From Fervidobacterium changbaicum (lineage in GTDB: Bacteria; Thermotogota; Thermotogae; Thermotogales; Fervidobacteriaceae), in NCBI RefSeq assembly GCF_004117075.1, contig NZ_CP026721.1:1302001-1366000 (forward strand): DNA of 64,000 nt, given 5' to 3'. Both the position numbers and the translations under genes were made by a program. Positions 1 through 64,000 of this stretch are shown piece by piece. The stretch's first letter is position 1. Every line of letters begins with the position of its first letter. The notes beneath the pieces are model-generated. The model saw only the letters and a list, made by a program, of their open reading frames with translations. It made no database searches and was not told the DNA's origin.

Positions 1-129
1 ATCTAAGAACTGTTTAATAATTAAAGGTTGGAAAGTGTTGGATACTGATACTAGCATTGTGCCTAAAACAAAGCACGATAAATACAAATAATCGAAAACT
101 TTGAAATCAACCAACTTTCTTTTCTTCAA
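1..129 (-). CDS. ABC exporter transmembrane domain, N-terminal part (partial)
   Basis: The first 43 codons of a leftward gene that runs off the window. I chose the TTG at 129 because GGAGGT (135-140) lies six bases before it; an in-frame ATG at 135 abuts that site. The N-terminus is basic (MKKRKLVDFKVF), followed by a hydrophobic helix and PLIIKQFLD. That pattern is typical of the first helix of exporter-type ABC half-transporters with a fused membrane and ATPase domain. The ATPase part is outside the window, so the family call rests on this helix only. Confidence 0.5.
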   Translation of the reverse strand, partial: MKKRKLVDFKVFDYLYLSCFVLGTMLVSVSNTFQPLIIKQFLD

Positions 130-135
130 GCTCAT

Positions 136-872
136 ACCTCCATTTCAACCGGTGCTGTCGAATTTACTGACAAGACAATTAGGCTTTCACTCTTATTTCC
201 TTAAGGAGCCTCTTCGAAAAGCGCAGAGCGTCTGATGGATATTTTCGTTGCATTGACTTTTAGAGTAATCAGAAGAATAGCTTGAATAACTATTTGTAGC
301 TATCTCAAATGGTACTTACTCTGCAAATGTGTCTTTTCTTTAAGTTCTTACAATGCTTTCCTACCTTTTTTGTTGTTCAAAAGTATTACCGAAACACCTC
401 TTTCATCTTTGTATTTCTCCGGTACATCCCAAAAAGTCTCCAAATCTTTAATCGCCTTGAAAGAGTGCTAAATGAAAATTCTTAGCGGGTTTTTCGCAGA
501 TGGAGGCTCCACAATGAAATCGTAGAAGAATTGGAGCATTCATAAAGTGTTTACACGCTGTTATCAAGTCACGGTTAACTATCTTAGACACAAATCTGCT
601 CCATCCATGTCTTTTGGATAACTCAAAGAATTACACTGCCTTTCAAATATTCTTTCGATTTTTCAAAATCTTGTTCCGAGAGATTGTCCTTCAATATATC
701 CGGAATTATGCTATTGCTCGTGTACCTAAGATTTAAGAGCCCTTATACTTGCTCGGAGATTCTCTCAATATCAAAGTATCTCACGTATTAACAAACCTGC
801 TTGCACCTGAAAATATCTTTAAAGTTCATATCTAAAAGAATCTTGCTGTGTGCAAAAGTAAAAATACCTCTC
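136..872. other. Gene-poor stretch with decayed coding relics
   Basis: No intact gene of credible length. The minus strand carries three consecutive protein-like pieces in different frames: 623-829 (listed separately), 448-630 (60 codons, containing HGWSRFVSKIVNRDL and NAPILLRFHCG) and about 348-470 (containing DLETFWDVPEKYKDERG). Their amino acid composition looks protein-like, but frames are interrupted and no start with a ribosome binding site was found. I read it as a graveyard of one or more degraded genes. Confidence 0.5.
623..829 (-). pseudogene. Relic resembling the N-terminal region of an M48 (Ste24-like) peptidase
   Basis: One minus-strand frame reads YFDIERISEQV, an in-frame stop, then GLLNLRYTSNSIIPDIL and KDNLSEQDFEKSKEYLKG before a second stop at 623. 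The pattern of a short Pro-containing segment followed by L-x-E-x-F-x-K-S-x-x-Y is characteristic of the N-terminal domain of Ste24/HtpX-like M48 proteases. The zinc-binding HExxH region is absent. With an internal stop and no catalytic half it cannot encode a functional protein. The family assignment is from motif memory and tentative. Confidence 0.35.
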
Positions 873-1418
873 TTATTTCACTTGAAATTCAGACTTGATT
901 CTCCAATATTCATCAGTCAAAATGCTCATTAAAACAATATCAAAATACTGGCCTTTGAAATACCTTGCTTGCCTCATGCGACCTTCCTGAATAAATCCGC
1001 ATTTTTCGTACACCCTTATCGCCCTCTGGTTATTCTCAAACACTCTTAACCAAATTCTGTTCAAATTGAGATATTCGAAAGCGTATTTGAGCATCATCTG
1101 TGTCACTTCTGTTCCTATACCTTTATTCCAGTAATTGGAATCGAAAATAGCAATACCGTACTCTGCGCTGCGTGCAACCCAATCAATTCTCATTAAACCT
1201 GCAGAACCAACAAGGTTACCATTTACCTCTATTGAAAAATTCAGTTGGTTGTGGGAGATTGCGTCCTTTTTAATCCATTCTTCTTTCAAATATTGATTCA
1301 TTGGGAGAACAAGACTTAAGTACTCTTTTGTCTTTTCATCGTTGATGAGCTGTGCGAATCTCGGTGCATCCGATATTTCCATAGGTCTAACTGTCGCCAA
1401 ATTTCCTTCCATCCTCAT
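873..1418 (-). CDS. GNAT family N-acetyltransferase (RimJ/RimL-like)
   Basis: A 181-residue protein covering a complete Acetyltransf_3-type GNAT fold. The acetyl-CoA-binding region is seen as YWNKGIGTEVTQMMLKYAFE (Q/RxxGxG/A-like loop), followed by LNRIWLRVFENNQRAIRVYEKCGF, the typical beta-bulge and NxxAIxxYEKxGF segment. Such enzymes transfer acetyl groups to protein N-termini, polyamines or small-molecule amines; the substrate cannot be told from sequence. The ATG follows GAGAGGTG by about eight bases. It lies downstream of the MFS and ABC export genes on the same strand, but has its own apparent promoter (1459-1488). A role in resistance is possible from context only. Confidence 0.8.
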   Translation of the reverse strand: MRMEGNLATVRPMEISDAPRFAQLINDEKTKEYLSLVLPMNQYLKEEWIKKDAISHNQLNFSIEVNGNLVGSAGLMRIDWVARSAEYGIAIFDSNYWNKGIGTEVTQMMLKYAFEYLNLNRIWLRVFENNQRAIRVYEKCGFIQEGRMRQARYFKGQYFDIVLMSILTDEYWRIKSEFQVK

Positions 1419-1458
1419 ATTTTTTCACCTCTCAAAAATTGCCATTTCATTAATTAAG

Positions 1459-1488
1459 AGCATAGCATTTAACATTTGTGGTTGTCAA
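1459..1488 (-). promoter_or_regulatory. Putative sigma-70 promoter of the GNAT gene
   Basis: On the minus strand TTGACA (1483-1488) is followed after 18 bases by TATGCT (1459-1464), about 40 bases before the GNAT start codon. The -35 box matches consensus perfectly; the -10 box matches four of six. Confidence 0.5.
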
Positions 1489-1554
1489 TTGCGCTGTCGG
1501 AAAATCCGGACAAATGTTGATGCTAATTAATTCATTGGTTAATTATCATTGTTC

Positions 1555-2814
1555 TTAAGCTTCGTGATTTGCCAAATTTGGATCGTAAGCATCCTCTGGC
1601 GCATTTAGAAGAAAAGCTATTATAACGACTGTTGAAATCACATTAACTGCGAAAAATAGCCAAAATGGATTCACTTTGTCAAGTAAGTATCCGTAAAGTG
1701 CTGACGAAATCGGTGTGCTACCCATGGCAAATAACGTCAGGATTGAAAATACTCTTGACCTTAATTGTGATGGTACTAATATCTGTAGATTTGAGATAAT
1801 TGGAACATTCACAAGTACGTTTAAAAAAGTTGTTGTAAATATTACAACAGCAAAAACTATATATATTGCAATATTATCGAGATGGAAGTAAGGCATGATA
1901 ATTATCGAAAGAACAACCATTAAGAATTGCTCTAACATGAGACCTGATGAGATGAGCGTTTTTGAACTTAGTTTGTGCAAAAAGAACATTATGGCGAAGT
2001 TGCCCACGAGTGCTCCTACTGTTGCAAAGACTTCCAATGTTCCAAATTGTGTTGGGGAAAACTTCAATACACTCCTAACAATATATGGAAAAGCAACACT
2101 AAAAAGTGGTGACATGAGAAAATTTATAACTATTGCAAAAGTAAACAGAAATGTCAATCCCCTGCGAGTGAAAACAAATTTGATACCTTCGGAAATTTCA
2201 CTGAGGAACTTAATCTTACTATCCCTTGGTACGTGCTTGTAGATGATAAACATCTCACTTATTCCAGAAAGTATATACAACAAAGCTGTCAGTAAAAGTA
2301 CATTGCTAAGACCGTAATAACCATAAAGCATAGAGCCAACTATAGGTCCGATAATATTCGCCCCGCTGTTAGCTAAAGCATTCAAAGAGGTAGCCCGTTT
2401 CATGTTTTCTTTTCTCACGACATCTCCAAACATTGCGCTTGTTGGTCCATCAAACAATCCATCAAGAAACGAGAGGATAGCTCTAAATACTAACAAAACG
2501 GCAACACTTAATTTATTGTTAATGGCGATAAGCCAAGTGGCAAATAGTAATATACCTCTGAGTTCATCAAGTAGAACCATTATTGCTTTTCTGTTTATTC
2601 TGTCACCCAGAACACCTCCGATGGGGGTGGTGATGAGTCTAGATAGTATGCCAAGAATTGTGAATATACTCATCATCATACCCGAGTTTGTTTTATCCAA
2701 AATGTAAAGAGGCATAGCAACAAGAAGAGCAGCAGCACCAAGAAGAGATTCAAAGCGCCCAGTAACGATCAACGCCAAGTTCCTTCTTTCATATCTGTAA
2801 ATATCTTCTCCCAT
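1555..2814 (-). CDS. MFS transporter (MFS_3 / macrolide-efflux-like)
   Basis: About 419 residues with 12 hydrophobic segments. The cytoplasmic loop between helices 2 and 3 reads IGGVLGDRINRKAIMVLLDE, a variant of MFS motif A (GxLaDRxxRkxxm). The order of segments and the N-terminal NLALIVTGRFESLLG resemble the MefA/EntS-like exporter branch, which pumps out drugs or siderophores by proton exchange. The second ATG (2814) has AAAGGG at a better distance than the first (2820). It sits 54 bp after an ABC permease gene on the same strand, so all four export genes may be co-transcribed. Substrate unknown. Confidence 0.8.
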   Translation of the reverse strand: MGEDIYRYERRNLALIVTGRFESLLGAAALLVAMPLYILDKTNSGMMMSIFTILGILSRLITTPIGGVLGDRINRKAIMVLLDELRGILLFATWLIAINNKLSVAVLLVFRAILSFLDGLFDGPTSAMFGDVVRKENMKRATSLNALANSGANIIGPIVGSMLYGYYGLSNVLLLTALLYILSGISEMFIIYKHVPRDSKIKFLSEISEGIKFVFTRRGLTFLFTFAIVINFLMSPLFSVAFPYIVRSVLKFSPTQFGTLEVFATVGALVGNFAIMFFLHKLSSKTLISSGLMLEQFLMVVLSIIIMPYFHLDNIAIYIVFAVVIFTTTFLNVLVNVPIISNLQILVPSQLRSRVFSILTLFAMGSTPISSALYGYLLDKVNPFWLFFAVNVISTVVIIAFLLNAPEDAYDPNLANHEA

Positions 2815-2868
2815 AACCATTTCCCTTTCTTAATTAAATTTTGAAATAACGCTCCTTGTTGAAGAAGC

Positions 2869-3666
2869 CTATAATGTTTCTTTAAATTCCAAACTTCTAG
2901 CCAAATGTAAAGACATCAACAAGAGTATAGCAGAGTAGATTACTGAGGTTGTTATTCCGTTCATTATTGAACCTAAATAAATTTGAATTGGAGAAAACTG
3001 ACTAAGCAAGTTAGTTACATGGTCATTTATTTTTATGTTCTTAAGTAGAACTATAGAATATGTGTTAAAAGTAGAAGGAATAGACCATGGAAATATGTAC
3101 CACATTTTGTATCCAAGTCCGGCGTTTATCATTTCGCTTAATAATGCTCCCACTGTGCCTATAGCCAAAGATAAACCCATTCGCCATTTAAAAGTTATTA
3201 AGACATGGAGGAGTACCGCAGGAAAAGAACCAAGCAACGGAATGACGGAAGAAAAAAACAATATTCCGTACTGAATATGAATACCAAGGTGCTTTATAGT
3301 AAAAAAGTAGATCAAATCTATTGCAAACAATATCCATGATAAGCACAGTAGCGAAAACAATACCTTTGAGAAGACCAACTTACTTTTCGAATATTTCACA
3401 TTTACAAATGCGTTCTCCCCATGGATACTTTCGTACCCAATTAAATAACTCGGTATAAAACTTATAAGAAATGGGAAAAAGAAGGTATAAAAGACATTTC
3501 TCAACATGAAGACGTCTTTTTCAATCTCATTTTTCATTCCTAAACTGGAGATTTTCCAGCTGATGGATAGCGCAAAAGCAACAGGAAATACTAAAAGAAA
3601 AAATCTGAAGAACGTCCTTTTAGTTTTCAACCATTCAATCCTAAGTAGAGTAATCATTTTTATCAT
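2869..3666 (-). CDS. ABC-2 type permease, lantibiotic-protection-like (second permease)
   Basis: A 265-residue integral membrane protein with six predicted helices and the N-terminal pattern LLRIEWLKTKRTFFRFFLLV. This short cytoplasmic EWLKxKRT helix is common to MutE/EpiE/BcrB-type permeases. The start overlaps the stop of the upstream permease (ATGA), indicating translational coupling. With the preceding permease and ATPase it forms a LanF-LanE-LanG-like set. In known members such a set removes bacitracin or lantibiotics from the membrane. A second ATG nine bases downstream is an alternative start. Confidence 0.75.
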   Translation of the reverse strand: MIKMITLLRIEWLKTKRTFFRFFLLVFPVAFALSISWKISSLGMKNEIEKDVFMLRNVFYTFFFPFLISFIPSYLIGYESIHGENAFVNVKYSKSKLVFSKVLFSLLCLSWILFAIDLIYFFTIKHLGIHIQYGILFFSSVIPLLGSFPAVLLHVLITFKWRMGLSLAIGTVGALLSEMINAGLGYKMWYIFPWSIPSTFNTYSIVLLKNIKINDHVTNLLSQFSPIQIYLGSIMNGITTSVIYSAILLLMSLHLARSLEFKETL

Positions 3667-4418
3667 TTCACCGCCTCTTTTTCAAACCATAGAGAAGTAA
3701 TAGCAGAAAGAACGAGGAAGAATATCAATGAAGAAATCATTCCCATAGTAACAGAGGTAGTAGTGATGAGTGGATCACCATCGGGTAATAAGACGCCGTT
3801 AGGATGAACTTTTATTATAGGACACAAAGTTCTTATGACAATACTGAATGGATTTAAAAACCAGTACTGCTCTGTTGCAGTTAAAGGACCTGACAGAGAA
3901 CCGAGAAAACCAATGAGGATACTACCAGCCAGTCCAAACTTTGTTCCGAAAAAAAGGTAGATTGGAACTAAGCTTATGCTACCGAACCAAATTATGAAAG
4001 TCGAAATTACTATTTCCTTAGTAGCAATCCAGCCAGCAAAAACTTTTTGCGATGCTGCAACAAGGACAGAAAAGATAATAACAGAACAAAGCATTAAAAC
4101 GCTAATAGTTAAAATCTTGGACATCCAAATGCCTTTTAATGAAAGATTACGAAGCACAAAAATTTTGTAATTCCCAGCTTTTCTTTCCATAACACTTGCA
4201 AGCCCAACTATGAATGCGATACTAAGGGGCATGAAAAGCACGGTCCACCAGTTGTAACTCGTAGCTATTATAAAGGCTCCTGGTTCCATAAAGCTCTTCG
4301 GACTGTTTAACATGATGAGTACAACCGTTAGAGAAACCATGATGGGTACAAAATAAAAAAGCTTCTTTATAGGTGTTCTTTTGTACTTCAAGAACTCTGC
4401 CTTTAAATAGTTGAGCAC
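3663..4418 (-). CDS. ABC-2 type permease, lantibiotic-protection-like (first permease)
   Basis: A 251-residue membrane protein with six hydrophobic segments. It starts MLNYLKAEFLKYKRTPIKKL, the AExLKxKRT amphipathic helix typical of BcrB/MutG-family permeases. The GTG start lies one base after the ATPase stop and is preceded by AAGGGGG at seven bases, so it is coupled to the ATPase gene. It is paired with a second permease that overlaps its stop codon. Two different permeases per ATPase is the LanFEG arrangement; BcrAB-type systems usually have one. Confidence 0.75.
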   Translation of the reverse strand: MLNYLKAEFLKYKRTPIKKLFYFVPIMVSLTVVLIMLNSPKSFMEPGAFIIATSYNWWTVLFMPLSIAFIVGLASVMERKAGNYKIFVLRNLSLKGIWMSKILTISVLMLCSVIIFSVLVAASQKVFAGWIATKEIVISTFIIWFGSISLVPIYLFFGTKFGLAGSILIGFLGSLSGPLTATEQYWFLNPFSIVIRTLCPIIKVHPNGVLLPDGDPLITTTSVTMGMISSLIFFLVLSAITSLWFEKEAVK

Positions 4419-4419
4419 A

Positions 4420-5109
4420 TTAAAACCCCCTTATAATGCTGGTGAACAATTTTTCCAAGTCTTGATTTCTATCGAAGTCCCCATCGTATTTGATTGTTCC
4501 CTTATGGATTATGACTAATTTGTCTATAATTTTCTCTACTTCACTTAGAATATGACTTGTTACTATTACTGTCTTCCCGCTTTCTTTAAGTGATATAATT
4601 AGTTCTCTCATCTCTTGAACTCCAATTGGGTCAAGACCATTTGTTGGTTCATCCAATACCAATATTTCTGGATCTCCAAGAAGTGCTATTGCAATCCCAA
4701 GCCTTTGTTTCATACCAAGAGAAAACTTTGAAGCAACCTTCTTGCCAGTATCCAATCCAACGATTTCCAAAGCTCTGTTAATTTCCCTTGCACCTAGTCC
4801 CGATAAAAGCGCGTGTAAAAGAAGGTTTTCTGAAGCGGTTAAATTTCCATAGATGGCGGGTGATTCAATCAGAGCCCCTATTTTTTTGATGTTTTTCTGG
4901 TTTAATTTTTCTCCAAAAACGAAAACATCGCCAGAATTTGGCTTTGTGATACCACATAATATTTTTAACAAAGTTGTCTTACCAGCACCGTTGGGACCTA
5001 CTATACCAAATATTGAACCTTTTGGAATGCTTAATGAAACGTTGTTCAAAACCTGCTGCTTACCATAGTACTTTGTTAAGTTTCTTGTTTGCACAGCAAA
5101 TTCCGTCAT
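4420..5109 (-). CDS. ABC transporter ATPase, BcrA/LanF-like (E-loop)
   Basis: A 229-residue ATPase. Walker A GPNGAGKTT is at residues 38-46, the signature FSLGMKQR at 129-136, Walker B ILVLDEPTNGLD at 149-160 and the H-loop histidine at 186. At the Q-loop position it has Glu82 (IGALIESPA), the E-loop substitution known from BcrA and LanF proteins. This favours a bacitracin/lantibiotic-type self-protection transporter over an ordinary ABC-2 exporter. The start at 5109 is preceded by AAAGGGAGGG at a good distance. It is the first gene of a leftward operon with two permeases and probably the MFS gene. Confidence 0.85.
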   Translation of the reverse strand: MTEFAVQTRNLTKYYGKQQVLNNVSLSIPKGSIFGIVGPNGAGKTTLLKILCGITKPNSGDVFVFGEKLNQKNIKKIGALIESPAIYGNLTASENLLLHALLSGLGAREINRALEIVGLDTGKKVASKFSLGMKQRLGIAIALLGDPEILVLDEPTNGLDPIGVQEMRELIISLKESGKTVIVTSHILSEVEKIIDKLVIIHKGTIKYDGDFDRNQDLEKLFTSIIRGF

Positions 5110-5151
5110 GCTTTTCCCTCCCTTTAAACGTTTCTGAGTAGTATTTAACAT

Positions 5152-5886
5152 ACAATTCTAAGAATCTAATAAGGTTCCGAATATTGCTTAGTTTTGTCAA
5201 TTGAATAGGTACGGTTTACACGTTGAACTGTGCAAAAAGTGGGCAGAAATAATCCTGCCGTTGTGTGTTAGGTAATGAAAATACAAAGCACAAGAAAGTA
5301 GCTGGTTGTTAGACAAAACATCAACCAATGCTATCAGGAATAGTCTTTTAGAGGGCAAAAAAAAGCGGAAGACGACGATAGATGGTGTAATTTCGATAGT
5401 GAAAAGATTCAACAAGGCGAGTGGAGTGCGGGTAAGCTAATCACCTATTTTGAATTTCTCACTCAGCGTATTTTTAAAACTAATTTAAATATGCGAATCT
5501 AAGGACCTAATAAGGTTTAAAACAGTATTTGCGAAGAACTTTTAGTCGGTTATTAATGAATCTACAGCCTGAGACCCCAAATCCATAAACGAGATGAGAT
5601 TCATAGTAGGTAGACCCTACGTTCCGCGGAGCATACTTGAAAAATATTCCAAAATTCTATTATGAATCTTATAGAATTCTTAGAATCGTATAGTAAACAT
5701 TATTTTTGAAACATTTGATACTATTAAATTGTAGCGATGAAAGAGAATAAAGCCGAAATAACTCTATCAGTATCGTTATTGTTGAGTTTCTGAAGATTTC
5801 GCACTACACAAAACCCGTTCTTTCGGTAAATTATAAATATACTTGAAGCCACGTCAGAGTTGTAGAAAATCTTGGAATTGAAAACT
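5152..5886. other. Long gene-free stretch with faint coding relics
   Basis: No intact gene. On the plus strand about 5262-5440 holds an open piece after a stop, with TNAIRNSLLEGKKKRKTTID and SIVKRFNKASGVRVS. It lacks a start with a ribosome binding site and I do not recognise it. Related words (AATCTAATAAGGTT near 5163 and GACCTAATAAGGTT near 5503) occur on both sides of this piece; they may be ends of a lost insertion but are too short to prove it. I see nothing else here. Confidence 0.35.
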
Positions 5887-6138
5887 TTAGTTTACATCGA
5901 TTAGTTTGTCCAAGTTCGCAACAATATGGTTGATGTTCTCGTAGATGATCTTTACTGTACCATATACACTAAGTCTATCAGTAGTTAGTCCGATTGTTTG
6001 TTCAATGTTTTCGGTACGGCAAGAACGGCAACGGAACTTAACGAAGCAAAAATATTGTTGGTTGTCGTATTTATCATGACCGTTTTTGTAGATATTGGTA
6101 GAGCCACAATTGAGACAGAAAGGTTTTTGGTTTTGCAT
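5887..6138 (-). pseudogene. Truncated zinc-ribbon transposase remnant
   Basis: The minus strand reads MQNQKPFCLNCGSTNIYKNG followed by HDKYDNQQYFCF. CxxCGSxxIxKNG then QxYxC is the N-terminal zinc ribbon and helix typical of IS1/ISNCY-like transposases. It then reads FRCRSCR and turns into unrelated sequence, ending after 83 codons, far short of a full transposase (no DDE catalytic core). AAGAAGGT lies upstream of the ATG. It is a relic of a mobile element; the exact IS family cannot be named from the fragment. Confidence 0.55.
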
Positions 6139-6258
6139 ATTGTGATACCTTCTTGTGCAAGATAGTAGAAGGGATGTTCCCTTCATAAAGAATAATGCTG
6201 TTTTTGGAATTTTTCAATACTTTTAGTTAAGAGAACCATAATGAGGGGGAGAGTTCTT

Positions 6259-7917
6259 GTGGCAGAATTGAAAAGAGTGATTAGGAATTTTGTTAAGAAA
6301 AATATTTTTAAAGTGGTTATTTCAATTACGCTATTCTTAGTAAGTGCCTTTATTAGTGTTTTACCTGCAAAAGTTTATGCACATATAATAAACCAAGGTT
6401 TTATGAAAAGTAATCTGAAAATTGTACAGATATCGTGTGGATTATTGATTGGAATATATATCGCACGAGCGCTATTTAGCTATCTGTCTAATAACTATTT
6501 AATAGTTTTAGGAAATGAGCTTGTAGCCTCAGTTAAAGAAACAATTTACGAACGTTTGTTCACGTTAGACCTTAATTTTTATGCTGAAAAAGAGATAGGT
6601 TATTTAAACACTAGAGTAGAAGAAATATCGAAACTCGATGCTATATTTTCAAATGTTTCCATTTCATTCTTAGCTTCAGTATTAGAATGCTTGTTTACGA
6701 TTTATATTATTTCTACAATTAGCATAAAGTTCCTAATAATTCTTTTAATTCCGATACCACTTTTGGTGTTTGTTTCATATAGGGTATCGAAGCTTATGGC
6801 AGAAAGCTTTAATAAGACCTTTGAGAGTGGTGCACATTATTCTGGGAAGATAAGTGAATCACTAAGAGGTATAGAAAATATAAAGTCGTTGGGACTTGAG
6901 GAGCATGAAAAACGTAAAATATCTAACTATAATAAGCAAACATTAGAAAATATTAAGTCGCAGGCAAAAGGTATCAATAAATTCGGTTCTGGAATGAATG
7001 TAGTGGGTTCTATAATTTCAGTTTTTATATATCTAATAGGCGGTGTGTTGATAGTACGCAATAATTTATCAATTGGTTCATTTATTGCAGTCTCAATGTA
7101 TGCTGGTAAATTATACTCACCTTTTTTGGGATATGTTGGAACATATATAATTTTGGCACCTGCATTAGTTTCATTAAAGAGAGTAGCTGAATTGTTTTTT
7201 GATGATGCTCCATGTGAAATTTCAAAAGAAAAATATTATCAGTTGTCGGAGATTCATACAATAGAATTCAAGGATATATCAATCTCATATAAAGATAAAG
7301 AAGTATTGAGCAATCTCTCGTTAAAAATAAACAAAGGCGATAAAATCCAGATTTTTGGGAAAAATGGTTCGGGAAAAAGCAGTTTAATAAAGGTTTTATT
7401 AAAAGTGATTCGTCCGAGCAAAGGAAGAGTTTTTATAAATGATATAGACTATGAACTTATAAGCAAAGAAACCATTTTAAGACACGTGTCCTACGTTCCA
7501 CAAAAGATTTTCATATTTAACTCAGGCGTTATTCAAAACATAAACTACGGCATAAAGGAGTATTCTAAAGAAAAGCTTTTAATGTTACTCGAAGGTTTGG
7601 GATTAACTGAACTCATAGAAAGACTGGAAAAGAGTGGGGATAGCAAAGTTGGGGAAAATGGCTTTAAACTATCGGGTGGAGAAATACAAAAAATTGCGAT
7701 AGCTCGAGCTCTATTGCAAGATAAAGATATATTTATTTTTGATGAAGCAACGAACAATCTTGATAGAAAATCGATAGAGTTTCTCAAGGATTATATAATG
7801 AGGTCAAATAAGACCTGGATTTTAGTTGATCATCAGAATGATTTTACACAGCTGGGGTTTAGGACAATTGACTTAGATAGCTATCAATCCTTTAAAGGGG
7901 ACAAGATTCCCCTTTGA
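6259..7917 (+). CDS. ABC exporter, fused transmembrane and ATPase domains
   Basis: A 552-residue half-transporter. Residues 1-300 carry six membrane helices; residues about 330-550 are the ATPase with Walker A FGKNGSGKSS, signature LSGGEIQKIAIARAL, Walker B IFIFDEATNNLD and H-loop VDHQND. No N-terminal peptidase domain is present. I prefer the GTG at 6259, placed about eight bases after GGGGGAG, to the ATG at 6241. The gene is very AT-rich and isolated between transposon relics, suggesting transfer. Its last residues (SFKGDKIPL) and stop lie in the hairpin of a TnpB-type element, so the natural C-terminus has probably been replaced. Lipid, peptide or drug export are all possible. Confidence 0.8.
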   Translation: MAELKRVIRNFVKKNIFKVVISITLFLVSAFISVLPAKVYAHIINQGFMKSNLKIVQISCGLLIGIYIARALFSYLSNNYLIVLGNELVASVKETIYERLFTLDLNFYAEKEIGYLNTRVEEISKLDAIFSNVSISFLASVLECLFTIYIISTISIKFLIILLIPIPLLVFVSYRVSKLMAESFNKTFESGAHYSGKISESLRGIENIKSLGLEEHEKRKISNYNKQTLENIKSQAKGINKFGSGMNVVGSIISVFIYLIGGVLIVRNNLSIGSFIAVSMYAGKLYSPFLGYVGTYIILAPALVSLKRVAELFFDDAPCEISKEKYYQLSEIHTIEFKDISISYKDKEVLSNLSLKINKGDKIQIFGKNGSGKSSLIKVLLKVIRPSKGRVFINDIDYELISKETILRHVSYVPQKIFIFNSGVIQNINYGIKEYSKEKLLMLLEGLGLTELIERLEKSGDSKVGENGFKLSGGEIQKIAIARALLQDKDIFIFDEATNNLDRKSIEFLKDYIMRSNKTWILVDHQNDFTQLGFRTIDLDSYQSFKGDKIPL

Positions 7918-7997
7918 GGGGTTGGGCTTTCGGCTTCACTGTATGAAACTTACTAAGACATAGGGCTTGATCCCTATCACCTTGACAGTGCTCTCAC

Positions 7998-8160
7998 CTA
8001 CTCTACGGACTTTCCCTCAGACTTGTCCATACCTACAAACTTTAACATATTAATTGCTTTGTTCAAATCTCTATCAATTTCACTTCCACAGCTCAAACAT
8101 TTGTACATTTTATCGCTGAGTGTTAACTTTCCATGTTTGTATCCTCAATTTGAACATGGC
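7998..8160 (-). pseudogene. TnpB C-terminal zinc ribbon, nonsense-mutated relic
   Basis: The minus strand reads CSN-stop-GYKHGKLTLSDKMYKC, then LSCGSEIDRDLNKAINML, ending GKSVE. This is the CxxCG...YxCxxCGxxxDRDxNAAxN zinc ribbon and third RuvC motif (DRDLN) of IS605-family TnpB, an RNA-guided nuclease. The second cysteine codon has become TGA. Only about 54 codons remain and RuvC motifs I and II are not recognisable, so it is inactive. Confidence 0.75.
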
Positions 8161-8191
8161 TTTGATGTTGGCAAATATTAACATTGTCATC

Positions 8192-8350
8192 TTAGTAGTA
8201 TATAGCTCTGCATCTATACAAAATGGAACACACTTTCTTGGACATGTCTATTCGTATGTTCTCAAGCATTTCATACCCGTTATGGAGTTTCCTTTCTTCA
8301 TATGTCTTTTCTTCTATCATCTTTTCACGTATCGGTCGAGCTTTTTCCAT
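8192..8350 (-). pseudogene. Short 52-codon open piece, possibly an internal tnpB fragment
   Basis: It reads MEKARPIREKMIEEKTYEER and continues to IRIDMSKKVCSILYRCRAIYY before TAA. IRIDMSKKV is weakly like the NxRxDxxHK helix preceding the second RuvC motif of TnpB, and it lies in the right order upstream of the zinc-ribbon relic. GGTGAT precedes the ATG, so a real small protein cannot be excluded. Confidence 0.25.
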
Positions 8351-8550
8351 GCAAATCACCAATTATTTATACACTAACTGTACCTTTAACTCGATTAACG
8401 CACCATTCATCATAATTTCCTAAAGAGGATGTTTTTTCTGGTATGAGCTAACTCCTTACTCTTCCAATTCCCTAAAGAAGATGGGGTTCTCAGTAGCTCA
8501 AAGTTACATTTTCCATGGAAATACACTTATCCCCACAACTACAAAGGCGA
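8351..8550. other. Non-coding stretch with a degenerate direct repeat
   Basis: No gene seen. Two related words occur, TTTCCTAAAGAGGATG near 8418 and TTCCCTAAAGAAGATG near 8467, each followed by a similar GTAnGAGCT-like word. They look like an old short duplication. Confidence 0.3.
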
Positions 8551-8584
8551 AAAAAGAAGGACCCTCATTTGAGAGGATCCTTCC
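8551..8584 (-). terminator. Rho-independent terminator of the speDE operon
   Basis: Read leftward: AAGGATCCTCTCAAATGAGG followed by GTCCTT and a run of six T. The stem pairs AAGGA-CCTC with GAGG-TCCTT. It lies about 60 bases after the speE stop. Confidence 0.8.
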
Positions 8585-8641
8585 TCGATAAAAGACTATA
8601 CTTCGTCAACAATCAGCAGTGGGAATAATCGTATTGTCCTT

Positions 8642-9517
8642 TTAATCTTCAATGTATTTCTTAACGAAATTCGGAAGTGCGAATGCAGCTTTGTGAATTT
8701 CTTCGTTGTAGTACCTGAGAGGTTCTTTGAAGTTTCTTACCTTTTCTGGGTTGAAATCTTTTATCGGGTCCCAACCGGCCTTTGATGCGTACGTGTAGCT
8801 CCAAAGTCCACCTGGGTACGTTGGCATAAAACCAAGGTACATCTTGACAAGTGGGAAGTTGGCTTTGATTCTCTTGTAAGCTGTTGAACCCCATTCCCAA
8901 TCGTACGTCATACCTTCTGTTTGTGCACAAAGGATACCGTCTTCTTTTAGCGCTTCGTTACAAGCCTTGTAGAATTCAAGTGTGAAGAGGTGACCGCCTT
9001 GTCCAGCCGTTGGATCTGTTGAGTCAATTATTATGACATCGAATTCGTTTTTGAACTGTCTGACGAATTTTGAACCATCTTCAAAAACGAGTTCTACTCT
9101 TGGATCATTCAGCTTTGATGCGGTGTACGGGAGATATTCCATAGCAGCCCTTACGACCATTTCATCGATTTCGCACATTACAACTTTCTCTACACTTGGA
9201 TGTTTCAAAACTTCCCTAACGCTGCCGCCATCCCCACCACCGATGACGAGCACTTTCTTTGGATTTGGATGCATGAACATTGGTACGTGGACAAGCATTT
9301 CATGGTACATGAATTCATCGATTTCAGTTGTCATCGTGATACCATCCAGTGCAAAGACGCGTCCGTAGAAAGGTGATTCGAATATGTCTATTCTCTGATA
9401 TGGACTTTGTGCGGAATAAAGCCACCTATTTACCTTCATGAACAATCCACCAGGGTCTCGAGAATACCATTCCATGAACAGCATATGTCTTCCTGGTTTG
9501 AGTTCCATCTCTTCCAT
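8642..9517 (-). CDS. speE: Spermidine synthase (polyamine aminopropyltransferase)
   Basis: A 291-residue cytosolic enzyme that transfers the aminopropyl group of decarboxylated S-adenosylmethionine to a polyamine acceptor. It shows the family's FALDGITMTTEIDEFMYHEM gate-keeping region, the nucleotide-binding VLVIGGGDGGSVREVLKHPS, the acidic loop VVMCEID and the catalytic IIIDSTDPTAGQGGHLFT. Thermotogales homologs of this length accept several polyamines and make long or branched products; acceptor choice is not readable here. The second ATG (9517) lies about seven bases after AAGGGGG; the first (9523) abuts it. It lies 59 bp downstream of speD, which supplies its substrate, and ends at a clear terminator. 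Confidence 0.95.
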   Translation of the reverse strand: MEEMELKPGRHMLFMEWYSRDPGGLFMKVNRWLYSAQSPYQRIDIFESPFYGRVFALDGITMTTEIDEFMYHEMLVHVPMFMHPNPKKVLVIGGGDGGSVREVLKHPSVEKVVMCEIDEMVVRAAMEYLPYTASKLNDPRVELVFEDGSKFVRQFKNEFDVIIIDSTDPTAGQGGHLFTLEFYKACNEALKEDGILCAQTEGMTYDWEWGSTAYKRIKANFPLVKMYLGFMPTYPGGLWSYTYASKAGWDPIKDFNPEKVRNFKEPLRYYNEEIHKAAFALPNFVKKYIED

Positions 9518-9576
9518 AGGCATTCCCCCTTATATATAATTTTTATTAGCTTCTTCGTGTCTTTAATTCAACATTC

Positions 9577-9999
9577 TCAGAGGCTTGCAACAGCCTGCTT
9601 TACTTCTTCAATAGTTGCCTTGTGAGATGCGGTCTCAGGAATGCCTATTTCGTCGTATTTTCCACGTAGATGTTCGACTACGTGCGCTCTCTGAGATTTG
9701 AAAACCTTCTTAAGATACGTGAATGCTCTCCATGGATCTACGTGGTCACCGCATGTGAATAGGTCAACAGCTGCGTAGCCGTATTCTGGCCAAGTGTGAA
9801 TTGTCAAGTGTGATTCACTGACCACTACAACACCGCTCACTCCATAGGGGAGGAACCGGTGGAAAGATGAGTTGACGATTGTTGCACCAGCTTCATATGC
9901 CGCTTGTTTCATGTGGAACTCAATGGCGTCGATGTTGTCGAGTATCTCCTTGTCGCAGTCATAGAACTCCGCAATGATGTGTCTGCCCAAGCTTTTCAT
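9577..9999 (-). CDS. speD: S-adenosylmethionine decarboxylase proenzyme
   Basis: A 140-residue bacterial class 1B AdoMet decarboxylase proenzyme. The chain self-cleaves between Glu62 and Ser63 in [20 protein letters not shown]; Ser63 becomes the pyruvoyl cofactor. His68 and Cys83 (DLFTCG), the processing and catalytic residues of the Thermotoga enzyme, are present at the same numbers. It produces decarboxylated AdoMet for SpeE. The ATG is preceded by GGGAGGG at seven bases. It is the first gene of a leftward speD-speE operon, divergent from the large rightward operon. Length and motifs are canonical. Confidence 0.97.
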
Positions 10000-10303
10000 C
10001 GTAATCCCTCCCCGTAAGAAATTTTTTTCTACCTTATGTTTTCAGGGTTTCTTGATGTTCACTTAAATGAGCACGTTGTTTCCATATACATTGGCATGTC
10101 TATTTAATTGAACACGAAGCGTCAGTATTGCGAACAATATTATATACCCCCTTTAAGAATTTTTTGGTTAAGGTGATGTAACAGTTTGTCTAATTTTTGC
10201 GTACCATCACGTTGTGTTGAGGAAGGTTAGATTATAATATTTTGCCTTACCATTTTGAGGAGAAAGTTTTACATAGACGAGACTTTGAAAGGAGAGGTGG
10301 ATT
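10000..10303. other. Divergent intergenic region between speD and the queuosine-type transporter
   Basis: 304 bp without a gene. TATAAT-like boxes are seen on both strands: GATTATAAT near 10230-10238 for the rightward genes and GTATATAAT near 10140-10146 (minus strand) for speD. Neither has a convincing -35 box at 16-18 bases, so promoters are only suggested. I found no preQ1 riboswitch core sequence upstream of the transporter. Confidence 0.4.
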
Positions 10304-10897
10304 GTGGACAGGCGAGAGAAAAACGCTATGATTTTAACAACTCTGTTCATCACAGGAATTGTTATTTCAAATGTTATCGCAGCGAAGGTTGTGAAGTTAG
10401 GAGTGTTCTTGTTTCCTTCATCAATCGTAAGTTACACGTTCACTTTTATAATCGCGAACATGATGTCAGATGTGGTTGGTAAAGAACGTTCAAAGTTTCT
10501 CGTTTTTATGGGATTTCTTGCTCAAGCGACTGCAAGTGGTCTCATTTTGCTCGGGTTGTTTCTTCCTTCAGCAAGTATCGAACGAGGAGAAGCTTACCGC
10601 TTGCTTCTGGGGATTAACTGGAGATTCACGCTTGCCAGTCTTGCCGCGTATGGAACTTCTCAGCTTATGAACTATTATATATTCAATTCCAAATTTTTCA
10701 GGAAAGCATCCGTTGCTAATTTGGTCTCTGTGCTAATTGCACAATTTTTTGATACACTGATCTTCACTATTGTGGCTTTTGTGGGTGTATACAATCAATT
10801 GTTTAATATGGTGTTGTCTCAATATGTGATAAAGATTATAATAGTGTTAGTGACAAATCCGATATTCCTCTTGACTAAAAAACTAAAGGGTGAATAA
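10304..10897 (+). CDS. Queuosine precursor transporter (YhhQ/VUT family)
   Basis: A 197-residue membrane protein with about six helices and the family's charged patches: TGIVISNVIAAKVVKLG at the N-terminus, FPSSIVSYTFTFIIANMMSDVVGKE (typical FPxxxxxFxxxDxxxEvyG-like region) and LVSVLIAQFFDTLIFTIVAF with the conserved Gln-Phe-Asp. Known members import queuine or preQ1-type 7-deazapurines for tRNA modification. Start is GTG after AAAGGAGAGGTGG. It opens a rightward gene run. No queuosine biosynthesis gene is in the window, which fits a salvage role, but substrate is inferred from family. Confidence 0.8.
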   Translation: MDRREKNAMILTTLFITGIVISNVIAAKVVKLGVFLFPSSIVSYTFTFIIANMMSDVVGKERSKFLVFMGFLAQATASGLILLGLFLPSASIERGEAYRLLLGINWRFTLASLAAYGTSQLMNYYIFNSKFFRKASVANLVSVLIAQFFDTLIFTIVAFVGVYNQLFNMVLSQYVIKIIIVLVTNPIFLLTKKLKGE

Positions 10898-10914
10898 GCT
10901 AAGGAGCTGATATT

Positions 10915-11685
10915 TTGTACATTTTTGAAACCTACGGCTTCAAAGGTTCAAAGAACATGGCAATAGATGTTACACTCGGCCAAATTGCAAATGAACTGAA
11001 CGATGCGATCTTGAGGTTCTACACATGGGAGGTTCCAACTCTTTCGCTTGGGAAACACCAAAAAGCGGATGATGTGGATTTTGAATATATTGAGAAAAAT
11101 GGCTTTGACTTAGTTCGAAGACCTTCAGGTGGACGTGCAGTTCTCCATTGGGATGAAGTGACTTATTCAATAGTTATTCCTAACGGTCATGAACTTTTCA
11201 AATATGGTGTGCTTGAGCTGTATAATTTGATTTCTAAAATCATTGTGAACGGGCTCAATAGACTTGGATATCCCGTTGAATTAACGGAAGGTAAAAATAA
11301 GCCAGTCAGCCATGTATGTTTCCAAGTGCCTTCTACGTATGAGATAACACTCAACGGTATTAAAGTCGTTGGGAGTGCGCAGACTCGCACTCAAGATTAC
11401 ATACTTCAACACGGTTCGATAGTACTTATCCCCCATGAAGAAATAAAGCATTGCTTTAGGAGCACAAAAACACTTGATATACCTTTGATAGGCTTGTACA
11501 ATTACGCCCGTAGGGAATTTTCAGAGATAGTTAAGAGCTTGAAAGAATCGTTCGAGGATTATTTTGGTGACGGGAAAGAATTTGACGAGGACACAAAAGA
11601 GAAGATTTTAGAAAACAGCAGGGTTCTTGAAGAAAGATTTTTGGTTCGAAAACCTGAAGTTTCAAAAGAGGAAGTGGGAGCATAA
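10915..11685 (+). CDS. Lipoyl/octanoyl transferase or lipoate-protein ligase (LipM/LplA-like)
   Basis: A 256-residue member of the biotin/lipoate transferase fold. It has the lipoate-site motif RRPSGGRAVLHWDEVTYS (residues 68-85), CFQVPSTYEITLNGIKVVGSAQ with Cys135 and Lys150, and QHGS. The Cys in xCFxxPSxYE is where LipM octanoyltransferases have their nucleophile, while LplA ligases have no such cysteine, so LipM-type octanoyl transfer to GcvH/E2 is favoured. Length is slightly below LipM. Start TTG follows AAGGAG by eight bases. It lies 17 bp after the transporter gene, in the same operon. Confidence 0.75.
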   Translation: MYIFETYGFKGSKNMAIDVTLGQIANELNDAILRFYTWEVPTLSLGKHQKADDVDFEYIEKNGFDLVRRPSGGRAVLHWDEVTYSIVIPNGHELFKYGVLELYNLISKIIVNGLNRLGYPVELTEGKNKPVSHVCFQVPSTYEITLNGIKVVGSAQTRTQDYILQHGSIVLIPHEEIKHCFRSTKTLDIPLIGLYNYARREFSEIVKSLKESFEDYFGDGKEFDEDTKEKILENSRVLEERFLVRKPEVSKEEVGA

Positions 11686-11702
11686 ATCCTAATGGTCTTG
11701 GT

Positions 11703-12401
11703 GTGCTGTATATTGTAGGAACACCGATAGGGAATCTCGGGGATATCACTATCAGAGCTCTTGAGGCCTTGAGAAGCGTTGATTTGATAATTGCTGAAGA
11801 TACTCGTAGAACTCTTCATTTACTTTCGCACTATGGGATTTCAAAGCCTTTGGAATCATTCAATGAAAGAAATTCTTTTAGAAAAATAGATCATATCATC
11901 GAACTGCTAAAATCAGGAACCAAAATCGCACAGGTTTCTGATGCTGGAATGCCGGTGGTTTCAGATCCAGGTTGGAACCTTGTTAAGAGATGTCACGAAG
12001 AAGGGATAAAGGTTGAGGTGATCCCAGGGCCAAGTGCACTGACAAGTGCCATAGCACTGAGTGGTTTCCAAGGGACTTATTTTTACTTCATCGGTTTCAT
12101 GCCCAAGGACAAAAACAGAAGAAGACTATTGAGAAAAATCAAGGACGATGAGCTCATTGAACGGTTCGTGTTTTTCGAAAGTCCTGAAAGATTGAAAAAA
12201 ACCTTAGAAGACATCTACAAAATCCTTGGAGATTGTAAAGTGTTCATCGCAAGGGAACTGACAAAACTCCACGAAGAGCACTTCTACGGAACAGTTTCTC
12301 AAGCTATGAATTATTTCGACAAGGTAAAAGGTGAGATTACCGTTGTCGTAGAGAAATCGGAAATTCCAGAAAGTAAAGAAGAATTGGAAGAAGATAGTTG
12401 A
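11703..12401 (+). CDS. rsmI: 16S rRNA (cytidine-1402-2'-O)-methyltransferase
   Basis: A 232-residue tetrapyrrole-methylase-fold protein. The N-terminal LYIVGTPIGNLGDITIRALE, AEDTRRTLHLL, VSDAGMPVVSDPGWNLV and VIPGPSALTSAIALSG are the canonical RsmI signatures for AdoMet binding. It methylates the ribose of C1402 in the decoding centre. The GTG start is the only in-frame start that keeps LYIVGTP; there is no strong ribosome binding site, so translation is probably coupled to the gene ending 17 bp upstream. The usual C-terminal extension of longer homologs is short here. Confidence 0.93.
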   Translation: MLYIVGTPIGNLGDITIRALEALRSVDLIIAEDTRRTLHLLSHYGISKPLESFNERNSFRKIDHIIELLKSGTKIAQVSDAGMPVVSDPGWNLVKRCHEEGIKVEVIPGPSALTSAIALSGFQGTYFYFIGFMPKDKNRRRLLRKIKDDELIERFVFFESPERLKKTLEDIYKILGDCKVFIARELTKLHEEHFYGTVSQAMNYFDKVKGEITVVVEKSEIPESKEELEEDS

Positions 12402-12421
12402 AAAGATAGGAGAAGAACGAT

Positions 12422-12958
12422 ATGCTAAAGGTAGAAACGGGTGAATTAAAAGGTAGAACAATTGCCACGGTCCCAGATCCCAGAACGAGGTACACATCAG
12501 CAATAATAAGAAGAAGCCTTGCAAATATGGTAGATTTTGAAGGAAAGGTGTGCTTGGATATATGCGCCGGTAGTGGTATTGTTGGTATAGAGATGTTGAG
12601 CAATGGAGCAAAGCATGTGACTTTTGTTGACGCATCGAGTGTGTCGATAGCAACGATAAAGAATAACGTTAAGAGATTGGGGTTAGAAGAAAGGGTTGAT
12701 ATAAGGAAAATGGATGCGCGCCGGTTTTTGGAATCTCACACCGGCGTTTTTGATGTCATTTATTCAGATCCACCGTACGAGTTAGGGCTTGTTGACGAGA
12801 TTGTTTCTCGTGTGCATATGGTTATGGGAGTCGATTCAGTTTTCATACTTCAGTGTTCAAAAAGAGAAAAGCCGAGTGAGAGCGCAATTGAAAAACTGAG
12901 AATTGTAAAGGAAAAGGACTATGGTGATACTTTGTTGATTTTCTTTGAAAAGTCGTAA
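12422..12958 (+). CDS. rsmD: RsmD-family 16S rRNA guanine-N2 methyltransferase
   Basis: A 178-residue class I methyltransferase. The LKGRTIATVPDPRTRYTSAI and RRSLANMV N-terminal region corresponds to the RsmD opening (kGrkL..P....RPTtdrvREalFN). AdoMet motif I is LDICAGSGIVGIEMLSNGA and the catalytic motif is IYSDPPYE (DPPY). RsmD methylates G966 of 16S rRNA at N2. The T/R-rich opening differs somewhat from E. coli RsmD, so a neighbouring specificity is possible. AGGAGAAG precedes the ATG. It follows rsmI by 20 bp, grouping two 16S rRNA modification enzymes. Confidence 0.85.
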   Translation: MLKVETGELKGRTIATVPDPRTRYTSAIIRRSLANMVDFEGKVCLDICAGSGIVGIEMLSNGAKHVTFVDASSVSIATIKNNVKRLGLEERVDIRKMDARRFLESHTGVFDVIYSDPPYELGLVDEIVSRVHMVMGVDSVFILQCSKREKPSESAIEKLRIVKEKDYGDTLLIFFEKS

Positions 12959-12973
12959 AATTTGGGAAAATCG

Positions 12974-12982
12974 TGGTATAAT
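12974..12982 (+). promoter_or_regulatory. Extended -10 element (TGGTATAAT) before the DUF47 gene
   Basis: TGGTATAAT is a perfect extended -10, ending 17 bases before the ATG at 13000. No good -35 box is seen. It suggests an internal promoter; transcription would start very near the ribosome binding site, leaving almost no leader. Confidence 0.4.
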
Positions 12983-12999
12983 TGTTTGGGGGTGTTAGT

Positions 13000-13647
13000 A
13001 TGCCATTTTCATTTGCGAGGAAAGAGAAAGAAGTAATAGAACGTTTACTAGATTTATCTAGAAAGACTGTAGAAGCAAGTACCACGTTGAAAGAATTTTT
13101 TGTGTGCTACTTTGAGGACAGATGTGATGGAACTCAGAATTATTTTTCGAGTATTAAACGTATCGAACATGAAGCAGATGAACTTAGAAGAGGAATTATA
13201 TCGGAGATTTACAAGGGGTTGTTCCTACCGGACATGCGTGAGGTCATACACTCATTAACGGAAGGTGTTGATAAGATCGTTAACAAGTGTGAGTCTGTAA
13301 GCAAGATAGTGGATTATCAACATCCCGACGTCCCAGATGAACTAAAAGAGAAAGTGATTAAACAGTTGGAGTGTGCTGTCAAAGCCGCGGAATCTTTTGT
13401 GAAAGCAGTGGAAAAGCTATTCGATAACCTTGACGAAGTCCAACATTACGTAATTGAGGTTGAGAGATTTGAACACGACGAAGACGTGGTTGAAGAAGAG
13501 TTACTGAGAGCGATATTCAGCAAGGATATACCACTTGCTGAGAAGATGCAGTTGAAAGAATTGGTTATTAACATAGGTGATATAGTCGACAGGACAGAGG
13601 ATGCCTCAGATATATTGGAGGTATTGCTATTAAAAATCGCCTACTGA
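13000..13647 (+). CDS. DUF47 / PhoU-like protein
   Basis: A 215-residue all-helical protein of the DUF47 family. Seen are SSIKRIEHEADELRRGIISE, the E(x)3D(x)6 metal-ligand pattern of PhoU repeats, a second copy VIEVERFEHDEDVVEEELLRAI and the C-terminal DIVDRTEDASDILEVL. Homologs bind metal clusters and usually sit next to Pit phosphate permeases, regulating phosphate transport. No pit gene is adjacent here. The ATG at 13000 has GGGGGTG at five bases. Its 3' end overlaps the likely start of the secreted lipase gene. Confidence 0.85.
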   Translation: MPFSFARKEKEVIERLLDLSRKTVEASTTLKEFFVCYFEDRCDGTQNYFSSIKRIEHEADELRRGIISEIYKGLFLPDMREVIHSLTEGVDKIVNKCESVSKIVDYQHPDVPDELKEKVIKQLECAVKAAESFVKAVEKLFDNLDEVQHYVIEVERFEHDEDVVEEELLRAIFSKDIPLAEKMQLKELVINIGDIVDRTEDASDILEVLLLKIAY

Positions 13648-14702
13648 TATTCAGTAGTTCTGTTATTGCTTTTCTTGTTTTTACAACATTCTTGCTTACG
13701 TTTTTTTCAGTTCTTGCTTTCGCCCAACCAGAAGAAGCAGAAGAGATAGGAACATACTATGTGTACTACAACTCTTTAATTCCAGTTTACAAAACGCTCT
13801 ATAAGATAGAGCCTTTCTTCGAGTATTCGAAGATAGTTGAGTACAAATGGAAAAGGCCTGTAGCACGACTTGTTGAAATCAGAGAACCAAAAATTAATGA
13901 GCCTTCTGTAGTTTTAATTCCAGGGATGGATCCCAACGAGATAAACGGAGAATGGACGGATTACAAAAGGTATTTTGTTGATACGTGGAAAAGATGTCTA
14001 CCGGAAAAATACGGGCTTTATGTTTTTATTTATACGTCGCTGGACGTTCCACTGGAAGAAAGTGCCGAGAAACTTACTCAGGAAGTTCAAAGGTTAGCTT
14101 CATCTGGCAGTGGGAGCTCCAAGTTCAATTTTTACGCCCACAGTATGGGTGGATTATTGTTGAGGTACGCACTGCAGCATGAGGGTTTTTTAAAACATGT
14201 TAATAAGATAGTCTTTGCTGGAACGCCACATATAGGTTCTCCATTTGCGAATTTTGTAGTGATGAACAAGAAACTCCTGAAGCTTAGAAACGATTGGAAC
14301 TATCTGAAAGCGATCTTAATCACCGCAAATTTGGCAAGTGTATTTATAGAAGCACCAAATTATCGATACCTAACATACAAAAGAGAACATCCCGGAATTC
14401 CTGAGGGTGTTGAATTTGTGAACTTCGCAGCGGTGATAAGGCAGAGCAATGAACTGATTGTACAGAATATCTTAAAAACCGAGCCGTTTTCGAGTGCAGC
14501 GATGGTCTTTTTGAACTCGGTAAGTAAAATCGTATTTCCTGAGGGTGAATTCACTGAAAATGATGGTATGGTACCATTGATTAGCGCTACTGCTTTTGGA
14601 AAGAGCGAGATTTTCGAAGGTTTTGACCATGCAGATTTTATTTTGAGTGATATAATTGTAAGGAAAGCAATTGAGTTTTTCTACAATGAGAAAGAATTTT
14701 AA
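13629..14702 (+). CDS. Secreted alpha/beta-hydrolase (lipase/esterase), probable ATT start
   Basis: An exported serine hydrolase. The nucleophile elbow is FYAHSMGGLLLRYAL (AHSMGG), with likely acid in ENDGMVPL and histidine in GFDHADF; the N-terminal VLIPGMDP is the oxyanion strand. The fold resembles PGAP1/LCAT-type lipases. From the first ATG-like codon (TTG 13692) the signal peptide would be cut short. Extending upstream in frame gives MKNRLLIF, a long hydrophobic core and AFA/QPEE, a full signal peptide. It begins at ATT (13629), placed six bases after GGAGGT (13617-13622); no ATG, GTG or TTG is available there. The start overlaps the DUF47 gene by 19 bp, implying coupling. Confidence 0.75.
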   Translation: MKNRLLIFSSSVIAFLVFTTFLLTFFSVLAFAQPEEAEEIGTYYVYYNSLIPVYKTLYKIEPFFEYSKIVEYKWKRPVARLVEIREPKINEPSVVLIPGMDPNEINGEWTDYKRYFVDTWKRCLPEKYGLYVFIYTSLDVPLEESAEKLTQEVQRLASSGSGSSKFNFYAHSMGGLLLRYALQHEGFLKHVNKIVFAGTPHIGSPFANFVVMNKKLLKLRNDWNYLKAILITANLASVFIEAPNYRYLTYKREHPGIPEGVEFVNFAAVIRQSNELIVQNILKTEPFSSAAMVFLNSVSKIVFPEGEFTENDGMVPLISATAFGKSEIFEGFDHADFILSDIIVRKAIEFFYNEKEF

Positions 14703-14736
14703 AATAACAGGTGAACGAAAAAGAAGGTGATGGGGT

Positions 14737-15234
14737 TTGCAAGTGAGAAAGCTTAGAAGAACGATGAGCTTTATTGCGGTTTTTGTAGTAACGTTTATAC
14801 TCTCATCTTGTTCGATCCCATTTGTCCCGGAAGTTCCTCCGGGAAGTTACTCTGTTGAAGCAGCTATAAATGTAATTGCAAATAAGTATATGTTGATGGA
14901 TACTGGTTGGATAAACGGGTTTGGCGATATGGAACTTGGAGAAGGTAGGTACGCAACGTTTGATGGCGTCGATGGTTTTCTTATGGTTTTTAGATACGAC
15001 GATTTTGAACAAGCAAAAGACGCGTGGAATAAGATAACAAAAAAGTACGGTAATCCTTTCAAACTGAAGTATTTGAAAATAAACATGGGCACTTATGGTG
15101 TCTTTACAATTCGTTTAGAAAATACGGACCTGTATTGCTGGTACAAAGAGAATTGGCTTTTCATCGTCACCGGAGACAAGATAGAGAGGTTTGTGATGGA
15201 TATAAACAATATCTACAAAACCATAAAAAAGTAA
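14737..15234 (+). CDS. Putative lipoprotein of unknown function
   Basis: A 165-residue protein with a lipoprotein signal peptide: basic start (VRKLRRT), hydrophobic stretch and lipobox ILSSC, so the mature protein would be lipid-anchored at the cell surface or periplasm. The rest is a small alpha/beta domain containing MDTGWINGFGDMELGEG, RYATFDGVDGFLMVFRYDDF and NTDLYCWYKENWLFIVTGD. I do not recognise it; similar short lipoproteins occur in Thermotogales. Start TTG (14737) or GTG (14743), both after GAAGGTGATGGGG. It lies 34 bp after the lipase gene and 13 bp before rnhB. Confidence 0.7.
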   Translation: MQVRKLRRTMSFIAVFVVTFILSSCSIPFVPEVPPGSYSVEAAINVIANKYMLMDTGWINGFGDMELGEGRYATFDGVDGFLMVFRYDDFEQAKDAWNKITKKYGNPFKLKYLKINMGTYGVFTIRLENTDLYCWYKENWLFIVTGDKIERFVMDINNIYKTIKK

Positions 15235-15247
15235 ACAAAGGTGAAGT

Positions 15248-16000
15248 ATGACATTTGTTGAAGAAAACGATTCAGTGCGGTTGTTTGGAGACAAACCTAA
15301 GATCGATTACACCGTAATTGGAGTTGACGAGGCAGGACGTGGACCGCTATTTGGACCTGTTGTGGCAGCGGCGGTTTATTTTGATGAAGGCGTTAATATC
15401 GAGGGAATTGCCGACAGTAAGAAGTTAAATGAAAAGCACCGAGAAAAACTGTACAACGAGATTTTTCTTCATGCCAAATTTGGTCTGGGACTTGCAACAC
15501 CTGAGGAGATAGACTTATACAACATATTTCATGCCACTGAACTTGCGATGAACAGAGCTCTTGAGATATTGAGCCAGTTCGTTGAAATTAAGAATGTCTT
15601 CGTTGATGGGAAGAATTTAAAACTGAACTTTCCTGCTGTGTGTGTTGTCAAAGGAGATGCTAAGATTTATCAGATCTCTGCGGCATCGATACTGGCGAAA
15701 GTTACACGTGATAAGATTATTGAGAAGTTTCATGTTCAGTATCCAGAGTACAATCTGATACATCACAAAGGATATCCAACAAAGGAGCATATAGACCTTT
15801 TGCAAAAATACGGTCCGACACCTTTTCACAGGTTAACTTTTGAGCCGGTGCTTGAATTGTTGTCAGTAGAGCTGCTTGATGATTGGTTTAGCAGAGGATT
15901 AATTAGCGAGATTAGGTACAGACATCTTTTAAATTTACTGGAGGTGGACCTCTTTGGCACAATCAGAACACCTAAACGAAAAAAAAGAATTGGAAAATGA
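15248..16000 (+). CDS. rnhB: Ribonuclease HII
   Basis: A 250-residue type 2 RNase H that nicks RNA-DNA hybrids and removes ribonucleotides. Catalytic acids are visible: Asp27-Glu28 in [18 protein letters not shown], Asp120 in VFVDGKNL and Asp137/Asp155 in [25 protein letters not shown] is the conserved substrate-contact loop. The C-terminus has about 40 residues after the catalytic core, as in the Thermotoga enzyme. AAAGGTGA precedes the ATG. The last 47 bp overlap thyX in another frame. Confidence 0.96.
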
Positions 16001-16718
16001 TAGCTCAAATAGTGCGCAACTTGAGAGCAATTTGTTTGAAGCAAAGGTTTTAGATAAAGGATTTGTACGTCTTGTTGACATGATGGGGGACGATTACGCA
16101 GCGGTAAAGGCTGCGCGCGTTTCATATGGCCAGGGGCTCAAAACTCCCGAGCGCGATAGGGCTTTGATATTTTACTTAATGGAGCATGGTCACGAGACAC
16201 CTTTTGAGCACATAGTCTTTACTTTCCATGTTAAAGCTCCGCTTTTTGTAGCAAGGCAGTGGTTTAGGCACAGGATAGGCTCCTTCAATGAAATAAGTCA
16301 AAGATACACGGAAATTAAGGAAGAAGAATTTTACATCCCTGAGAACGTTCGCGTCAATGTTCCGGAAGACAGACAAAAGGCAGTTCCTGTGGAGGACGAA
16401 GAGTTATTGGAAAAAGCCAGAAGTTTAATGGTAAAGTCTTTTGAGGACAGTTACAGCACTTACAAAGAGTTGCTGGCCTTAGGAGTAGCAAGGGAATTAG
16501 CAAGGATAGTGCTTCCCCTGTCAACTTACACTCAGTTTTACTGGACAGTTAACGCACGAAGTCTGATGAATTTTTTGAATCTTCGTGCTGATTCTCATGC
16601 GCAGTGGGAAATTCAGCAATATGCCATTGCCATAGCGAGAATGTTCAAAGAAAAATGTCCTTGGACGTATGAGGCTTTTACGAAATACGCTTACAGGGGT
16701 GATCTACTTGAAGCTTAG
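15954..16718 (+). CDS. thyX: FAD-dependent thymidylate synthase
   Basis: A 254-residue flavoprotein making dTMP from dUMP with methylene-tetrahydrofolate and NADPH. The ThyX signature [14 protein letters not shown] is at residues 105-118, [20 protein letters not shown] is the FAD-binding region and [20 protein letters not shown] the dUMP-binding C-terminal region. The TTG start at 15954 has GGAGGTGG at seven bases and gives an N-terminal extension of roughly 28 residues compared with the typical start near VLDKGFVRL. That extension is polar and mostly lies within the overlap with rnhB. folD, which supplies methylene-tetrahydrofolate, is two genes downstream. Confidence 0.95.
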
Positions 16719-17064
16719 AGAAGTTTTGGAACTTGTAAATGGTAGAGTTGTTGCACCGGAAAATGCGAATTTGGATATTGAAATTTCCAAAGTTGCCGCA
16801 TCAGATCTTATGAGCGATGTCTTGGCTCTCAGTGAGCCAGGTTCTTTGCTTGTAACAGGACTTGCAACACCGCAATGTGTGAGAACAGCAGGTGTTGTTG
16901 GTATACCTGTGGTTTTAATTGTGAGAAATAGAGATATCATGCCTGAGACAATAAAAGCTGCTGAACTTTCGGGCGTTGTATTGTGTGTTACAAAAAAAGG
17001 TATGTACGAAGTTTGTGGTATACTTTATTCTGCAGGGCTACAACCTGTTTTTAATCAGGGATGA
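16708..17064 (+). CDS. DRTGG-domain protein
   Basis: A 118-residue stand-alone DRTGG domain: [14 protein letters not shown], then a Rossmann-like alternation ([65 protein letters not shown]). DRTGG domains occur at the N-terminus of HPr kinase-like and phosphotransacetylase proteins and next to CBS domains; alone, their role is unknown, possibly ligand sensing. I chose TTG (16708), seven bases after GGGGTGAT, rather than the ATG at 16669 inside thyX. It overlaps the thyX stop by 11 bp, so it is coupled. Confidence 0.75.
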
Positions 17065-17104
17065 AGAAATAAACTTTATTTAAGAATTTAAGAGGTGGAA
17101 GACT

Positions 17105-17926
17105 ATGCTTTTGAATTTAGAACCGCTTTATTCGTCAATTGTTGAAAATATAAAAGAGCGTATCTCAAAGCTGTCAAGACCACCAAAGCTTGCAGCTGTT
17201 ACGTGTCAACCAGATCCCTCTACGATAAGTTATTTAAAAAGTCAAGAAAAACAAGCAAAACGTCTCGGAATCGAGTTTGCTGTATACGAGGCACCGAAAA
17301 CCTCGGATTTAAAGTTGCTCTTACCGAAGCTTTCTGCAGATGATACAGTTAATGGTATATTCTTAACTCACCCTCTGCCCGCCGATATTTCGGAATTGGA
17401 GGCAGTGTCGTTGATTTCGCCAGAAAAAGATGTGGAAGGTAGGAATCCTATTAGCCTTGGTAACATCTTGTACGATAACCCTATCTTCCCACCCTGTACT
17501 GCCGAAGCTGTCTTGAGGATTATTAAATACCTTACAAATCCATCTGGGAAGAGAATCACGGTGATTGGAAGGAGTGTGACTGTTGGAAAGCCACTTGCGA
17601 TGTTACTTTTGCAGAAAGGCGTAGATGCTACGGTTACCGTATGCCACTCGAGAACTAAGGAACTTGCCGAGTTAACGAAGAGCTCGGAGATAGTGGTCGT
17701 TGCTATTGGAAAGGCAAAAGCACTTAGTAAAGAATACTTCAATCCAGGAACACTAGTTATAGACGTTGGTATAAACGTTGAAGGTGATGAAATATACGGA
17801 GATGTGGACCCATCCGTTTCGGAATTTTGCGACCTCACACCGGTTCCTGGAGGGGTAGGCAGGATAACGACACTTGTTCTAATGGAGCATACAGTTAAAG
17901 CAGCCGAAATGGCAAGAAAATATTGA
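17105..17926 (+). CDS. folD: Bifunctional methylene-tetrahydrofolate dehydrogenase / cyclohydrolase
   Basis: A 273-residue enzyme interconverting methylene-, methenyl- and formyl-tetrahydrofolate. Seen are SYLKSQEKQAKRLGIEF with the catalytic Lys of the YxxxK motif, GIFLTHPLPADI (the family's GilvQlPLP, with Thr-His replacing Val-Gln), SPEKDVEGRNPISLG, PPCTAEAVLRII, the NADP site ITVIGRSVTVGKPLAMLL and the C-terminal LTPVPGGVGRITTLVLMEHT. The HPLP variation is unusual because the Gln helps position the catalytic lysine. GAGGTGG precedes the ATG. It shares the operon with thyX, linking folate pools to dTMP synthesis. Confidence 0.94.
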   Translation: MLLNLEPLYSSIVENIKERISKLSRPPKLAAVTCQPDPSTISYLKSQEKQAKRLGIEFAVYEAPKTSDLKLLLPKLSADDTVNGIFLTHPLPADISELEAVSLISPEKDVEGRNPISLGNILYDNPIFPPCTAEAVLRIIKYLTNPSGKRITVIGRSVTVGKPLAMLLLQKGVDATVTVCHSRTKELAELTKSSEIVVVAIGKAKALSKEYFNPGTLVIDVGINVEGDEIYGDVDPSVSEFCDLTPVPGGVGRITTLVLMEHTVKAAEMARKY

Positions 17927-17951
17927 TATATACACTTAGGAGGTGTTTAAG

Positions 17952-18320
17952 GTGAAGTTAGTATTTGCGGGAGCACCGGATGCAGGTGCAGCATCAACGG
18001 GAACACAAACAAGTGCATCAGGAGCCATGATGCAGATGTTAATAATGCTCCTGATATTCTTTGCGATGATGTATTTTTTGGTCATCCTTCCACAAAGAAG
18101 GAGAGAGAAAGAGTTCAAACAGATGATTGAGAGTTTGAAGAAAGGTGACACGATCATCACAACCGGTGGAGTTGTTGGAAGAATAGTCGATATCAAGAAA
18201 GACGTAGTGAAAATCAAGAGCGCAAACTCAACAGAACTCGAAATTCACAAGGCTTACATAGCGAAGGTTATTAAAGAGAAAGAAGAGACAAAAGAAGAAG
18301 AAACAGATTCCAAAGACTAA
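17952..18320 (+). CDS. yajC: Preprotein translocase accessory subunit YajC
   Basis: A 122-residue single-span inner membrane protein. A short Ala/Gly/Ser-rich N-terminus precedes the helix MLIMLLIFFAMMYFLVILPQ, then the conserved RRREKEFKQMIESLKKGDTI and ITTGGVVGRIVDIKKDVV, and a charged tail. YajC binds SecDF and aids protein export. The GTG at 17952 stands seven bases after AGGAGGT, better than the GTG at 17943. It directly precedes secD, the standard gene order. Confidence 0.95.
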   Translation: MKLVFAGAPDAGAASTGTQTSASGAMMQMLIMLLIFFAMMYFLVILPQRRREKEFKQMIESLKKGDTIITTGGVVGRIVDIKKDVVKIKSANSTELEIHKAYIAKVIKEKEETKEEETDSKD

Positions 18321-18342
18321 GTATTCGGGGGAGGGTTTACAG

Positions 18343-19767
18343 ATGCGCTCAGATCGTGTAAGACTCATAGTCTCACTTGCTCTACTTGTAGCAGCGATTG
18401 TTGTCATGCTCCTACCAGGAGGACGACCAGCAACAGGTTTTGCTAAACTTTTTAGTCGCATTAAACTTGGTTTGGACCTCAGTGGTGGTGTAAGACTTGA
18501 GTACAGAGTTGATATCGAGAAAGGAACGGAGAATCCAGCGGCGGTTGTCGATGATGTTTGGACAGTTCTTAGAAACAGGCTTGATTCGGCAGGATACACT
18601 GAAGCGGTAATTAAGAAAAGCTTCAGGGAAAATAATTCATTCATAATCATAGAAATACCTGATGCAACTGATACATCGGCAGCGGAAAAGCTTGTCGGTT
18701 CTACTGGTGTACTTTGGTTTGGTCAGTCAATTGACGAAAGAGATTACGACCCAACGACAAATCCCGATGATGTAAACCTTGCGCTAAGGGAAGGGGCAGA
18801 GTGGTATTCCGACAAGGATGGTAAGAAGTGGTATTTAATAAAGAAAGAGATAAACAACAGAAAAGACTTGGTGTTGACTGGTCCAAGAGTTGTTGAAGCA
18901 GTTCCAACGATTGATCAAAAAGGTGTTGCAAATTACGTTGTGTCGTTTACACTTGACAGACAATACGTTGAGATATTCAAACAGATCACAAAAGAACTTT
19001 ACGTCCCAGAGCAAGTGTTAAATGCTGGTACAACTCAATACCAGCTTGCTTTGAAAAAGAGACTTGCAATTGTACTTGATGATAAGGTTCAGTTTGTTGG
19101 ATTCGTAGTTAGCCCAATCGAAGATGGGAAAGGGCAAATCAGAGGTAACTTCACATTTGAGCAAGCAAGAGAGCTTGCGGCAATCTTGAGAAGTGGTGCT
19201 TTACCGGCCAGACTCGAAAAAACGTCTGCGAGTCTTGTTACACCAACACTTGGTAAAGACGTACTGCAGCAATCACTCAGAGCGGGTATAATAGGAACCA
19301 TCATAGTCATGGTGTATATGCTCATTTTCTATGGAGTCATGGGCATTGTGGCAATCATTGGTATATTCTACGCACTGGTACTGATATTCGGCTTCCTTGC
19401 AGGAACCGGAGCTATATTGACACTCCCTGGTATCGCAGGTATTATTTTCACCATTGGAACACTTGTTGACGGTAACATAATCATTTATGAAAGAATCAAA
19501 GAAGAAATGAGAAATGGAAAAACTCCAAAAGCAGCTATCGAAATTGCATTCTCAAGATCATTCTGGACACTCTTTGATGCGAACCTTACAACAATCATTG
19601 CTGCGTTGTTCTTGTACTACTTTGGAACAGGAACTATAAAGGGCTTTGCAATTACAACGATCGTTGGTATCTTCGCAGCAATGTTTATGAACCTTGTCTT
19701 CAGCAAATTCTTGCTTGATGGAGTATCTGGAGCTATCAGAGTTAGAAAAGCAGGGGGTGCTCAATAA
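18343..19767 (+). CDS. secD: Protein translocase subunit SecD
   Basis: A 474-residue membrane protein of the RND-like Sec accessory pair that uses the ion gradient to pull exported chains. After the first helix comes the periplasmic P1 start KLGLDLSGGVRLEYRVD, then QARELAAILRSGALPARLE before helix 2, and the membrane motif GIIFTIGTLVDGNIIIYERI (D...N....ER). Six helices are expected and visible. GGGGGAGGG precedes the ATG. The stop overlaps the secF start (TAATG). Confidence 0.97.
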   Translation: MRSDRVRLIVSLALLVAAIVVMLLPGGRPATGFAKLFSRIKLGLDLSGGVRLEYRVDIEKGTENPAAVVDDVWTVLRNRLDSAGYTEAVIKKSFRENNSFIIIEIPDATDTSAAEKLVGSTGVLWFGQSIDERDYDPTTNPDDVNLALREGAEWYSDKDGKKWYLIKKEINNRKDLVLTGPRVVEAVPTIDQKGVANYVVSFTLDRQYVEIFKQITKELYVPEQVLNAGTTQYQLALKKRLAIVLDDKVQFVGFVVSPIEDGKGQIRGNFTFEQARELAAILRSGALPARLEKTSASLVTPTLGKDVLQQSLRAGIIGTIIVMVYMLIFYGVMGIVAIIGIFYALVLIFGFLAGTGAILTLPGIAGIIFTIGTLVDGNIIIYERIKEEMRNGKTPKAAIEIAFSRSFWTLFDANLTTIIAALFLYYFGTGTIKGFAITTIVGIFAAMFMNLVFSKFLLDGVSGAIRVRKAGGAQ

Positions 19768-20663
19768 TGAAAATCAATTTTGTCGGTAAAAGATATTATT
19801 TCATAGCACTTTCTCTTGTTTTGATTGTTGTATCTGTCATAAGTATCTTCACAAAAGGCTTTAATGTTGGTCTTGAATTCATCGGTGGTAGCGAAATCAT
19901 AGTTAAGACGTCACAAAAGTTATCTGTTTCTGATGTGAGAGCTAAGATTTCAGAGCTTGGTCCAGAATTTAAAAATGCAAGGATTATAGAAGTTCACGCC
20001 CTCGGTCAAGCAGAGCAGAAGACATTTTCAATAGTTGTTTCCCCAAGGGATAAAAATGGGGCGCTAAGAACATACAAACCAGATGAAAAGGTAGAAATTT
20101 CCAACAAGATATCTGAAATTCTCAATGGAGAAGTCGTATCATTCAATGAAGTTAGTGGCGATGCTGTGAATGAGATCAAAAACCTAACATGGAAAGCCGT
20201 TGTCTTCACACTACTCGGTATACTTGTGTACGTCGCTCTTAGATTCAAACTCGCATTTGGAGTAGGTGCAGTTCTTGCACTCATTCATGACGTGGTGATT
20301 ACACTTGGATTTTTCTCCATTTTCGGATTCGAAATGAACATAGCTGCGATAGCGGCGATACTCACGCTTGTTGGTTATTCTGTGAATGACACAATTATTG
20401 TGTATGACAGGATAAGAGAATTCGGAAGAAAGTTCAGAGGAAGAGACATGGCATCGATAGTCAATGACAGTATAAATTCAGTCATAATCAGAACGATAAA
20501 TACCTCTCTGACGACTTTCTTCGTCGTCCTTATGCTCCTTTTATTCTCAACCGGTAGTATTAAGTCATTTGCATTTGGAATGACCATAGGCGTAGTAATC
20601 GGGACGTATTCTTCAATATTCATCGCATCACCGATAGTAATTAAATGGGTTAAGTCCATATAA
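19767..20663 (+). CDS. secF: Protein translocase subunit SecF
   Basis: A 298-residue partner of SecD with six membrane helices. The N-terminal GFNVGLEFIGGSEIIVKTSQ, the helix 4 motif LTLVGYSVNDTIIVYDRIRE (GYSvNDTvvvfDRiRE) and NTSLTTFFVVLMLLL are diagnostic. The ATG overlaps the last base of secD (TAATG), indicating coupling. It ends the long rightward run; a strong terminator follows within 20 bases. Confidence 0.97.
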   Translation: MKINFVGKRYYFIALSLVLIVVSVISIFTKGFNVGLEFIGGSEIIVKTSQKLSVSDVRAKISELGPEFKNARIIEVHALGQAEQKTFSIVVSPRDKNGALRTYKPDEKVEISNKISEILNGEVVSFNEVSGDAVNEIKNLTWKAVVFTLLGILVYVALRFKLAFGVGAVLALIHDVVITLGFFSIFGFEMNIAAIAAILTLVGYSVNDTIIVYDRIREFGRKFRGRDMASIVNDSINSVIIRTINTSLTTFFVVLMLLLFSTGSIKSFAFGMTIGVVIGTYSSIFIASPIVIKWVKSI

Positions 20664-20682
20664 TTGAACTCCAAATACAGCA

Positions 20683-20708
20683 CGGGGGCACCACGTGCCC
20701 CCTTTTTC
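20683..20708 (+). terminator. Terminator after secF
   Basis: GGGGGCACCACGTGCCCCC followed by TTTTT: a GC-rich stem with a tiny loop and a T-run. Confidence 0.9.
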
Positions 20709-20762
20709 TAATGATTTCTCGAGTATGCAATTAAAAACACAACGTACAATGGAGGTGAGATC

Positions 20763-22712
20763 TTGGCACTTCTGTTTTCCTCTATATTAGCCGGTTTAGT
20801 TTTGATTATCTACCTAACGCTCACTGTGTTAGACAAGAGCCCTGGAAACGAAAAGACTGAAAAGATTTCCCGTATCATCCAGAAAGGTGCGCGTTCCTTT
20901 CTCATGCAAGAGTACACAGTCTTCTTCCCAATAGTTTTTGCACTTGCTATTCTCTTTGGCTTTTCTTCAGGATGGACAAAAGCAACAGCATTTGTAATAG
21001 GTTCTGTTTTTTCCGTTCTTGCAGGTTTCTTCGGAATGACTATTGCGACAAAATCAAACGCAAGAACTGCCTGGGGAGCGACAAGAAGCATAGGCGAAGC
21101 GCTCGATATTGCCTTCTCTGGTGGAGCAGTTATGGGACTTGTCGTCTCTGTGCTTGGACTTTTGGGATTGGGAGTTGTGTACTTGCTCTTCGGACTTGAG
21201 GAAATCAGCTTTTACTCGCTTGGTGCTTCGTTTGTTGCACTCTTTGCACGCGTTGGTGGTGGTATCTACACAAAGGCTGCTGATGTTGGTGCGGATATTG
21301 TAGGAAAAGTGGAAGCAAATTTGCCAGAAGATGATCCTAGAAATCCAGCCGTTATAGCTGATAACGTTGGTGACAACGTTGGTGACGTTGCTGGCATGGG
21401 AGCAGACCTCTACGAATCTTACGTTGGGTCGATTTTCTCGGCAATTGCCCTTGGATATGCCTTGTTCGGTGAAAAAGGAATATTAGACACACTTTACATA
21501 ATCTCATTCGGACTTCTCGCGTCCATTATTGCAATCGTATTTGTGAAAATTCTTTCCAAGCTTAATACAGAACCTGCAAAGGCTTTAAGATTAGGTACTA
21601 TTAATGCAAGCGTTGTCTTTTTGGTAATTTCTTTTGCTTATTCCATTATGGAGAAGAATTTGAATCTATTTTGGACGGTCCTTGTTGGTAACATCGTAGG
21701 CGTGCTCATAGGTCTCATTACCGAGTGGTACACATCTGGTAAAAAAGTTGAAAAGCTGGCTCACTCCGCAGCAATGGGACCAGCGAACGTCATAATTAGT
21801 GGAACTGCACTTGGAATGGAATCAACGGCGGTAATAACTATACTTATCGCACTGGGCACTTACATTTCCTACCGCTTATCTGGACTCTATGGTATTGCCA
21901 TGGCTGGCGTAGGTATGCTTGCAACACTTGCGATGAACCTTTCAGTTGATGCGTATGGTCCTATTGCAGATAACGCTGGTGGGATTGCACAGATGGCTGG
22001 TTTGGACAAAAGTGTAAGGGAAATTACTGACAAACTCGACGCGCTTGGAAATACTACGGCAGCTATGGGAAAAGGATTTGCAATAGGTTCAGCCGCTCTT
22101 ACTGCAATTGCGCTATTTGCAAATTTCGGTTCTGCTGCCCATGTACAAAGTATCCAGCTCCAAGATCCAAAAATGTTCATCGGTGCGCTAGTTGGTGCTA
22201 TGCTCACGTTCTTTTTCTCCGCACTTACAATGAACGCCGTTGGTGATGCTGCAAACGATATGGTTGAAGAGATAAGAAGGCAAATTCGAGAAGTACCCGG
22301 TATTTTATCTGGAACAACAGAACCAGACTACGAAAGCTGTATAAAGATAGCCACAAAAGGTGCGCTTAAAAGAATGGTTACACCTGCCGTATTAGCAATA
22401 GCTGCTCCCATAATACTCATGATAGGCTTAGGTGTCCAGGCGGTTGTTGGTCTATTGATCGGTGCTACAGTTACCGGTGTTGCACTTGCTATATTCATGG
22501 CGAATTCCGGCGGGGCATGGGACAACGCGAAAAAGTACGTCGAAGAAGGTCACCTTGGCGGTAAAGGTTCATTTGCTCACAAAGCTACTGTCGTTGGTGA
22601 CACTGTAGGTGATCCATACAAAGACACAGCAGGACCTTCTTTGAATATCCTTGTCAAACTTATGGCGATAACATCAATAGTATTCTACTCAATAGTGGGG
22701 AGGTGGCTATAA
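20763..22712 (+). CDS. hppA: K+-dependent membrane-bound pyrophosphatase (ion pump)
   Basis: A 649-residue pump, about 15 helices, that couples PPi hydrolysis to H+ or Na+ transport. The substrate and Mg sites are in [40 protein letters not shown] and, at the C-terminus, [39 protein letters not shown] has Ala where K+-independent enzymes have Lys, so it should be K+-dependent. The semiconserved Glu of [12 protein letters not shown] occurs in both H+ and Na+ pumps; the ion is not decided here. It is among the shorter members. TTG start after GGAGGTGAG. Its stop abuts the start of a phosphofructokinase-like gene. Confidence 0.95.
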
Positions 22713-23714
22713 ATGAGAAGGATAGGAGTTCTTTCTGTCGGGAATGACTGTCCTGGTTTAAACCCTGCAATTAGGTCAATCGTAGTGAATGCTATAGAAC
22801 AAGAAATAGAAGTGATGGGCATAAGGGACGGATTCGAAGGATTGCTTAACGATAAAGTTGATATTTTGATTAGGAACAACGTTTCCGGTATACTTCACCA
22901 AGGCGGTACCATACTTGGAACATCGCTCTTCATACCAGAGAAAGATGAAGAACTAATAGCGATTAAGAACAAAACAACACAGTACGGCATAACTGGTTAC
23001 ATCATTCTTAGAGGAAGGAATGCCGTTAGAAGTGCACTGAATTTGCAAAAATACGGAATTCCATCGATAATTGTTCCAGCAACAATAGATAACGACCTTT
23101 CATTTACAGACTTTTCCATCGGCTTTATAACAGCTCTTGAACACGTAACCCAAGCGCTTGATATAATCCATTCAACTGCAGAGTCACACCACAGAGTGAT
23201 GATTGTAAAAACGATGGGAGCACCTGGTGGTTGGCTTGCCACATTTGGAGGACTCGCCGGTGGTGCCGATTTCGTTATAACAAGCTCGGATGTACTTAAT
23301 CCAAAGGAACTCTTAGCTACAATACAGCACCGGTATGAAAGTGGAAAGAGATTCTCGATAGTCGTTGTCGAAGATGGTGTTAAACTGCCAGACGAAATCA
23401 TCGATGAATGTAAATGCTCGCACGAAACAGACCCTGCGGAGGTTGTTGGACTATACATCGGGAAAAAACTGAACCTTGAGTGGAGGTACACAAACCTTGG
23501 CTACATCCAAAGAGGTGGAACACCTGCTGCTATAGACAGAATCATAGCGACACAATTAAGTGCGCGTGCTGTGGAACTTGTAAAAATAGGAAAATTCTAC
23601 CATGCGGTAGGAGTTAAAGGATTCGTTGTTACAGAGGTCCCTTACAGCGACACATTGCTTAATGTTAGACCTGTTGATTACTACATAAAACAATTAGCCA
23701 AACTTTTCTACTGA
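22713..23714 (+). CDS. Divergent phosphofructokinase-family protein lacking the donor site
   Basis: A 333-residue protein of the PfkA fold. The sugar-phosphate half is kept: TIDND (124-128) with base Asp126, Arg161 and Met168 (HHRVMIVKTMG), Glu220, Arg258 and IQRGG (Arg267). The phosphoryl-donor site is not: the GGDGS loop is replaced by RGRNA (Arg102, Asn103, Ala104 where E. coli has Asp103, Gly104, Ser105), the Arg72 equivalent is Leu72 and the residue before TIDND is Ala123. This matches neither the ATP type (Gly/Gly) nor the PPi type (Asp/Lys). His249 is Tyr264. The ATG abuts the hppA stop behind GGGGAGGTGG. It may be a pseudoenzyme, a regulator or an enzyme with another donor. Confidence 0.8.
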   Translation: MRRIGVLSVGNDCPGLNPAIRSIVVNAIEQEIEVMGIRDGFEGLLNDKVDILIRNNVSGILHQGGTILGTSLFIPEKDEELIAIKNKTTQYGITGYIILRGRNAVRSALNLQKYGIPSIIVPATIDNDLSFTDFSIGFITALEHVTQALDIIHSTAESHHRVMIVKTMGAPGGWLATFGGLAGGADFVITSSDVLNPKELLATIQHRYESGKRFSIVVVEDGVKLPDEIIDECKCSHETDPAEVVGLYIGKKLNLEWRYTNLGYIQRGGTPAAIDRIIATQLSARAVELVKIGKFYHAVGVKGFVVTEVPYSDTLLNVRPVDYYIKQLAKLFY

Positions 23715-23745
23715 TCGCAATTGAACGAAAAATCCGATAAGAGAC

Positions 23746-23776
23746 AGCGGTGGCGTAAGCCACCGTTTGCTTTTTG
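23746..23776 (+). terminator. Terminator after the PFK-like gene
   Basis: AGCGGTGGCGTAAGCCACCG with GGTGGC/GCCACC stem and GTAA loop, followed by TTTGCTTTTT. Confidence 0.85.
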
Positions 23777-23883
23777 GATAAGTTAAATAACGATTAATTA
23801 AAGAAATAAGAGCACTGTGGAGTAAACTTGAAAAATCTCTACAAAACATTGAATTAATGCTTCATTTTCGTTTTTCTAAAAAA

Positions 23884-23913
23884 TTGTAAGGAGATTAATT
23901 TAAATGATATAAT
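23884..23913 (+). promoter_or_regulatory. Promoter of the GPH sugar transporter gene
   Basis: TTGTAA (23884-23889), 18-base spacer, TATAAT (23908-23913) with an upstream TG (TGATATAAT, extended -10). It lies about 80 bases before the start codon. Confidence 0.65.
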
Positions 23914-23925
23914 GATTCCAGTATC

Positions 23926-23937
23926 GGTAACGTTACC
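23926..23937 (+). promoter_or_regulatory. Palindromic operator (LacI-family-like) over the transcription start
   Basis: GGTAACGTTACC is a perfect 12-bp palindrome centred on CG, as LacI-family operators are, placed 13 bases after the -10 box, where a bound repressor blocks transcription. It differs from the TGTAARCGYTTACA operators of the LacI gene in this window, so another regulator is likely. Confidence 0.6.
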
Positions 23938-23993
23938 AATAAATATAACAAGGGTATTTTTTCAGAGAATTTCCGAAAGGGGTGCAGGGGAAA

Positions 23994-25361
23994 ATGGCTG
24001 AAAAATTGCCTTTATGGAAAAAGTGGATGTACGCTTTGGGGCAGCTTGGGTGGTCGCTTACGAGCTTTGCGATTGGGAACGCTCTGATTTACTTCTACAT
24101 GCCTCCTGAGGGGGTCAACATCCCGAAGTACATAACCAGGGGTGCAGTTTGGGCTGGTTTGACCATTGTAGGGCTTGTTCTGGGGATTTCAAGACTTTTC
24201 GATGCGATAACGGATCCCTTGGTGGCTACCTTGTCTGACAGGAGCAAGATGAAACTTGGCAGAAGAAGAGGATTTCTTGCTATCAGTGTCCTACCTTTTG
24301 CTTTACTTTCGTTCCTGCCATTTTTTCCACCGTCATCCAATTACACTATCAATACAATATGGCTATTTACAACCGTAATCGCTTTCTACTGGTTTATGAC
24401 AATGTACGTGACTCCATTTTTTGCGTGGATGAGTGAGCTTGGCCATGACCCTGATGAAAGGCTTGGACTAAGCACAATGATTTCAATCACGTGGGCTCTT
24501 GGTTTTGTACTCGGGACTCAAATCTATCTTTTCCAAACAATGCTGGAAAATCACGGATTTACACCTGCCAAAGCATTTCAAACGGTTACCGTACTGTATG
24601 GTATCATCGGCTTCATATTCATGTTATTACCAATCGTATTTATCGACGAAAAGCGCTACTGCGAACAGCATACGGTCAACGAAGGTGGTTTAGAAGCAAT
24701 TGTCACAGCGTTCAAAGAAAAGCATTTCGCCATTTTCGTTATCCAAGACCTTCTTTACTGGATAGGACTAACCGGCATAAGCCTTGGCCTTGTATATTAC
24801 GTTACGGTACTTTTGAAACTTCCAAAGGAGCAAGCATCTCAAGTGCAAATGATAATGTTCCTCTTGTCATTCCTTTTCTACGTTCCAGTGAACTTCTTAA
24901 CCAAGAAACTTGGTAAGAAGCAGGTCCTTATGGTTGGTTTTCTCGTATTTGCAGTCAACTTTGGCTTTGCAGCACTCTTAGGTAAACTCAACTTTTCACC
25001 GTATGTTCAAAGCTACATTGTGGCCATCCTTGCAGCCATCCCTCTTGCGATATTTGGTATTCTACCAAATGCAATGGTCGCCGACATTGCAGAAGCACAC
25101 GGTAGAAAGACAGGGAACTATAAGGCCGGAGTTTTCTTCGGTGCCAGGACATTCATGCAAAAGATGGGACAAACAATCGCAGGACTAGTATTTCCATCGA
25201 TCTACATTCTCGGCAAAAACGAAATCAACGAATTCGGCTTAAGAGTAAGCGCTATCATTTCGTTGGCTTTAATGATGCTCGGATATATCGTTATGCTGTT
25301 TTACAATGAGAAAGAAATACTTGAAATACTGAAAACAAAACTTGCAACGGAAAAAGAATAG
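23994..25361 (+). CDS. GPH-family (MelB-like) sugar:cation symporter
   Basis: About 455 residues and 12 helices. The loop after helix 2 reads DAITDPLVATLSDRSKMKLG with RRRGFL, the hallmark of glycoside-pentoside-hexuronide symporters (D-P-xxG-xxSDRtrsrxGRRRP). PPSSNYTINTIWLFT and YVTPFFAWMSELGHDPDERL (TPyxAlxpElT.D..eRt) also fit. It would import an oligo- or monosaccharide with Na+ or H+. ATG at 23994 follows GGGG; GTG at 23982 is an alternative. It is a single-gene unit with an operator-bearing promoter, so it is likely induced by its sugar; no glycosidase is adjacent to name it. Confidence 0.85.
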   Translation: MAEKLPLWKKWMYALGQLGWSLTSFAIGNALIYFYMPPEGVNIPKYITRGAVWAGLTIVGLVLGISRLFDAITDPLVATLSDRSKMKLGRRRGFLAISVLPFALLSFLPFFPPSSNYTINTIWLFTTVIAFYWFMTMYVTPFFAWMSELGHDPDERLGLSTMISITWALGFVLGTQIYLFQTMLENHGFTPAKAFQTVTVLYGIIGFIFMLLPIVFIDEKRYCEQHTVNEGGLEAIVTAFKEKHFAIFVIQDLLYWIGLTGISLGLVYYVTVLLKLPKEQASQVQMIMFLLSFLFYVPVNFLTKKLGKKQVLMVGFLVFAVNFGFAALLGKLNFSPYVQSYIVAILAAIPLAIFGILPNAMVADIAEAHGRKTGNYKAGVFFGARTFMQKMGQTIAGLVFPSIYILGKNEINEFGLRVSAIISLALMMLGYIVMLFYNEKEILEILKTKLATEKE

Positions 25362-25405
25362 GTGCGTCGAAAACGAAAAAACAAAGTAAATACCAAGTTT
25401 TATTT

Positions 25406-25446
25406 GCCCCTATATCTGTGATTATATCACGCGATATAGGGGCTTA
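25406..25446 (+). terminator. Terminator after the GPH transporter
   Basis: GCCCCTATATC pairs with GATATAGGGGC around a 15-base loop that can itself pair (GTGATTATATCAC), followed by TTATTT. Confidence 0.7.
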
Positions 25447-25485
25447 TTTAACACATCTTTTTTGAGAATATTTTCACAAATCATC

Positions 25486-25514
25486 TTGACATTCCGTAGT
25501 TACAGTGATAAAAT
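25486..25514 (+). promoter_or_regulatory. Strong sigma-70 promoter of the iron alcohol dehydrogenase
   Basis: TTGACA (25486-25491), exactly 17 bases, TAAAAT (25509-25514). Confidence 0.8.
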
Positions 25515-25525
25515 AACAACTGGAA

Positions 25526-25541
25526 TGTGAAAAAAATCACG
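25526..25541 (+). promoter_or_regulatory. TGTGA-N6-TCAC inverted repeat at the transcription start
   Basis: TGTGAAAAAAATCACG has arms TGTGA and TCAC(G) with a six-base centre, 12 bases after the -10 box. The arms match CRP/FNR half sites and are also close to Rex operators (TTGTGAA...TTCACAA). Given an NAD(P)-linked dehydrogenase downstream and the position over the start site, a redox-type repressor is plausible. Confidence 0.45.
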
Positions 25542-25599
25542 ACTGGGCAGAGTGATTATCTATAAGTTGGAGTGACTATTTGTAAGGAGGTTAGGACGC

Positions 25600-26808
25600 A
25601 TGTTTGAAAGAAAGGTGAACATTTACAACGTTTTTGAATTGAGATGCAAAACAACATGTTACTTTGGTGTTGGCGCATTGCAGAAGATGAAAGATATTTC
25701 CGAGTATCTTTCAGTACGTGGTTTGAAAAAAGTGATAGTTGTGACTGATCCTGTTGCCTACAAAGTAACTAGTGCGTGGGAAGTTGTTATAAAGTACTTC
25801 AAAGAATACGGTATAGAATACGTACTGTACGATAAGGTTACACCAAATCCGACAGTTGAACAGATAGACGAAGCAACGAAGCTTGGAAAGGAATTTGGAG
25901 CTCAGGTTGTGTTTGGTATAGGTGGAGGTAGCCCAATAGACACTGCAAAAAGTGTTGCAGTGCTTTTAGAATACGAAGAAAGAACAGGTGCAGAACTCTA
26001 CGAAGGAAAATTCCTTCCTGAGAAAGCTAAACCGATTATTGCAATAAACACAACGCATGGTACAGGTACGGAAGTGGACAGATTTGCTGTTGCATCGATA
26101 CTTGAAAAAGAATACAAACCTGCGATTGCGTACGATTGTATCTATCCACTATTCTCTATTGATGACCCACAGTTGATGGTCACACTTCCCTACAAACAGA
26201 CACTTTACACAACAATAGATGCGCTTAACCACATAACTGAGGCATCGACAACGCTTTCCAGGAATCCGTATTCGATATTGCTTGCAAAGGAAACAGTCAG
26301 ACTTATTGCAACATACCTACCACAAGCACTAAGTAATCCGAATGATTTAAATGCCAGATACTGGCTACTCTATGCCTCTGCAATTGCCGGTATTTCTTTC
26401 GACAACGGACTACTCCACTTCACACACGCACTTGAGCATCCACTTAGTGCAGTAAAACCAGACCTTGCACACAGACTTGGACTTGCGATGCTCCTTCCTG
26501 CAGTTGTAAAAGAAATATATCCTTCCGTTGCTGAGATACTCGCTGAAGTGTACGAACCGATAGTTCCAGGTCTTGAGGGAAAGCCAGGAGAAGCTGAAAA
26601 AATTGCAAAAGGAATTGAAGATTGGCTATTTAACATGGGTGTGACGGAAAAGCTTGAGGATGTTGGATTCAATGAAGAACATGTTGAAAAACTAACGGAT
26701 CTTGCGATGACCACACCATCTTTGGGACTATTGCTCAGCCAGGCACCTATTAAGGCGGAGAGGGAGGTTATAAGAAGAATATATAAGACTTCTCTGAAGA
26801 AAATATGA
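25600..26808 (+). CDS. Iron-containing alcohol dehydrogenase
   Basis: A 402-residue group III dehydrogenase. The NAD(P) loop is VFGIGGGSPIDTAKSVAVLL, the specificity loop INTTHGTGTEVDRFAV, and the Fe ligands lie in TIDALNHITEAST and LLHFTHALEHPLSAVKPDLAH (His-x3-His-like spacing plus a later His). It reduces aldehydes or oxidises alcohols at the end of fermentation. AAGGAGG lies nine bases before the ATG. It is monocistronic: its own strong promoter upstream, terminator downstream. The acetaldehyde or sugar-aldehyde substrate cannot be told from sequence. Confidence 0.92.
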   Translation: MFERKVNIYNVFELRCKTTCYFGVGALQKMKDISEYLSVRGLKKVIVVTDPVAYKVTSAWEVVIKYFKEYGIEYVLYDKVTPNPTVEQIDEATKLGKEFGAQVVFGIGGGSPIDTAKSVAVLLEYEERTGAELYEGKFLPEKAKPIIAINTTHGTGTEVDRFAVASILEKEYKPAIAYDCIYPLFSIDDPQLMVTLPYKQTLYTTIDALNHITEASTTLSRNPYSILLAKETVRLIATYLPQALSNPNDLNARYWLLYASAIAGISFDNGLLHFTHALEHPLSAVKPDLAHRLGLAMLLPAVVKEIYPSVAEILAEVYEPIVPGLEGKPGEAEKIAKGIEDWLFNMGVTEKLEDVGFNEEHVEKLTDLAMTTPSLGLLLSQAPIKAEREVIRRIYKTSLKKI

Positions 26809-26820
26809 AGAACAAGGAAA

Positions 26821-26857
26821 AACAAAACCGGGGAGCCACACCCGGTTTTGTTTTTTG
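26821..26857 (+). terminator. Terminator after the alcohol dehydrogenase, probably bidirectional
   Basis: AACAAAACCGGGGAGCCACA then CCCGGTTTTGTTTTTT. The stem AAAACCGGG/CCCGGTTTT is flanked by A-rich and T-rich runs, so it could also end the leftward transcripts from 28186. Confidence 0.85.
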
Positions 26858-26894
26858 TCTTACGATATTTTTTATACTCTTGATTCGAAGAATT

Positions 26895-27537
26895 CAGAGA
26901 TTTCGAAGATTCGCCTTCACTATTTCTAAGATGTAATGGCAGATATCTACAACCTCCACATAGTCTATATTTGACTTGTTTTCGTCCAATTTTGTTGATA
27001 TGAGTAACTTTTTATTTTTAACAGTTAAACTTATTCAATCGTACTTTAAGAAATGTTTCTTTAAGTCGTACGGAATTTCTTCTATAAACTCTGGTGGTTT
27101 AACAATGAAAAGTTTTGAAAAATCGTCTGTTTTAGAACTCAAAAGAGAAAAATTAGTACTACGCGGCGCGATTACGAATTCTGGTAAGCCTGTATTTAAA
27201 CCTTCTAAAAGGTAACAAAAAAATTTTTAAGATGAATTATTATCAACTGTATGAAGTTCAAAATAGAAAATCTTCTCAACCACATTTTCGGATACAAAAA
27301 TATTTCTCACCCGTATGTTTATGCCGTTAAACGCTGGGTTCATTTGTGCGATTCCGTTGATAAAGAGTGCTCGAACTCCATGTCATAACCGATGTACTTG
27401 TACCCTAAAGTTTCAACACGCATCTGAAATTCGCGATTCTTTTTAAGTTCTCTTTTTAATACCAGAAAGAAAATCAGGACAAAAAGCAGAAGAACAACCC
27501 ATATCACGTCTAAATCACCTACGAGATTCTTCATCAT
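26895..27537 (-). pseudogene. Frameshifted duplicate of the downstream membrane-anchored protein
   Basis: Three collinear pieces align with the gene at 27542-28186. The N-terminus (VIWVVLLLFVLIFFLVLKRE then RVETLGYKYIG) matches the membrane helix and RIEAQGYRYVG. After a frame change, MNPAFNGINIRVRNIFVSEN and IFYFELHTVDNN match LNPYFKWKKLMVKNI and LFFELTVTAEN. After another change, EEIPYDLKKHFLKYD, a stop, then ISLTVKNKKLLIST match ENIPEDLKQQILRYKRISV. With at least two frameshifts and one stop it is a decayed tandem copy, four bases from the intact gene. The first 65 codons are still open. Confidence 0.8.
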
Positions 27538-27541
27538 TTGC

Positions 27542-28186
27542 CTAATCGTACATCCGCAAAATATCTAAGATTTCCTGGCAAATGTTCAATGCCCTAAACA
27601 GGTCTTCGTGTCTTTCGTACTCCTTGGTAATCAGAAGACTGCCTTTTGTGAGTATAACTGAGATGCGTTTGTACCTGAGAATTTGCTGTTTTAAGTCTTC
27701 GGGAATATTTTCGCTCGCCTCTGTGGGGATGACCTTGTAGCTCCTATCAAAAGCGGCTTTCGATTTTGAAAACAACGCTGAAAGCGGTGGACGGGGAACT
27801 ACTGAGCAGTCTGGGAGTTGGGAGGTGAAGTTTTCGTGCAAAAGGCACAGGTACTTTTTGCGATAATTTTCCGCAGTTACGGTCAGTTCGAAGAAGAGGA
27901 CTTGACTATCTTGGTCTGGGAACGTGGATATGTTCTTCACCATCAATTTCTTCCATTTAAAATACGGGTTGAGCTTTGCAAATTTCTTTGAAAATTCTTT
28001 TTCGAAAGCTATATCCTTAGGTCCAACGTATCGGTATCCTTGTGCTTCAATGCGATTTTTTAATTGTTTATCTCTTTCCTTTCTTTCCCTTGTGTATCGG
28101 ACGACTATCGCAAGTACGAAAAGATCTACGAGCACAACGATAAGTATTACCGTTAATACCATTGGATTCATCGCTTCCATCCCCAT
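27542..28186 (-). CDS. Membrane-anchored protein of unknown function
   Basis: 214 residues. One N-terminal membrane helix (VLTVILIVVLVDLFVLAIVV) is followed by a basic stretch RYTRERKERDKQLKNRIEAQ and GYRYVG, then a cytoplasmic or surface alpha/beta domain with VLFFELTVTAENYRKKYLCL and a C-terminal helix ICQEILDILRMYD. I do not recognise it. The start (28186) is two bases after the stop of the CYTH-fusion gene, with only a weak GAAGAAG site, suggesting coupling. Its frameshifted copy lies directly downstream, showing a past tandem duplication. Confidence 0.6.
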   Translation of the reverse strand: MGMEAMNPMVLTVILIVVLVDLFVLAIVVRYTRERKERDKQLKNRIEAQGYRYVGPKDIAFEKEFSKKFAKLNPYFKWKKLMVKNISTFPDQDSQVLFFELTVTAENYRKKYLCLLHENFTSQLPDCSVVPRPPLSALFSKSKAAFDRSYKVIPTEASENIPEDLKQQILRYKRISVILTKGSLLITKEYERHEDLFRALNICQEILDILRMYD

Positions 28187-28188
28187 TT

Positions 28189-29298
28189 TCAGTCTTCTTC
28201 TTTTCGCCTCTTTCCAGTTATGTGTTCCACCACCAATTTTACCACAGTTGTATTTGCACACTCGCGTTCTAATTCTTCGATGTTTGGTTGTGAAAATCTC
28301 TCGTAAAGTTGTGGCGCGTATTTATGGATAAGTTCCAAGAGCGCCATTTTCTTTTCTCCACCCTCGATTATTCTTGCTTGCCCAAAAGCGATGACACTAT
28401 CGTAAGCTGTTGATAATTTATCTGGCAATAGCTTAGATTTCGTGACGACAGAAAAACTTGCGTTCTTTTGAAAAGAAATATTGTCGAGCTTTTTACCAAC
28501 ACTTGCGCAGTGGAAATATATGGCACCGTCTTTGTATACATAGTTGACAGGTACGGCGTACGGGTACTTCCCATCCCAAGTTGCTAAAAATCCATATTCT
28601 CCGATTTTCAAAAGCTCTATCGCCTCTTTGGTAGATAGTTCTCTATCCTTTCTTCTCATCTTAGCAAACACAGCAATACCTAAGATTTGCTTAACGCAAT
28701 TGATTAAAACCCTTGGTGGGAGCTGACTGACGATTGCGATATTTCTATTTGTATAAAGCTTGAACCCATCCATGTTCAGCCCACAACCCAGTTCGTAGGC
28801 CTGCTCGTATTTTTCAAAAGCCTCGCTTTCGTTTTTGAGTTCGACTTCGACCATGTATTTGACCTCAACGTTGTACGGCACATCCAATTCAATAAACTCA
28901 TCAAGCACGACTTCTGCGGGGGTTTCGGAAATAAAGTATCTCACCTTTGCAGTGACAGGACTTTCGGATAGTCTTTTGAAAAATTCATCCCAAAATTCAT
29001 CCGTTTGATTTTCAACGACGTCGGTTAATTCAAATTCTTTCTCCGCTCTTTTAAATCCCTCAGACAATTCCGATTTGAAAGCGATGATCCAACTCTCTTT
29101 TCCTGATTCATCGACGGTGTAGCGCACTCTACATTCCTGATGTGGCATATCTTCCAAGTTACGAAGTAGTGCTAAAAAAGAGCAGTCCAGCAGATACCAC
29201 TGGACTACTCCAAGCTTTTGTTTTGAAATTGACCTTAGTTTTTGAGCTTTCTCCTCATTGATGAGGTACTTCTTTTCACGTTCAATTCCGTCGTTCAT
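28189..29298 (-). CDS. Fusion of a CYTH domain and a NimA/PNPOx-like flavin split-barrel domain
   Basis: 369 residues in one frame. Residues 1-205 are CYTH-like: ExExK is Glu6, Glu8, Lys10 (EREKK), followed by alternating charged strands (ECRVRYTVDE, WIIAFKSE, FKRAEKEFEL, EVVLDEFIEL) expected of the triphosphate tunnel. Residues about 214-369 are a flavin-binding split barrel: MRRKDRELSTKEAIELLKIG, YGFLATWDGKYPYAVPVNYV, IYFHCASVGKKLDNI. That part alone would be a NimA-type pyridoxamine-phosphate-oxidase-like protein. No ribosome binding site precedes the internal Met214, so it appears translated as one chain. AGGAG precedes the ATG. The function of the pair is unknown. Confidence 0.75.
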   Translation of the reverse strand: MNDGIEREKKYLINEEKAQKLRSISKQKLGVVQWYLLDCSFLALLRNLEDMPHQECRVRYTVDESGKESWIIAFKSELSEGFKRAEKEFELTDVVENQTDEFWDEFFKRLSESPVTAKVRYFISETPAEVVLDEFIELDVPYNVEVKYMVEVELKNESEAFEKYEQAYELGCGLNMDGFKLYTNRNIAIVSQLPPRVLINCVKQILGIAVFAKMRRKDRELSTKEAIELLKIGEYGFLATWDGKYPYAVPVNYVYKDGAIYFHCASVGKKLDNISFQKNASFSVVTKSKLLPDKLSTAYDSVIAFGQARIIEGGEKKMALLELIHKYAPQLYERFSQPNIEELERECANTTVVKLVVEHITGKRRKEED

Positions 29299-29319
29299 AT
29301 ATAAACGCTCCTAATAAAG

Positions 29320-29526
29320 TCACATAATCGTTGCTGATTCGACGGGATAGTCGATTTCTTCGAGCTTTTGGACAACTTTTTCGATGTTGTTCGTTTCTAT
29401 GATAATCTCCTTTTGCGCAACTCTGATTTCGAAATCGTTTTCTCCGATTTCTTCGAGCGCCTTTGCTATTCTCATCTTACAGTGGTTGCATGAGATGTCT
29501 GGGACTTTCAATAAATACTGTGCCAT
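29320..29526 (-). CDS. Heavy-metal-associated (CopZ-like) chaperone
   Basis: A 68-residue HMA domain protein. The metal site is ISCNHC (CxxC) in VPDISCNHCKMRIAKALEEI, followed by the usual beta-alpha-beta ending IEKVVQKLEEIDYPVES. The residue before CxxC is IleSer where copper chaperones have MetThr, a mild variation. ATG at 29526 follows GGAGGGG. It lies 14 bp after copA, so it likely hands Cu(I) to the pump or buffers it. Confidence 0.85.
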   Translation of the reverse strand: MAQYLLKVPDISCNHCKMRIAKALEEIGENDFEIRVAQKEIIIETNNIEKVVQKLEEIDYPVESATIM

Positions 29527-29540
29527 TTTTACCCCTCCTT

Positions 29541-31772
29541 TTAAGTGTTCTTTGCATTTTTTGAGCGTCCGAAAATATAAGAACAACAAGATGAAGTGTT
29601 TACGAAGTTTTCAAATTTTTGGAATTTCTTTCTGATGTTCATAGAATTCAAAATAACCGTTATCGAACTCATCGCCATGGCACCTTCTGCGATAGCTGGG
29701 TGCAAAAGCCCCATCATCGCAAGTGGGATGGCAATTATGTTGTACAAGAACGCAAAAAGAAGGTTTGTCCTTATCGCACTGAATGTTACTTTTGAAATGG
29801 ATATCACATCGGCTATCTTCGATATACCACCTTTGGTCAATATTATATCAGCGCTATCTATGGCCAAATCGCTTCCACTTCCGATGGCAATCCCAATATC
29901 GGCTGCCTTCAAAGCGGCAGCATCGTTGATACCATCACCAACCATGATTACCTTCTTGCCTGTTGATTGGTACTTCCTCACGATGTCCATCTTTTCTTCA
30001 GGTTTTACACTTGCGTAAACTTCATCTACACCAACGATTTTTGCTACGTGATTTGCCGTTTTCTCGTTATCACCGGTCACCATCACAGGTATTATACCAT
30101 GCGATCTTAACCTACGAATCGCTTCTTTCGCATCTTCTCTTACGGTATCCTCCAACGCAAAGAAACCAATTACATCACCATTTTTGTGTACTTCAACTAT
30201 CGACATACCTTTGGATGTGTACTCTTCGTACATCGAAGAGTCCCTTGGCTTTCCAATCAAGTATTCATCAAAACCTATCCTCGCTTTTAAACCTCTGCCG
30301 TGTATCTCTTCGAATTCTTCAACTGCTTGATGTGTATCGTACCCATCCAAGTACTCCGCAATAGCTTTCGAGAGTGGATGGGCCGATAATTTAGTTACAT
30401 GTTTTATCTTTGGCTTTTCTTCTTCCGGTATATTTTGCACCACTACGCGTGGCTTACCGTACGTTATCGTACCAGTCTTATCAAGCAGCACGTATCCAAC
30501 GCTTTTTACCGTCTGAATTGCCTCGGCATTCCTTATCAAAAGCCCTTTCTTGGCTGCGAGTGAAGTTCCCACTATCAAAGCCATTGGCGTTGCCAAACCG
30601 AGTGCGCAAGGACATGCTATCACAACAGTTGTTAAAAAAACAAATACTGCAAACGAAGGTCTATCAGCTGTATGCAACGACCATGGAAGTACCATTCGGA
30701 TGGAGTGTGTTAAGTTGTTTAAGTAATCAAAATTGAAATACCAAAAGGCAGCGCTTAACAATGCCAAAAAGATGATTGTGGGAACAAAGTAATTCGTTAT
30801 GGTGTCTGCAAGCTGTTGTATGGGAACTTTGGCACCTTGGGCTTCTTGGACGAGCGAGAGCATTTTCGACAAAAATGCGTCCTCGCCAACTCTTGTGACT
30901 CTTAACTTGATTGCTCCTGTTAAATTCAAAGCACCACCGACTACTTCATCATTGATACCCTTTTCAACTGGAACTGACTCGCCTGTTATCATCGATTCAT
31001 CTATCAAAGAAAAGCCTTCGATTATTATTCCATCGGCTGGTATTCTCTCACCGGGCTTCACAAAAACCACGTGTCCTTGCTTGACTGCATCGATTGGAAC
31101 CAGAAATTCTCCTTTATCCGTAACGATTCTCGCTTCTTTTGATTGAAGTGCGAGCAACTCTTTAACTTGCTTTGATGCCTTATCTCTTAGTGAAGATTCG
31201 ATGTATCTCCCAACAAGGTGCAACGAAACAATCATCGCACCTATCGTACCAAACGGATGCACATCTACACCAAAGTAGGTGATTACATTAGTTAGCCAAG
31301 CAGTTACTGCACCGAAGAATATCAATGTGTCCATGTTAGAATGCTTATGCAAAAGTGCAATTGTTGCACCTCGTATGGTATCCCTTCCTGCGTAAAATAT
31401 AACGATTGCAGAAAATATAAGCTCGATTTCTTTGAAAAACGGGATATGTTCTCCAGCCATGTGAAGAAGCATAAGTACCATAAGCGGAATGGTTACAAAC
31501 AGAGCGGTAAATGTATTATGCTTAATTCTTCTGAGCCTTTTTTCTTCGATAGCTTCAATTGGTTCATTTGAAATCCCATATCCTACGCTTTCCACAGCTT
31601 TTTGAAAAACATCGTCTGAGACCTCTTTTTCCGTTATCACAAAAGCTGTATTCGTAGCCAAATTCACCGCAGCGAATTTAACTCCATCGATTTTCAAGAG
31701 TGATTTTTCCACTATCCGAGCACAATTTGCACAAGTCATCCCGGTAATTTTTAAGCTTTTCTTTTGCTCCAT
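29541..31772 (-). CDS. copA: Copper-exporting P1B-type ATPase
   Basis: A 743-residue pump. In order: one N-terminal HMA domain (GMTCANCARIVEKSLL), eight membrane helices, actuator motif MITGESVPVEKG, the ion-binding VIACPCALGLATPMAL (CPC), phosphorylation site LLDKTGTITYGKP, HP motif SAHPLSKAIAEYL and hinge MVGDGINDAAALKAADIGIA. CPC with an HMA CxxC indicates Cu(I)/Ag(I) export. I placed the start at ATG 31772 because GGGTGA lies eight bases upstream and the HMA follows; longer in-frame starts lack support. A promoter is seen at 31858-31885. A CopZ-like gene follows. Confidence 0.95.
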   Translation of the reverse strand: MEQKKSLKITGMTCANCARIVEKSLLKIDGVKFAAVNLATNTAFVITEKEVSDDVFQKAVESVGYGISNEPIEAIEEKRLRRIKHNTFTALFVTIPLMVLMLLHMAGEHIPFFKEIELIFSAIVIFYAGRDTIRGATIALLHKHSNMDTLIFFGAVTAWLTNVITYFGVDVHPFGTIGAMIVSLHLVGRYIESSLRDKASKQVKELLALQSKEARIVTDKGEFLVPIDAVKQGHVVFVKPGERIPADGIIIEGFSLIDESMITGESVPVEKGINDEVVGGALNLTGAIKLRVTRVGEDAFLSKMLSLVQEAQGAKVPIQQLADTITNYFVPTIIFLALLSAAFWYFNFDYLNNLTHSIRMVLPWSLHTADRPSFAVFVFLTTVVIACPCALGLATPMALIVGTSLAAKKGLLIRNAEAIQTVKSVGYVLLDKTGTITYGKPRVVVQNIPEEEKPKIKHVTKLSAHPLSKAIAEYLDGYDTHQAVEEFEEIHGRGLKARIGFDEYLIGKPRDSSMYEEYTSKGMSIVEVHKNGDVIGFFALEDTVREDAKEAIRRLRSHGIIPVMVTGDNEKTANHVAKIVGVDEVYASVKPEEKMDIVRKYQSTGKKVIMVGDGINDAAALKAADIGIAIGSGSDLAIDSADIILTKGGISKIADVISISKVTFSAIRTNLLFAFLYNIIAIPLAMMGLLHPAIAEGAMAMSSITVILNSMNIRKKFQKFENFVNTSSCCSYIFGRSKNAKNT

Positions 31773-31857
31773 TTCTCTGCTCACCCGCCAGGAAGAACGA
31801 TATGATTGTCTAAGACAACTAAAAGCAGTAAGAAGCCGCTTTTTTAATCCCAATAAC

Positions 31858-31885
31858 ATTTTATCAGTTTTCTCACATAAGTCAA
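31858..31885 (-). promoter_or_regulatory. Promoter of the copA operon
   Basis: On the minus strand TTGACT (31880-31885), 16 bases, TAAAAT (31858-31863), about 85 bases before the copA start. Confidence 0.65.
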
Positions 31886-31903
31886 TAAGTACAGACTAAG
31901 TAC
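31886..31903. repeat. Direct repeat TAAGTAC-N4-TAAGTAC upstream of the copA promoter
   Basis: Two identical 7-bp words (31886-31892 and 31897-31903) start 11 bases apart, one helical turn, directly upstream of the -35 box. It could be an activator site; it does not match CsoR or CopY boxes that I know. Confidence 0.4.
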
Positions 31904-31973
31904 TTGTGTAAAATAAAAATCGGCTTGTGGATTGAAAAACGTAGATTTCCAAGATTTAAGAAAGCTTTCAAGG

Positions 31974-33641
31974 TCAGACCTTCAAATTCGAGGCGAGGTA
32001 GAAATAAAGTCCGTTGTTTTTTGCGTGGTACATGGCTACGTCTGCCATCAACAGCAGATCACCGAATGACTTTGCATCTTTAGGGTAAATCGATATACCA
32101 AAGTTAGCAGAGACAGTTATTATATTACCTTCACAATCGATAGGTTTTTCGATCTCTTTGATAACTCTTTCAATGAATTGTAGGTATTCTTTGCAATCGT
32201 AGAGCAGATAAACGAACTCATCACCACCAACTCTGGCAACGAAGTCACTTTTTCGAGCAACCGAAATCAGCCTATGACCTATTATAGAGACAGCACAATC
32301 TCCGACCTTGTGTCCGAATCTATCGTTAACGGGTTTGAAATTTTTCAAATCCACATAAATTACGCACACCTGCTTTCCTTCCCTATCTGCAAGTGCGAGC
32401 ATTCTGTTAGCTTCGGTTTCAAGAGCCCTTCTGTTTGGAAGGTCTGTGAGAGGGTCCCTTAATGAAATGTATTCAAGGTATTCTTTTTGTTTTTGGAGCT
32501 CTTCTTCGAGCTTGATTCTTTCAAATATAACCCCTATTTGGTTTGCAAAGACCGTTGCGATTTTTACAGAAAACCGATCGAACGCTTTTTCGCTTTCGAA
32601 GTTGTCAAGATTCAGGAAAGCCACGATTTCGTCTTTTACAATTATGGGGACAGATAGCATAGCTTTAATCTCTGAAACTCTTCCGTATTTAACGAGGATC
32701 TCCAACCGTTCATCTGCGATTTTTGCGGAGTCAAAACTGTCAAGGCGTGTGAGGACCTTTACTCGTTCATCCATACTTTGTGCGAGTTCCTCGGGTCTAA
32801 ATTTCACCTTCGACAGTTGAGAATAGTCGTAGCCTACGCATGCTGCAAATTCGTAGAACTCATCATTTTTCACCAGTACCGAGCCGGCTTGGGCACCTGG
32901 GATTATTTCAACGGCCTTTTCAAGTATGAATTGGTAAGATGGCACTAATATACCTTTTAGTAGTCCCTGAGACAGTTCCGCGATTGCTTCAAGTGATTTG
33001 CTAAGGATTTCTTCCGTCTTGAGTAACCTTTGAGTTTGCACTGTGTTCATTAGCAAAACTACCAAGAACAAAAGAACTATTAAAGTCAAAAGGAATGAAA
33101 TCTCTTTTGTTGATAGAGGTCGTTCGAACTTAAGACCGTAGACAAAATCCTTTGAGAATTCCCTCTTATCGGTAACTATCCTCACACCTTTGATTTGATA
33201 TTTTTCCAAAATACCTTCTGGATTAATTTTTACAAGTGCTGTTTTGTCGGGTATGTATTTTTCAAAAAATGAATCGGTAATCTTGAATCTAAAAACAAGT
33301 AAACCATCTTCGGACGTGATTTCGTAGAAATCTTTCGGAGGATTAACGGAAACAAACTCAATGCTGACAACATAAGGATTGTCTTTCTTTATCATTTTGT
33401 TCACATTCTCGATGAATTCTTTATCGTTTTTTAGAATCGCTTCGTATAATTCAGTCCATTGAAAATAAGAAAACGATAAAACCCTCGCTTCGTTTTCTAT
33501 AGCCAACTTAGCAATTTTTCTTATGCTATCATCCTCTGTTCGGATGTAGACATTCAGCATTAGAACAAGTGCAGCAACGCTTATTAAAATAAGAAGCACA
33601 TATCTCCAATTCCTGAGGTATTCAAACATAGCTTTGAACAT
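31974..33641 (-). CDS. Membrane-bound diguanylate cyclase (CHASE4-like sensor, GAF, GGDEF)
   Basis: 555 residues. A membrane helix at 13-32, an extracytoplasmic sensor (about 33-180, starting RKIAKLAIENEARVLSFSYF and WTELY, like CHASE4), a second helix at about 182-204, a GAF domain (about 230-390) and a C-terminal GGDEF domain with RDPLTDLPNRRALE, VDLKNFKPVNDRFGH and the active VARVGGDEFVYLL. RKSD five residues before GGDEF is an RxxD product-inhibition site. It would make cyclic di-GMP in response to an external cue. It starts close behind GGGGTGAG; a TGTTATAAT -10 element lies upstream. Confidence 0.9.
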   Translation of the reverse strand: MFKAMFEYLRNWRYVLLILISVAALVLMLNVYIRTEDDSIRKIAKLAIENEARVLSFSYFQWTELYEAILKNDKEFIENVNKMIKKDNPYVVSIEFVSVNPPKDFYEITSEDGLLVFRFKITDSFFEKYIPDKTALVKINPEGILEKYQIKGVRIVTDKREFSKDFVYGLKFERPLSTKEISFLLTLIVLLFLVVLLMNTVQTQRLLKTEEILSKSLEAIAELSQGLLKGILVPSYQFILEKAVEIIPGAQAGSVLVKNDEFYEFAACVGYDYSQLSKVKFRPEELAQSMDERVKVLTRLDSFDSAKIADERLEILVKYGRVSEIKAMLSVPIIVKDEIVAFLNLDNFESEKAFDRFSVKIATVFANQIGVIFERIKLEEELQKQKEYLEYISLRDPLTDLPNRRALETEANRMLALADREGKQVCVIYVDLKNFKPVNDRFGHKVGDCAVSIIGHRLISVARKSDFVARVGGDEFVYLLYDCKEYLQFIERVIKEIEKPIDCEGNIITVSANFGISIYPKDAKSFGDLLLMADVAMYHAKNNGLYFYLASNLKV

Positions 33642-33670
33642 CTCACCCCGGGTTTTTGATTTTCAGTGAA

Positions 33671-33679
33671 ATTATAACA
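33671..33679 (-). promoter_or_regulatory. Extended -10 element of the diguanylate cyclase gene
   Basis: On the minus strand TGTTATAAT, 30 bases before the start codon. No clear -35 box. Confidence 0.45.
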
Positions 33680-33739
33680 CGTTTTGTGATTTTTTTGATA
33701 AAATAAATTCAGATAGCTTAACTAAAGAGGTGAGAAAAG

Positions 33740-34669
33740 ATGATCTTCACTTTAACTATGAATCCCTGTCTTGATAGGTATGTTTACGTTGATGAGCTTG
33801 TTGTTGACGATACTATCCGGGCAAAAAAGGTTGTCGATTACCCTGCGGGGAAAGGTATCGATGTCTCGCGTGTGATCAGGGAACTCGGAGGGGTATCTAT
33901 AGCTATCGCACTTGTTGGGGGTGAAAACGGAAGAAGGCTCGAAGAGATGCTTGATAAAGAAGGGGTCATATACTCATCGATCCGAGTTCCGCAAGAAACG
34001 AGGATGAATATTATATTGGAAACAAGCAAAGGGCAATACAGGATAAGTATGCCTGGAGAAAAGATAAGTGCGAAAAAGCTCCAAATTGTTCTCGAGGTGC
34101 TCAACGCTCTGGTGCGTGAAGGCGACGTAGTTGTTGTGTCTGGTAGTCTTCCAAAAGGTGTTGCCGCAGAATTCTATACAGGAATAATATTCTCCCTAAA
34201 ACAGTGGGGCGCAACAGTTTACTTTGACGCAGATGGAGATAAATTGAAAGCCGGTTTGATAGGCCAGCCTGACTACATCAAACCAAATCTGCATGAATTC
34301 CAAAGACTAACAGGAAAACATGTATCATCACGTGAAGAGATCATATCAGAAGCTAAGAAAGTGATAGAAATCCACGAACTGAAGGGTATACTTCTAACAC
34401 TTGGAGGCGAAGGGGCATATTTTATTTCTCAAGAAAAGGTGCTTTACACCAAGACAATAAAGGTGCCTGTAAAAAGTGCCGTTGGTGCTGGCGATTCGTT
34501 CCTTGCAGGTTTTGTACTAAAAAAGACTGAAGGAGCAACTGATGAAGAAGCGTTGCGGTGGGCAAATGCAGCGGGAACAGCCGCTGTAATGACGCCGGGT
34601 ACAAGGCTGTGCAGAAAGGCGGATGTGGAGAGGCTCATTGAAAAGGTTGAGGTTGAAAGAATAGCTTAA
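33740..34669 (+). CDS. PfkB-family kinase, 1-phosphofructokinase-like
   Basis: A 309-residue ribokinase-fold sugar kinase. MIFTLTMNPCLDRYVYVDEL and the YPAGKGIDVSRVIRELGG region are typical of the FruK/LacC branch (NPalD..v.......G.K.NGKGiNvA/VSrvL..LG). VVSGSLPKG and the catalytic SAVGAGDSFLAGFVL (GAGD with Asp base) are present. It would phosphorylate fructose-1-phosphate or tagatose-6-phosphate; no PTS gene is adjacent to choose. GAGGTGAG precedes the ATG. It is transcribed alone and ends at a terminator shared with the convergent GH130 gene. Confidence 0.88.
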   Translation: MIFTLTMNPCLDRYVYVDELVVDDTIRAKKVVDYPAGKGIDVSRVIRELGGVSIAIALVGGENGRRLEEMLDKEGVIYSSIRVPQETRMNIILETSKGQYRISMPGEKISAKKLQIVLEVLNALVREGDVVVVSGSLPKGVAAEFYTGIIFSLKQWGATVYFDADGDKLKAGLIGQPDYIKPNLHEFQRLTGKHVSSREEIISEAKKVIEIHELKGILLTLGGEGAYFISQEKVLYTKTIKVPVKSAVGAGDSFLAGFVLKKTEGATDEEALRWANAAGTAAVMTPGTRLCRKADVERLIEKVEVERIA

Positions 34670-34687
34670 ACTTTGCGAGAGCAAAAA

Positions 34688-34713
34688 AAGAAGGGGATTT
34701 TTCCCCTTCTTAT
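34688..34713 (+). terminator. Bidirectional terminator between the PfkB and GH130 genes
   Basis: AAGAAGGGGATTTTTCCCCT then TCTT: a 10-bp stem with T4 loop, flanked by A-run upstream and T-rich sequence downstream, serving both convergent genes. Confidence 0.85.
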
Positions 34714-34726
34714 TCAAGGTTTTACC

Positions 34727-35617
34727 TTAAGTCTTTTTACACCACTCTAATACCTTTTCTACATCTATTGTTGCAAGTGCTATGTAGTTGTCTGCTGCAC
34801 CATAATATATGTAGTACTTCCCTTTGTATTCAACCATTGCATCGCTAAATACAACATTTGGTACTCCACCAAAAACTTCCCATTCTTCTTCAGGCTCAAG
34901 AATAGGTTCTTCGCTTCTTTTAATAACTTTTGTTGGGTCGTTTAAATCTAATAACATAAAGCCAAGTCTGTAAACGGGTCGCGGGGCTTCCTCGACCCCG
35001 TGGTAAAGTAATAACCATCCGTACGGAGTCCTTATCGGTGGTGCACCTGCACCAATTTTTAAGTTGTCCCAGTATCCCTGTCTGGGTCCTGCTATGCTCA
35101 CATAGTCTTTCCAATTGTTTAGGTCTTCTGAAAATGCTAGCCAGATATCTGGTTCAAATCTGTGCAACATAACGTATGTTCCGTTTATCTTTTCAGGGAA
35201 TAGTGCAGCGTCCTTGTTGTTTATCTCGTCTTTAATAGCGATTCCGTATCGTTCCCAGGTTATAAAGTTCTTCGTCGAAGCTAACGCAACCCTCGGACCC
35301 TTCGGAGAATAGGCAGTATAAAGCATGTAATATCTATCGCCGATTTTCGTAACCCTTGGATCTTCCACACCGTAAAGCTCATCTTTTGTAGCAGGCGCAA
35401 ATACAGGCTTTTCAAGTCGATTGAACCGAATTCCGTCCACGCTGACTGCATATCCTATCCGAGAAACCATATCAGCACCCTGAGCCCTATAAAGCATATG
35501 GAACAGTTCACCGTCGAAAACTACTGCACAGTTGAAAACAAACTTATTCTCCCAAAGATGCTCGGGTACAGGTTCCAGTATCGGGTTGAGTGGATGTCGC
35601 TCGAGTTTTAGTTCCAT
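34727..35617 (-). CDS. Glycoside phosphorylase family GH130
   Basis: A 296-residue five-bladed beta-propeller enzyme. The N-terminal HPLNPILEPVPEHLWE (NPil), VFNCAVVFDGELFHMLYRAQ (fN.ga...g..yllYR), YGVEDPRVTKIGDRYYMLYT (EDPR with the proton-donor Asp), GAGAPPIRTPYGWLLLYHGV and YRLGFMLLDLNDP are GH130 signatures. Members phosphorolyse beta-mannosides, such as mannosyl-glucose or mannooligosaccharides, to mannose-1-phosphate. It has no signal peptide, so it acts on imported sugar. It is the last gene of the ABC importer operon; AAGGAGG precedes the ATG. Beta-mannoside use is therefore the best guess for the locus. Confidence 0.9.
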   Translation of the reverse strand: MELKLERHPLNPILEPVPEHLWENKFVFNCAVVFDGELFHMLYRAQGADMVSRIGYAVSVDGIRFNRLEKPVFAPATKDELYGVEDPRVTKIGDRYYMLYTAYSPKGPRVALASTKNFITWERYGIAIKDEINNKDAALFPEKINGTYVMLHRFEPDIWLAFSEDLNNWKDYVSIAGPRQGYWDNLKIGAGAPPIRTPYGWLLLYHGVEEAPRPVYRLGFMLLDLNDPTKVIKRSEEPILEPEEEWEVFGGVPNVVFSDAMVEYKGKYYIYYGAADNYIALATIDVEKVLEWCKKT

Positions 35618-35649
35618 ATCAGCTCGCCTCCTTATCTTGACGAAAAAGT

Positions 35650-36474
35650 TTATCTGAGTGACATCGATATGCCTTGCAAGAAGTAGTTTCTGAGTAGTAA
35701 AAAGATGATAACCATCGGTACAGTCTGGATTACAGCACCGGCAAGTACAGGTCCTATATAACTTGCGTACTCATGGTTGAATGAAGCCAGTAAAACGGAC
35801 AATGGCATTTTTTTATAGTCTTTCATCACCATCAACGGCCACAAGAAATTGTCCCAGACACCTATGAAAGTGAATAATCCTACAATAGATGCGGTTGAGC
35901 GACTTAGTGGTAACATGACACGTAGAACAACCCAGAAGTTATTTGCTCCATCTATTTTTGCAGCATCAATATAATCCTGAGGTATAGTCTTGAAGTTCTG
36001 TGCGAACATGAAAATACCCCATGAGCTTGTCAAAGAAGGTACGATCAGAGCCTGGTATGTATTAAGCCAGCCAAAGGTTCTTATCAAAACAAACATTGGT
36101 ATAGTGAACATGAACCCCGGAAAGAGCATCTGGTAGATAATGAAATTGAATAAAAACTTCCCAATTCTAAATCTTATCCTTGAGATTGCATAGCCTACAA
36201 GCATAGATGTGAATATAACGGAGAAAGTCACTGTTGAAGAAATGAAAAGGCTGTTTAGAAAAGCCCTAACAAATGGTCTTTCAAACCTGTCTGCCATAAC
36301 AAATATGAAGCGATAGTGTTCGAGTGTGAACCGCTTTGGGAAAAACGTTGTAAATATATCCTCTGCAGGTTTGAATGATGAAATAAACAACCAGAGATAC
36401 GGATATATCCAAACGATCGCAAGAAATAAAAGAAGAAAGGTTACCACATACGAATAAATCTTTTCACGCCTCAT
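35650..36474 (-). CDS. Carbohydrate ABC transporter permease (MalG/CUT1-like)
   Basis: A 274-residue permease with six helices. The EAA loop interacting with the ATPase is seen as YIDAAKIDGANNFWVVLRVM (EAAxxDGAxxxxxfxxixlP type). It starts ERIYSYV-like and has YPYLWLFISSFKP, common for the second CUT1 permease. Its start overlaps the stop of the first permease by four bases (ATGA type). No ATPase gene is nearby, so it must share an MsmK-like ATPase encoded elsewhere. Confidence 0.92.
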   Translation of the reverse strand: MRREKIYSYVVTFLLLFLAIVWIYPYLWLFISSFKPAEDIFTTFFPKRFTLEHYRFIFVMADRFERPFVRAFLNSLFISSTVTFSVIFTSMLVGYAISRIRFRIGKFLFNFIIYQMLFPGFMFTIPMFVLIRTFGWLNTYQALIVPSLTSSWGIFMFAQNFKTIPQDYIDAAKIDGANNFWVVLRVMLPLSRSTASIVGLFTFIGVWDNFLWPLMVMKDYKKMPLSVLLASFNHEYASYIGPVLAGAVIQTVPMVIIFLLLRNYFLQGISMSLR

Positions 36475-37370
36475 ACAAAGCTCACTTCTTTCTCAAAGAA
36501 CTTACGAATTAACATAACTATAACGTAGCTCGTCAAGGCCGTTACAATTGCCACGGTTGTTGCATATGACGGGTCAATTCTTTTAAAAGCAGTATCGTAC
36601 ATATAAATCAAAAATGTCGTTGTCCTTTGCATTGGACCTCCGCCGGTTATTAAGTACGGTTCTGTGAAGATTCCGAAAGTAAGCATTACGGCCAAGACTG
36701 TTACCGTTATAAGAGAAGGATTAAGCAGAGGCAAAGTGATTTTCCAAAATATTTGACTTCTATTTGCACCATCAAGTTGTGCAGCTTCGAACAAAGAAGA
36801 TGGGATTGACAAAAGACCAGCGTAAAGAATAAGTCCATAATATCCTATAAATTTCCACGTGATTATTAGGCATATCGAAAAGACTGCAAGCTGTGGATTA
36901 GAAAACCAAGGGATCGTGATTCCAAATAAGCGATCCAGCAATCTGTTAATCGGCCCATTCACCGCAAAAAGATTCGAAAACAGCAGTGAATAAGCAACTC
37001 CAGAGGACACGTTAGCCACCAAGAAACTCAACATTATGAACGTTTTTCCAAATCTGACCTTTGTTAGCGCAAGAGCAAAAAGTAGTGAAGCTGTTAATAC
37101 CATCGGAATTAAGTATGCTAAAAAATTCAAAGTGTTGAGAGCAATTCTTAGCACGGTACTATCCGTGAATATTCGCATGAAATTTTGGATTCCGAAGAAT
37201 CTTGGTTTGGAAAAATAGTTCCACTTTGTGAACGCCAGAATTACCATCCATATAAACGGATAGCCCCAGAAAACAGCGGTATATGCTAAGTATGGAAACA
37301 CTATCGAATAGCCGAATAAACGTTCCCTTCTACCGAATTTCGATCGCATTCGCAACGTTTTCACATCCAT
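36471..37370 (-). CDS. Carbohydrate ABC transporter permease (MalF/CUT1-like)
   Basis: A 299-residue permease with six helices. GYSIVFPYLAYTAVFWGYPF is the usual CUT1 opening, and the EAA loop reads LFEAAQLDGANRSQIFWKIT followed by LPLLNPS. It pairs with the overlapping second permease and the binding protein 27 bp upstream. No clear ribosome binding site precedes the ATG at 37370; GTG at 37364 is an alternative. Confidence 0.92.
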   Translation of the reverse strand: MDVKTLRMRSKFGRRERLFGYSIVFPYLAYTAVFWGYPFIWMVILAFTKWNYFSKPRFFGIQNFMRIFTDSTVLRIALNTLNFLAYLIPMVLTASLLFALALTKVRFGKTFIMLSFLVANVSSGVAYSLLFSNLFAVNGPINRLLDRLFGITIPWFSNPQLAVFSICLIITWKFIGYYGLILYAGLLSIPSSLFEAAQLDGANRSQIFWKITLPLLNPSLITVTVLAVMLTFGIFTEPYLITGGGPMQRTTTFLIYMYDTAFKRIDPSYATTVAIVTALTSYVIVMLIRKFFEKEVSFV

Positions 37371-37397
37371 TCGAAAAGTGTGGAATCTTAATAAGTT

Positions 37398-38648
37398 TTA
37401 GAAGAGAATCTTGTTAATTTCCTTCACAGCTTTGCTTAATATATCTTCCGGTTTGCCTTTCAAATACATTAAGGGTTCTATTAAATGTGTTGTCATCGCC
37501 TGTTGCAAGTCAATAGTTTTGTCTATTAGTGCGGGTGGCACGGCATAGGGAACAAAAGACGCGTAAGCTTTGAAAAATTTGTCGTTCATGAACTTCGCAA
37601 ATGCAGGGTTTGTTGTTAAATCTTCTCTCGCGGGAGGCATTTGGGTTTTCTCAATCCACAGTACGTCATTCTGAACGTTGGAGAAGACCCATGATATAAA
37701 CTCAAATGCTGCTTTCTTATCCTTACAAGTTGAATAAATAACAAGCCCTTTGGTGTCTGCAAAAGTGTATATAGGCTTATCCTTCGGATAGTTATCTGGA
37801 ACTGGGGGTGCTGAGAACCAGATATTTGGAACCACCTTTGGGAAAGTTTCTTTAGCCCAGTTAACTTCCCAAGGACCTGTTATCTTTGCGAGTATCGTGC
37901 CATTGTAGAATGGGTTTGTACCCAGCTCAACGGCAGTCCATTTATTTTGGAACATCGTATAGATAAATTGAGTGATAGCCTTTCCTGCTTCATCACCAAA
38001 GTTAACCTTGCGTTTTTCAACGTCGATGTAGGGTTTTCCACCGGTAGCAGCATAGTAATAGGTAATAAAATCAAACCACCGATCCCACCAGTTTCTGCCT
38101 GATATAACTTGCATTGTGAAATTTTTCTTACCGTCTGCGAACTTCTTACTGACTTCGTAAATCTCACTGTACGTTCTTGGAGGTTCTTTGTAACCAAGAT
38201 TCTTTAGAATATCGCCACGCCACCAGAAGATCATTGGGTTAGAATAAATTGGGAAGACATAATACCTACCCTTGATCTTCCATGATTCCATGATACTCTT
38301 CATTTTCCTTGTTTCAATGAGTTTTTGAAAATCCGCTCCAAAGTTGTCGAACGCATAAATTGCGCCGATCTCGGCAAGCTGTGCTGCAAAACCGCTGAAG
38401 ATATTTTCTGAGAAGTCAGGTGCGTTTCCTGCGGCTATTGCACTTAAGATAGCTTCTTCAGAACTTCCAGCGGCCGGAATAGTCTGAACTTCAATCTGGA
38501 TATCAGGTCGTAACTTATTCCACTGGGTGACGACTGTTTTCCAAAATTCTTCTTGAAATGCGTTTGGTGCCGTCCAGAAGGTTAGTTTAACTGCAAAGCT
38601 GACCAATGAAACCATCACTATCAAAAATAATACGGATAACTTCTTCAT
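37398..38648 (-). CDS. Extracellular sugar-binding protein (family 1)
   Basis: A 416-residue binding protein. Signal peptide MKKLSVLFLIVMVSLVSFA with AVKLTFWTAPN after it; no lipobox cysteine. The mature part has VTQWNKLRPDIQIEVQTIPA, AAGNAPDFSENIFSGFAAQL (family 1 signature region), a WWRGDILKNLGYKEPPRTY loop and aromatic sugar-contact residues. The start at 38648 has GAGGGAGGG at a good distance; longer in-frame starts lie inside the LacI gene. First transported gene after the regulator; the ligand is likely the same oligosaccharide processed by GH130. Confidence 0.92.
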   Translation of the reverse strand: MKKLSVLFLIVMVSLVSFAVKLTFWTAPNAFQEEFWKTVVTQWNKLRPDIQIEVQTIPAAGSSEEAILSAIAAGNAPDFSENIFSGFAAQLAEIGAIYAFDNFGADFQKLIETRKMKSIMESWKIKGRYYVFPIYSNPMIFWWRGDILKNLGYKEPPRTYSEIYEVSKKFADGKKNFTMQVISGRNWWDRWFDFITYYYAATGGKPYIDVEKRKVNFGDEAGKAITQFIYTMFQNKWTAVELGTNPFYNGTILAKITGPWEVNWAKETFPKVVPNIWFSAPPVPDNYPKDKPIYTFADTKGLVIYSTCKDKKAAFEFISWVFSNVQNDVLWIEKTQMPPAREDLTTNPAFAKFMNDKFFKAYASFVPYAVPPALIDKTIDLQQAMTTHLIEPLMYLKGKPEDILSKAVKEINKILF

Positions 38649-38694
38649 ACTAATCCCTCCCTCGGATGAGTAAGATGGTACTTCTGAGTTTAAA

Positions 38695-39669
38695 CTACAT
38701 AACTGAACTATTCCTCTTGATGTACGTCGTGTAAATGCATTGTTTGTAAGGATGTGCAGATTGCTTGCTGAGAATTTCATTGATTCTTTTAACAGCATTT
38801 ACACCTAGTTCGACCTTTTGAACACGTAAAGTAGATAATCCTTCCTTTTCAGCAGCTGGTATATCGTCAAATCCGATTATACTTACATCTTCTGGAACTC
38901 TATAGCCCCACAGTTTTAGTTTATTAAGCACTTTAATGGCTATTGGGTCATTTGAACATATTATTACCTCTGGTACCCAATCACGGAGAGCTCTTCTCAA
39001 AACAGAATCGATTTCCTCATGCAAATCATCGTATTCAAATACTAATGGAAGCTTTCCAAACTTTGTCATTGCAGCAACGTAACCGTTGTATCTATCACGA
39101 AAACCGTAGTATTTCAAAGGCCCGTGGATGTGAATAATTCTATTAAAACCACTGTCGATGAATTTCTTGGTTATATAAAATATCCCATCGTAACCATCGC
39201 TAACTATACTGTCGACCCTAAGCCCGTCTATGTAATGATCCACTAAAACAACCTTAGAACTTCGAGAAAGCTTTTCTATCTCCTCTTCAGAAGCATCACT
39301 TCCAACAAGTATGTAACCGTCATACGTCCTATGCTCACCTGCGATGACTTCTTCTAACAAAACAAGGTCGACAGAGACTTTATAGATACTTGCGGCATTT
39401 TCAATAGCCTCTAGGATAATCTTATAGAAAATTCCAACATCGCTTTTGATCAACTCACTTATTCTTTTGCTTATCACAACCGCTACGCTAAAAGTCTTTT
39501 TGCGAGCTAACGTTTTGGCCAAAGTGTGCGGAACATATCCAAGTTCTCTAACAGCCTTAAGGACTTTAATCTCAGTTTCTTCCGAGACATACCCAGTTCC
39601 GTTTAATACCCTGGAGACTGTTGCAGTTGAGACTCCAGCCTTTTTCGCTATATCATCTATGGAAACCAT
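38695..39669 (-). CDS. LacI-family transcriptional regulator
   Basis: 324 residues. The N-terminal helix-turn-helix and hinge read MVSIDDIAKKAGVSTATVSR, VLNGTGYVSEET and LGYVPHTLAKTLARKK, all LacI-family. The C-terminal periplasmic-binding-like core ends with VPEDVSIIGFDDIPAAE. It would repress the importer/GH130 operon and the divergent secreted genes until its sugar appears. Start ATG 39669 is six bases after GGAGGTGAC. Two matching operators lie upstream, so it is likely autoregulated. It heads the leftward operon. Confidence 0.93.
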   Translation of the reverse strand: MVSIDDIAKKAGVSTATVSRVLNGTGYVSEETEIKVLKAVRELGYVPHTLAKTLARKKTFSVAVVISKRISELIKSDVGIFYKIILEAIENAASIYKVSVDLVLLEEVIAGEHRTYDGYILVGSDASEEEIEKLSRSSKVVLVDHYIDGLRVDSIVSDGYDGIFYITKKFIDSGFNRIIHIHGPLKYYGFRDRYNGYVAAMTKFGKLPLVFEYDDLHEEIDSVLRRALRDWVPEVIICSNDPIAIKVLNKLKLWGYRVPEDVSIIGFDDIPAAEKEGLSTLRVQKVELGVNAVKRINEILSKQSAHPYKQCIYTTYIKRNSSVM

Positions 39670-39734
39670 GATTTTGTCACCTCCGAGAAGATTTTGCCAA
39701 AGAAGCTGTTGAACAATGTTTCTTATTGCCAATC

Positions 39735-39748
39735 TGTAAGCGTTTACA
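39735..39748 (-). promoter_or_regulatory. LacI-type operator 1 (TGTAAGCGTTTACA)
   Basis: A near-perfect 14-bp palindrome centred on CG, 66 bases before the LacI-family start codon, on the leftward side of the divergent region. It is the exact reverse complement of operator 2. Confidence 0.85.
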
Positions 39749-39933
39749 TATCGAGCATATTATATCAAATTGTATATTACTGTTCCAAAAAAACTTTTAG
39801 ATAGAAAATGCAAGAAAAAATTTGCTAATAGAAGAAATTTGAAGATTAAGATTTGTGTTAATTAATAATTTAAGATTTTCGTGTTCGTTTAAATTTCAGA
39901 TTATTACAACAAAAATATATAATACGGTAAATG

Positions 39934-39947
39934 TGTAAACGCTTACA
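39934..39947 (+). promoter_or_regulatory. LacI-type operator 2 (TGTAAACGCTTACA)
   Basis: The exact reverse complement of operator 1, 199 bases away and 45 bases before the start codon at 39992. TATAAT at 39917-39922 (ATATATAATACGG) lies just upstream, so the site overlaps the likely transcription start of the rightward gene. Confidence 0.85.
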
Positions 39948-39991
39948 TATTTATTCCCTTCTTTCAAACTCTTTCAAGGAGGTGGGTTGGT

Positions 39992-41311
39992 ATGAAAAGG
40001 TTAGCTATTTTATTTGTCGGCTTGCTTGCTCTGATGGTGTTCGCTGAATCTGTCTCTATTCCAGTTATCGCCGGTCAAGTGGAAGTACCAGTAGTTTTAC
40101 AAATGGGAACCTTGTCGGAGATGATACCCGAGGATTTTGAACCCGACTGGACGAGTTTAAAGGTCTTAGTCGAGGGGAAGGAAGTACCCTTCCAGATTGA
40201 GGACGTCGATGGTAACAAACGTGTATCTGCTCCAGATTATCTGGTTTTCATTGCTAAGGGTAAATCGGAGATCGTAGTTCAGGATACTTCTTCAAAAGCG
40301 GTTGTATATCCGAAAGCATTTGATGTTGTAAAAGACACTAAAGAATGGATCATTAAGGCTGTTGATGGAACAATCGAAGCGGTAGTTAATGACCACGGGT
40401 TGGTACAAGTTACTCGATTCGGCAACGTGAAGGCCAAATTGGTTGACGAAATTGGAATAGCAAGGGTTAGTGGCTGGTACAACTCCACGTATTATGTTGA
40501 CGGAAAACTCGGTGATCACCACGAGGAAACAAGTGGTGCTTTCAGAGTTGTTTCTTTAAAGGTATTAGATCCTGGCCCTGTGGCAGTAGGTATAATCGCC
40601 GTTCTTAAGTCGGAAAAGTTCAACGGACTTAGACAGGAATTAATTACCCATGTTTTTAAGAATGGGGACATACTTGTCGATAACAAGTTTGTCTTCGAAA
40701 CGTACGCTGATATGATGAAGGTACAAACAATGGTAACAAGACCCATAATTCCAGCTTTCGATGATACGCTTCATATATTACCAGTTTTCAGAAGACTTGT
40801 ATGGGCTGACCAGCTCAATATAACGCCGTATGAATACTGGCTGCAAAGAAACGCAGTTACCTGGGTTAATAACATGCCATATATAGTTTTCCCGGCTGGT
40901 AATAGCATGAAACCACTCTGGTGGGGAGCTACTTACATATTTGCTTCAATGGAACGCTGGAGAAGCAACTTCTCACCAAAGGGGAACGTTGGTATCGCTG
41001 AAATTCTTCCGGAAATCCCAGTTATTCCTGCAGACTACAAGAAATGGTTAGACGGTGATACTTGGGTCTACGAAAGCCTTGAATTCCGCGATGGAGTTTT
41101 CAAATGGATGCCAGGTGAATTCGACGCTTATCCGTCAACCACAGGAGTTTATTCGATGAAAGTTGAAGACATGCCTAATAGGTACAAAGCAGGAGATGTT
41201 GTTCAACATGTCAGATTGTTCAGTCTGTACAACGCAAAAACTGTCGAGGAAGCGGTCAAGTTCATAGAAGCTAAGAGTGAATCGTTCAGAAACTTAAAGA
41301 TAGGGGAATGA
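39992..41311 (+). CDS. Secreted protein of unknown function in the GH130 locus
   Basis: 439 residues. Signal peptide MKRLAILFVGLLALMVFAES. The mature protein looks all-beta at first (VEVPVVLQMGTLSEMIPEDF, LKVLVEGKEVPFQIEDVDGN, APDYLVFIAKGKSEIVVQD), a layout reminiscent of secreted polysaccharide-lyase-associated proteins, then a larger beta-rich domain with RLVWADQLNITPYEYWLQRN and FPAGNSMKPLWWGATYIF. I do not recognise a catalytic motif. It stands directly behind operator 2 with GGAGGTGGG before the ATG, so it should be co-regulated with the importer and GH130. A surface polysaccharide-degrading or binding role is inferred from context only. Confidence 0.75.
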   Translation: MKRLAILFVGLLALMVFAESVSIPVIAGQVEVPVVLQMGTLSEMIPEDFEPDWTSLKVLVEGKEVPFQIEDVDGNKRVSAPDYLVFIAKGKSEIVVQDTSSKAVVYPKAFDVVKDTKEWIIKAVDGTIEAVVNDHGLVQVTRFGNVKAKLVDEIGIARVSGWYNSTYYVDGKLGDHHEETSGAFRVVSLKVLDPGPVAVGIIAVLKSEKFNGLRQELITHVFKNGDILVDNKFVFETYADMMKVQTMVTRPIIPAFDDTLHILPVFRRLVWADQLNITPYEYWLQRNAVTWVNNMPYIVFPAGNSMKPLWWGATYIFASMERWRSNFSPKGNVGIAEILPEIPVIPADYKKWLDGDTWVYESLEFRDGVFKWMPGEFDAYPSTTGVYSMKVEDMPNRYKAGDVVQHVRLFSLYNAKTVEEAVKFIEAKSESFRNLKIGE

Positions 41312-41328
41312 AATACTAAAAATTTTCT

Positions 41329-41356
41329 GGAGGCCGCGTCTTCGGCCTCCTTTGTT
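41329..41356 (+). terminator. Terminator after the first secreted protein gene
   Basis: GGAGGCCGCGTCTTCGGCCTCC: stem GGAGGCCG/CGGCCTCC followed by TTTGTTT. The next gene starts 46 bases later, so read-through or a separate promoter is needed for it. Confidence 0.75.
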
Positions 41357-41401
41357 TAATTTTCTAAAAGTTTTTTGGTCGTAGAAAGGGTGATCTTTCG
41401 A

Positions 41402-43558
41402 ATGAACAAAATGCTTGTTATTACGCTTTCAGTTTTTATTTCTTACATCTGCTTTGGTGCTATAACTTTCGACAATACACACCTTGAACGGCTTAGCCAA
41501 TATTTCACTCTTAACGGAGAAATTGTTAAAGGGTACTGGGTTTACGCTGATAACAAAGGGGACAGATTTGAGGTAGCGACAGCTCCAAATGAAGGCGACT
41601 TTTGCGTTGATGATGTAGCTCGTGTTGTTCTACTGTACACGGATGCTTACGAGATTCTCAAAGATGAGAAATACCTTTCTCTCGCAATCGAGGCTTCGAA
41701 ATTTGTACTTCAGATGCAAGCCATCGATGGTGAATTTTACAATTTTGCATGGCAAGATGGGACTATAAACAAACACGGTTTAACAAGTGAAAAATCTACG
41801 TCTTGGTGGACTCTACGTGCGTTTGCAGCACTCTCAAAACTTTCTAAATATTACAAAGATGCAAGTGTTCTGAACGCAGTGAAGAAGACTTACGGTGCAA
41901 TTAAAAAATCACCACCGGTCTACGGTGACCAGCTTGCGATGTATGTTCTTGGACTGTCGTATTATGTTGATTCAATTAGGGATGAAACTGCTAAGAGGGA
42001 TTTAAAAAAATATGCAGATGAGCTTATCAATTACCAGTGGAAAGAGTACAAATATCTACCAGGCTTCTTTTCAGTTTACCAAGATAGGTTTAGTTGGAAC
42101 GGATGGGGTAATCATTACGCTGAGGCGCTTATTGAATCATACAAAGTGTTAGGTGATAATCGTTATCTTTTGGTTGCTCAGCAATCTTTAGATTATCAAG
42201 TTCCTTTACTCGTTTCAACTGGGTTGATTTATTCAATCGGGAAATATATCAAACTTTTTCCTGAACTTTCTTATGCATTAGAATGTGTGACCGTTCCTTC
42301 CATTAAATTACATGAGCTTACACAAGATGAGAAATACGCTTACTATTCTGCACTTTTGACTTCCTGGTTGTACGGAGGGAATAGGTTAAACGTAAGAATG
42401 CTTGGCGAAAATGTGGAAGGTTACGACGGTTTAGAATACATGCACTACAACCGCAACGCAGGTGCCGAATCAACTATTTGTGCCTTAAGAACCTCTCTAT
42501 ACGCCACAAAGCTCCCGGCTGATTTTCAGGAGTTTTCAGTTAATCCGATTATCTTAGGTAGGAATGGTATCACTGTCTTGGAGGTTGAATCCTTTGATCC
42601 AGGACTGTCTGATGTGCGATTCATCAATGGAGATTTTGGGGCTGGGGCAGCTTTCCAAATTGAAGGCAAAGCGAGATTGAAAAAAGAAATTTCGGAAATT
42701 TCAGAAGGCCTTTATAGTGTCCTTTTATCTGGTAGTTTTAGAAATACAACGGTAACTGTTTCTTCAAAACTGCAAGTCAAAAAGGAAATCACAGGAACCG
42801 GGCTTTTTGAGTTAGGTGAAATTGAGGTTTCTGGGAATATAAGTTTATCAACTTCTAACTCTTGTATTGTTGATCAAGTGATATTGATACCTGAAAAAAT
42901 GGGCGTCTCATTTAAGATAGCAAGCGAAACAAAAACACTTTATTATGACTTCAAAGATAAACGGACTAAAATAATTAACGATGTTCTGTTTTTGAAAAAA
43001 GAAAAGGAAATGTCTACAACGTTGATACCGGAAATGATGGTTATCGATAATTTCACAATCCTTAAGTTAAGAGAACTTTTCAACAACGACGGTTTTGCCG
43101 TACCTCAAAAACCTGGGAACTTTGACAACCTTGGAGGTATCGTAGGGGCGTATTTACCTGAAAACGAGATATCAGAAGGAATAATAACGATAAAAGGGAT
43201 ACCATTTGAAATTGTAACAAGAGGCAACGACAACATACGTTGCGCTGGGCAGAAGATTATCTTGAATCAGCCTATCAGCAGTGGTAAGGTATACATTTTG
43301 GCAGCTGCGAACCATGGTGATTACAGAGTTGAGTTTCTAATAAATGAGAAGGCCTATGTAATTACGATAACTGATTGGTGTAACCGGCCAGATGGAGTTG
43401 TATTCGATTATCGGTACACACAAGGTGGGGAACGACAGTTTATCAGATGTGGATTGAGCCTTTACGAGTTAGACATTTCAAACATAGGAGAGCCATTAAA
43501 AGAAATAGTTCTACCGCGTGAAATCAACGTCCATATTTTCGGAATAACTTTGAAATGA
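41402..43558 (+). CDS. Secreted protein: helical (alpha/alpha) toroid plus C-terminal beta-sandwich
   Basis: 718 residues with signal peptide MNKMLVITLSVFISYICFGA. Residues about 20-390 form repeated helix pairs like a six-hairpin glycosidase: NEGDFCVDDVARVVLLYTDA, SKFVLQMQAIDGEFYNFAWQ, SEKSTSWWTLRAFAALSKL, WNGWGNHYAEALIES. A beta-rich linker follows, then a C-terminal sandwich with NNDGFAVPQKPGNFDNLGG, DNIRCAGQKIIL, YILAAANHGDYRVEF and ITDWCNRP, a module often attached to glycosidases. Acidic residues DDVAR and E in STSWW region could be catalytic but the family is not known to me. ATG 41402 follows AAAGGGTGAT. Likely acts on the polysaccharide imported by this locus. Confidence 0.7.
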   Translation: MNKMLVITLSVFISYICFGAITFDNTHLERLSQYFTLNGEIVKGYWVYADNKGDRFEVATAPNEGDFCVDDVARVVLLYTDAYEILKDEKYLSLAIEASKFVLQMQAIDGEFYNFAWQDGTINKHGLTSEKSTSWWTLRAFAALSKLSKYYKDASVLNAVKKTYGAIKKSPPVYGDQLAMYVLGLSYYVDSIRDETAKRDLKKYADELINYQWKEYKYLPGFFSVYQDRFSWNGWGNHYAEALIESYKVLGDNRYLLVAQQSLDYQVPLLVSTGLIYSIGKYIKLFPELSYALECVTVPSIKLHELTQDEKYAYYSALLTSWLYGGNRLNVRMLGENVEGYDGLEYMHYNRNAGAESTICALRTSLYATKLPADFQEFSVNPIILGRNGITVLEVESFDPGLSDVRFINGDFGAGAAFQIEGKARLKKEISEISEGLYSVLLSGSFRNTTVTVSSKLQVKKEITGTGLFELGEIEVSGNISLSTSNSCIVDQVILIPEKMGVSFKIASETKTLYYDFKDKRTKIINDVLFLKKEKEMSTTLIPEMMVIDNFTILKLRELFNNDGFAVPQKPGNFDNLGGIVGAYLPENEISEGIITIKGIPFEIVTRGNDNIRCAGQKIILNQPISSGKVYILAAANHGDYRVEFLINEKAYVITITDWCNRPDGVVFDYRYTQGGERQFIRCGLSLYELDISNIGEPLKEIVLPREINVHIFGITLK

Positions 43559-43590
43559 TCAACTTCAGACAATGCGAAATGGTAATACAA

Positions 43591-43624
43591 GAAGGCGCTG
43601 CGTTTAGCGGCGCCTTCTTTTTCA
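43591..43624 (+). terminator. Terminator after the toroid protein gene
   Basis: GAAGGCGCTGCGTTTAGCGG then CGCCTTC: stem GAAGGCGC/GCGCCTTC with a bulge, followed by TTTTTC. Confidence 0.85.
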
Positions 43625-43656
43625 ATCAATTTTCCTCTGATTTTAATTAGAAGTTC

Positions 43657-43670
43657 TGGAAAAGTTTCCA
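43657..43670 (+). promoter_or_regulatory. Inverted repeat TGGAAAAGTTTCCA, possible operator
   Basis: Six-base arms TGGAAA/TTTCCA around AG, about 80 bases before the starch-binding-like gene. No convincing promoter boxes were fixed nearby, so its role is open. Confidence 0.3.
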
Positions 43671-43749
43671 TAGTACGTAAAAATTTCCAAGTGATATGAG
43701 AAAATATTTAAGATAAAAGTACTACACTCTGTAAAAAGGAGGGGTATGG

Positions 43750-45747
43750 ATGGCGTGGATGAAGAGACTATCCATTTTGTTACTCTTAGTTAGCGTTTTA
43801 TCGCTTGCAGCTCTGAAAGTAGAGGGGAACAAGGTTATCTTCACATTTACTTATCCACAAGCAAGTACGGTTCACCTCGCTGGTACGTTCAACAACTGGT
43901 CTACAACAGCCAATCCGATGAAAAGGGAAGGTGACACGTGGATCACAGAACTCGAGCTGAAACCGGGAACGTATCAGTACAAATTCGTTATCGATGGCGG
44001 TAAAGTTTGGAAAGAAGATCCGGACGCACCAGGTTACACGGATGATGGATTCGGTGGGAAAAACGGTGTCTTTACTCTTGCTTCAAAGGATGGAAAGTTG
44101 GTCATCCTCGCACCTGCTCCAGATATCGCTGGAAAGATTGAACTCAACGAACAAAGAGAAGAGAATTTCTCCATAGAAGACAACACATATGTTGTCATTC
44201 GCTTCTACAAACCGAGCGCAAAATACGTCTTTATCGCTGGTTCATTCAACAATTGGAGTTCGACAGACACAGAATGCTACAGTGCTGGTGACGGCTGGTG
44301 GGAAGCTGTTCTTGAGTTGACACCTGGCGTTTATCAGTACAAGTTCGTCGTCGATGGAAAGGATTGGACTACCGATCCAAATGCACCAGCATATGTGGAC
44401 GACGGTTTCGGTGGTAAGAACGGTGTATTTGAAGTTTGGAAAGAGAACGGAGTATTAAAAGTCGGTGCTCCGAGAGTGCAGATGCAGGTAGAAGAAGAAA
44501 AGAAAGTTGAAATGCCAAAGGAGAATGTGGTAAAGTCTGTCGAATATTCAATTGATGGAAAGCTCACTGAAACTGAGAAGAAAACTGCGTACTTTGAAGG
44601 AACGGGTGTCTTCAAAGTAGCTTACATTGCAAGAACATCATCAGCACTTTATGTTGCCGTAGAGCTTGACAAACCTGCAAAGGATTATCTCAACCAAGAT
44701 TTACTTGTTGAGGTATACACGGACTCTCCAAGAATGTCGGCTGTGAATACGAGAACCTTCAACGGAACGGAACTTGCTAAGAAAGTAGGTTTCAGATTCT
44801 CAATTAACATGAAGACATATGCAGCGAGAAAGCGCGGCTCATTCTTTGCGGCAATGGGTGATAATACGTGGGTCCTCCAAGCAAATCCGTTCAAGACCGC
44901 TGTCGATGAAGTCGTTGAATTTGAAATACCTTACGATGTAATCGGTGTTAAAAGCGGGGAAACTTTCAACGCTTTCGTGGTGGTTTCGGTTGCGGGTAAA
45001 GATCAAGTAGTGCCAGCACAAGGAGTTGCGGTCAAAACACCAAGTATGATCTCTGGAAATGTTATAGCTAAATTCGTCGACAAAGTCGGTGATGATTACG
45101 GATTTGGTACGTACACGTATCCAAAAGATCCAGCCTTTGCACCTTACAAAGGCTTGTGGGACATAACGGAAGTCACAGTCCTTGAAAACGAAGAAGCCTA
45201 CGTATTCGCTATTAAATTTGCTGAGATGACTAATCCGTGGGCGTCACCGAAAGGATTCTCTCACCAGTTGATCAATATCTACCTTGATACCAAACCTGGC
45301 GGAAGAACGAACACTTACAAAGAAGGTGCAAGGGTCCAATTCAAAGAACCTTGGGATTACTTCATAAAGATCGCAGGTTGGCCAGATTATGGTCAAGTCT
45401 TTGCGACCGCTGACGGAAAGGAAATGCCTGAGGCTATAAACTACGAGGCTGATCCAGCTGATAAAGTGATATATGTTGTAATCTTCAAAAAATACCTGCA
45501 AGTAGAATCAGGTATCAAAGCGTACATCTTGTCTATGAGCCAAGACGGTTTTGGAACAGACCACATAAGGGCTGTAACTGCAAATGCTTCGCAGTGGACA
45601 CTTGGAGGCTATCCAGCCGATTCAAAGGATTACGCACCATGGGTACTCGATATCATCGTTCCGGAAGGATACACACAAGAGCAAGTGCTGAAGTCCTACA
45701 TCCCCGGCCAAGCCTACGCAACACTTGTACCAATTGTAGTTAAATAA
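43750..45747 (+). CDS. Secreted protein with two CBM48-like modules and a glucodextranase-C-like domain
   Basis: 665 residues, signal peptide to about LSLAA. Two repeats of an isoamylase-N/CBM48-type module: VIFTFTYPQASTVHLAGTFNNW with YQYKFVIDGGKVWKEDPDAP (about 24-115) and a second copy, VFIAGSFNNW with YQYKFVVDGKDWTTDPNAP (about 140-230). A linker VEEEKKVEMPKENV follows, then a DOMON-like beta domain (about 260-430) and a C-terminal domain like that of glucodextranase (DKVGDDYGFGTYTYPKDPAF, GLWDITEV). No (beta/alpha)8 barrel is present, so it should bind alpha-glucan at the surface without cutting it. ATG at 43750 after GGAGGGG. It could present starch to pullulanase or other amylases. Confidence 0.85.
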   Translation: MAWMKRLSILLLLVSVLSLAALKVEGNKVIFTFTYPQASTVHLAGTFNNWSTTANPMKREGDTWITELELKPGTYQYKFVIDGGKVWKEDPDAPGYTDDGFGGKNGVFTLASKDGKLVILAPAPDIAGKIELNEQREENFSIEDNTYVVIRFYKPSAKYVFIAGSFNNWSSTDTECYSAGDGWWEAVLELTPGVYQYKFVVDGKDWTTDPNAPAYVDDGFGGKNGVFEVWKENGVLKVGAPRVQMQVEEEKKVEMPKENVVKSVEYSIDGKLTETEKKTAYFEGTGVFKVAYIARTSSALYVAVELDKPAKDYLNQDLLVEVYTDSPRMSAVNTRTFNGTELAKKVGFRFSINMKTYAARKRGSFFAAMGDNTWVLQANPFKTAVDEVVEFEIPYDVIGVKSGETFNAFVVVSVAGKDQVVPAQGVAVKTPSMISGNVIAKFVDKVGDDYGFGTYTYPKDPAFAPYKGLWDITEVTVLENEEAYVFAIKFAEMTNPWASPKGFSHQLINIYLDTKPGGRTNTYKEGARVQFKEPWDYFIKIAGWPDYGQVFATADGKEMPEAINYEADPADKVIYVVIFKKYLQVESGIKAYILSMSQDGFGTDHIRAVTANASQWTLGGYPADSKDYAPWVLDIIVPEGYTQEQVLKSYIPGQAYATLVPIVVK

Positions 45748-45769
45748 GCATAAGTTGAATAATTGTTTA

Positions 45770-45804
45770 AAACCTGCCAGTGTTGAGCTGGCAGGTTTTT
45801 TATT
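45770..45804 (+). terminator. Terminator after the starch-binding-like gene (copy A of a repeated hairpin)
   Basis: AAACCTGCCAGTGTTGAGCT followed by GGCAGGTTTTTT: stem AACCTGCCAG/CTGGCAGGTT with loop TGTTGAG. The same sequence occurs at 47942-47973. Confidence 0.9.
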
Positions 45805-45864
45805 TTTACTGTTCTTTCAGCCGAGGTTTTTCTGATGAAATTTTGCCAAACTTTCGTTTTTTTG

Positions 45865-45873
45865 TGGTATAAT
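45865..45873 (+). promoter_or_regulatory. Extended -10 element (TGGTATAAT) before the first chemoreceptor gene
   Basis: TGGTATAAT, about 90 bases before the start codon. TTGCCA lies 19 bases upstream of the hexamer, a weak -35 candidate. Confidence 0.5.
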
Positions 45874-45965
45874 TCCAAGTAAGATATTTTTTAGCTAAGG
45901 AAAACAGAGCGTAAAATTCTTAGTTAACGGAATCTCAAATCTCCTATGCAAAGGAGGGAAGAACT

Positions 45966-47933
45966 ATGAAAGGCTTAAAACTGAAGCACATTCCTATCGT
46001 GCTCGGACTAAGTTTAGTTGTTATCTTGTCGATTACATTGCTTGTCTTTTTACAGTCGAGCAACCAAGTCAATTTGAAGTGGAGTGAATTGTACAAGGAA
46101 GCGGCGCAAAGAGATGTTGTAAACAAACTTGACGCAAGGATGGAGTTATTGCGCGTGCTTTTAAATTCTCTTTTGAACGACCAAAAGGTCATCGAGCTTT
46201 TCAAAGAAAGGGATAGGGAAGCTCTCTATCAGTATTCAAAAAACTATCTTAATACATATGCCAAATCTGGTGTTAATTTAATCCATTACATTGATCCCGA
46301 TATGAAATCATTCTTGAGAACCCACCAGCCGGATAAATTTGGAGATGATCTTTCATATAGAAAACTTGTTAAGAAAGTAGCAACAACAAGACAAGAAGTG
46401 GCTGGCTACGAGGCTGGTAAATTTGGTGTTGCGATGAGATACATCGTACCCGTAATTTCCGAAGGTGAATTCGTTGGTATTGTAGAGATTGGAATATTGC
46501 TTGATAAGGCTTTCCTCGAATCGTTAATCGGTGAGAACGAGGTTGTCATTTTCTACGGTGAGGGTGGTAAGTTGTCAACACCGATGATTGTGAAAGAAAA
46601 CGAAAATATAGAAATTTCAGGCGAGATGAACATAGAAAAGTGTTTAAGAACCGAGGGGTATTGCGAAGTTAAAAGCGGGTATCAGTACTTGTCTTATCCT
46701 ATTAAAGATCCAGATGGAGAGACGATAGCGGTTATACTAACGCGAGTTTCAATTAAAGACGTTGAAGAACTTAGCAAACGTTCCATCACGATTGCTTCAG
46801 TATCGCAGGTTGCTGGTATTGTAGCACTGTTAACATTGGTGATTTTACTCACAAGAAGTGTCGTAGTACAGGTTTCCAAAGCACGTGAAGGAATTTCCAA
46901 ATTTGAAACCGGCGATTTAACTGTCCAATTTGATGTCACTTCGAGTAACGAGATTGGCGACCTTGTAAAAGCTATATCTCAGGCAGTTGAGAAATTACGC
47001 AATGCTTTCTTAAATATCGAAAACACCTTTGGGACGATGAGGAAAGTTATCGAAAATTACAGCAGCTTGGTAGATAATCTAAGTAATGTTATTGAGCGTG
47101 CGGATAAGGTTTCTGAACAAGTTTACACGACTGCAGAAAATATTTCTTCAGCGTTTAAAGAAACGAACATGGCCGTTGCTGAAGTTGCCGAAGCAGCCCA
47201 AAACGTTGCTAATACAGCTCAGCAAATATCAGCATTTACGAATTCTGCATTCGATGAAATATCCAACTCGGTGGAGCTTGTAAAGGAACTCGTTGGAAAG
47301 ATAGAAGAAACGATAAAGACATCAGAACGTTCTATGATGGTTACCGATTCACTTGTAAGTTATTCATCGCAGATACAAAACATAGTTGACACCATAAACT
47401 CGATAGCAGAGCAAACGAACCTACTTGCACTCAATGCTGCAATAGAAGCTGCAAGGGCAGGGGAAGCGGGAAGAGGTTTTGCAGTGGTCGCAGATGAAAT
47501 AAGAAAACTTGCAGAAGAGAGTAAGAGGTCAACAAGTGATATACAAAAGATCCTAAGGAATATCAAAGATGGAGTGGAGCAAGTCGACCAGACCGTGAAG
47601 CAGAACGCAGAAGTACTGGGGACATCACGTGAGAGTGTGGTGAATGTACAGAAAGCGTTTGAGAGGATATACAAAATTATGGAAGACATCAATTCAAAAA
47701 CTCAATCATTCGCAGCCGCAAGTCAAGAACAGAGTGCTTCAAGCGAAGAAATTAGTGCGGCAGTCCAAAGTGTTGCAGATAATGTAAATGAGTTGGTTGG
47801 AATACTAAGAAATATGATGGACGAAATGGGAAGAACAAGGGAAATGATACCGGAAGTAGAGATAGGTCAGGAAGCTCTCAAATTAGAAATAAAGATGTTT
47901 GAAGAGACGATGAAATTCTTTAAACTGCGTTAG
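45966..47933 (+). CDS. Methyl-accepting chemotaxis protein (Cache-type sensor)
   Basis: 655 residues. Helix 1 at about 9-31, an extracytoplasmic sensor (32-275) with the Cache_3-like pattern [51 protein letters not shown], helix 2 at about 278-302, a HAMP domain and a long coiled signalling domain whose hairpin tip is [38 protein letters not shown]. There is no C-terminal CheR-binding pentapeptide. It senses a small molecule outside the cell and controls CheA. AAAGGAGGG precedes the ATG. Closely related to the receptor at 49390. Confidence 0.93.
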
Positions 47934-47941
47934 TAGAATTA

Positions 47942-47976
47942 AAAACCTGCCAGTGTTGAGCTGGCAGGTTTTTTTG
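47942..47976 (+). terminator. Terminator after the first chemoreceptor gene (copy B), probably bidirectional
   Basis: AAAACCTGCCAGTGTTGAGC followed by TGGCAGGTTTTTTT. The hairpin is identical to copy A at 45770, and the leading A-run makes it usable for the convergent MFS gene, whose stop codon abuts it. Confidence 0.9.
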
Positions 47977-49287
47977 TTATCCTATTTCAACGTTCTTTGT
48001 CTCGATTGCTAAAAGAAGAACTATTACGGCTGCTAAAATCGACAATCCAGCGAGCCACGAGAAGATTTCAAGAAGGGATTTGTTCATCGAGAACATATAT
48101 CCTGCGAATTGTGGAGCTAATATGCCTGCTATCCTTGCGACAACACCTGCCATTCCGTTGCCCGTTCCTCTCATTGTAGTTGGATACAACTCTGGAGTGT
48201 AAGCATACACAAGTCCCCATACGCCAAGTGTGAAGAACGATAGTAGTAAAGCGACGATTATCAACTGAACTGTATTTCCCACAAACGCCCAAAGTATTGC
48301 ACTAACAGACATGCCAATAAAGTATATCGCAAGGGATTTCTTGCGCCCGAGCTTTTCGATGAAGTACGCAGCAGACAAGTATCCCGGAAGTTGTGCAACC
48401 ATCATGAAAAATGTGAACCAGAGCGATTTTGTTGCGCTCAGGCCTTGCTGAGCGAATATCTTTGGTGCCCATGAAAAGAGCGTGTAGTAAACAAAACTCA
48501 CAACAAACCAGCTTGCCCAAATCATTATTGTTCTTGATAGATACGGCCTTTTTAGTAATTCGATAACAGCAACTTTGCTCTCTGGTATAGGTGCGACATC
48601 GTAATGTATTTTCGCCTTTAAAACCTTTTCCAAACCGTCTTTCCCGTGCTTTTTGAATGCGAACTTTGGTGACTCTGGTAATTTGAGTAAAATCGGTAAG
48701 AGAACTAATCCCACGGCAAATGCCCAGTATGTTATTCTCCAGCTTATCTGCGCTGTTGTCACCGAAACAAGACCTATAAGGATACTTCCTATCGCCCAGC
48801 TTGCTTCAAGAAGGACAAGGTAAGCACCGCGTAGCCCTTTTCCTAAGAATTCTGCGAGGTAAGCATTCACGGATGGCATCAAGCCGCCGTATCCGATACC
48901 AGCAAGCAAACGTAAGAAAAGGAACGTGGCTGCAGAGTTGGTGAATCCAAGAAAGAGCGAAAATACCACGGTGAAAAGGGAATACACAATATTTGAAATC
49001 TTTCTCCCCAGAAAGTCAGCGACGAATCCTACACTCAGTGCTCCGATGAGCATTCCAATGAAAGTCGCACTCAAGATGTTGGCAGATTGTTGCACAGTCA
49101 GTGCCCACTCTTTACTTATCGCTGGGAGTGTAAAAGAAAGTGCGAGCACGCCTGCAGCGTCAAAAGACCACATCAGTGATGTAATGAAAAGCAGCAGTTT
49201 TCTTGTCTTGGAGTTTACATACGTCTCGACTATCTCATCAACGGAGAGTAGTTTTCTACTCGAGCCATGTGCCAGTTTTTCAACCAT
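47977..49287 (-). CDS. MFS transporter (sugar-porter/AAHS-like)
   Basis: 436 residues and 12 helices. Motif A is VGFVADFLGRKISNIVYSLF (G[FL]xaDxxGRK), followed by FLRLLAGIGYGGLMPSVNAY (R-GxGxGG/motif of helix 4) and, in the second half, YFIEKLGRKKSLAIYFIG and YTPELYPTTMRGTGNGM (PEvyPtxxRgxG). This places it near SV2/AAHS-type porters for aromatic or organic acids or nicotinate-like compounds; it is unlike the MFS at 1555 and the GPH transporter. Substrate unknown. GGAGG precedes the ATG. It lies between two chemoreceptor genes and is convergent with the first, so its substrate might be their attractant (inference). Confidence 0.85.
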   Translation of the reverse strand: MVEKLAHGSSRKLLSVDEIVETYVNSKTRKLLLFITSLMWSFDAAGVLALSFTLPAISKEWALTVQQSANILSATFIGMLIGALSVGFVADFLGRKISNIVYSLFTVVFSLFLGFTNSAATFLFLRLLAGIGYGGLMPSVNAYLAEFLGKGLRGAYLVLLEASWAIGSILIGLVSVTTAQISWRITYWAFAVGLVLLPILLKLPESPKFAFKKHGKDGLEKVLKAKIHYDVAPIPESKVAVIELLKRPYLSRTIMIWASWFVVSFVYYTLFSWAPKIFAQQGLSATKSLWFTFFMMVAQLPGYLSAAYFIEKLGRKKSLAIYFIGMSVSAILWAFVGNTVQLIIVALLLSFFTLGVWGLVYAYTPELYPTTMRGTGNGMAGVVARIAGILAPQFAGYMFSMNKSLLEIFSWLAGLSILAAVIVLLLAIETKNVEIG

Positions 49288-49389
49288 TTGCCGGCCTCCC
49301 TTCGCCTGATATGTCTTAACTACATTTTACCTTCGATGTAAAACATTGTCAATTTTTCTGATTTATCATCGATTGCAGGAGGCTGGTTT

Positions 49390-51387
49390 ATGAAGGTTAT
49401 AAAGCTGAGGAACTTACCACTTTTACTTACGGTTATATTGACATGTGCTTTCATGGTTATGTATTTTGTGAACCAACACTTTTCGAATCAGATTATAAAA
49501 GGATGGTCGGAGAAGTATAACGAAGCGATTGTCAAGATTTTGAAAGAGAAAGTGGAGAGCAAGGTTCCGATTTTTTCGATACTAACAGAAATATTGCAAA
49601 ACGATCCGAACTTGATAAATATTATACAAACAGACGATAAGGATTCGCTGCACTATTATCTGGAGTATACCTTTGATACTTATAAACAATACGGGCTTAG
49701 TATTCTGCAATTCAACAGACCTGATTTGAAGGTTTTTCTAAGGATGCACGATAAGGAAAAATCAAACGACAGCATAGCCGCCAGAAAGCTTGTAAATAAA
49801 TTGATCCAAACAAAAGAGAAGGTTATGGGATATGAAATTGACCTATCTGGGTTGGGGTTAAGGTTACTCACTCCGCTCGTATCCGAAGATTTGGTTGCAA
49901 TCCTCGAAGTTGGTGTTTTGGTTGATGAGAGGATACTTAGTGACCTTGAAGGAACCAATGAGTTGGTATTACTTTACGATGAGAAGGGTAAGCTTTACAA
50001 ACCTAATTTTCTTAGGGTTGATAAGAGTGTTAAAATAGCGGATGAGGTAAATCTACAAAAGTTTATTAGAAATGAAAAGTACTACGAGATCAAAAACGGC
50101 CAGCTTTATATAGCTCACCATTTTAAAGATATAGACAACGAAACTATAGCGATTCTGCTATCGAAGTTGCCTCTCACAACCATAGTTGCTCAACAGACTA
50201 AGTTGGGTGTTGCAAATATCGTGCTTCAACTGACCTTGATAGGAATGGTGCTCACTTTAGTTGTTGTACTACTAAGAACTGTGGAAAGACAAGTATCCGT
50301 TGCGAAGGCATGTATGGCAAGAGTTGAAGACGGTGATCTAACGGTTGAATTTCCAACAACTGTGCAAAACGAAATCGGGATTTTGATAAGCCACATTTCT
50401 CAGGTGGTTGAAAAGATCAGGGATACGCTATCGAGTAGTTTAGATATCTTTGATGAGATTAACCATGCTATGAACAAAAGCACATCTTTCATTGAGCGGG
50501 TAGACGAGTTGATTCAAAGGGTTGATTCGGTTTCCGAGAGGGTGACTTTGATGTCCAACACCGTCTCTGCCTCAGTTGAGGGTACAAACATGCAAGTTAA
50601 AGAGGTTGTCGTTGCAGCTCAGAATGTAGCTAATAGTTCTAATGAGATTTCTTCACTTGCCAACCTAACATTCAGCAAAATAGAAGATTCAACAAAACTC
50701 ATAGAGGACCTCGTTGGGAGAATTGAAGAGACAATAGATTCGGCAAAAGAGTCGATAGAAGTTACCAATCTGGTAATGAGTTATTCTTCTCGAATAGAAA
50801 GTATAGTTGGGACTATAAACGCTCTTGCAGAGCAGACCAATTTATTAGCGCTAAACGCGGCGATAGAAGCTGCAAGGGCTGGGGAAGCGGGAAGAGGCTT
50901 TGCGGTAGTAGCAGCTGAGATAAGAAAACTGGCAGAGGAAAGTAAGAAATCAACTATAGAGATACAGAGCATACTAAAGAATATCGAGAACGGGGTAAAG
51001 CAAGTTAACAAAGCTGTACTGAAGAGTGGAGAAGTGCTTGAGGCATCAAGAAGTAGTGTTAGGAACGTTAGAGAAGTTTTCGAGCGCATTTATGAGCTCA
51101 CAGAACACATAAACTCCAAAGCTCAGGCACTTGCCGCAGCAAGTCAGCAGCAAAGTGCGGCAGCTGAGGGAATAAGTACCGCTATGGAGTTTGCAACAAC
51201 CAGTGTCAATGAAATAATAAAAATGATGAACGAACTTGACGAAGAGATAAAAGAAGTTGTTAAAATTTTCCCTCATCTGCGCAAAGTTGATAGAAAGGTT
51301 AAAGAGACTGTACAAAACTTTTCGGAAGACTTGACGAAAAAATTCCGGCTGGGAAACGATGTCTTGGTTCAAGAGTTAGAATTTTAA
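49390..51387 (+). CDS. Methyl-accepting chemotaxis protein, paralog of the first
   Basis: 665 residues with the same layout as the receptor at 45966: helix 1, Cache_3-like sensor ([51 protein letters not shown]), helix 2, HAMP, and the signalling tip [20 protein letters not shown]. The sensor has diverged much more than the signalling part, so ligand specificity may differ. The HPDKFGDD stretch of its paralog is changed to [13 protein letters not shown] is seen nine bases before the ATG. A charged tail follows the last helix; no pentapeptide. Confidence 0.93.
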
Positions 51388-51487
51388 AAATACAAAAAGT
51401 CGAAGAAGTGGAAAACTCACACTAAACGGTTATGTTAATACGAAATTGATGATTTGAGAGATGCAAAACTCTTTTTTAAAAAAGTTT

Positions 51488-51496
51488 GTGCTATAA
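51488..51496 (+). promoter_or_regulatory. Extended -10 element (TGCTATAAT) before the HD-GYP gene
   Basis: TGCTATAAT, 67 bases before the start codon at 51564; no clear -35 box. Confidence 0.5.
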
Positions 51497-51563
51497 TTAT
51501 TTAAAAAAATCTGTCACCTCTACGGTCGTCTTTTAGTTTAAGAGTGAGTAGGAGGTGAAGAGC

Positions 51564-53291
51564 ATGAGTGAGAGCAAGAACAATAGTAAAGAAATTTTTT
51601 CGGAGATTAAATTCATAAGAATCAGCTTGTTGTTTCTAACCTTCTTCGTTTTGTTTGCTGAGGTTTTTCTGGGATATATGATTTATAAAAAACGAACAGA
51701 ATACTTTCAAATAAAAGTGGTGTTCGATAAAATTAATTCAGTCGTCCTCGATCATTCAAAAGCCGAAGGTCTCATTGAGGTGATGGAACGCTACGGTTTT
51801 GAAACTTCTGAATTCATAAAAGCGATCAATTCAAACGATTCCCAGACTATAGCAAAGCAATTAAGAGACTTTACCTCATTTATGCGCGAGTATGAGGCAA
51901 AGAGTATGCAGGGTGGATTCAAGTTCTTTATGTGGGTTATAACCGTTATTCTTCTATCAATGTTTCTGATTCTTTTAAACTTTAAAGGTAAGTATTCTCG
52001 TATACAATCATTTTCGATGAAACTGTATGAAATATCAAGGAGGATTTCTGAATCTTTATATATCGAGAATATACCAACTATTCAGCCCGAGACATGCAAA
52101 GAAGAGTCAGTCTTAAATGCTATGATAAAGGAAGCCAACATGAGGAACGGGATAGTTAGTTATTTTAGAGAACTTCCATATGTTGATACAATTGAAGAAT
52201 ATATCAAACTCGTTGGTGAACAAGTTTGTAGCTTTTTTGAAGTGGAGAGGTTCTCACTTGCTTTGATATCAGATGATGAAGTGATTGCAGAAGAGGCGTA
52301 CTTTTCAGAACCGGGACATAGAGCTTTTTTGCATAAAGGTTTCAGACAAAAGCTCGGTGAGACATCACTTGGGAAAATTGCGAAAGAAGGGCTTAAGTAT
52401 CGTATCATCAACGATTTGAGAGCTGTTAATTCCAAGAGTGCAGAACTCATAGTCAAGGAAGGATTTTTGTCCAATTTAACAGTTCCAGCAGTTGTCGGTG
52501 GGGAAGTAATAGGGTTTTTCTTTTTGACATCGAAAGAGGTTAACCATTTTACTGAAGAAGACGGAAAGCTATTCCATATAATTTCTTTGATACTTTCACC
52601 TAAGTTGTTTTACGCATTGGCGATTCAGAACGTAGTGGCGAATTTTGGTGAATCCCTGGTAAATCTCTCAGAGTACAGAGACAACGAAACAGGCAATCAC
52701 ATTAGGAGGGTTTCAACTTATGCGAAAATATTAGCAGAGGCTATGAAGCTTGAGCCAAGGCTGGTCAGAGAAATATATCAGTTCGCTCCATTGCATGATA
52801 TTGGGAAAATAGGTATACCTGACAGCATACTACTCAAACCAGGCAAGCTTGACGACGACGAATGGGAGGTTATGAAAACACACGTGATGATAGGTGTAAG
52901 AATTATCGAAGATTTTGTTGAGAACAGTCGGAAAATCATGTCTGGCAACTCGCTCAAGACGGCGATAAATTTGATTAGAGACCACCACGAGAAATGGGAT
53001 GGAAGCGGGTATCCGTTTGGAAAGAAGGGAGAGGAGATAAGTATCGAAGGGAGGATACTGGCAGTTGCGGATGTGTTCGATGCTTTGACATCGAAAAGGC
53101 CGTACAAAAAGCCATTCTCGTTTGAGAAAGCGGTTGAGATAGTAAAAGAAGGTAGAGGGACGCATTTTGATCCAAGAGTAGTCGATGCGTTTGTTGAGAA
53201 TATAGAAAAGATAAAGGCAATTTACAACGAGCTTAAAGACACTGAGAGTAACGAGATTTCCGAGCCAGACAAAGAAAAGGCAGGTAACTAA
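51564..53291 (+). CDS. HD-GYP cyclic di-GMP phosphodiesterase with GAF domain
   Basis: 575 residues. Helices at about 18-40 and 133-153 bracket a short outer loop; a GAF domain (about 205-355) follows, then an HD-GYP domain with LVNLSEYRDNETGNHIRRVS, APLHDIGKIGIPDSILLKPG (HD), MKTHVMIGVRII, RDHHEKWDGSGYPFGKKGEE (HHExxxGxGYP, the GYP motif) and VADVFDALTSKRPYKKPF. All metal ligands of active members are present, so it should degrade cyclic di-GMP, opposing the diguanylate cyclase at 31974. ATG 51564 follows GGAGGTG. Confidence 0.93.
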   Translation: MSESKNNSKEIFSEIKFIRISLLFLTFFVLFAEVFLGYMIYKKRTEYFQIKVVFDKINSVVLDHSKAEGLIEVMERYGFETSEFIKAINSNDSQTIAKQLRDFTSFMREYEAKSMQGGFKFFMWVITVILLSMFLILLNFKGKYSRIQSFSMKLYEISRRISESLYIENIPTIQPETCKEESVLNAMIKEANMRNGIVSYFRELPYVDTIEEYIKLVGEQVCSFFEVERFSLALISDDEVIAEEAYFSEPGHRAFLHKGFRQKLGETSLGKIAKEGLKYRIINDLRAVNSKSAELIVKEGFLSNLTVPAVVGGEVIGFFFLTSKEVNHFTEEDGKLFHIISLILSPKLFYALAIQNVVANFGESLVNLSEYRDNETGNHIRRVSTYAKILAEAMKLEPRLVREIYQFAPLHDIGKIGIPDSILLKPGKLDDDEWEVMKTHVMIGVRIIEDFVENSRKIMSGNSLKTAINLIRDHHEKWDGSGYPFGKKGEEISIEGRILAVADVFDALTSKRPYKKPFSFEKAVEIVKEGRGTHFDPRVVDAFVENIEKIKAIYNELKDTESNEISEPDKEKAGN

Positions 53292-53314
53292 GCTGGATGG
53301 GTGATTGGTGAGTT

Positions 53315-53899
53315 ATGGCTGATAGATTTAACAAAATAGAAAGTTCGAGAACAAATCGTAGCAAGAAGGTAGCTTTTCTTGGAATCTTTCTTGGGTTTCT
53401 TTTTGTTTTTCTTTACATCGGCAGTCTAACACCGAGTAAGTGGACTTTCCTTATCGTTGCGTCGTATTTGCTCTATGGCCCGTATTTGATATTCGATTCA
53501 TTTTTTATGGGGCTTTTGGAAGTGTTTGGTTTAAATGTGTTGGCCTATTTGTTCATACCAAGAATTGGATATGTGACCACCTTTGCTTTCATGTCTTTCT
53601 ACATTCCTATCAGATACCTTTTAGAAAGGCATGAAAAGGTACTTTCGTGGGTTGGCAAGTATGTGTATTTCAACTGTGCGTTTTTTATTTGGCTTTTTGT
53701 TCAAGGCGTCGTATTGGACATCGACATACTCTCACAGACAGCTCAAGCAATTCAAAAAGTTGTGATTATTGATGAAAAGCTTGTTATGTACGGCATAGTT
53801 ATTTTCGCTAACGTGTTTTTTGCTGGCTATGAGATTCTGTTTGAAAAGGTTGTTTTGGAAATGAAGAAATGGATTGAAAAATTTCTCGATGTTAAATGA
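53315..53899 (+). CDS. Membrane protein of unknown function (first gene of the J-like/DUF5685 trio)
   Basis: 194 residues. A polar, basic N-terminus (DRFNKIESSRTNRSKK) is followed by about five helices (VAFLGIFLGFLFVFLYIGSL, WTFLIVASYLLYGPYLIF, VLAYLFIPRIGYVTTFAF, YFNCAFFIWLFVQGVVLDI, YGIVIFANVFFAGYEILF) and a short cytoplasmic helix KKWIEKFL. I do not recognise the family. GGTGAG precedes the ATG. It starts 23 bp after the HD-GYP gene and ends 36 bp before the J-like gene, so all may be one transcript. Confidence 0.6.
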   Translation: MADRFNKIESSRTNRSKKVAFLGIFLGFLFVFLYIGSLTPSKWTFLIVASYLLYGPYLIFDSFFMGLLEVFGLNVLAYLFIPRIGYVTTFAFMSFYIPIRYLLERHEKVLSWVGKYVYFNCAFFIWLFVQGVVLDIDILSQTAQAIQKVVIIDEKLVMYGIVIFANVFFAGYEILFEKVVLEMKKWIEKFLDVK

Positions 53900-53935
53900 T
53901 AGAGCGAAAATTCTCGTACCGTGGAGGTGTATTTT

Positions 53936-54322
53936 GTGCGAAGTATATATGAGATACTTAACATTCCAGAAGATGCAACACACAGTGAGGTTGAAAAGTT
54001 GTATAATGAATACCTTGAAAAGTACAATCCAAAAAGGTACGAAAACAGCCATTTAAAACCTATTGCAATTGCAAAGTACAATGAGCTTGTGGAAGCCTAT
54101 AGCGAGTATTTGGAGAAAAGAAAGCTTGAACAACCTCTTGTAAACAATCCTTCGGTCGACAATTCAGAATTTTTAGGTCAACATGTTTTGAGGGGATATC
54201 GTCCTGGCTATTACCGAAGAAGTAGTGGTTGCTGCGATGACGTGTGTAGATGTATTGGATGCATGTGGGTTGGCGATACGTGTTGTGAATGTATGGGTGG
54301 AGATTGTATTTCATGTATGTGA
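53936..54322 (+). CDS. J-domain-like protein with a ten-cysteine tail
   Basis: 128 residues. Residues 1-62 follow the J-domain pattern (SIYEILNIPEDATHSEVEKL, then YNELVEAYSEYLEKR), but the HPD motif needed to stimulate Hsp70 is NPK (residues 31-33 in KYNPKRY). After a linker, residues 99-127 hold ten cysteines: CCDDVCRCIGC, then TCCECMGGDCISC. Cys/Gly/Asp composition and spacing suggest a metal cluster or zinc site. I chose GTG 53936, six bases after GGAGGTG. It precedes a DUF5685-type gene by 23 bp. Related J-like proteins with CCxC...ECMGGD tails beside DUF5685 occur in Firmicutes as I recall; function unknown. Confidence 0.75.
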   Translation: MRSIYEILNIPEDATHSEVEKLYNEYLEKYNPKRYENSHLKPIAIAKYNELVEAYSEYLEKRKLEQPLVNNPSVDNSEFLGQHVLRGYRPGYYRRSSGCCDDVCRCIGCMWVGDTCCECMGGDCISCM

Positions 54323-54345
54323 GATTTTTTTAAGTAGGTGCTGGG

Positions 54346-55212
54346 ATGTTTGGGTATGTAAGACCTGTTAAAGATGAGCTGAAAGTTAGAGAATTAAACG
54401 AATTTCGTGCTTTTTATTGTGGCGTGTGCACGAGTTTGCACAAAGCAAGATACCTTGCAAAATTCTTTTTAAGTTATGATTCTGTGTTCTTTGCACTGCT
54501 TTTGACTTCACTCAGGGGTAAGGAGTTAGAGTACAAGAGAAGGTTTTGCGGTATTGAGTTGAGAAATATCAGTTATTTTGAAGGTGAGGAAATACAACTT
54601 GCCGCAGGTAATTTTCTGTTGCTTTTGAAGTACAAACTTTTTGATGATGTTGAAGATGAAAGGAACTTTGCCAAAGCTCTGCTTTTGAAAGTTTTCAAGG
54701 ATATTCCTCCAGTTCAACCTTCCGTGGAGTTTCGTCTCCAAGCTCTTCTGAAAGAGCTTAATGAATTGGAGAAAAGAAGAGAACCATCTATCGATAAAAC
54801 TGCAGAGGTGTTTGGTGATATCGTGGCTTTGTTCTTTGAGAATTTCCAAGGCCTGCCTTCTGAACAAATAACTGTTTTGGTGCATTTGGCAAAGCATCTC
54901 GGAAAGTGGATATACGCGCTTGATGCGTTTGATGATCTGCGAAGAGATTTAAAGAAAGGGAACTACAATCCTTTCGTTACCCAGTATGGTTTTAGTTCAG
55001 GTATGGACGTTGAAGAATTTGTAGACAGCATAAGGCCAGAGGTTAGGAAATATCTTTTCAGAGTTTTGGATGAAGTTATCCTTGCCTATAATTTGCTTGA
55101 GTTGAAAACGTACAAGGGAATTTTGGACAATATAGTCTATCTAGGACTGTTTGATGAAACAGAACGTGTTCTAAGTGGAAGAAAGACATGTGGAAAGGTT
55201 CATAGAGCTTGA
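54346..55212 (+). CDS. DUF5685-type protein with two aspartate-rich motifs
   Basis: 288 residues, almost all helical. The opening FGYVRPVKDELKVRELNEFR and AFYCGVC (Cys25, Cys28) is the DUF5685 hallmark. I also see DDVED at 100-104 (KYKLFDDVEDERN) and DAFDDLRRD at 193-201 (YALDAFDDLRRDLKKGNYNP). Two such acidic motifs about 95 residues apart on helices resemble the Mg2+-diphosphate sites of all-alpha isoprenoid synthases. That is my inference, not an established property. No ribosome binding site of note beyond AGGTGCTGGG. Third gene of the trio; the Cys pair may interact with the cysteine-rich partner. Confidence 0.75.
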   Translation: MFGYVRPVKDELKVRELNEFRAFYCGVCTSLHKARYLAKFFLSYDSVFFALLLTSLRGKELEYKRRFCGIELRNISYFEGEEIQLAAGNFLLLLKYKLFDDVEDERNFAKALLLKVFKDIPPVQPSVEFRLQALLKELNELEKRREPSIDKTAEVFGDIVALFFENFQGLPSEQITVLVHLAKHLGKWIYALDAFDDLRRDLKKGNYNPFVTQYGFSSGMDVEEFVDSIRPEVRKYLFRVLDEVILAYNLLELKTYKGILDNIVYLGLFDETERVLSGRKTCGKVHRA

Positions 55213-55270
55213 TTTTCCTTAATTCTTTCTTTTGCTATGTTGTTTCATACTTTAAAAATATGGACAAATA

Positions 55271-55279
55271 TGTTAAAAT
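55271..55279 (+). promoter_or_regulatory. Extended -10 element (TGTTAAAAT) before the small hypothetical gene
   Basis: TGTTAAAAT, about 60 bases before the ATG at 55340. No good -35 box. Confidence 0.35.
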
Positions 55280-55339
55280 ATTTAGGTCGTTTGAAAATAA
55301 AAGCGCTTGAAACTTGCTCAGCTTTAGGAGGTTTTTTGC

Positions 55340-55654
55340 ATGATAAGATGGAACCTTTATTCTTTTGGAGAGTTTATCCCACATTGGTATAAGTGGGAAG
55401 ACGGGACGAAGTTTGTAGCTGTTTATGGAACGTACGAAATCGGAGATTGGGTCTTCCAGGATTCAAAACTGGAGATTGAATTAATCGAAGTACCTGATGA
55501 AATCAGAGATATGAGGGAAATATATGAATTCCCATGGGAAAGGTTCAAGATACTACCAACAGAAAAGACGGTAGTCGTTAGTCAAGGGAATTTGGAAGAT
55601 ATCGCGGAAACCGAATTCGAAAAATTCGTTTTGGGACTACATGAGCAAAATTGA
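55340..55654 (+). CDS. Small protein of unknown function
   Basis: 104 residues, acidic, without signal peptide or membrane helix. Tryptophan-rich start (MIRWNLYSFGEFIPHWYKWE) followed by beta-strand-like KFVAVYGTYEIGDWVFQDSK and a C-terminal helix ETEFEKFVLGLHE. I do not recognise it. AGGAGG lies eight bases before the ATG and a terminator follows 35 bases after the stop, so it is a genuine single-gene unit. Confidence 0.6.
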   Translation: MIRWNLYSFGEFIPHWYKWEDGTKFVAVYGTYEIGDWVFQDSKLEIELIEVPDEIRDMREIYEFPWERFKILPTEKTVVVSQGNLEDIAETEFEKFVLGLHEQN

Positions 55655-55689
55655 GATTCATTTTCAATGAAAGCTGAGGGTGATATCAC

Positions 55690-55725
55690 CAAAAAAGCGG
55701 GCGTACATCTGCCCGCTTTTTGTTT
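55690..55725 (+). terminator. Terminator between convergent genes, bidirectional
   Basis: AAAAAAGCGGGCGTACATCT followed by GCCCGCTTTTTG: stem AAAAGCGGGC/GCCCGCTTTT, A-run before and T-run after, usable for the small protein gene and the leftward TPR gene. Confidence 0.9.
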
Positions 55726-55741
55726 TACTGTAGTGGTCTAA

Positions 55742-57334
55742 TTATTTTCCTGTCGTGATTTCCATGAAGAATTTTGTAGTCTTTCTGAGTATTTCATCCT
55801 CAATTTGCTCTATTTCTTCATTTGACGGTTGGTATCCGACCGCTTTGAATAGGTTGATTGCGAATGTTTCATAGTCGGCACAATCGACATCGAAGAAGTC
55901 GTCTAAGGGAGACTCAAGTAGTGAAGTCAGCCTTGTTGAGAATAGGAAGTGGATTTCTTCAATTTCACCACGTATATCTTCGATGATGTGGTCTATGTTC
56001 TTGTCACCAGATAGTATGTGTTGGTACAATCTCAATATCGCTGTTGAACATGCAAGGGGTAGCCCTGCGCCCATTGTTAATAGTGTGAGTTTGGTGGTGT
56101 TTTTCTCCATGATTATTGGATCTGTGCCTGCGATGTACATTCCAGCTAAGATATATGGGAAGTTTTTCGTATCCGCAACGGTAACGTCTTTTAAGATCGG
56201 CTCTGTTTTAGTTAATCCCAAAAAGTCTTCAACGATGAGTTCTCCATCATCGTTGGTGGATTGTACGATAGTTTCGAGGGCATCTTGAAATGGGAATTCT
56301 ATTTTTTCCACGAGCTCTTCAGATCCTTTCATTTCATTTTCAAACTCATCGTCGTATTTTCTCTTGCCTACGAAGAACTGGATTCTCTCAAAATTTTCGC
56401 GAAAATCGTCCTGTACTTTCTCAAAAGTTTGGTAAGCTTCCTCGTAAAGTCCCAACCTGCGCTGGAGTATGCCCAGTTCGTTTAGCACTTCTGGTGTTTC
56501 GTACTGTTTGGAAAGTTCGAGCAATAGTCCGTAAGCTTGAAAGTGTTTTCCAAGTCTTGTTAAAGTGTAGGCAAGGTTATACATGATCTCGGGTTTTTTG
56601 GCAATTTCGAGGCCTTTTTTGAAAATCTCTTCGGCTTTTTCGTACTGCTGACGGAGGTTATAAACAACTCCAAGTCTCAAGTAAGCTTCGGGCATTGGTT
56701 CGAATTTTATCCCTTCAGCAGATAATTCGCTTGATTCAAGTTTTTGCACTATAGAGCGGTATATAACTTCTGCATCGCTTAGTTGTCCCAGCTCCATGTA
56801 GATGTCCCCGATTTTCAAAAGCGGGAGCAAGAAATTTGGGTCTGTTTGATACGCTTTTGTGTAAGCTTCCATCGCTTCATCGTAATCCTTTTTGGCAAAG
56901 AGCACATTGCCAAGTTCATAGTAAGCAAGTGAAAAGTTTGGATTCAGAGCTAACGATTGTTTGAATTCAATTTCTGCAAGCTCATAATTTCCAAGTTTAG
57001 CTTGCAAGATGGCATTGTAAAAATAATAGCGGTAGTCTTCCTGAAGGTCTCGAGCTCTTTTTAGAACCTGCTGTGCCTCGTCGAATTTGCCTTCGTTGAT
57101 AAGTATTTTGAATTTTTCATAAAGAAAGTAAAGTAAATAGGATTTCCAGTATTCACTCTTTTCTATCGAATATTGCTCTTCAAGCCCTCTTAGTATCACA
57201 TCGATTGGGATGCTGTTTTGATCTGTTATGAGCAACAGGTCCTCAGCAAGAACGGGTAACTTCACTGGTAAGTTCAGCCTTTTTGCGACTTCCGGTTTAA
57301 TGGGAAGGTACACTATCGCCTTTATTTTCTCCAC
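55742..57334 (-). CDS. Tetratricopeptide-repeat protein
   Basis: 530 residues, cytosolic. Residues about 60-310 hold at least six TPR units: YYFYNAILQAKLGNYELAEI, AYYELGNVLFAKKDYDEAME, PLLKIGDIYMELGQLSDAEV, AYLRLGVVYNLRQQYEKAEE, IMYNLAYTLTRLGKHFQAYG, VLNELGILQRRLGLYEEAYQ. The C-terminal 200 residues (DALETIVQSTNDDGELIVED onward) are acidic and helical without a recognised domain. It probably scaffolds protein contacts. Start is uncertain: GTG 57334 overlaps GAGGTGG, which could instead serve a later codon. It lies 19 bp after the HIT gene in a leftward operon. Confidence 0.8.
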   Translation of the reverse strand: MEKIKAIVYLPIKPEVAKRLNLPVKLPVLAEDLLLITDQNSIPIDVILRGLEEQYSIEKSEYWKSYLLYFLYEKFKILINEGKFDEAQQVLKRARDLQEDYRYYFYNAILQAKLGNYELAEIEFKQSLALNPNFSLAYYELGNVLFAKKDYDEAMEAYTKAYQTDPNFLLPLLKIGDIYMELGQLSDAEVIYRSIVQKLESSELSAEGIKFEPMPEAYLRLGVVYNLRQQYEKAEEIFKKGLEIAKKPEIMYNLAYTLTRLGKHFQAYGLLLELSKQYETPEVLNELGILQRRLGLYEEAYQTFEKVQDDFRENFERIQFFVGKRKYDDEFENEMKGSEELVEKIEFPFQDALETIVQSTNDDGELIVEDFLGLTKTEPILKDVTVADTKNFPYILAGMYIAGTDPIIMEKNTTKLTLLTMGAGLPLACSTAILRLYQHILSGDKNIDHIIEDIRGEIEEIHFLFSTRLTSLLESPLDDFFDVDCADYETFAINLFKAVGYQPSNEEIEQIEDEILRKTTKFFMEITTGK

Positions 57335-57353
57335 CTCGCTTTTTGAAAGCTAA

Positions 57354-57689
57354 TTATCCAAGAGGTCCCAGTTTCCTTCCACCGATTATGTGGAAGTGTA
57401 TGTGGTGCACTTCCTGGCCGGCATCTTTACCGTTGTTTTGAACGATTCTGTAACTTTCCAAACCATTTATTTTCGTCACCGTCTTAATTACTTCAAATAA
57501 TTTCCACATCTTTTGGCTGTCTTCCAGAGAAAGCTCACTAACTGTTGGAACATGCTTCTTGTAGATAGCCAACAAGTGAACGGGTGCCACAGGCCTTATG
57601 TCTTTGATGACTATGAAATCGTCATCTTCGTATACTTTTTCTGAAGGTATCTCTCCGTTTAAGATCTTACAAAATACACAATCAGCCAT
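57354..57689 (-). CDS. HIT-family (HINT-like) nucleotide hydrolase
   Basis: 111 residues. CVFCKILNGEIPSEKVYEDD (zinc-type Cys4, Cys7), HLLAIYKKHV, the Asn of IVQNNGKDAGQEV and the triad HHIHFHIIGGRKLG (HxHxH) define the HIT branch that hydrolyses adenosine phosphoramidates or AMP-lysine. GGGGGGCT-like purine stretch precedes the ATG. It lies between the TPR gene and the beta-helix gene in the leftward run that begins at ileS. Confidence 0.92.
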   Translation of the reverse strand: MADCVFCKILNGEIPSEKVYEDDDFIVIKDIRPVAPVHLLAIYKKHVPTVSELSLEDSQKMWKLFEVIKTVTKINGLESYRIVQNNGKDAGQEVHHIHFHIIGGRKLGPLG

Positions 57690-57710
57690 ATCCAGCCCCC
57701 CTCGAACGAA

Positions 57711-58985
57711 TCATTCTTCTGAGATTTTTACAACTTTCTTTACGTTGCTCTCAATTTGATAGTATTTCCCATTTCCGACATTTAATTGGTCGATGGTTGT
57801 TTTAAAAAGGTAAAGCACAGCGTAGTTTTCAACTTTTGCACTTTTTAAGGAAGAGCTTTTGAATTTCAACACGCTACCTTTCGATGTATTTAATGTTGAT
57901 ACTTTCGATGATACGAGTGATACGGAAGATAAGTCAGAAACTAAGAGTTTATCGAACTGTGAGTTGTAGGAAATTACTTTGGAGAGAAGTCCCACATTAA
58001 AAATGTTCGCAGCTGAATTGTTTATCACGACATGGCCACAGTTCTGGATTTGAAGTTCGTCGATTGTGGAGTCAATAATGTAGACAGCGTATGCGCCGTT
58101 GATCGAAACTTTACTAAGCGATGTTTTTCTAATTACTACGAAGTTCGTTAAGTTAGCATCAATGCTCCTGAAGTTCGAAGCATCTACAAAAATCAGAGCC
58201 CCTCTATCTGAAGTTATGTCCATCTCAGGACCGATAGCGCTAATGTATGCAGAACCATTTTCAGAAACATTCAACCTTCCGCTTCCAAGAAAACTCACAA
58301 GACCAGTTGTGACTAACGTACCTTTGATGTTTAGTTCTGCGTTGAGTGCGCTTATCACTGTGACACCGGATTCTAATATAAGGGCACTTTTTTCTGGGAG
58401 CACAGTCTTGCTGATTATCCTGTAAGGTGACTTGGACGAAAGTAGGAACTTTCTGCCAGAGATGTTTGTAATCGGGTTCTGTGAGTCGAGTATGTCGAGT
58501 TTTTCGAGTGTTGGAGGTACAAATGCCACATCAGCGACGTTACCGAATTCATCACTGGCAACAGCAAGATAAAACTTGTCGGAAAGTTTGATCTCGTTAG
58601 ATCTACTTAGCGGTTTTAGGGCTCTTACGTTCGGATCAAGGAAAGTGACCGTGCTGTCAAAAACGTACGTATAAACTTCTGTTAAGCCGTTCAAACGTAG
58701 TTGGTCAGGCACTGTCTTTACCTCTACAGTGAATTTCTGTCCGTTATATGTGATATTTCTCTTACCATCTTCCAGAAGCATTCCGTCGATAAACTTAAAT
58801 GGATAGTTTTTACCATCGACTTTGATTTCACCAGTTAGTTCTATCCGTTCAATCCCCAGTCTTGTAGGAATAACAGTCCCGGCGATCGATGTGACCACCG
58901 GGAGTATTAATAGCATAAGCGCTATTAAAGATATTGAAGTACTTAGACCAAACACATGGGTGTGCAAAGTTTTGATTCTCTTCAT
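57711..58985 (-). CDS. Membrane-anchored or secreted beta-helix-like protein
   Basis: 424 residues. An N-terminal helix SLIALMLLILPVVTSIAGTV anchors or exports it. From about residue 195 the chain is a series of short beta strands with regular spacing (ALILESGVTVISALNAELNI, GTLVTTGLVSFLGSGRLNV, ALIFVDASNFRSIDANLTNF, AVYIIDSTIDELQIQNCGHV, SVSLVSSKVSTLNTSKGSVL, LYLFKTTIDQLNV), as in right-handed beta-helices, rich in Ser/Asn/Leu. No catalytic residues recognised. The ATG lies 30 bp after ileS stop. Polymer-like surface roles are possible; I cannot name the family. Confidence 0.65.
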   Translation of the reverse strand: MKRIKTLHTHVFGLSTSISLIALMLLILPVVTSIAGTVIPTRLGIERIELTGEIKVDGKNYPFKFIDGMLLEDGKRNITYNGQKFTVEVKTVPDQLRLNGLTEVYTYVFDSTVTFLDPNVRALKPLSRSNEIKLSDKFYLAVASDEFGNVADVAFVPPTLEKLDILDSQNPITNISGRKFLLSSKSPYRIISKTVLPEKSALILESGVTVISALNAELNIKGTLVTTGLVSFLGSGRLNVSENGSAYISAIGPEMDITSDRGALIFVDASNFRSIDANLTNFVVIRKTSLSKVSINGAYAVYIIDSTIDELQIQNCGHVVINNSAANIFNVGLLSKVISYNSQFDKLLVSDLSSVSLVSSKVSTLNTSKGSVLKFKSSSLKSAKVENYAVLYLFKTTIDQLNVGNGKYYQIESNVKKVVKISEE

Positions 58986-59014
58986 CTTATCATCTCTTCT
59001 GCCCTTTTTAAATT

Positions 59015-61753
59015 TTATATCCTTTCACCTCTGAGCACAGCGGAGCATCGTGGACACGTTTCTGGGTGCTGCTCATCTTTTCCAGTGTCTGGATGGTATT
59101 TCCAGCAGCGTTGACATTTTTGGCCTTCTGCTCTCTGAACCATTACATTTGCAAACTGGCCATTCAGTCCTGAGACGTTATCAGATAGTGTTACTTTTGA
59201 AACTATGAAGAATTCTTCAAGTAAAGGTTCGTACTTTTTGAGCAGAGCCTTTAGCTCATCGTTCTTCGCTTCGATAATTACGTGTGCATCAAGCGAGTGG
59301 CCTATCACATCCGACGACCTGGCGCTTTCAAGTGCTTTCAGTACGTCATCGCGTATGAGTAGTAAGTGGTTGAGCTCCTCAAGAAGGTTCTCATCAATAA
59401 ATTCTTTCCTAAACTCTGGCCAGTATTCAAGGTGCACACTTTCGTATTTCTTCAAGTGACTTTCTTGATAAGCCTCTTCCGCTGTGAAAGGAATGATGGG
59501 CGCAAGAATCTTTATCAGTGCTTCAAGTATGTAGTGCAAGACGGTCTGCGCGGACCTTCTGTATATCGAATCTTTTGCCTCTACGTATAGTCTGTCTTTG
59601 AGTATGTCCAGATAGATTGCGCTTAGCTCTGTTGTACAGTATTTGACGGTTGCGTTGTAGACTTTGGAGTATTCGAATTCGTCGTAGTATTGCGTTACTT
59701 GTTCAATGAATTTCTGGAGTCTGCCAAGTGCCCACTTGTCTAGTGGGAGCAGTTTTTCATACGGTAGTAAATCAGCCTCTGTGAAGTCGTACAAATTACT
59801 GAGTAGGTATCTGATCGTGTTTCGCAACTTCCTGTAAACTTCAACCTGCTGTTCGATAATGTTCTTTCCAACTCTGATGTTATCGAAAAAGTCCGTACTC
59901 GCAACCCACAATCTCAGTATATCTGCACCGTACTTGTTCACTATCTCCATAGGGTCTATTACATTACCCAGTGATTTACTCATTTTTCTGCCTTGTTCGT
60001 CTTTGATGAATCCGTGAGTTACAACCGCTTTGAATGGTGCTGTTCCCGCCTTTGCAGTTGAAAGGAATATCGAGCTCTGGAACCAACCCCTGTGCTGGTC
60101 ATCGCCTTCAAGGTAAAGGTCAACGGGGAACTTTTCACCTTTTGAGCGTATCACTGCTTCCCAAGAGCATCCAGAATCGATCCAGACATCCAGTGTATCG
60201 TGAGTTTTTTCAAAATTTTTGCTCTTGCATGATGGACAATGGAAATCTGCAGGAACCAGTTCGTTGACATCGAGCTCAAACCATGCATCTGTTCCTTTTT
60301 CTTTAACTATGTTCGCAAAATGTTCGATTACTTTTGGATCAAGTATTACTTCGCCGCAGTCCTTACACTTGACCGCTGGAATGGGCACACCCCAGACTCT
60401 CTGACGGGAGATAGTCCAATCTGGCCTTTCTTGCACCATAGCTGTGATACGATTTTCGCCCCATGAAGGATACCACTTAACCTTCTTAATCTCTTCCAGC
60501 ACCTTGCCACGAAGGTTATTCTTATCAACTGAGATGAACCACTGAGGCGTTGCGCGGAACATAACTGGTCCTTTACAGCGCCAGCAGTGTGGGTAGCTGT
60601 GGCTGATCTTTCCCACTTTTATCAAAGCACCGTTGTTTTTCAAATCATCTACTATGACTTTGTTAGCATCCCATATTTTCAAACCTTCGTATTTGCCTGC
60701 TTCTTTTGTGAACCTTCCCTCATCATCTACGGGTGAAAGCACGGGAAGGTTGTATTTTAAGCCCGTTTGGTAGTCCTCTTCACCATGTCCCGGTGCCGTG
60801 TGGACACAACCAGTACCGTCTTCGAGTGTCACGTAATCTGCAAGAACGATAACCGAAGTTCTGTCGTAAAGCGGGTGCTTTGTGAGTCTTCCTTCAAGCT
60901 TTTTTCCTACAAATTTTTCAACGATTTCAAAATCAACGCCCACATCTGCAGCGAATTTCTGGAGAAGTCCTTCGGCAACTATCCAGTATTCTCCGTCGAC
61001 CTTTATTTTGACGTACGTATAATCCGGATGGAGTGCAATGGCAACGTTTGCGGGAATAGTCCAAGGTGTTGTAGTCCAGATAACAACAAAAGTATTTGGC
61101 TCGTCAATTATCTGGAATTTCACGTAAATTGATGGTGACTCGTGGTCGTGGTATTCTATCTCCGCTTCTGCAAGTGCGGTTCTACATGTTGGACACCAAT
61201 AAACAGGTTTGTTACCACGGTAGACATTTCCGTTTTCTACCAGTGTTTTGAACACATCAAGGATGTGATATTCATAATCTGGGTCAAGCGTTATGTAAGG
61301 ATGTTCCCAGTCACCTTTAACACCAAGCCTCTTGAATTCTTCTCTTTGAATGTCGACGTATTTCAGTGCAAATTCCTTACATAGTTTTCTAATCTCAACC
61401 GGTGTTTTGTTCTTTGCTTCTTCACCAAGCGAAGTTGTAACCCTGTGTTCAATGGGCAATCCATGAGTATCCCAGCCCGGAACGTACGGTACCCGATAGC
61501 CGCGCATCGTCTTGTATCTTGTAACGAAATCTTTTAGGACCTTATTCATGGCGGTTCCAAGGTGGATATCTCCGTTTGCGTACGGAGGACCATCGTGGAG
61601 TAAGTACGTTGGTGCACCTTCTCTTGTTTCTAATGTTTTCTTGTAAATCTCTTTCTCTTCCCAGAACCTCAGCATCTCTGGTTCCTTGTTCACAAGGTTT
61701 GCTTTCATCTGAAAGTTCGTTTGCGGCAGGTTCAATGTAGCTTTATAGTCCAA
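59015..61753 (-). CDS. ileS: Isoleucyl-tRNA synthetase
   Basis: A 912-residue class Ia synthetase. HIGH-type motif [16 protein letters not shown], editing domain ([37 protein letters not shown]), KMSKS motif [17 protein letters not shown] with tRNA-stem contacts, and a C-terminal zinc finger [12 protein letters not shown]...CPRC. The TTG at 61753 is seven bases after AGGAGGTG and gives [17 protein letters not shown], matching the Thermotoga enzyme's start. It is preceded by a terminator and leads a leftward operon with the beta-helix, HIT and TPR genes. No T-box leader is seen. Confidence 0.97.
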
Positions 61754-61804
61754 TTTGAGCACCTCCTATGACCAATCTATCGATTTTCACCGATTACACA
61801 ATAC

Positions 61805-61841
61805 AAAAAAAGGGGTGATGCCCACCCCTTTTTTAAAAGGT
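61805..61841 (-). terminator. Terminator between the CheY-like gene and ileS
   Basis: Leftward: AAAAAAGGGGTGGGCATCAC then CCCTTTTTTT. Stem AAAAGGGGTG/CACCCCTTTT with GGCAT loop. Confidence 0.9.
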
Positions 61842-61852
61842 GTGGGCATCAT

Positions 61853-62212
61853 TCACATGTTAATTAAACGGCTAATTACTTCTTTTAGTTCTGTTAAATC
61901 CGATGACTTTACGATGTAGGCATCTGCAGCCCAAGAGGCCATGTCACTTTTGTAATGTGAATACGCTGTCAATAAAACGAGTTTCGCTTCACGCCTTATT
62001 TCTCTTAACTTACCTGCAAGTTCCAATCCGTTCATGCTACCGGGCATTTCTATGTCGATAGTAACAAGGTCGTAGGGCTTTTCGGAGAATTTCTTTAGTG
62101 CTTCATCAGCATTTTCTGCCTCATCTACTTCGTAACCTGCGTCCATTAATTCTTCAGCTATCAAAAGTCTCATGTTTGGTTCGTCTTCAACAACAAGAAT
62201 TCTTTTGGGCAT
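61853..62212 (-). CDS. Single-domain response regulator (CheY-like)
   Basis: 119 residues, a receiver domain only. Acidic pocket VVEDEPNM (Glu-Asp), phosphorylation site VTIDIEMPGSMNGLELA (Asp53), LLTAYSHY (Thr switch) and AYIVKSS (Lys). No output domain, so it works by protein contact. Whether it is a chemotaxis CheY or a relay such as Spo0F cannot be told; no histidine kinase is near. ATG 62212 follows AAAGGGGG. It has its own promoter and terminator. Confidence 0.9.
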   Translation of the reverse strand: MPKRILVVEDEPNMRLLIAEELMDAGYEVDEAENADEALKKFSEKPYDLVTIDIEMPGSMNGLELAGKLREIRREAKLVLLTAYSHYKSDMASWAADAYIVKSSDLTELKEVISRLINM

Positions 62213-62236
62213 AATTCTACCCCCTTTCTCGGGGAT

Positions 62237-62266
62237 ATTATACCACAAGCATTGTTAATATTTCAA
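62237..62266 (-). promoter_or_regulatory. Promoter of the CheY-like gene
   Basis: On the minus strand TTGAAA (62261-62266), 18 bases, TATAAT (62237-62242) with extended TGG before it (TGGTATAAT), 24 bases before the ATG. Confidence 0.75.
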
Positions 62267-62297
62267 CTCACTTTTGACAAACTTAGATTAATTCTTG

Positions 62298-64000
62298 TTA
62301 ATGTGCCTTGTACATCACCATAGCGGATATCGAACCAACGTCTATCTTGCCACTAACTTGATACAGTACATTGTTCCCTGCTTTGCGCTTGTCCACAACA
62401 ACATTCCATGTGCCTTCAGGAAGCGTGAATTGTTGGTCCTTTGTATCACCGTTGTAGATCACGAGTATCTCTTTCCATGGGTCGTTTTCGTCTTTGATTA
62501 TAAACGCTACCATCTTCCTTGGAGCAGGCAAGAACGTGATTTTCTTTCTTATGTCTTCAGCTGTTCTCTGTCTGAACGCAATGTGTGATTTTCTCATTTC
62601 GATGAGCCCTTTGTAATAATTGAAGACATCAATAAATTCTGCCTTTCTCGCGTAATCAAAGCCGTTGATTGATATTGGTGAACTATATGAGTTTTCATCG
62701 AATTTCTTCGTTCTTGCGAAGTCTTGACCGCCGTGCAAGAATGTTACGCCTTGAGATGTAAGAAGTATAGCACCTGCGAGCTTTTGTGCATCTTTAAGCA
62801 TTTCTTCTGTCCATTTCACAGTTGTATCGGCCTGTGCTGCTAAATAATTCTTGTCCCAAAGTGTATGGTTGTCGTGGCATTCGACGTAATTTATCGTTTC
62901 TTGCGGGTCTTTTGCAAAGCTTTTGATAATTTCATCGTATTCGATGCTGCCCACAACGCCACGCTTTACACCAGTTTCTTTTGCAAGAGCGCCCATGAGG
63001 AAACCTTTCACTGTTGCGTTGAAAACGGAACCGCGCAGTGCATCCCTGAATTCGTCGTTGAACGCTGCGATACCTGTTCCTCCAACGTCCGCTTTTCCGA
63101 ACCTGACGGGTGCACCCCAACCGCCCCAAGGTTCACCATACAGAAGAACAGTCGGTTCTATCTTTTCAAGCTCTGATTTTATTGCAAGCATTGTTGTTTT
63201 ATCCATCAAGCCCATTTGGTCGAACCTAAAGCCATCAACTTTGTATTCTGTGACCCACCATTTCAATGTATCGATTATGTATTTTCTCATCATCGGTCTT
63301 TCGCTTGCAATAACGTTTCCACAACCGCTTTCGTTCAAATACGCACCCGTTTTATCGATCCTGTAGAAGTAGTACGGAACAGCTTGATCGAATGGGGACA
63401 TCACACCAACGCCCCAAGTGTGCGGGAAGACCATGTCAAGGATTACCCTTATGCCGTTTTCGTGGAGTGCCTTTACCATCTGCTTCACTTCAATTATCCT
63501 CGTATAAGGATTGATTGGATCTGTTGAATATCGACCTTCTGGTACAGTAAACAGGTACGGGTCGTAGCCCCAGTTGTAGCTCTTTTCGAAGTCCTTGTCA
63601 GCTTCATCACCTGTCCAGAAGTCGAACATCGGCAGGATGTGGACATGTGTGACACCGAGTTCAACAAGGTGATCAAGTCCTGTGGTTACTCCATTGGGAC
63701 CCCTTGTGCCTTTTTCAGTAAGGCCCAAGTACGTTGCTTTGTTCTTAACTCCAGAATTATCGAGCCCTGTTATATCTGCGATGTGGATTTCGTAAATTAT
63801 CGCATCTTCTGGTGCTGCCAAAGGTGGTCTTGCGACCTTTTCCCAATCTTGCGGATTTGTTTTGCTGAAGTCGATTATTGCACTCTTAGCTGAATTCTTA
63901 GTGACCGCTTTTGAGAAGTAGTCAACGGCTTCTCTGTATTCTCCGTAGCTGAAGTACCTAATTTTGTAGAACCAACCATCCCAGTTACCTTCAAGAACAA
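62298..64000 (-). CDS. pulA: Type I pullulanase, C-terminal part (partial)
   Basis: The last 567 codons of a GH13 debranching enzyme; the frame is open to the window edge. YNWGYDPYLFTVPEGRYS carries the type I pullulanase signature YNWGYDP. Catalytic residues follow: nucleophile Asp in VDGFRFDQMGLMD, acid Glu in VLLYGEPWGG and Asp in YVECHDNHTLWD. The C-terminal beta domain ends VSGKIDVGSISAMVMYKAH. It hydrolyses alpha-1,6 links in pullulan or branched glucans. The N-terminus, where a signal peptide and CBM41 would show export, is beyond the window. The starch-binding-like protein at 43750 may share its substrate. Confidence 0.95.
   Translation of the reverse strand, partial: VLEGNWDGWFYKIRYFSYGEYREAVDYFSKAVTKNSAKSAIIDFSKTNPQDWEKVARPPLAAPEDAIIYEIHIADITGLDNSGVKNKATYLGLTEKGTRGPNGVTTGLDHLVELGVTHVHILPMFDFWTGDEADKDFEKSYNWGYDPYLFTVPEGRYSTDPINPYTRIIEVKQMVKALHENGIRVILDMVFPHTWGVGVMSPFDQAVPYYFYRIDKTGAYLNESGCGNVIASERPMMRKYIIDTLKWWVTEYKVDGFRFDQMGLMDKTTMLAIKSELEKIEPTVLLYGEPWGGWGAPVRFGKADVGGTGIAAFNDEFRDALRGSVFNATVKGFLMGALAKETGVKRGVVGSIEYDEIIKSFAKDPQETINYVECHDNHTLWDKNYLAAQADTTVKWTEEMLKDAQKLAGAILLTSQGVTFLHGGQDFARTKKFDENSYSSPISINGFDYARKAEFIDVFNYYKGLIEMRKSHIAFRQRTAEDIRKKITFLPAPRKMVAFIIKDENDPWKEILVIYNGDTKDQQFTLPEGTWNVVVDKRKAGNNVLYQVSGKIDVGSISAMVMYKAH

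Follow-up and report, generated by a model that had tools for sequence, protein, structure and literature searches.

What does a member of the phosphofructokinase (PFK) family do beside a membrane pyrophosphatase gene? The question is raised by a gene at positions 22713-23714 of a 64,000-nucleotide stretch of the Fervidobacterium changbaicum genome (the window; positions 1,302,001 to 1,366,000 of contig NZ_CP026721.1), which directly follows hppA and encodes a PFK paralog in which the residues that serve the phosphoryl donor are replaced. Accounts of bacterial PFKs set ATP against PPi as the donor, and the sequence of this paralog carries the signatures of neither.

Donor-site residues are replaced and sugar-phosphate residues are kept

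The open reading frame at 22713-23714 (+) is intact, with 333 codons, and PF00365 spans the protein end to end (profile positions 1-277 of 277, E 4.9e-84). An AlphaFold model based on a 28-sequence alignment showed the PFK fold throughout (pLDDT 91, pTM 0.88), with 6PFK as the closest solved structure (TM 0.89, 36% identity), and a phmmer search against PDB sequences gave the C-terminal halves of human PFKs as the top matches. Among the NCBIfam models, the protein passed the subfamily PRK03202 (296.8 versus a cut-off of 253 bits) and did not reach the equivalog TIGR02482 (229.8 versus 371.35 bits), the cut-off of TIGR02483 or NF041103, the model for PPi-dependent PFK (96.2 versus 550 bits). 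Given the PRK03202 score, NCBIfam would label the gene ATP-dependent 6-phosphofructokinase, which is likely a misannotation.

Individual residues were compared using an alignment of 156 sequences, among them E. coli PfkA, 100 canonical relatives and the members of the family. The members group as f1 (Fervidobacterium) and f2 (Pseudothermotoga), with 29 sequences together, and f10 (apparently Petrotogaceae-like), with 20. In characterized PFKs, GGDG, R72 and G108 serve ATP and GGDD and PK(T) serve PPi (PMC12203962, PMC10339645), and position 124, A123 in the window protein, is G in most ATP-PFKs and K in PPi-PFKs (PMC12203962). The codons discussed here and below are as follows.

22743..22745, + strand: N11 codon (E. 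coli G11, donor phosphate loop); N in 29/29 f1/f2, G in f10
22926..22928, + strand: L72 codon (E. coli R72); L in 29/29 f1/f2, K in 20/20 f10, R in 84/100 other PFKs
23013..23024, + strand: G101-R102-N103-A104, replacing the GGDGS donor/Mg2+ loop (E. coli G102-D103-G104-S105), from the alignment
23079..23096, + strand: A123-T-I-D126-N-D128, retained catalytic base motif, from the alignment
23193..23195, + strand: R161 codon (E. coli R162, sugar 6-phosphate); R in 49/49 family rows
23484..23513, + strand: stretch from R258 to R267, matching R243-R252 of E. coli (sugar phosphate); H249 is replaced by Y264, from the alignment

The four donor-side substitutions reported in the initial annotation, R72 to L72, D103 to R102, G104 to N103 and S105 to A104 (E. 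coli PfkA to window protein), were all recovered in this alignment, as was the absence of both the ATP-type (GGDG, G108) and the PPi-type (GGDD, K124/PKTIDXD) signatures, with GRNA and PATIDND present instead. Further losses were detected on the donor side of the window protein: G11 to N11, G108 to S107, G124 to A123 and R171 to A170. The initial annotation had also raised the possibility that the RGRN variant is conserved beside hppA in other Thermotogales. R102 and the linkage to hppA are conserved, and R100 and N103 are not; R100, the first R of RGRN, is private to the window genome, its relatives having GGR.. at this position. The conserved feature is the basic residue at E. coli D103, which is R in 29/29 f1/f2 sequences and H in 20/20 f10 sequences, whereas the other 100 aligned PFKs carry D, E or N there. 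The E. coli G108 position is A, S or I across the family (S107 in the window protein), and the R171 position is K, A, R or G in f1/f2 and D in f10. Two versions of the donor pocket are thus fixed, N11, L72, R102 and A123 in 29/29 f1/f2 sequences and G11, K72, [ST]GHTG and A124 in 20/20 f10 sequences. Nine positions define the whole clade versus other PFKs, and three of these (72, 103 and 124) are among the 14 donor positions (hypergeometric p 0.004). With the Mg2+ ligand D103, R72 and R171 all gone, phosphoryl transfer from ATP or PPi is unlikely for the window protein. The possibility that another segment supplies the GGDGS loop was rejected; the protein has no GGD motif elsewhere, and the model shows a normal strand (95-100) and helix (102-113) around the replaced loop.

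The sugar-phosphate and base residues, by comparison, are kept as initially claimed: D127 corresponds to D126, R162 to R161, R243 to R258 and R252 to R267 in the 156-sequence alignment. E. coli T125, D127, D129, R162 and R252 are invariant in 49/49 family rows, and R243 is kept in 48/49, the exception being a Gln in L132. The changes found on the sugar side of the window protein are H249 to Y264, a Tyr shared by every family member, and E222 to D221, at a position that is variable in f1/f2.

The gene is under strong purifying selection. The dN/dS of the PFK gene relative to congeners is about 0.01-0.02, a constraint no weaker than that on hppA, though these ratios are only indicative since dS is saturated. 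A decaying pseudogene was rejected given these ratios and the open frames in the orthologs; the donor site is replaced and re-fixed rather than decayed.

A score of at least 312 bits was taken to define orthologs, and 49 of the 103 Thermotogota genomes have one. A maximum-likelihood tree placed all members in a single clade (99/100) with a long stem (0.89 changes per site); this clade is sister to the PFK_mixed/PPi-type group (92/87) and lies apart from the Thermotogota ATP-PFKs. The close kinship with the eukaryotic regulatory half suggested by phmmer was unsupported, as the tree places the family elsewhere, with both human halves on long branches. No clear ortholog was detected outside Thermotogota by a GTDB pattern scan or by a profile search of 40 genomes from other phyla to which the scan's loci belong, an absence that is not proven because the f10 members themselves escaped the pattern scan. 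The best non-Thermotogota matches, at 330 bits to the family profile, were canonical types such as GGEGT and GGEDT. We also noted two tandem PFK genes in Ignavibacteria (L042, L049, L055, L071), one of the GGEGS/PKTIDND type and one of the GGDDT type.

These features set the family apart from each of the PFKs it most resembles. With bacterial ATP-dependent PfkA (E. coli and G. stearothermophilus; 6PFK, 1PFK), it shares the fold, the length, the sugar-phosphate residues, the catalytic base Asp and part of the effector site (R21, R54, K212), but it lacks the GGDGS loop, R72, G108 and R171, has Tyr for H249 and is linked to a PPase. The TIGR02483 'PFK_mixed'/PPi-type short PFKs with PKTIDND are its sister in the tree, with about 36-41% identity, and have H153 and D186 in common with it, whereas the hppA-linked family has Ala for K124, GGR.. 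or GHTG for GGD[GD]T, and a long stem. The C-terminal half of eukaryotic PFK-1, the top phmmer match in the PDB, likewise has the PFK fold and a lost donor site, and this regulatory half binds a fructose phosphate. The eukaryotic half, however, has Ser at D127, is fused to a catalytic half and serves F2,6BP, whereas the hppA-linked PFK keeps D126, is free-standing and PPase-linked, and is not its sister in the tree.

Linkage of the PFK gene to one HppA subclade

The observation that the gene abuts hppA holds to the nucleotide, with the hppA stop codon TAA at 22710-22712 and the ATG of the PFK gene at 22713. The locus is organized as follows.

20684..20702, + strand: predicted intrinsic terminator between secF and hppA (consensus match only)
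20763..22712, + strand: hppA, K+-dependent-type membrane pyrophosphatase, 649 aa (PF03030, E 2.5e-253; intact catalytic motifs)
22697..22706, + strand: ribosome-binding-like GGGGAGGTGG for the PFK gene, inside the 3´ end of hppA, 6 nt upstream (read directly)
22713..23714, + strand: hppA-linked PFK paralog (candidate pseudo-PFK), 333 aa (PF00365)
23746..23767, + strand: predicted intrinsic terminator downstream of the PFK gene (consensus match only)

Given the predicted terminators on either side, hppA and the PFK gene look like a two-gene unit. The window HppA is complete, with intact catalytic motifs and a GNTTAA motif, which we take to mark the K+-dependent type of membrane pyrophosphatase.

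The pairing extends well beyond the window. By set comparison, the same 49 of 103 Thermotogota genomes carry the hppA-linked PFK and one HppA subclade, delimited by a score of at least 737 bits to the window HppA, with every other HppA at 542 bits or less. The two are co-inherited, and across the 103 genomes this subclade is never found without the PFK paralog. For 48 of the 49 genomes, the genes are adjacent on the same strand with hppA first, separated by -4 to +7 nt in most f1/f2 genomes and by 12-437 nt in f10. The linked HppAs form one clade (100/99, in a tree from full-length rows) that includes the HppA of G053, the sole genome with a separated pair, in which both genes (L117, L192) are kept 0.9 Mb apart and the PFK gene comes after one that resembles dihydroorotate dehydrogenase. 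The flanking genes vary, from secDF and an MFS transporter in the window to secDF and a SAM hydroxide adenosyltransferase at L135, amino-acid genes in f2 and others in f10; as the neighbours otherwise differ between families, the hppA/PFK pair is the conserved unit. Because the joint distribution tracks the families, the 49/49 correspondence reflects a small number of independent evolutionary events. Only ten clade-specific changes, scattered over the protein, were found in the linked HppAs, and they form no obvious docking patch. Overall, the link to hppA is stronger than the initial annotation proposed.

Two observations were made alongside this comparison. Some Thermotogota genomes carry a further HppA, which forms its own clade (L182, L183, L185, L188, L189, L193), and the L182 and L188 proteins show the GNTSKAITKG motif of K+-independent types. 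Elsewhere in the window, at 28189-29298 (-), a predicted protein has a C-terminal pyridoxamine 5´-phosphate oxidase-like domain at residues 223-364, and no Pfam match at E 1e-5 in the roughly 220 residues before it.

PPi and the other PFKs in the cell

The window genome has two other PFK genes, both elsewhere in the genome, one of the ATP type with GGEGS (L001) and one of the PPi type with GGNDS/PKTIDND (L003). In this genome, a search for soluble PPases of family I gave no match, and the second hppA is broken, with an internal TAA, and present as fragments (G000:C1:1629066-1630453, - strand; L194). The PFK-linked HppA is therefore the only intact PPase found, family I having been searched, in a genome that also encodes a PPi-PFK. 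For the congeners or close relatives G068, G069, G070 and G075, the PFK-linked hppA is likewise the only hppA.

The PPi-PFK gene is located 1.9-3.5 kb from hppA in all 10 of the f2 genomes with the pair. In one f2 region (L172:965-14932), the hppA/pseudo-PFK pair shares a stretch of 14 kb with the genes for ATP-PFK and PPi-PFK, interspersed with glycine-cleavage and lysine-biosynthesis genes. PPi and polyphosphate inhibit the PfkA of T. maritima (PMC10339645), which already connects glycolysis to the PPi level in this phylum, and a PPi-PFK is co-encoded with an H+-PPase in methanotrophs and chemosynthetic symbionts (PMC4287430). Together these precedents make the association of a PFK-fold protein with a PPi pump a natural one. 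The methanotroph and symbiont systems share with the window the coupling of a PFK-fold gene to a membrane pyrophosphatase; their PFK, however, is a genuine reversible PPi enzyme, whereas in the window genome a different gene encodes the PPi-PFK and the linked PFK has no donor site, lacking the residues of a PPi enzyme despite its linkage to a PPi pump. A multi-omics report on F. islandicum gives 'PFK' as lower on feather, in a passage that leaves the PFK gene unspecified (PMC13157175).

Candidate functions of the hppA-linked PFK

We tentatively favor the view that this PFK paralog has given up the donor half of its active site, kept the sugar-phosphate half and, in a two-gene module with one HppA subclade, acts as a fructose-phosphate sensor-regulator. 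Given the strict pairing with that subclade, the simplest mechanism is one in which the protein regulates HppA, or the PPi pool, in response to sugar phosphate. F6P and/or FBP would be bound in the retained sugar site, with the 6-phosphate clamped by R161 and R258 of the neighbouring subunit plus R267 and the sugar 1-position held by T124/D126, and R102 (or His) may stand in for the missing Mg2+/donor charge. The liganded protein would then modulate HppA, such that PPi either drives ion pumping or stays available to the PPi-PFK and biosynthesis. F6P/FBP binding, catalytic inactivity and direct action on HppA are what we infer from the sequence comparisons; a more specific version, in which the free-standing pseudo-PFK is a dedicated cytoplasmic regulatory subunit of HppA that reads the fructose-phosphate level to gate the PPi-driven pump, is possible though rather doubtful. 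Several points count against a sensor: the catalytic base D126 and D128 are kept, which a pure sensor does not need; operon linkage can reflect a shared need instead of direct regulation; the co-occurrence runs along family lines; the pair is separated in G053; and HppA has no obvious docking patch.

The retained base could instead point to a working phosphotransferase whose donor is neither Mg-ATP nor Mg-PPi but, for instance, acetyl phosphate, metal-free PPi or the end of a polyphosphate chain, with the Arg/His at 103 binding the leaving phosphate without metal, or to FBP dephosphorylation. Such activity would fit the invariance of the D127 base, D129 and T125 in 49/49 members, the conservation of the replaced site, where a basic R/H at 103 and K72 in f10 are as expected of a new anion site, and the co-encoding with a PPi-consuming pump, given the PPi-PFK/PPase pairs known in methanotrophs and symbionts (PMC4287430). 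We consider it doubtful, since R72 and R171, both of which assist phosphoryl transfer, are either lost or not constant, D128 is the sole metal ligand left, and one new shared substrate does not predict two clades with different donor pockets. An unlikely alternative is a regulatory subunit that relays a PPi or sugar-phosphate signal in mixed tetramers with the genuine ATP-PFK or PPi-PFK, R161 and R258 reaching across the interface. The active-site residues that cross this interface (R162, R243) are kept, no solved structures match the sequence better than the human PFKs do with their C-terminal halves, and eukaryotic and yeast hetero-oligomeric PFKs set a precedent (PMC12203962). The gene sits with hppA and not pfkA, however; genuine PFKs occur in Thermotogota with and without the hppA-linked PFK, although the HppA subclade is never without it; and the tree, with its long branches, does not put the family beside the eukaryotic halves. 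Least probable is an ordinary PFK with an odd-looking donor site that still uses ATP or PPi. The full-length PF00365 match, the PRK03202 score (296.8 versus 253 bits) and the G11 and K72 of the f10 members are in keeping with ordinary function, but D103, G104, G108, R72, G11 and R171 are changed together, the ATP (GGDG, G108) and PPi (GGDD, K124) signatures are absent, and the TIGR02482 and TIGR02483 cut-offs were failed.

The fructose-phosphate sensor-regulator that we favor, like the use of an unusual donor, was anticipated by the initial annotation, which proposed a pseudoenzyme sensing fructose phosphates or an unknown donor and hinted at PPi balance; these suggestions fit every comparative test made here. 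No description of an hppA-linked PFK was found among the open-licence papers searched, and a review of PFKs makes no mention of pseudo or inactive PFKs or of Thermotogota (PMC12203962). We regard the protein as a variant member of the PFK superfamily and as an hppA partner of a new kind.

For the organisms themselves, naming the gene according to PRK03202 would give metabolic models of Fervidobacterium, Pseudothermotoga and related organisms an active PFK too many, the third. We know of no dedicated protein regulators of membrane pyrophosphatases. With a donor-less PFK tied one-to-one to an HppA subclade, fructose-phosphate control of a PPi pump becomes testable with two thermophile proteins and, if true, would couple PPi-based membrane energisation to glycolytic flux by direct allostery.
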